DNA of 14,514 nucleotides from Pseudomonadota bacterium (GTDB taxonomy: Bacteria; Pseudomonadota; Alphaproteobacteria; Rhizobiales; Xanthobacteraceae): contig JAJYAH010000086.1 in assembly GCA_021779635.1 (NCBI GenBank), forward strand, positions 1 through 14,514, read 5' to 3'. Position 1 is the stretch's first letter; each line of letters starts with the position of its first letter. A model generated the notes under the pieces. The model saw only the letters and a list, made by a program, of their open reading frames with translations. It did not search any database and was not told the origin of the DNA. Positions 1-14,514 of the stretch are shown here, piece after piece. A program made the position numbers and the translations under genes.

Positions 1-606
1 TTCCCGATTGTAATTGCACAGGCGCTCGAACAGCGTGGCAGCGTCCCAAACCACGCCATTCTCCTTGGGAGAGCTGCCGTAGCCGGCCAGCAGCGACAAC
101 GCCAGGCTCTTGTTTGAAGGATCGAAGCGGGATGAGTGGATGTCCCGCTGCGGCGGCAGGGGAATCGCGACACCCATGCTGAACGGCAGCCTGAGGAAGG
201 GCTTCAGCTTGAAGAAATACTCATTGACGCCGAGCGCCTTGGCGTTCGGCATCCCGATCGCGAAACGTATGTCTTGCTTGACGAATTGTCTTTCGACCTC
301 GGCATAAAGCAGCTGCAGCCGCTCTTTGCCGCGAAACTCCTTGCAGATGAACAGATCCACCAATTGAGCAGCTGATTCTTCCTGACCGTTCAGGCGCAGC
401 GTCTGACGAACCATCGCAATCTGGCCGACCTTTCGGTCGCCGTTGCGAAGCGCAATAACCGTGGCTCCCAGCGAGAAGCAACGTTCATAGAACCAGCGCA
501 GGCGTTCCGGCAGGATAACGCGATTGAGCGAGGCGAACGCTTCTGTTGCCAGCCGTGCGGTCTCTTCGTAATTAACCACTTGTTCGCATTCTGCTCTCGT
601 TGTCAC
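1..606 (-). CDS. GNAT-like acyltransferase, 3' end missing at left edge
   Basis: An open frame without stops runs leftward from a GTG at 606-604 to base 1, giving 202 codons; the C-terminal end lies outside the window. The reading includes a stretch like the acetyl-CoA-binding part of GNAT enzymes (AAQLVDLFICKEFRGKERLQ, roughly residues 79-98). It is followed by FAIGMPNAKALGVNEYFFKL (about 117-136), which resembles the C-terminal half of the GNAT fold. I read it as a cytoplasmic acyltransferase of unknown substrate; an N-acyl amino acid synthase-like relative is also possible. The start is uncertain: another in-frame GTG lies at 639-637 and neither has a good Shine-Dalgarno. A 7-bp AT-rich inverted repeat sits about 40 bases upstream of the GTG at 606. 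Coding status is fairly sure; the family is tentative. Confidence 0.65.
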   Translation of the reverse strand, partial: MTTRAECEQVVNYEETARLATEAFASLNRVILPERLRWFYERCFSLGATVIALRNGDRKVGQIAMVRQTLRLNGQEESAAQLVDLFICKEFRGKERLQLLYAEVERQFVKQDIRFAIGMPNAKALGVNEYFFKLKPFLRLPFSMGVAIPLPPQRDIHSSRFDPSNKSLALSLLAGYGSSPKENGVVWDAATLFERLCNYNRE

Positions 607-642
607 ATCGTCCGTCCGGCGACCAAAAGCGCAGCGCACATG

Positions 643-659
643 AATACTTAAAAAGTATT
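643..659. promoter_or_regulatory. AT-rich perfect inverted repeat, possible operator
   Basis: AATACTT, three A residues, then AAGTATT form a perfect 7-bp dyad. It lies 37-53 bases upstream of the GTG at 606 of the leftward acyltransferase-like gene, where an operator would be expected. It stands out in a GC-rich context. No T-run follows, so it is not a terminator. Its binding protein is unknown. Confidence 0.35.
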
Positions 660-876
660 GAGATTCTGTTCAATCGGTTGCCGAAACGCCGCCCGATGAT
701 CCTGCCATCATCACTGCAATGCTCGGCGCCACTGAACGAACAGCCGGCAAAGATGCCGCCGCAGCAGCTTGCTCACCGCGACGCGGCCGATTAATCACGC
801 GCCGGCAACGAGCGGCAGGAAGCCGGGATTTTCCGGCGGGGTGCTGCGCTGATGGCGGTTCGGTTGCGCCGCACTT

Positions 877-903
877 GAGGCCCGACCGGGCCTCCCGCTT
901 TTT
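877..903 (+). terminator. Rho-independent terminator with no gene before it
   Basis: GAGGCCC (877-883), loop GACC, GGGCCTC (888-894) make a 7-bp GC stem, followed after four bases by a run of five T (899-903). The T-run is on the plus strand only. No credible plus-strand gene precedes it in this window, so it may end a short non-coding transcript. Confidence 0.6.
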
Positions 904-1083
904 CAATCGCGGATTCGGCAGGGCTGATCGCGCAAAGCGGCTGGATGAGGCGGCTGGGCGGTGTCGCATCCCTTGCCACCGACCGGTCGCTGCAACCTTC
1001 ACGCCCGCGCCATCACCCCAACGTCATCCCGCGGGTGCGCGCGGCACACATATTTTTGTCGTGACCCGCCCCGATCCGTGACA

Positions 1084-1093
1084 GTATTAATAC
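1084..1093. promoter_or_regulatory. Palindrome GTATTAATAC before the membrane protein gene
   Basis: A perfect 10-bp palindrome lies 36 bases upstream of the ATG at 1130 in an AT-rich patch, so it overlaps the likely promoter. It could be a regulator site or a chance part of an AT-rich promoter. Confidence 0.25.
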
Positions 1094-1129
1094 AATCAAA
1101 TTTCAGTTCGGTAACACCTGGAGCGGTCG

Positions 1130-2125
1130 ATGAGTTTGGAATGGCGCGCGCAATCAAGTTCCCTGGCCTGGTCGAATCCGGTGGCCTGGTGGTGGGGTAT
1201 GCTGACCGTCGTCAGCGGCACCAATATCGCGGTTTGGTTCTTGCTGTACCGCCAGCTCCAGCCGACCGGCAGTTTCGGCAGCATGTCCGGCATCGAGCTC
1301 ATGCTGCTGCGGACTGGCAGTCTCTACAACTCGACCAACATCGAACTCATGCTGCTGCTCTGTGCGGCCTATGTTTTTGGCTGCGCCTTCAGGTCGTTCC
1401 TTCCACGCGCGGATGTTCAGCGGATCTGCCTGTTCGATACCTGGCTGTCGAGCGTGGTCGTCGGCCGGTCGGTGGCAACTGTGGCCGAGATCTGCTTTGC
1501 GGCGCAGTGGGCGCTGATATTGCATCAACTCGGCACGATGACGGGAGCGGACACCACCTTGAACGTCGCATGGGTGATCGTGCCGTTGATCCTGATCGCC
1601 GAATGCTTCTCATGGTATGCGGTGTTGACCACGCACTACCTGGGCAACGCCATCGAAAATTCGATATGGGCCGTTGCCTTCTTCGTCGTCGGGATCGGCC
1701 TTTGCCGGTTGCTGCCGGAGTTCGATGGTCTGGTTCGCGTGGTCCTCGCCAGCGCGATCGTCGGCATTGCGGGCTATCTGGCGTTTCTCATGACCGTCGA
1801 CGTTCCGATGTACCTGAGCCGATGGCGGGCCAAGGTTGCCGACGGCGGCAAGCATCTCAGACCTCTCGAGGGTCTCCGTGACGTGAGCACGCGTTGGATC
1901 GTGACGCACGACCTTGCCGAGTGGAAGGACGAGATTGCCTGGATGTCGCTTTATTTCAGTGCGGCGGTCTGGGCCAGCCTCGCGCTGTGCGTTTGCTACT
2001 CGCTCGAGGATCATCTGCCGCGCTATCGTACCGAGGCGACGGTCGCAAGCTGGTCGTCGGACGCATCCGCCGTCGCCAGCATGCAGGCCCCGGTCATGGC
2101 GCGGGTTTCCGCGCCCGGTCCGTAG
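1130..2125 (+). CDS. Polytopic membrane protein of unknown function
   Basis: This 331-aa protein has about seven hydrophobic segments, near residues 20-40, 71-86, 105-131, 145-168, 178-194, 202-222 and 270-290, so it is an inner-membrane protein. The start ATG has GGAG six bases upstream. A hydrophilic loop (about 230-268, with WRAKVADGGKHLRP and HDLAEWKDE) separates the last two segments, and the C-terminal 35 residues are Ala/Ser/Pro-rich. The hexapeptide IELMLL occurs twice (residues 55-60 and 71-76), encoded by near-identical 19-base blocks 48 bases apart. I do not recognise the family and see no catalytic motif. It stands alone and faces the crotonase-family gene tail to tail. Confidence 0.85.
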   Translation: MSLEWRAQSSSLAWSNPVAWWWGMLTVVSGTNIAVWFLLYRQLQPTGSFGSMSGIELMLLRTGSLYNSTNIELMLLLCAAYVFGCAFRSFLPRADVQRICLFDTWLSSVVVGRSVATVAEICFAAQWALILHQLGTMTGADTTLNVAWVIVPLILIAECFSWYAVLTTHYLGNAIENSIWAVAFFVVGIGLCRLLPEFDGLVRVVLASAIVGIAGYLAFLMTVDVPMYLSRWRAKVADGGKHLRPLEGLRDVSTRWIVTHDLAEWKDEIAWMSLYFSAAVWASLALCVCYSLEDHLPRYRTEATVASWSSDASAVASMQAPVMARVSAPGP

Positions 2126-2171
2126 CGCAGCGCGGGCGGCTCCCAGCGGCAGCGCCAGCGCCCCCGGGCTA

Positions 2172-2186
2172 TCCGCAAAAAGCGGA
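2172..2186. other. Small hairpin between convergent genes
   Basis: TCCGC, five A, GCGGA form a 5-bp stem between the stops of the membrane protein gene and the leftward crotonase gene. It has a T-run on neither side, so it is only a weak candidate for a bidirectional end of transcription. Confidence 0.2.
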
Positions 2187-2249
2187 CGTTCCCGAACGGC
2201 GGGCTTTGTGGCGCGATCTTCGGATCGGGAGGCGCAGGCGCGGATATTA

Positions 2250-3023
2250 CTAGCGCCCGCTGAATTTCGCCGCGCGCTTCTCCACGAACGCCTTGCGCCC
2301 TTCCAGGGCATCCGCGCTCCTGCGAATGTCAGCCTGCAACTCGATCTCCCGGCGGAACTGCGCGCTGTAGCTTGCGTGCTCGCTTTCCTCCAGCAACTGA
2401 CGCGTCGCGACCAGCGCACGCGTCGGCCCCTCGGCGAGGCGATGGGCCAGCTTCATGGCCTCATCGAGCAAGCGATCGTCATCCACGACCTGTCGCACCA
2501 ATCCCCATTCCAGCGCCCGCTCGGCCGCAAGCGGTTCGTTCAGAAGCATCAGTTCGAGCGCGCGTTGGCGGCCGATCAGGCGCGGCAACAGCCAGGTCGA
2601 ACCGAGATCGGGCACCAGGCCGATCCGGCTGAAAACCTGGATGAACTTCGCCGACCGCGCCGCGACGATGATGTCGCCGGCCATGGCAAGGCTAAACCCG
2701 CCGCCGGCCGCAACCCCGTTGACCGCGACGACGACCGGCACGCGACATTCGCGGAGCGCCCGAAACGCCGGCCAATAATGACGCATCACGCCGGCGACGA
2801 TATCGCTTCCGAGCGACTCCGATGCCTTGAGGTTCTGGCCCGAACAAAAGCCGCGCCCTTCGCCGGTCAGCACCAGCGCCCGCAACGTGGGGTCGCCCGT
2901 CATCTCGCCGATGGCGGCAGCCAACCCGCCGAGCAGTTCGGGCGTCATGGCATTCAGGCTCGCAGGATCGTTGAGCGTCAGCAGGCCGACGGCCCCGTCC
3001 CGGGTTTGCTTCACACTGGTCAT
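2250..3023 (-). CDS. Crotonase-family enoyl-CoA hydratase/isomerase, PaaG-like
   Basis: A 257-aa crotonase-fold protein acting on acyl-CoA thioesters in the cytoplasm. The oxyanion-hole segments are visible as FCSGQNLKA (59-67) and GVAAGGGFSLAMAGD (103-117). The two glutamates of true enoyl-CoA hydratases (rat Glu144 and Glu164) align with Ser111 and Phe131, while GLVPDLGSTW (135-144) places Asp139 where PaaG-type isomerases (1,2-epoxyphenylacetyl-CoA isomerase) have their catalytic Asp. An isomerase role is therefore more likely than hydration. The start at 3023 has AGGAG about eight bases upstream; the open frame extends 33 codons further without a better start. No other phenylacetate or beta-oxidation genes are nearby, so the substrate stays open. 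Confidence 0.9.
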   Translation of the reverse strand: MTSVKQTRDGAVGLLTLNDPASLNAMTPELLGGLAAAIGEMTGDPTLRALVLTGEGRGFCSGQNLKASESLGSDIVAGVMRHYWPAFRALRECRVPVVVAVNGVAAGGGFSLAMAGDIIVAARSAKFIQVFSRIGLVPDLGSTWLLPRLIGRQRALELMLLNEPLAAERALEWGLVRQVVDDDRLLDEAMKLAHRLAEGPTRALVATRQLLEESEHASYSAQFRREIELQADIRRSADALEGRKAFVEKRAAKFSGR

Positions 3024-3169
3024 TTTTCTCTCCTGGCCGGATGTCTGGACCGCCCGCAATCTGCCATTGCCGGCGCGCGACGCCAAACCGACCGCGGGCT
3101 GCACCCGGGTTTGGGCGCTCACCCAAGCGAGCTGAACGACGATCTCGGACCGACGCGCCGTAAGGCGCG

Positions 3170-3346
3170 CTAAGGATGCTTGAGATCAGGTGTTCTCTGC
3201 GTATGGCAGCCGCCGCGAAAGCTGCCGGTGGCATGGCAGACGAGATGGCAACTATCGTCGATCGCGCAACCGACGAAGAACCAGACGAAATAGGAGAACA
3301 AGGCCAGGAAGGCGATCCATAGCGTTGCCTTGGTCGATCGGTCCAT
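3170..3346 (-). CDS. Small membrane protein with a Cys/His-rich tail
   Basis: A 58-aa product has one strongly hydrophobic, aromatic-rich segment (about residues 6-28, WIAFLALFSYFVWFFVGC) followed by a short tail with four more Cys and three His (DDSCHLVCHATG...GGCHTQ). The tail could bind a metal or form disulfides; this is inference. The ATG at 3346 is preferred to a TTG four codons upstream. The Shine-Dalgarno is weak, which lowers confidence. It lies head-on upstream of the leftward crotonase gene with a 146-base gap and is probably a separate unit. I do not recognise a family. Confidence 0.4.
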   Translation of the reverse strand: MDRSTKATLWIAFLALFSYFVWFFVGCAIDDSCHLVCHATGSFRGGCHTQRTPDLKHP

Positions 3347-3603
3347 CGGAATACCCAAACAATCGTGGCAGGGCTCAGGCGGCTACCCGGCGAAAGCTGC
3401 TCTGTCATAGACCGCCGTGGCGCGTATCGAACGTGATCGATGTCACCCAAGGAGCGTGGTGCAATGCGAAAAAGCTCGGGGATGGCGATCGGGTGCGGCG
3501 GTTGATTCAATTCGCCTCAAATCAGCACGACCGATAACCTTCAAAAGTTAGGTTAAAAATCGAGCGAGATTGCACGCTAAGCCAGAGGTTGTATGGCTGG
3601 TGC

Positions 3604-3789
3604 ATGTCCTGGTCATTTCATAACGCCGACAAGCGCACCCACCGGAAGATCATGCTGGTGGGTCTGCTGTTCTGCGCCCTGTTTGTCGCCGTCAGCTTCT
3701 TTGCCAGGGAGCAGCCGGACAGCCATTACGTTCTCCAGAAGGCCGACCGGCTGGTTCGCACCGCGGGCGCTCCTCTTCCCGCAAACTGA
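3604..3789 (+). CDS. Small membrane protein, paralogue of the one at 9768-9965
   Basis: A 61-aa protein: a short polar N-terminus (MSWSFHNADKRTHRK), one transmembrane segment (about 16-34), then a polar tail. It aligns without gaps to the 65-aa protein at 9768-9965, sharing M1, S4, A8, D9, T12, H13, K15, I16, V19, L21, S31, R35, D39 and Y42. That alignment fixes the start at the ATG at 3604 rather than an in-frame TTG at 3589; the Shine-Dalgarno is poor (GAGG is about 15 bases away). The N-in or N-out topology and function are unknown. No EcfG-type promoter is visible upstream, unlike its paralogue. Confidence 0.7.
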   Translation: MSWSFHNADKRTHRKIMLVGLLFCALFVAVSFFAREQPDSHYVLQKADRLVRTAGAPLPAN

Positions 3790-3863
3790 TCAGTTTCGGC
3801 GACATCCGGAAGCAGGACGATGGAACTCTGCGCCGGCATCGCGGTTGTCTTGATGAGACTTTC

Positions 3864-3869
3864 AGGAGG
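3864..3869 (+). promoter_or_regulatory. Shine-Dalgarno deciding a 43-aa gene
   Basis: A perfect AGGAGG five bases before the ATG at 3875. It selects this short frame over the longer 82-codon frame starting at 3820 in another phase. Confidence 0.7.
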
Positions 3870-3874
3870 CAACG

Positions 3875-4006
3875 ATGACTACGTGGCACGATACCATGGT
3901 GGACAGGCCCGAAAGCGATCACGAAGCCGGCTATGCGGCCGGCTGGACCATCTCCGGGCTCGCCATGCTGGGCGCAATCGTCACCGTCTGGGTGTTTGCG
4001 ATCTAA
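3875..4006 (+). CDS. 43-aa small membrane protein
   Basis: The product begins MTTWHDTMVDRPESDHEAGY and ends in a hydrophobic segment (about residues 21-43, GWTISGLAMLGAIVTVWVFA) that reaches the C-terminus, typical of a tail-anchored or single-pass small protein. A perfect AGGAGG sits five bases before the ATG, and the stop is TAA. It lies 85 bases after the 61-aa membrane protein gene on the same strand, so the two may be cotranscribed. Function is unknown. It is below the usual length cut-off of gene finders. Confidence 0.65.
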   Translation: MTTWHDTMVDRPESDHEAGYAAGWTISGLAMLGAIVTVWVFAI

Positions 4007-4090
4007 CGCCCCCAGTGCGCGCCATTCTAAAGCGCTTCGAGCCGGCGTCTCGCCGCAAGAACGCGTGACGGCGCGCAGGCTGGATAAGTT

Positions 4091-4486
4091 TCACACCCCG
4101 CCCGGCTGAACGTAGCAGAACACGTAACCGGCGCGGCTCAAGAATACGATTCCGTGACCCGTGGGATTGCTCTTGTCCCATTTCAATTTGTTGTTCGGAA
4201 TTTCGATTTCGGTTCCGATATCGATATGTGGACGCATACGGGGTTCATCCGGACGGTCATCGGTGATCGTCGCGTAGGTTTTTCCATCCCTGACATGAAC
4301 CTCGTCCGCCCAATAGGCATCAGCCTCACCGCAACACGACGCGTTTGGCATGTCGGGCTGCATCAGCGCCTGATACCATTCGCGGATGGCCGGGTCGTTG
4401 TTAATGGCGCCCCACTGGCCAAGGTCGCGGGCATTTGCAACGCCAATCACGCAACCGAACGCAAGACCAAGGACAATGCGCTTCAT
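4091..4486 (-). CDS. Secreted protein of unknown function with a CC pair
   Basis: A 131-aa protein starts at the ATG at 4486, with AGGAG about seven bases upstream. It has a clear Sec signal peptide (MKRIVLGLAFGCVIGVANA, cleavage near residue 19), so it is likely periplasmic. The mature part has an N-terminal helix-like stretch (NDPAIREWYQALMQPD) followed by SCCGEADAYW (Cys51-Cys52). The rest is beta-rich and polar, with a third Cys near the end (VFCYVQ, about residue 124). The Cys residues could pair or bind a ligand. I recognise it only as a hypothetical-protein type common in Bradyrhizobium relatives. It is divergent from the caspase remnant, with 182 bases between starts. Confidence 0.85.
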   Translation of the reverse strand: MKRIVLGLAFGCVIGVANARDLGQWGAINNDPAIREWYQALMQPDMPNASCCGEADAYWADEVHVRDGKTYATITDDRPDEPRMRPHIDIGTEIEIPNNKLKWDKSNPTGHGIVFLSRAGYVFCYVQPGGV

Positions 4487-4668
4487 TTCGCACTCCTGCG
4501 TTTGCCGGCCAATCCATCGAAGCAATCTTCGTGCCGGAATCGGGCCGGTTCCCAAAACCCAATAAGCTCCAGCGGTTAGCCCTTTTTGCGGCCTCGAACC
4601 CGTGGCCCGTCAAGCGAGACCAACAGGCAGCGGTAATTGCCCCGCGGCGCGGGGCGCGGAGCTTCGTC

Positions 4669-5187
4669 ATGACAGGTCGGAACGGCATCATGTCGCGATT
4701 GATTTTCGCGGCCGTTTTGTTGTGCGTCGGCATGTCTGATATCCTCGACCGGCTGGAAAAATCCGGTACCCGGATCAACCTGGTATTGCTCGACGCCTGC
4801 CGCGACAATCCGTTCAGCGGCCAGGGCGCGCATTCGACGAGCGGCGGTCGCGCACAAATGCCCGCACCGGTCGGGACGTTGATTTCATTTGCGACCCAGC
4901 CGCGCAGCGTCTCGCTGGACGGCATTGACGGCCACAGCCCCTACACCAGAGCGCTGGTCGATGCGATGCAGCGGCCCGGCTCCGGGCTGTTCAAGACCTT
5001 CAACGAAGTCGGGCTGGCGGTGGCGAAAGCGACCCAGGGCCAGCAGATACCATGGGTGTCGTCGTCGCCGATCTCGGGCAATTTCAATTTCGCCGGCAAG
5101 CCCGGTTCAGGCGGGCATCGCGCCGATTCCAGGCAAGATGATTTTGACTTTTCCCACGCTGAAACCATTCGGCCCGGTGGCGCGTAA
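4669..5187 (+). pseudogene. Caspase-like (peptidase C14) remnant lacking the His half
   Basis: The 172-codon frame starts at an ATG with GGAG seven bases upstream. Residues about 8-21 (MSRLIFAAVLLCVG) form a signal peptide, which runs directly into a caspase-fold C-terminal part. INLVLLDACRDNPF carries the usual nucleophile (Cys44). GTLISFATQP and SPYTRAL, then GLFKTFNEVGLAV and PWVSSSPISGNF, follow as in secreted bacterial caspase-family proteins. The N-terminal half with the Gly-His catalytic motif and the first strands is absent. This fits an in-frame internal deletion joining the signal peptide to the Cys half. It can hardly be an active peptidase. The frame is intact, so a short secreted product may still be made. 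Confidence 0.65.
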
Positions 5188-5214
5188 ACAGCAGTAGGCC
5201 AACGGAGCATCGTC

Positions 5215-5622
5215 ATGCGCGCCTTTATCCTGCTGGTCGCTCTCCTGATCGGCCTCGCCGCACCGGCCCGGGCTGGCGACGATATTGCCGCCGCGCAGAG
5301 CGTCATCCGCGCCCAGGTTGACGCATTCGACCGCGACGATGCCGCAACGGCCTATTCCTATGCGGCTCCCGCGATCCAGAGCATGTTCCCGCAAGCGAAT
5401 ATCTTTCTCGGCATGGTCAAGCAAAGGTACACCCCGGTCTATCGTCACAAGAGTTTCGAATTCGGCGACGCGCAGGTGTCGGGCGGCAAGATCGCCCAGC
5501 GCGTTCACATCGTCGACGCCGATGGCGAGGCGTGGGAGGCGCTGTACACGCTGGAGCAGCAACCCGACGGCAGCGTGAAGATCACCGGCTGTGTTCTGCT
5601 CAAGGCCGGCCAGGCGGTGTGA
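5215..5622 (+). CDS. Secreted DUF4864 family protein
   Basis: A 135-aa protein with a signal peptide (MRAFILLVALLIGLAAPARA, cleavage after residue 20) and a mature domain that matches the DUF4864 pattern as I know it. AQSVIRAQVDAFDRDDAATAYSYAAPAIQSMF (about 26-57) is followed by a beta-rich half ending in VKITGCVLLKAG. The fold resembles small cone-shaped NTF2-like domains, which is inference. GGAG lies seven bases before the ATG. It starts 27 bases after the caspase remnant on the same strand, so they may share a transcript. The periplasmic role is unknown. It is convergent with the MFS gene, with 33 bases between stops and no clear terminator. Confidence 0.88.
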   Translation: MRAFILLVALLIGLAAPARAGDDIAAAQSVIRAQVDAFDRDDAATAYSYAAPAIQSMFPQANIFLGMVKQRYTPVYRHKSFEFGDAQVSGGKIAQRVHIVDADGEAWEALYTLEQQPDGSVKITGCVLLKAGQAV

Positions 5623-5655
5623 AGCGTTACGCCGCCATCGAATTTTGTGCGTATT

Positions 5656-6954
5656 CTAGTCGCCAAACCGGTAGCCACTTTGGCCGAATACGCGCGACCG
5701 CGCCCGGATCAGCAGCGCCAGCACGATCGAGACGTTGATCGCATTCCACACCAGCCCGTTCAGGAATGCCGCGGCGTAGGAACCGGTGGCGTCGAAGATC
5801 ACGCCGGACACCCAGCCGCCGAACGACATGCCGAAGACGGAGGCCAGAATCACGATGCCGACGCGAGTGGCCGCTTCGCTGGCAGGCATCGATTCGCGGA
5901 CGATAATGGCGTAGCTCGGGACGATGCCGCCCTGAAACAGCCCGAACATCGCGGAGATGACGTAGAGCGAGGAGAGACTGTCGAAAAACAGATAGAACAC
6001 CAGCGCAGAACCCTGCGCCACCGATCCGATCAGCAGCGTGCGGATGCCGCCGATCCTGTCCGCCAGGAATCCCGAACCGATCCGGCTGATGATCCCGAAT
6101 GCCAGCATCAATGACAGCATTTCAGAGCCGCGCGCCAGGCCGTAGCCGAGATCGCCGCAATAGGCGACGATATGGACCTGCGGCATCGCCATCGCGACGC
6201 AGCAGCAAATGCTGGCGACGCACAGCATCGCTGTCAGCGTATTGATCGGCAGCCGGAGATCGATCCGCGGCGGCGGCGCATCGACATGGCTTCGCCGCGT
6301 CGCCCCGCCGATCCGGGCGCGAAGCAGCAGCAACACCGCCGCCATCGTAACGCCGCAGAAGATACCCACGGCGATATAGCTCAAGCGCCAGCCGGAGTTC
6401 TGAATCCCCCAATTGAGCACCGGTGGCCAGATCGCGCCGCCGACATAATTGCCGCTGGCAGCAATGGTCACCGCGAGGCCACGATAGCGGTCGAACCAGT
6501 GCGAGGCCTCCGCCATCAGCGGGGCGAACGTGGCCGAAGTCCCGAGGCCGATCAGAAAATGAATCAGGATGAATTGCCACAACGTGGTCGAAAGCCCGGC
6601 GCCGACATAGGCCAACCCGAGGACCACGGTGCTGAGCCCCATCGCCATGATGATTCCGAAGCGATCGGTGATCTTGCCGGCCGCGACGCTGCCGAGGCCG
6701 AAGCCGAGCATGGTGAGGGTGAAGGCCAGCGATACATCGCCGCGCGTCGCCCCGAATTCGGTCTGGACCACCGGAAGCACGACCACCACCGACCACATGC
6801 CGACGCTGCCGATCGAGCCAATCACCAGCGCGAGCGCGAGCCTGACCCACGCCTGACCAGAGTCCGGGGTGAACAGCGGCGAATCTGTCGATGAATCGGA
6901 GGGAGCCAGCACGGCCGCAACTTCGTCGCCGGCGGCTCCCGGGTCAAGCAACAT
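5656..6954 (-). CDS. Major facilitator superfamily transporter
   Basis: A 432-aa inner-membrane secondary transporter with about 12 hydrophobic segments. The MFS motif A is seen between segments 2 and 3 as GKITDRFG (about 93-100), and a second copy, GFLADRIGG, lies in the C-terminal half. The sequence style (ASHWFDRYRGLAVTIAASGNYVGGAIWPP; GDLGYGLARGSEMLSLMLAFG) resembles the oxalate/formate and monocarboxylate antiporter branch. The substrate cannot be read from the sequence. The start at 6954 is chosen because residues before it are not transporter-like. No good Shine-Dalgarno is seen, and the open frame extends 42 codons further upstream to 7080. Confidence 0.9.
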   Translation of the reverse strand: MLLDPGAAGDEVAAVLAPSDSSTDSPLFTPDSGQAWVRLALALVIGSIGSVGMWSVVVVLPVVQTEFGATRGDVSLAFTLTMLGFGLGSVAAGKITDRFGIIMAMGLSTVVLGLAYVGAGLSTTLWQFILIHFLIGLGTSATFAPLMAEASHWFDRYRGLAVTIAASGNYVGGAIWPPVLNWGIQNSGWRLSYIAVGIFCGVTMAAVLLLLRARIGGATRRSHVDAPPPRIDLRLPINTLTAMLCVASICCCVAMAMPQVHIVAYCGDLGYGLARGSEMLSLMLAFGIISRIGSGFLADRIGGIRTLLIGSVAQGSALVFYLFFDSLSSLYVISAMFGLFQGGIVPSYAIIVRESMPASEAATRVGIVILASVFGMSFGGWVSGVIFDATGSYAAAFLNGLVWNAINVSIVLALLIRARSRVFGQSGYRFGD

Positions 6955-7099
6955 GGCGCGATATTGGGCATGCAGATGCAGTGCAACAGAACGAATTGTG
7001 CCGTGTTTCTCGTCATTCCGGAGCGATGCACCATATCGAACCCGCAAATCCCGCAGGGTTCCCGATGTGCAGGGGCACATCTGAGGCGCGGAAGGCCCG

Positions 7100-7116
7100 T
7101 TAACCCTTTCCTAACC
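7100..7116 (+). promoter_or_regulatory. CtrA-type binding site upstream of flhA
   Basis: TTAACCCTTTCCTAACC is a direct repeat of TTAACC and CTAACC with five bases between, that is TTAA-N7-CTAA, one mismatch from the CtrA consensus TTAA-N7-TTAA. It is 169-185 bases before the chosen flhA ATG and also lies in the divergent region of the MFS gene. CtrA control of flagellar genes is established in Caulobacter; here it is inferred. Confidence 0.55.
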
Positions 7117-7123
7117 ATAAACC

Positions 7124-7138
7124 GGGCAAAAATTGCCC
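7124..7138. other. Hairpin in the flhA leader
   Basis: GGGCAA, AAA, TTGCCC form a perfect 6-bp stem with a 3-base loop, just after the CtrA-type site. There is no T-run, so it is not a standard terminator. It may be an operator or a leader structure. Confidence 0.3.
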
Positions 7139-7284
7139 AGTGAAGTCGAGTGTCGTCGGTCGCGTAGAACGGGGGAGTGCCCGTGGACGCCAGTGCGGTG
7201 CCTCACTTTCGAAACGGTGGCCCCTCGGCCGCCGCGCAGACGTTTGGCGCCCGCGGCCGGCATGCGCGGGGGGAAGCAGCAACC

Positions 7285-9414
7285 ATGGTCGATGTCACGG
7301 CAGGTCTGGGCTCAGCACCGGGGACCGGACTTCCCAGTTTCAGCGACATCGGCAAAATCCTGCGGCGCGGCGATATCGCGCTGGCGTTCGGCATCCTCAC
7401 CATCCTGGTCGTGCTGATCCTCCCGCTGCCCTCGATCGTTCTTGATCTTTTTCTGGCGATCTCGATCACGCTGTCGATCCTGATCCTGATGACGTCGCTG
7501 TTCATCCAGGCCCCGCTGGAATTCTCGTCGTTCCCGACCATCCTGCTGATCTCGACGATGCTGCGGCTATCGCTCAACCTTGCTTCGACGCGGCTGATCC
7601 TGTCGCGCGGCCATGAAGGCTCCGATGCCGCCGGCCACGTCATCGAGGCGTTCGGCAATTTCGTGATGGGCGGCAATTTCGTCATCGGAATTATCGTTTT
7701 CGCGATCCTGGTGATCGTGAATTTCGTCGTCATCACCAAGGGCTCCGGCCGCATCGCCGAAGTCGCGGCGCGCTTCCACCTCGACGCCATGCCGGGCAAA
7801 CAGATGGCGATCGACGCCGATCTTTCCGCCGGGCTGATCGACGAGAAAGTCGCCAAGGAGCGCCGCAAGGCGCTGGAAGACGAAAGCGGCTTCTTCGGCG
7901 CGATGGACGGTGCCTCGAAATTCGTGCGCGGCGACGCGGTCGCCGGCCTGCTCGTGGTCTTCATCAACATCATCGGCGGAATCATCATCGGCGTGGCCCA
8001 GCAGGGCCTCAGCTTCGGCGAAGCCGCCCATAGCTACACGCTGCTGACCGTCGGCGACGGTCTGGTCACCCAGGTGCCTGCGTTGATCGTCTCCACTGCC
8101 GCAGGCTTGCTGGTCTCGAAAGCGGGCGTCAGCGGTGCGGCCGACAAGGCGCTGATGAAACAGCTCTCCGGCTATCCGCAGGCACTCGGCATGTCGGCCG
8201 GCGTGATGCTGGTGCTGGCGCTGCTGCCGGGTATTCCGATGATTCCGTTCCTGCTGCTGGGCGGCGGCGCCGCTGCTCTGGCATGGTCGGCCCGCAAGCG
8301 CAATCGCGCCACCAAGGCCGCCGAAGCCGCCGCGGCGGCGGCACCGGCGGCGGCCGCCGCGGCAAGCGCGGCGGCGGAAGAGCCGATTGCGATGGCGCTG
8401 AAGATCGACGACCTCAAGATCGAACTTGGTTATGCGCTGCTGCCGCTGGTGAACGGCCCCGACGGCACCGACCGCCTCACCGAGCAGATCAAGGCGTTGC
8501 GCCGTTCGCTCGCGGTCGAGATGGGCTTTGTGATGCCGGCGGTGCGCATTCTCGACAATGTGCAGCTGGAAGCCAACACCTACATCATCAAGATCAAGGA
8601 GGTCGATGCCGGCACCGGGCGGATCTGGCCGAACCAGTTCATGGTGATGGACCCCGCCGGAAATCAGGTCGGCGTGCCTGGCATTCACACCATCGAGCCG
8701 ACGTTCGGGCTGCCGGCGACCTGGGTCGACGCCAGCTTGAAGGAGGAAGCGTCGCTGAAGGGTTATACGGTGGTCGATGCGGCGACCGTGCTGTCGACCC
8801 ATCTCACCGAGCTTCTCAAGAACAACATGTCGGACCTGTTGTCCTATGGCGAGGTGCAGAAACTGCTGAAGGACCTGCCGAAGGAACAGGGCGAACTGCT
8901 CAAGGATATCGTGCCGAGCCTGGTCACCATTTCGGGCATTCAGCGCGTGCTGCAGCTGCTGCTCGCCGAGCGGATCTCGATCCGCGACCTGTCGACTATT
9001 CTCGAAGGCATCGCCGACGCGCTGGCGTTTTCGCGCAATCCGGCGACGATGGTCGAACATGTTCGTGCCCGGCTGGCCCGGCAGATTTGCGCGCAAAACA
9101 CCACCGGCAACGGCTATCTGCCGCTGATCGCCTTGTCGGCAAAGTGGGAGCAGGCGTTCGCCGAATCGCTGGTCGGCCAGGGCGAGGAGCGCAGCCTTGC
9201 GATGCAGCCTTCCAAACTGTCCGAGTTCATGACCGTGGTCCGGGAACGGTTCGAGCAGGCCGCGCGCGAGGGCGAAGCGCCGGTGCTGGTTACCTCGGCG
9301 GCGATCCGGCCATTCGTGCGCTCGCTGGTGGAGCGTTTCAGGTCGCAAACGACCATTCTGTCGCAGGCGGAAATCCATCCGCGGGCACGGCTGAAGACGG
9401 TTGGAAGCGTGTAG
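7285..9414 (+). CDS. flhA: Flagellar export gate protein FlhA
   Basis: A 709-aa inner-membrane core component of the flagellar type III export apparatus. Its cytoplasmic ring docks chaperone-substrate complexes and couples proton flow to export. The N-terminal half has about eight transmembrane segments beginning near residue 31, with the family signature around TMLRLSLNLASTRLIL (about 94-109) and the conserved cytoplasmic loop GSGRIAEVAARFHLDAMPGKQMAIDADL. An unusual Ala-run linker (about 344-367) leads to the C-terminal domain (FlhA_C) with RIWPNQFMVMDP, YGEVQKLLKDLPKEQ and FSRNPATMVEHVRARLARQI. The start at 7285 has a G-rich stretch upstream and fits known FlhA N-termini; an in-frame GTG at 7177 would add 36 low-complexity residues. 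A CtrA-type site lies upstream. It stands apart from the other flagellar genes. Confidence 0.96.
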   Translation: MVDVTAGLGSAPGTGLPSFSDIGKILRRGDIALAFGILTILVVLILPLPSIVLDLFLAISITLSILILMTSLFIQAPLEFSSFPTILLISTMLRLSLNLASTRLILSRGHEGSDAAGHVIEAFGNFVMGGNFVIGIIVFAILVIVNFVVITKGSGRIAEVAARFHLDAMPGKQMAIDADLSAGLIDEKVAKERRKALEDESGFFGAMDGASKFVRGDAVAGLLVVFINIIGGIIIGVAQQGLSFGEAAHSYTLLTVGDGLVTQVPALIVSTAAGLLVSKAGVSGAADKALMKQLSGYPQALGMSAGVMLVLALLPGIPMIPFLLLGGGAAALAWSARKRNRATKAAEAAAAAAPAAAAAASAAAEEPIAMALKIDDLKIELGYALLPLVNGPDGTDRLTEQIKALRRSLAVEMGFVMPAVRILDNVQLEANTYIIKIKEVDAGTGRIWPNQFMVMDPAGNQVGVPGIHTIEPTFGLPATWVDASLKEEASLKGYTVVDAATVLSTHLTELLKNNMSDLLSYGEVQKLLKDLPKEQGELLKDIVPSLVTISGIQRVLQLLLAERISIRDLSTILEGIADALAFSRNPATMVEHVRARLARQICAQNTTGNGYLPLIALSAKWEQAFAESLVGQGEERSLAMQPSKLSEFMTVVRERFEQAAREGEAPVLVTSAAIRPFVRSLVERFRSQTTILSQAEIHPRARLKTVGSV

Positions 9415-9439
9415 AGCCCCGCGGCCGGGGCCGGCCTCC

Positions 9440-9529
9440 TGCCGCAAATCATTTCCGCCAATCGGTTGGCGAAGCAGGGCTTTTCGGCCACAGGCAAATG
9501 ATTTTATTGGATCGATGTGATTTGCGGCA
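9440..9529. repeat. 12-bp inverted repeat enclosing a stem-loop
   Basis: TGCCGCAAATCA (9440-9451) and its exact reverse complement TGATTTGCGGCA (9518-9529) enclose 66 bases. Inside is a second perfect hairpin, CGCCAA-TCGG-TTGGCG (9456-9471), and a near copy of the left arm core, GCAAATGATTT (9494-9504). Folded, this gives a closed stem with one or two inner arms. There is no terminal T-run. It could be a structured 3' UTR, part of a small RNA or a protein-binding element. Confidence 0.45.
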
Positions 9530-9659
9530 TGTTGCGGCGCGAAATGCTTGATTCCCATAACCTGCTGTAATGACTAAGTTATGCTCCGAATCGATGGCCA
9601 AATGCCGGGCTGTGCTCGCGGTCGTTCAAGTCTTTTCACTGCCTTGTGATCGCATCTTA

Positions 9660-9685
9660 GGAACCAAAGGCCGAATCCCCACGTT
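9660..9685 (+). promoter_or_regulatory. EcfG-type general stress promoter
   Basis: GGAAC (9660-9664), 17 bases, then CGTT (9682-9685, followed by another T) matches the alphaproteobacterial EcfG consensus GGAAC-N16/17-CGTT exactly. The expected transcript would start near 9692 and give a leader of about 75 bases before the ATG at 9768. Confidence 0.65.
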
Positions 9686-9767
9686 TGCCCCGACGTGATG
9701 TTGAACCTGCCTGCGAACGGACGAGACAAATCCAAAAAGGCAGTAGCAGGACGGCAGGAGGCTACCC

Positions 9768-9965
9768 ATGAACCATTCGATCTATAGCGCAGATCGCACG
9801 ACCCATCTGAAGATTGTGGTCGTCGCCCTCGTTGCAGCTATCGCGGTGGCGGGCTTCAGCATCTCGGTTCGCAGCAATTCGGACGACAGCTACCAGACCG
9901 CGCGCGTCGTCAAGGCCGGCAAGGCCGTGACAGTCACGAGCTCAAACACGTCGATGGTCCGCTAA
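9768..9965 (+). CDS. Small membrane protein with a stress promoter
   Basis: A 65-aa protein: N-terminus MNHSIYSADRTTHLK, one transmembrane segment (about 16-34), then a Ser/Thr/Val-rich tail (residues 35-65). AGGAGG lies eight bases before the ATG. It aligns without gaps over its first 42 residues to the product at 3604-3789, with 14 identities including A8-D9, T12-H13 and K15-I16, so the polar N-terminal motif S-x-x-x-A-D-x-x-T-H-x-K-I looks like the functional signature. An EcfG-type promoter lies upstream and a strong terminator downstream, making a complete single-gene unit. A role in the general stress response is inferred; the molecular function is unknown. Confidence 0.85.
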   Translation: MNHSIYSADRTTHLKIVVVALVAAIAVAGFSISVRSNSDDSYQTARVVKAGKAVTVTSSNTSMVR

Positions 9966-10032
9966 TGATTTTGTGAATTCACGCGGCGCTTTACCAGCCC
10001 CCCAAGGTCGCCACGTGAGTATGTAGAAGGCC

Positions 10033-10051
10033 CCAACTACCCCCAAGTTGG
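10033..10051. other. Hairpin between the small gene and its terminator
   Basis: CCAACT and AGTTGG form a 6-bp stem around a 7-base loop, just before the main terminator. It could stabilise the 3' end of the transcript of the small membrane protein gene. Confidence 0.35.
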
Positions 10052-10058
10052 TTCTTCG

Positions 10059-10092
10059 GAAAACGCCCGCTCCCCACGGGCGTTTTCTTTTT
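10059..10092 (+). terminator. Strong Rho-independent terminator
   Basis: GAAAACGCCCG, a 7-base loop, and CGGGCGTTTTC form a perfect 11-bp stem, followed by five more T. It ends the small membrane protein unit. The A-run at the left edge of the stem means it can also act on leftward transcripts coming from the sigma/anti-sigma pair. Confidence 0.9.
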
Positions 10093-10189
10093 GTGCGGGG
10101 CGTTTCGGCAAACGGATTGCCGTGACAAACATTCAAGCCGGCTGGTCTTCAGTCAGGAAACGCTGTGGCGGAATACGCGCTTGCCAAAT

Positions 10190-11080
10190 TCAGTGGGCGG
10201 GCGACGGCGCGGCAGCGGGCGGCGGCACAGTCTCGATCAGCTTGCCGGCATAAACCGGCGCTGACGTCGGCTTGCCGTCAGGCGAGCCGCCCGCCTGCTC
10301 GACCGTCACCGCATAGGTCGCCGCGTTGATCGTGTCGGCATCGTACGCGGACAGCACCGGACGCGCGGTGAAGTCGGCGCTGCCGATCACGCCCAGCGAG
10401 CGCGGCCGTTGCAGCTTGTCGGAAATCAGCCAGAGCTCAAAGCTTTTGCCGGGCTCGGCAGCGGCACCGACCTTGCGAACCGTGAAGTTCTTGGTCGCGC
10501 CGTCAACCGTGAGGATGAAGGCCGGCGAGCCACCCTCCTTCTGCAAGACGGCGACATACTGGGCCGCCGGCACGGGGGCAGCCGGAATCCTGACCTCAAC
10601 CACCTGCGTACGCGGCTTCGGACGAATGCTCTCCGGCAATAGATCCGGCCGATCGGCCTGAACCCCGATCATGGCGACCAGTGCGGCAGCGATCGCCGTC
10701 GTCAGTGTGGCGATGTTGCGCCAGCGCCGCACCTTCGCGGACAACGCGATGACGGTGGAATTATCCACCGCCGCGGCAGGTTGGCTGATTTCCGGAGCGA
10801 CCGGCGGCGGCGGCGCCGCCGCCTGCGGAAGCACCAGCGGCTCCTGCGGCGCGGAAAGTCCCGCCGCGGTTCGGATCTTGTCCCAGACCTCGGGACGCGG
10901 CTCGATGGACCCGACCATCTGGTTCAGCACACCGAGCTTTTGCTCCCATGCCTGGACCATCGCCGTGAAGCCCTTGTCGACGGACATCATGGTCTCGACC
11001 TGCGCGCGCTCGTCGGCATCGAGTGTGCCGAGGGCATATTCCGCAGCGAGCACGATATGGTCTTCGCTATAGGCCATCAT
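10190..11080 (-). CDS. Anti-sigma factor, RskA type
   Basis: A 296-aa single-pass membrane protein that is expected to hold the neighbouring ECF sigma factor inactive. The N-terminal cytoplasmic sigma-binding part (about 1-75) begins DHIVLAAEYALGTLDADERAQ and has no Cys, so it is not a zinc-binding ZAS with CxxC. A Pro/Ala-rich linker leads to a transmembrane segment at about 122-141, and a periplasmic RskA-like domain follows (about 170-285, with FELWLISDKLQRPRSLGVIG). The start ATG overlaps the sigma stop in ATGA; a second ATG follows directly. The signal sensed is unknown. The open frame upstream of 11080 lies opposite no family match and overlaps the sigma gene. Confidence 0.9.
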   Translation of the reverse strand: MMAYSEDHIVLAAEYALGTLDADERAQVETMMSVDKGFTAMVQAWEQKLGVLNQMVGSIEPRPEVWDKIRTAAGLSAPQEPLVLPQAAAPPPPVAPEISQPAAAVDNSTVIALSAKVRRWRNIATLTTAIAAALVAMIGVQADRPDLLPESIRPKPRTQVVEVRIPAAPVPAAQYVAVLQKEGGSPAFILTVDGATKNFTVRKVGAAAEPGKSFELWLISDKLQRPRSLGVIGSADFTARPVLSAYDADTINAATYAVTVEQAGGSPDGKPTSAPVYAGKLIETVPPPAAAPSPAH

Positions 11081-11625
11081 TCCAGTCCAAGGCACTCCCG
11101 GATGTCCATCATGCTGCGACGCAGCCAGGTTTTTACGGTATTCACCGGCGCCGCGAACTTGGCCGCCAACTGCTCGCGGCTCCAGCCATTGTAATAGGCC
11201 AGCAACACGAGCTTTTGCCGATCCGGCTCCAGGCGCCCAACGCACTCCAGCAACCGCTTCAACTCTTCCGTCATCTCCCGGCGCGCCAGCGGATCCGGCG
11301 TGTCGGCAGCCACTTCCATGGCCGCCGGCTCCTCTTCGATCGAGGCCTCCGTCCGTTTGCGCACGATGTCGATGGCACGATTGCGGGCAATCGAAGCCAT
11401 CCACGTGATCGGCGACGACAGCCCGGGATTGAACTGTCCGGCACTGTTCCAGATCTTGACATACGCCTCTTGAATGACCTCCTCCGCGAGATCCTGTCGC
11501 CGCAAGATACGCAGCACCACACCGAAGAGTTTCGCCCGCGTAGCGGCATAAAGGCGCTCAAACGCGGCCTCATCCCCCTTCGCTACAGCGGCAATCAGCC
11601 AGACGAGCTCAGCTGGCGTCAGCAT
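11077..11625 (-). CDS. ECF sigma-70 family factor, SigK-like
   Basis: A 182-aa extracytoplasmic-function sigma factor, the usual length. Region 2 spans about 20-92, with the core-binding and -10 reading part AEEVIQEAYVKIWNSAGQF and ITWMASIARNRAIDIVRKR. Region 4 spans about 121-176, with a helix-turn-helix SREQLAAKFAAPVNTVKTWLRRSM for the -35 element. GGGGA lies upstream of the ATG. The stop overlaps the anti-sigma start by four bases, so the two are translationally coupled. Its partner is of the RskA type, which fits a SigK-like ECF group. I could not see a clear autoregulatory promoter in the 127 bases before it. Confidence 0.93.
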   Translation of the reverse strand: MLTPAELVWLIAAVAKGDEAAFERLYAATRAKLFGVVLRILRRQDLAEEVIQEAYVKIWNSAGQFNPGLSSPITWMASIARNRAIDIVRKRTEASIEEEPAAMEVAADTPDPLARREMTEELKRLLECVGRLEPDRQKLVLLAYYNGWSREQLAAKFAAPVNTVKTWLRRSMMDIRECLGLE

Positions 11626-11752
11626 TCAGTGTCCCCAAAATCGCGATGCCCACCCGCTTCTGTGCTCCGGGAGCGGCCGTCCAAGCTTGTCGTATCATAT
11701 CTTGCGCTGAACCAGTCCACCAAGTCGCTGGCGAAGAGGCTGTGGACATCAG

Positions 11753-11780
11753 AAAAAACCCGGACCTCGCGGCCCGGGTT
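11753..11780 (-). terminator. Rho-independent terminator after fliJ
   Basis: Read on the minus strand, AACCCGG and CCGGGTT pair as a 7-bp stem (11757-11763 with 11774-11780) around a GC-rich loop, followed by six T (complement of 11753-11758). It lies 24 bases after the fliJ stop and separates the flagellar unit from the sigma/anti-sigma pair. Confidence 0.85.
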
Positions 11781-11803
11781 CGTGGTTCGGCAAGAGAGTG
11801 GAT

Positions 11804-12223
11804 CTAGGCAATCGCCCCGATGCGGGCACGCATCAGGCCGATACTGTCGAGATCGGCTTGCTCGCGGGCGCTCTCCTCGGCACGTTCGCGCGCCTGATCG
11901 CGCTCGTCGAGCAGCTCGACTTTCTTGAGTTCCTCGAAAGCCTCGGTCAGCATGCTCTTGGCGTCTTCAAGCTGAATACGCAATTCGTCGGCGGACCGGG
12001 TCAGGTTTTCCCGCCGCTGGATCGCAGCCTTGGCGTAGGTCGGATAGGCGAAATGCGTGGGATCGTTGATCCCGGCGCGCTCCTGCTCAGTATGAATTTC
12101 GCGCTCCAGGTCGACCGACATCCGCTGGAAGTCGGCGATCATACCTTCAATCTGGGCGACCCTTCGGCGCTTCTCGTCGACCTGAAACTTCTTCAGGCGG
12201 ATTAGCGTTTCACGTGACTTCAT
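11804..12223 (-). CDS. fliJ: Flagellar export protein FliJ
   Basis: A 139-aa protein that is almost wholly charged, heptad-like helix, as expected of FliJ, an antiparallel coiled coil resembling the gamma subunit of F-type ATPases. It inserts in the FliI hexamer and links it to FlhA and the export chaperones. The family-like N-terminus is MKSRETLIRLKKFQVDEKRRRVAQIEGMI; a central break at GINDPTHFAYPTYAKA separates two helices. GGGGAG lies before the ATG. It follows fliI by 108 bases on the same strand and ends at a terminator, so fliI-fliJ is probably one unit. Identification rests on helix pattern and position as much as on sequence. Confidence 0.88.
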   Translation of the reverse strand: MKSRETLIRLKKFQVDEKRRRVAQIEGMIADFQRMSVDLEREIHTEQERAGINDPTHFAYPTYAKAAIQRRENLTRSADELRIQLEDAKSMLTEAFEELKKVELLDERDQARERAEESAREQADLDSIGLMRARIGAIA

Positions 12224-12331
12224 CGACTCATACTCCCCAGAAGTCCCAATCTGAACGCGGGACGGAACCGGTATCCCTCAGGGGCCCCACCGGCATCGCT
12301 ACTTGTGTGACGGGATGATGGCCTGACAAAG

Positions 12332-13657
12332 TTAGCGTTCCGTTTCCAAATTCCCGAGGATGTGCTCAAGTTGCCGATAACCGTCACCCAGGGAACTCAC
12401 CTCGTCCTTGGCCTGGCGCAGAAATCCCTCGAGCGGCCCATGCAGCCGGATCGCCTGGTCGACCTCGGCGCTCGAGCCCGCCCGATAGGCCCCAAGCCGG
12501 ATCAGTTCCTCCATGTCGGCATAGGTCGCCATCACCTGACGCCCCCGCGTGATGGTCGGCAGGTAGGCCGGATCGGCTGATTTCGGCATGGTGCGAGACA
12601 CCGACTTCAGAATGTTGATCGCGGGAAAACGTCCGCGCTCGGCAATCGCGCGCTCCATCACCACATGGCCGTCGAGGATGCCGCGGACCGCATCCGCAAT
12701 GGGTTCATTGTGGTCGTCGCCGTCCACCAGCACCGTGAAGATGCCCGTGATGGTGCCGGCGCCGACCCCGGGGCCGGCGCGCTCCAGCAGTTTCGGCAAT
12801 TCGGTGAACACGGTCGGCGTATAGCCCTTGGCGGTGGGCGGCTCGCCCGCCGACAGGCCGATTTCGCGCTGCGCCATCGCAAAGCGGGTCACCGAATCCA
12901 TCAGGCACAGCACGTCCTTGTCCTCGTCGCGGAAGTATTCGGCGATCGCCAACGTCAAATAAGCCGCCTGACGCCGCATCAAGGCAGGTTCGTCCGACGT
13001 CGCCACCACCACCACCGAGCGCGCCAGGCCCGCTTCTCCAAGGTCGTCCTGCAGGAATTCCTGCACCTCGCGCCCGCGTTCGCCGACGAGACCGATCACC
13101 GTGATATCCGCGTCGACATTGCGCGCCAGCATCGACAACAATACCGACTTGCCCACGCCGGAGCCGGCGAAGATGCCGAGCCGCTGGCCGCGGCAACAGG
13201 TCAGGAACGTATTGAGCGCCCGCACACCAAGATCGAGCGGCGCGCCGACGCGCTTGCGCGAATGCGCCGGTGGCGGCGAGTTGCGAAACGGCATCGGCGA
13301 CGGACCGTTGGGCAGGGCGCCCTTGCCGTCGATCGGCTCGCCCATCGCGTTGAGGACGCGACCGAGCCACAACGGCGAAGGCCGCACCTGGCTTGCGGCA
13401 TTGGCGATCACCGCGCGGCAGCCGCGCCGTACACCTTCGAGGCCGGCGAACGGCATCACCACGGCGTTGTTGCCGGAAAAGCCGATCACTTCGGAGGGGA
13501 TGAAACGATTGCCGCCGGTCTCGATCACGATGCGCGCGCCGACCGACATCGCATGAATCGGGCCGGCGATCTCCACCATCAGGCCGCGCACGCCGACCAC
13601 GCGGCCATAAATGTTGACGCCGTCGATGTCGGAGATCTGCTCGGCGAGTGCCTTCAT
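12332..13657 (-). CDS. fliI: Flagellar export ATPase FliI
   Basis: A 441-aa cytoplasmic ATPase of the flagellar type III export apparatus, the usual length. It forms a hexamer that releases substrates from chaperones. The Walker A loop is AGSGVGKS (164-171), the catalytic-Glu segment is GERGRE (192-197), and the Walker B strand is VLCLMD (249-254). The N-terminal beta-barrel (about 16-85) and the C-terminal part with [12 protein letters not shown] complete the family layout. The ATG at 13657 has AAGG eight bases upstream and is preferred to a GTG at 13681. A CtrA-type site lies 40-56 bases before it. It is divergent from ctrA and is followed by fliJ. Confidence 0.96.
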
Positions 13658-13696
13658 TGCGAAAACCTTAAGTTTCCGCACTTTGCGGCCGCGCCC

Positions 13697-13713
13697 TTAA
13701 CCTCGTGTTTACC
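13697..13713. promoter_or_regulatory. CtrA-type binding site between fliI and ctrA
   Basis: TTAACCTCGTGTTTACC is TTAACC-N5-TTTACC, that is TTAA-N7-TTTA, one mismatch from the CtrA consensus and the same layout as the site before flhA. It lies 40 bases upstream of the fliI ATG and about 310 upstream of ctrA, so fliI is the likelier target. Confidence 0.5.
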
Positions 13714-13869
13714 CGCATCGTTAATCATTACGTCACTGTCTTTGGTGACTGAGAGCGCTCGTCCGTCAGAAGGAAGGGCGAGTCGCGAGAGTCGGTTAGG
13801 CCCGCCTCTTAATGTGGAACTTGAACCAGAACGGATACAAAAAACTGCTTCGACGCAATATCTTAGGGC

Positions 13870-13874
13870 GATTC
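13870..13874. promoter_or_regulatory. GANTC site (CcrM methylation), ctrA promoter region
   Basis: GATTC, a CcrM target. In Caulobacter the methylation state of a GANTC in the ctrA P1 promoter ties its firing to replication. This is one of three here. Confidence 0.5.
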
Positions 13875-13907
13875 GACAAAAATTGCACGGATAGAGCTTG
13901 CGAACCT

Positions 13908-13912
13908 GAATC
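13908..13912. promoter_or_regulatory. GANTC site (CcrM methylation), ctrA promoter region
   Basis: GAATC, nine bases before the CtrA half-site TTAACCAT. It is the middle one of three GANTC sites in the leader. Confidence 0.5.
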
Positions 13913-13920
13913 AGATTTTG

Positions 13921-13928
13921 TTAACCAT
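13921..13928 (+). promoter_or_regulatory. CtrA half-site TTAACCAT
   Basis: TTAACCAT matches the left half of the CtrA box, 96 bases before the ctrA ATG. The second half is not conserved at the right spacing, so it is a half-site. It fits autoregulation of ctrA. Confidence 0.4.
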
Positions 13929-13943
13929 ATGTCGTCAGGATCC

Positions 13944-13948
13944 GAATC
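13944..13948. promoter_or_regulatory. GANTC site (CcrM methylation), ctrA promoter region
   Basis: GAATC, 15 bases after the CtrA half-site. It is the third GANTC within 79 bases. Confidence 0.5.
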
Positions 13949-14023
13949 AGTTGTTCAAAGGCGTTTTGAGTGCCGCAAGTGCGGCCGACCTGACGCCCGG
14001 AGCGGCGACTATAGGGGACTGGC

Positions 14024-14514
14024 ATGCGCGTATTGCTGATAGAAGATGACAGCGCCGTCGCGCAGTCGATCGAGCTGATGCTCAAATCCGAAAGTTTCAA
14101 CGTCTATACGACGGACCTCGGAGAAGAAGGCGTCGATCTCGGAAAACTTTACGATTACGATATTATCCTGCTCGACCTCAACTTGCCTGACATGTCGGGT
14201 TACGACGTGCTCAAGCAGCTTCGGGTATCAAAGATCAAAACACCGATTCTGATCCTCTCCGGCCTCGCCGGCATCGAGGACAAGGTCAAGGGTCTCGGCG
14301 TCGGCGCTGACGACTACATGACCAAGCCCTTCCACAAGGACGAACTGGTTGCGCGCATCCACGCGATCGTGCGCCGCTCCAAGGGCCACGCCCAGTCGGT
14401 GATCCAGACCGGCGATCTCGTGGTCAATCTCGACACCAAGACGGTCGAGGTCGGCGGCCAGCGCGTGCATCTGACGGGCAAGGAATACCAGATGCTGGAG
14501 CTGCTTTCGCTCCG
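14024..14514 (+). CDS. ctrA: Cell-cycle response regulator CtrA, 3' end missing at right edge
   Basis: An OmpR-family response regulator, the master cell-cycle and flagellar regulator of alphaproteobacteria; 163 codons are present of a usual length near 230. The receiver domain (1-120) has the acidic pair Asp8-Asp9, the phospho-acceptor Asp51 ([13 protein letters not shown]), the switch Ser in LILSGLAG and the conserved Lys in YMTKPF. After [13 protein letters not shown] the winged-helix DNA-binding domain begins ([14 protein letters not shown]...[13 protein letters not shown]) and is cut off by the window edge. AGGGGA lies upstream of the ATG at 14024. It is divergent from fliI; GANTC sites and a CtrA half-site lie in its leader. 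Confidence 0.97.

Follow-up and report, generated by a model that had tools for sequence, protein, structure and literature searches.

Small membrane proteins are easily overlooked in annotation. The stretch of DNA analysed here (the window, 14,514 nucleotides of contig JAJYAH010000086.1 from a Bradyrhizobium-like bacterium of the Xanthobacteraceae) raises the question whether two of them, encoded 6 kb apart, belong to one family and, if so, how its members are controlled and what they might do. The first-pass annotation, made from the letters of the window, had described two open reading frames for such proteins. Both were found at the coordinates and with the lengths and motifs claimed, and they are referred to below as P0001 and P0002:

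3604..3789, + strand: P0001, type III family member, single-pass membrane protein of 61 aa (open reading frame and homologue search)
9768..9965, + strand: P0002, type I family member, single-pass membrane protein of 65 aa (open reading frame and homologue search)

The best hydrophobic stretch of P0002 and the membrane stretch of P0001 both span residues 16-34, with mean Kyte-Doolittle values of 2.75 and 2.74, respectively. AlphaFold2 modelled P0002 as a helix at 3-36 and P0001 as helices at 3-36 and 40-54, with low confidence outside the helix in both. Neither protein matched Pfam above cut-off (best MHYT, 15.1 of 21 bits, and Wzz, 14.7 of 25.5), and at the NCBIfam cut-off level P0001 had no match at all and P0002 two, both below. 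Among titles and abstract openings of the openly licensed PMC literature none was found on this small-protein family, nor was a partner, phenotype or expression datum found for it.

The gap-free alignment of the two proteins, with 14 identities over 42 residues, was reproduced by BLASTP with an E value of 5e-4 for this single comparison. Comparison of the P0001 and P0002 family alignments with hhalign returned the same 42 columns at a probability of 93.8 and an E value of 1.7e-7. When P0001 was shuffled segment by segment (N-terminal, membrane and C-terminal), the maximum was 13 identities and none of 20,000 shuffles reached 14. A resemblance due to chance or to convergence of short hydrophobic proteins is highly improbable. 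The sequences are indeed short and biased in composition, and the local alignment score was equalled in 1 of 5,000 shuffles, but BLASTP, the profile comparison and the identity shuffles already largely contradict such an origin, and a single profile recovers members of every group, MAHSFHNADKATHRKVM among them. At the level of sequence, the likeness is thereby shown to exceed chance and composition, and the two genes to be paralogues of one family.

The motif proposed for the pair held in part. Its N-terminal portion, S-x3-A-D-x2-T-H-x-K-I, is family-wide, but R-x3-D-x2-Y characterises the two window proteins and not the family. In the family profile, built from 21 sequences (one row, from L132, starts too late and a longer start exists), D9 and T12 are invariant, and conservation reaches at least 90% at S4 and A50. 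The first 16 residues look by eye like the best-conserved portion of the proteins, and this conservation suggests that the motif may have a recognition role. The groups also have a C-terminal alanine patch in common, KAG in types I and II and KAD...RTAG in type III, the exact register of which is unsure because the aligner pairs the A of RTAG.

Homologues carrying the N-terminal motif are numerous in relatives: at E<=1, 5079 proteins matched P0002 and 1075 matched P0001, the best 120 of each being examined. In a profile search the family was found in 138 of 198 genomes of the Bradyrhizobium GTDB family, taken as the genomes grouped with that of L018, Bradyrhizobium sp. CCGUVB4N, with 1-5 copies each. 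Copy numbers are lower bounds because at most 30 candidates were scored per genome; on this count, 78 of the family-bearing genomes have one copy, 35 two, 18 three, 6 four and 1 five, that is, at least two copies in 60 of the 138 and at least three in 25. The order sample gave matches in 11 of 297 genomes. Ten of these were already in the family sample, and the eleventh (G234), a weak match within an open frame of 826 aa, is probably spurious. In the class sample, 1 of 289 genomes had the family, namely the query genome.

Regions were fetched for 100 of the 231 profile matches counted. The 213 profile hits reduced to 196 distinct ones: 126 type I, 46 type II/other, 20 type III and four labelled 'I?' (L001, L007, L010 and L070), which are excluded from the 126. 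Type I was defined by flhA on the same strand no more than 3.5 kb upstream, and 75 of its rows came from the 80 loci that a P0002-type search retained of 472. Type III is the P0001 type. Type II/other, mostly with NHS-x-HSADR, is the remainder after types I and III and therefore a mixed class, in which 39 of the 46 rows aligned as type II. In a tree of 98 rows, which took 32 of the 126 type I rows and carried a long-branch warning, type III formed one side of a branch with support 100/98. Types I and II did not come out clean (7 and 8 label changes), there being few columns to resolve them.

Purifying selection was evident in every group. Median pairwise dN/dS was 0.174 for type I (1269 pairs), 0.261 for type II/other (686 pairs) and 0.266 for type III (118 pairs), with pairs restricted to dS 0.1-1.5 and to a maximum of 1500 random pairs per group; the medians thus span 0.17-0.27 and no pair used exceeded 1.

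The surroundings of the type I gene in the window contain the following features:

7177..9414, + strand: flhA, lying upstream of P0002 (Pfam FHIPEP, E 4.5e-257)
10058..10092, + strand: probable intrinsic terminator downstream of P0002 (12-pair stem, then a T run)
10190..11404, - strand: RskA-like anti-sigma gene, convergent neighbour (Pfam RskA_C)
11077..11625, - strand: ECF sigma factor gene, convergent neighbour (Pfam Sigma70_r2 and r4_2)

The linkage of type I to flhA is more than its definition, since 75 of 79 distinct loci collected by protein similarity alone have flhA at most 3.5 kb upstream and in the same orientation. Of the other four, L001 and L070 have flhA at 5.2 kb, and L007 and L010 end too early. 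Farther downstream, where present, follow the convergent ECF sigma/RskA-like pair and then fliJ and fliI. Types III and II/other are located elsewhere. A P0001-type gene was absent from all 80 P0002 loci fetched, 68 of which include 10 kb upstream, and the 6-kb proximity of the two genes in the window is incidental and not conserved.

This position next to the flagellar export gate gene brings up a direct flagellar role, in which the type I protein would modulate the export gate FlhA and damp flagellar assembly in stress. We regard this as unlikely. Besides the linkage just described, it is favoured by the occurrence of the family in 126 of 141 genomes with a primary flhA versus 12 of 57 without, as raw counts that ignore kinship and with primary and secondary FlhA split by E-value. 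The 12 family-bearing genomes (of 138) that lack a primary FlhA match nevertheless speak against it, G037 being apparently single-contig, with assembly gaps possible elsewhere. Moreover, no flhA turned up in the regions fetched around type II/other genes or, outside the window, around those of type III. The type I copy itself looks monocistronic, having its own promoter box (described below), a probable terminator and a convergent gene downstream; the terminator scan found 2 overlapping sites versus 1.2 in shuffles. It is on account of this apparently separate transcription unit, and of the lack of flhA beside the other types outside the window, that a direct flagellar role is the minority view. 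The type I gene shares with flhA, fliJ and fliI of the cluster its position by flhA, but differs from them in its stress-type box, its own probable terminator, its paralogues elsewhere and the lack of a flagellar domain match.

Upstream of the type I gene, these elements were recognised:

9633-9651, + strand: long palindrome form TTTTCAC-N4-TTGTGATC, enclosing TCAC-N6-GTGA (window sequence)
9636..9649, + strand: palindrome TCAC-N6-GTGA, putative regulator site, 10 nt before GGAAC (conserved in type I)
9660..9685, + strand: EcfG-type promoter box GGAAC-N17-CGTT, 108 nt before the ATG (both elements exact)
9702..9730, + strand: conserved TGAACC-N17-GACAAA between box and start codon, a possible second (ECF-type) promoter or binding site (conservation)
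9753..9761, + strand: Shine-Dalgarno GGCAGGAGG before P0002 (its GGAG is conserved across aligned type I regions)

It had been claimed that an EcfG-type box and a strong Shine-Dalgarno precede the second window gene only, and this proved correct. GGAAC (9660-9664) and CGTT are both exact, and no box with up to one mismatch was found within 250 nt upstream of 3604, where by eye there is no strong Shine-Dalgarno either. The first-pass annotation had also proposed counting copies per genome and upstream GGAAC-N16/17-CGTT boxes; several copies were found, as given above, and the box tracks type I. With up to one mismatch at -135 to -80, it precedes 120 of 126 type I genes (58 exact) versus 1.85 (0.10 exact) in shuffles, and the same search gave 0 of 46 for type II/other and 1 of 20 for type III (shuffles 0.25 each). 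After collapsing the proteins to <80% identity the counts were 27/32, 0/25 and 1/10 for types I, II/other and III, respectively. Six type I regions have no box in this interval; in two of them, L255 and L257, an exact one lies farther upstream. Including the four 'I?' entries, 124 promoters are boxed, of which 117 have a spacer of 17 nt; both elements are exact in 60 of the 124, and 40 have the form GGAAC/GGTT.

The box is accompanied by two further elements that are characteristic of type I. TCAC-N6-GTGA lies 9-12 nt before GGAAC in 118 of 120 boxed type I promoters (10 nt in 108, 9 in 7 and 12 in 3; two are without) and was absent from the 250 nt upstream of all 46 type II/other and all 20 type III genes. 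TGAACC is present upstream of 120 of 126 type I genes, 1 of 46 type II/other and none of 20 type III; in the form TGAACC-N17-GAC it precedes 86 of the 126, and any other spacing from 12 to 22 at most 10. What goes beyond the earlier annotation is how widely the family occurs, the linkage of type I to flhA, the group-specific palindromes of types I and III, the 17-nt spacer and the finding that proximity of the window genes is not conserved. A conserved RNA fold in the type I leader was considered and rejected (mean z -0.17 over 56 diverse leaders, with no consensus structure), and Rfam gave no match in the window.

Genome-wide searches in 18 genomes located the long form TTTTCAC-N4-TTGTGATC, with one mismatch allowed, at 13 sites in 11 genomes, 11 of the sites being type I promoters, versus 1 for a reversed-pattern control; no site was found in the remaining 7, where a diverged form prevails. 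The relaxed pattern TCAC-N6-GTGA-N7-13-GGAAC gave 30 sites in 17 of the 18, of which 14 are type I promoters (control 7). A site of this kind recurs before a 74-aa open reading frame in G001, G003, G004 and G034 (L298, at position 1502, and L299-L301, at position 1501, the first two on the - strand); no relation to the type I promoter was apparent. It was rejected as a second composite promoter because there is no CGTT at 16 or 17 nt and its GGAAC lies near the start codon of the 74-aa frame.

Which sigma factor reads the type I box? EcfG may tolerate spacers of 16-17 nt, and the PhyR-EcfG paper for B. japonicum is reportedly Gourion 2009. Judged by its promoter sequence, EcfG control of type I is likely yet unproven, EcfG being the best candidate; the reservation stems from the spacer, which is 17 nt here versus 16 at the nepR boxes of relatives. 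In these nepR upstream regions GGAAC-N16-C(A/G)TT was found in 9 of 18, 160-190 nt before the NepR domain match, and an N17 form in none; 8 of the remaining regions had no box within one mismatch and 1 was dubious. Like type I promoters, those of the EcfG regulon have GGAAC at -35 and CGTT at -10 and lie roughly 100 nt before the start codon. They differ in the spacer, which is N16 in the excerpts of PMC7083833 and PMC3892343, as it is at nepR of relatives. The palindrome fixed 9-12 nt before the -35 element is likewise a type I feature, no mention of it being found for EcfG promoters in the same excerpts. The GGAAC/GGTT variant of the -10 element, seen in about a third of the boxed promoters, would also count against an explanation by EcfG and stress.

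The spacer difference could instead mean that another ECF sigma factor reads the box and that the type I gene lies outside the EcfG regulon. A spacer of 17 in nearly all boxed type I promoters, as opposed to none at nepR, would fit this, as would the second ECF-like element, TGAACC-N17-GAC, that follows the box. Both half-sites are, however, those of the EcfG consensus, and the box persists where the convergent ECF neighbour was not found, as in Nitrobacter (L009, L021) and in G137 (L210). The neighbouring ECF factor was rejected as the reader, the upstream regions of its own gene being without the box (0 exact and 4 one-mismatch of 96; none in the window). Reading by another ECF factor appears to us a rather weak contender.

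That EcfG reads the box could be reconciled with the longer spacer by an activator that binds the palindrome and compensates for the 17 nt, which is a reasonable idea. A stricter variant would make type I a dual-input promoter, its 17-nt ECF box active only with a dedicated regulator on TCAC-N6-GTGA, and, given the different palindrome of type III, the family a set of interchangeable membrane adaptors that serve one partner, each with its own signal. Among the genomes searched, the combination of an ECF box and a fixed palindrome seems to belong to the type I promoter; we would nonetheless give this variant only a modest chance.

The other groups have control elements of their own. For type III the element in the window is:

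3535..3555, + strand: TAACC-N11-GGTTA, a palindrome and putative regulator site before P0001 (20/20 type III)

This palindrome was found in 20 of 20 type III upstream regions, and even a looser form was absent from those of all 126 type I and all 46 type II/other genes. Genome-wide it gave 34 sites in 17 of 18 genomes, of which 15 lie at type III genes (control 4), so that its regulator, if real, may have further targets. A second copy (TAACCTTGACCGGTTAGGTTA or close) recurs at position 3001 in L267, L268, L269, L270, L272 and L273. In four of these (L267, L268, L272 and L273) an open reading frame of 376-386 aa has its 3' end no more than about 130 nt away, a tRNA-Ser lies 0.3-1.4 kb from the copy in the six loci scanned, and no clear target gene for it was seen among the 12 regions fetched. 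Upstream of type II/other genes, GAAAC(C/A)A(T/C)TT was present in 31 of 46. A longer block, GAAACCATTTT-N3-GAACC-N2-CGAAAC, was observed about 60-110 nt before the start codon of type II genes (L121, L124, L183 and others); genome-wide it occurred at 14 sites in 13 of 20 genomes, 13 of them at type II genes, with a control of 0. For none of the type I, II and III elements did the genome-wide site searches, in 18-20 genomes, identify a regulator.

The earlier picture of a small single-pass family with a conserved N-terminal motif and different regulation is thus borne out by the motif-bearing homologues, the purifying selection and the group-specific control regions. Sequence comparison shows that the genes are homologous and under purifying selection, and that they fall into several groups, each with a conserved control region of its own. 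What the proteins do can be proposed more tentatively. As the best explanation, and one that is quite possibly right, we suggest that the paralogues are inner-membrane accessory or regulatory proteins of about 60-70 residues that act on one shared partner under different signals, type I doing so in the general stress response. The N-terminus, S-x3-A-D-[RK]-x-T-H-x-[KR]-[IV], would face the cytoplasm and the short tail the periplasm. As small subunits with an accessory or regulatory task, the proteins would dock on a common partner in the membrane or close to it. Production of type I would form part of the general stress response, possibly jointly with a regulator that binds the palindrome, and through its paralogues that partner could be adjusted when other signals prevail. 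Counting against this explanation are the 17-nt spacer, the failure of the tree to separate types I and II and the low AlphaFold2 confidence outside the helix.

In favour of the proposed orientation, the N-terminal flank of the membrane segment has a higher net charge than the C-terminal flank in 87 of 126 type I proteins (the opposite in 5), in 12 of 20 of type III (the opposite in none) and, as a weak bias, in 20 of 46 of type II/other (the opposite in 8), the rest being ties; in P0002 itself the flank charges are equal. An N-terminal positive charge followed by a hydrophobic stretch would also suit secreted proteins, in which the helix would be a signal peptide and the tail, whose sequence KAGKPVTVTSS recurs in types I and II, an active periplasmic peptide. 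This we consider quite doubtful, as by eye conservation is highest in the N-terminal 16 residues and there is no clear cleavage motif.

Small single-pass regulatory membrane proteins of bacteria include AcrZ, MgtS and CydX. An accessory role as proposed above would place the family beside them, and by description it resembles them in size, in its one transmembrane helix and in having no recognisable enzymatic domain. It differs in being confined, in the samples searched, to one GTDB family and in having several paralogues with group-specific control regions. The type I copy, with its stress-type promoter, adjoins the gene of the flagellar export gate. Should the proposal be true, research on soil and symbiotic bacteria would gain a concrete candidate for an effector of the general stress response, as well as a promoter at which ECF-sigma recognition and a conserved upstream palindrome could be examined together.

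Some further reading frames in the window were noted. Right after the type III gene, a 43-aa frame (3875..4006, + strand) is preceded by a good Shine-Dalgarno, CAGGAGG, and its C-terminal half is hydrophobic; in a single relative, L082, a counterpart with 72% identity likewise follows the type III gene. The frame at 4435-5187, which lies between P0001 and P0002, has a caspase-like peptidase C14 domain (Pfam E 4.6e-15), and the one at 5215-5622 matches DUF4864 (Pfam E 3.8e-33).
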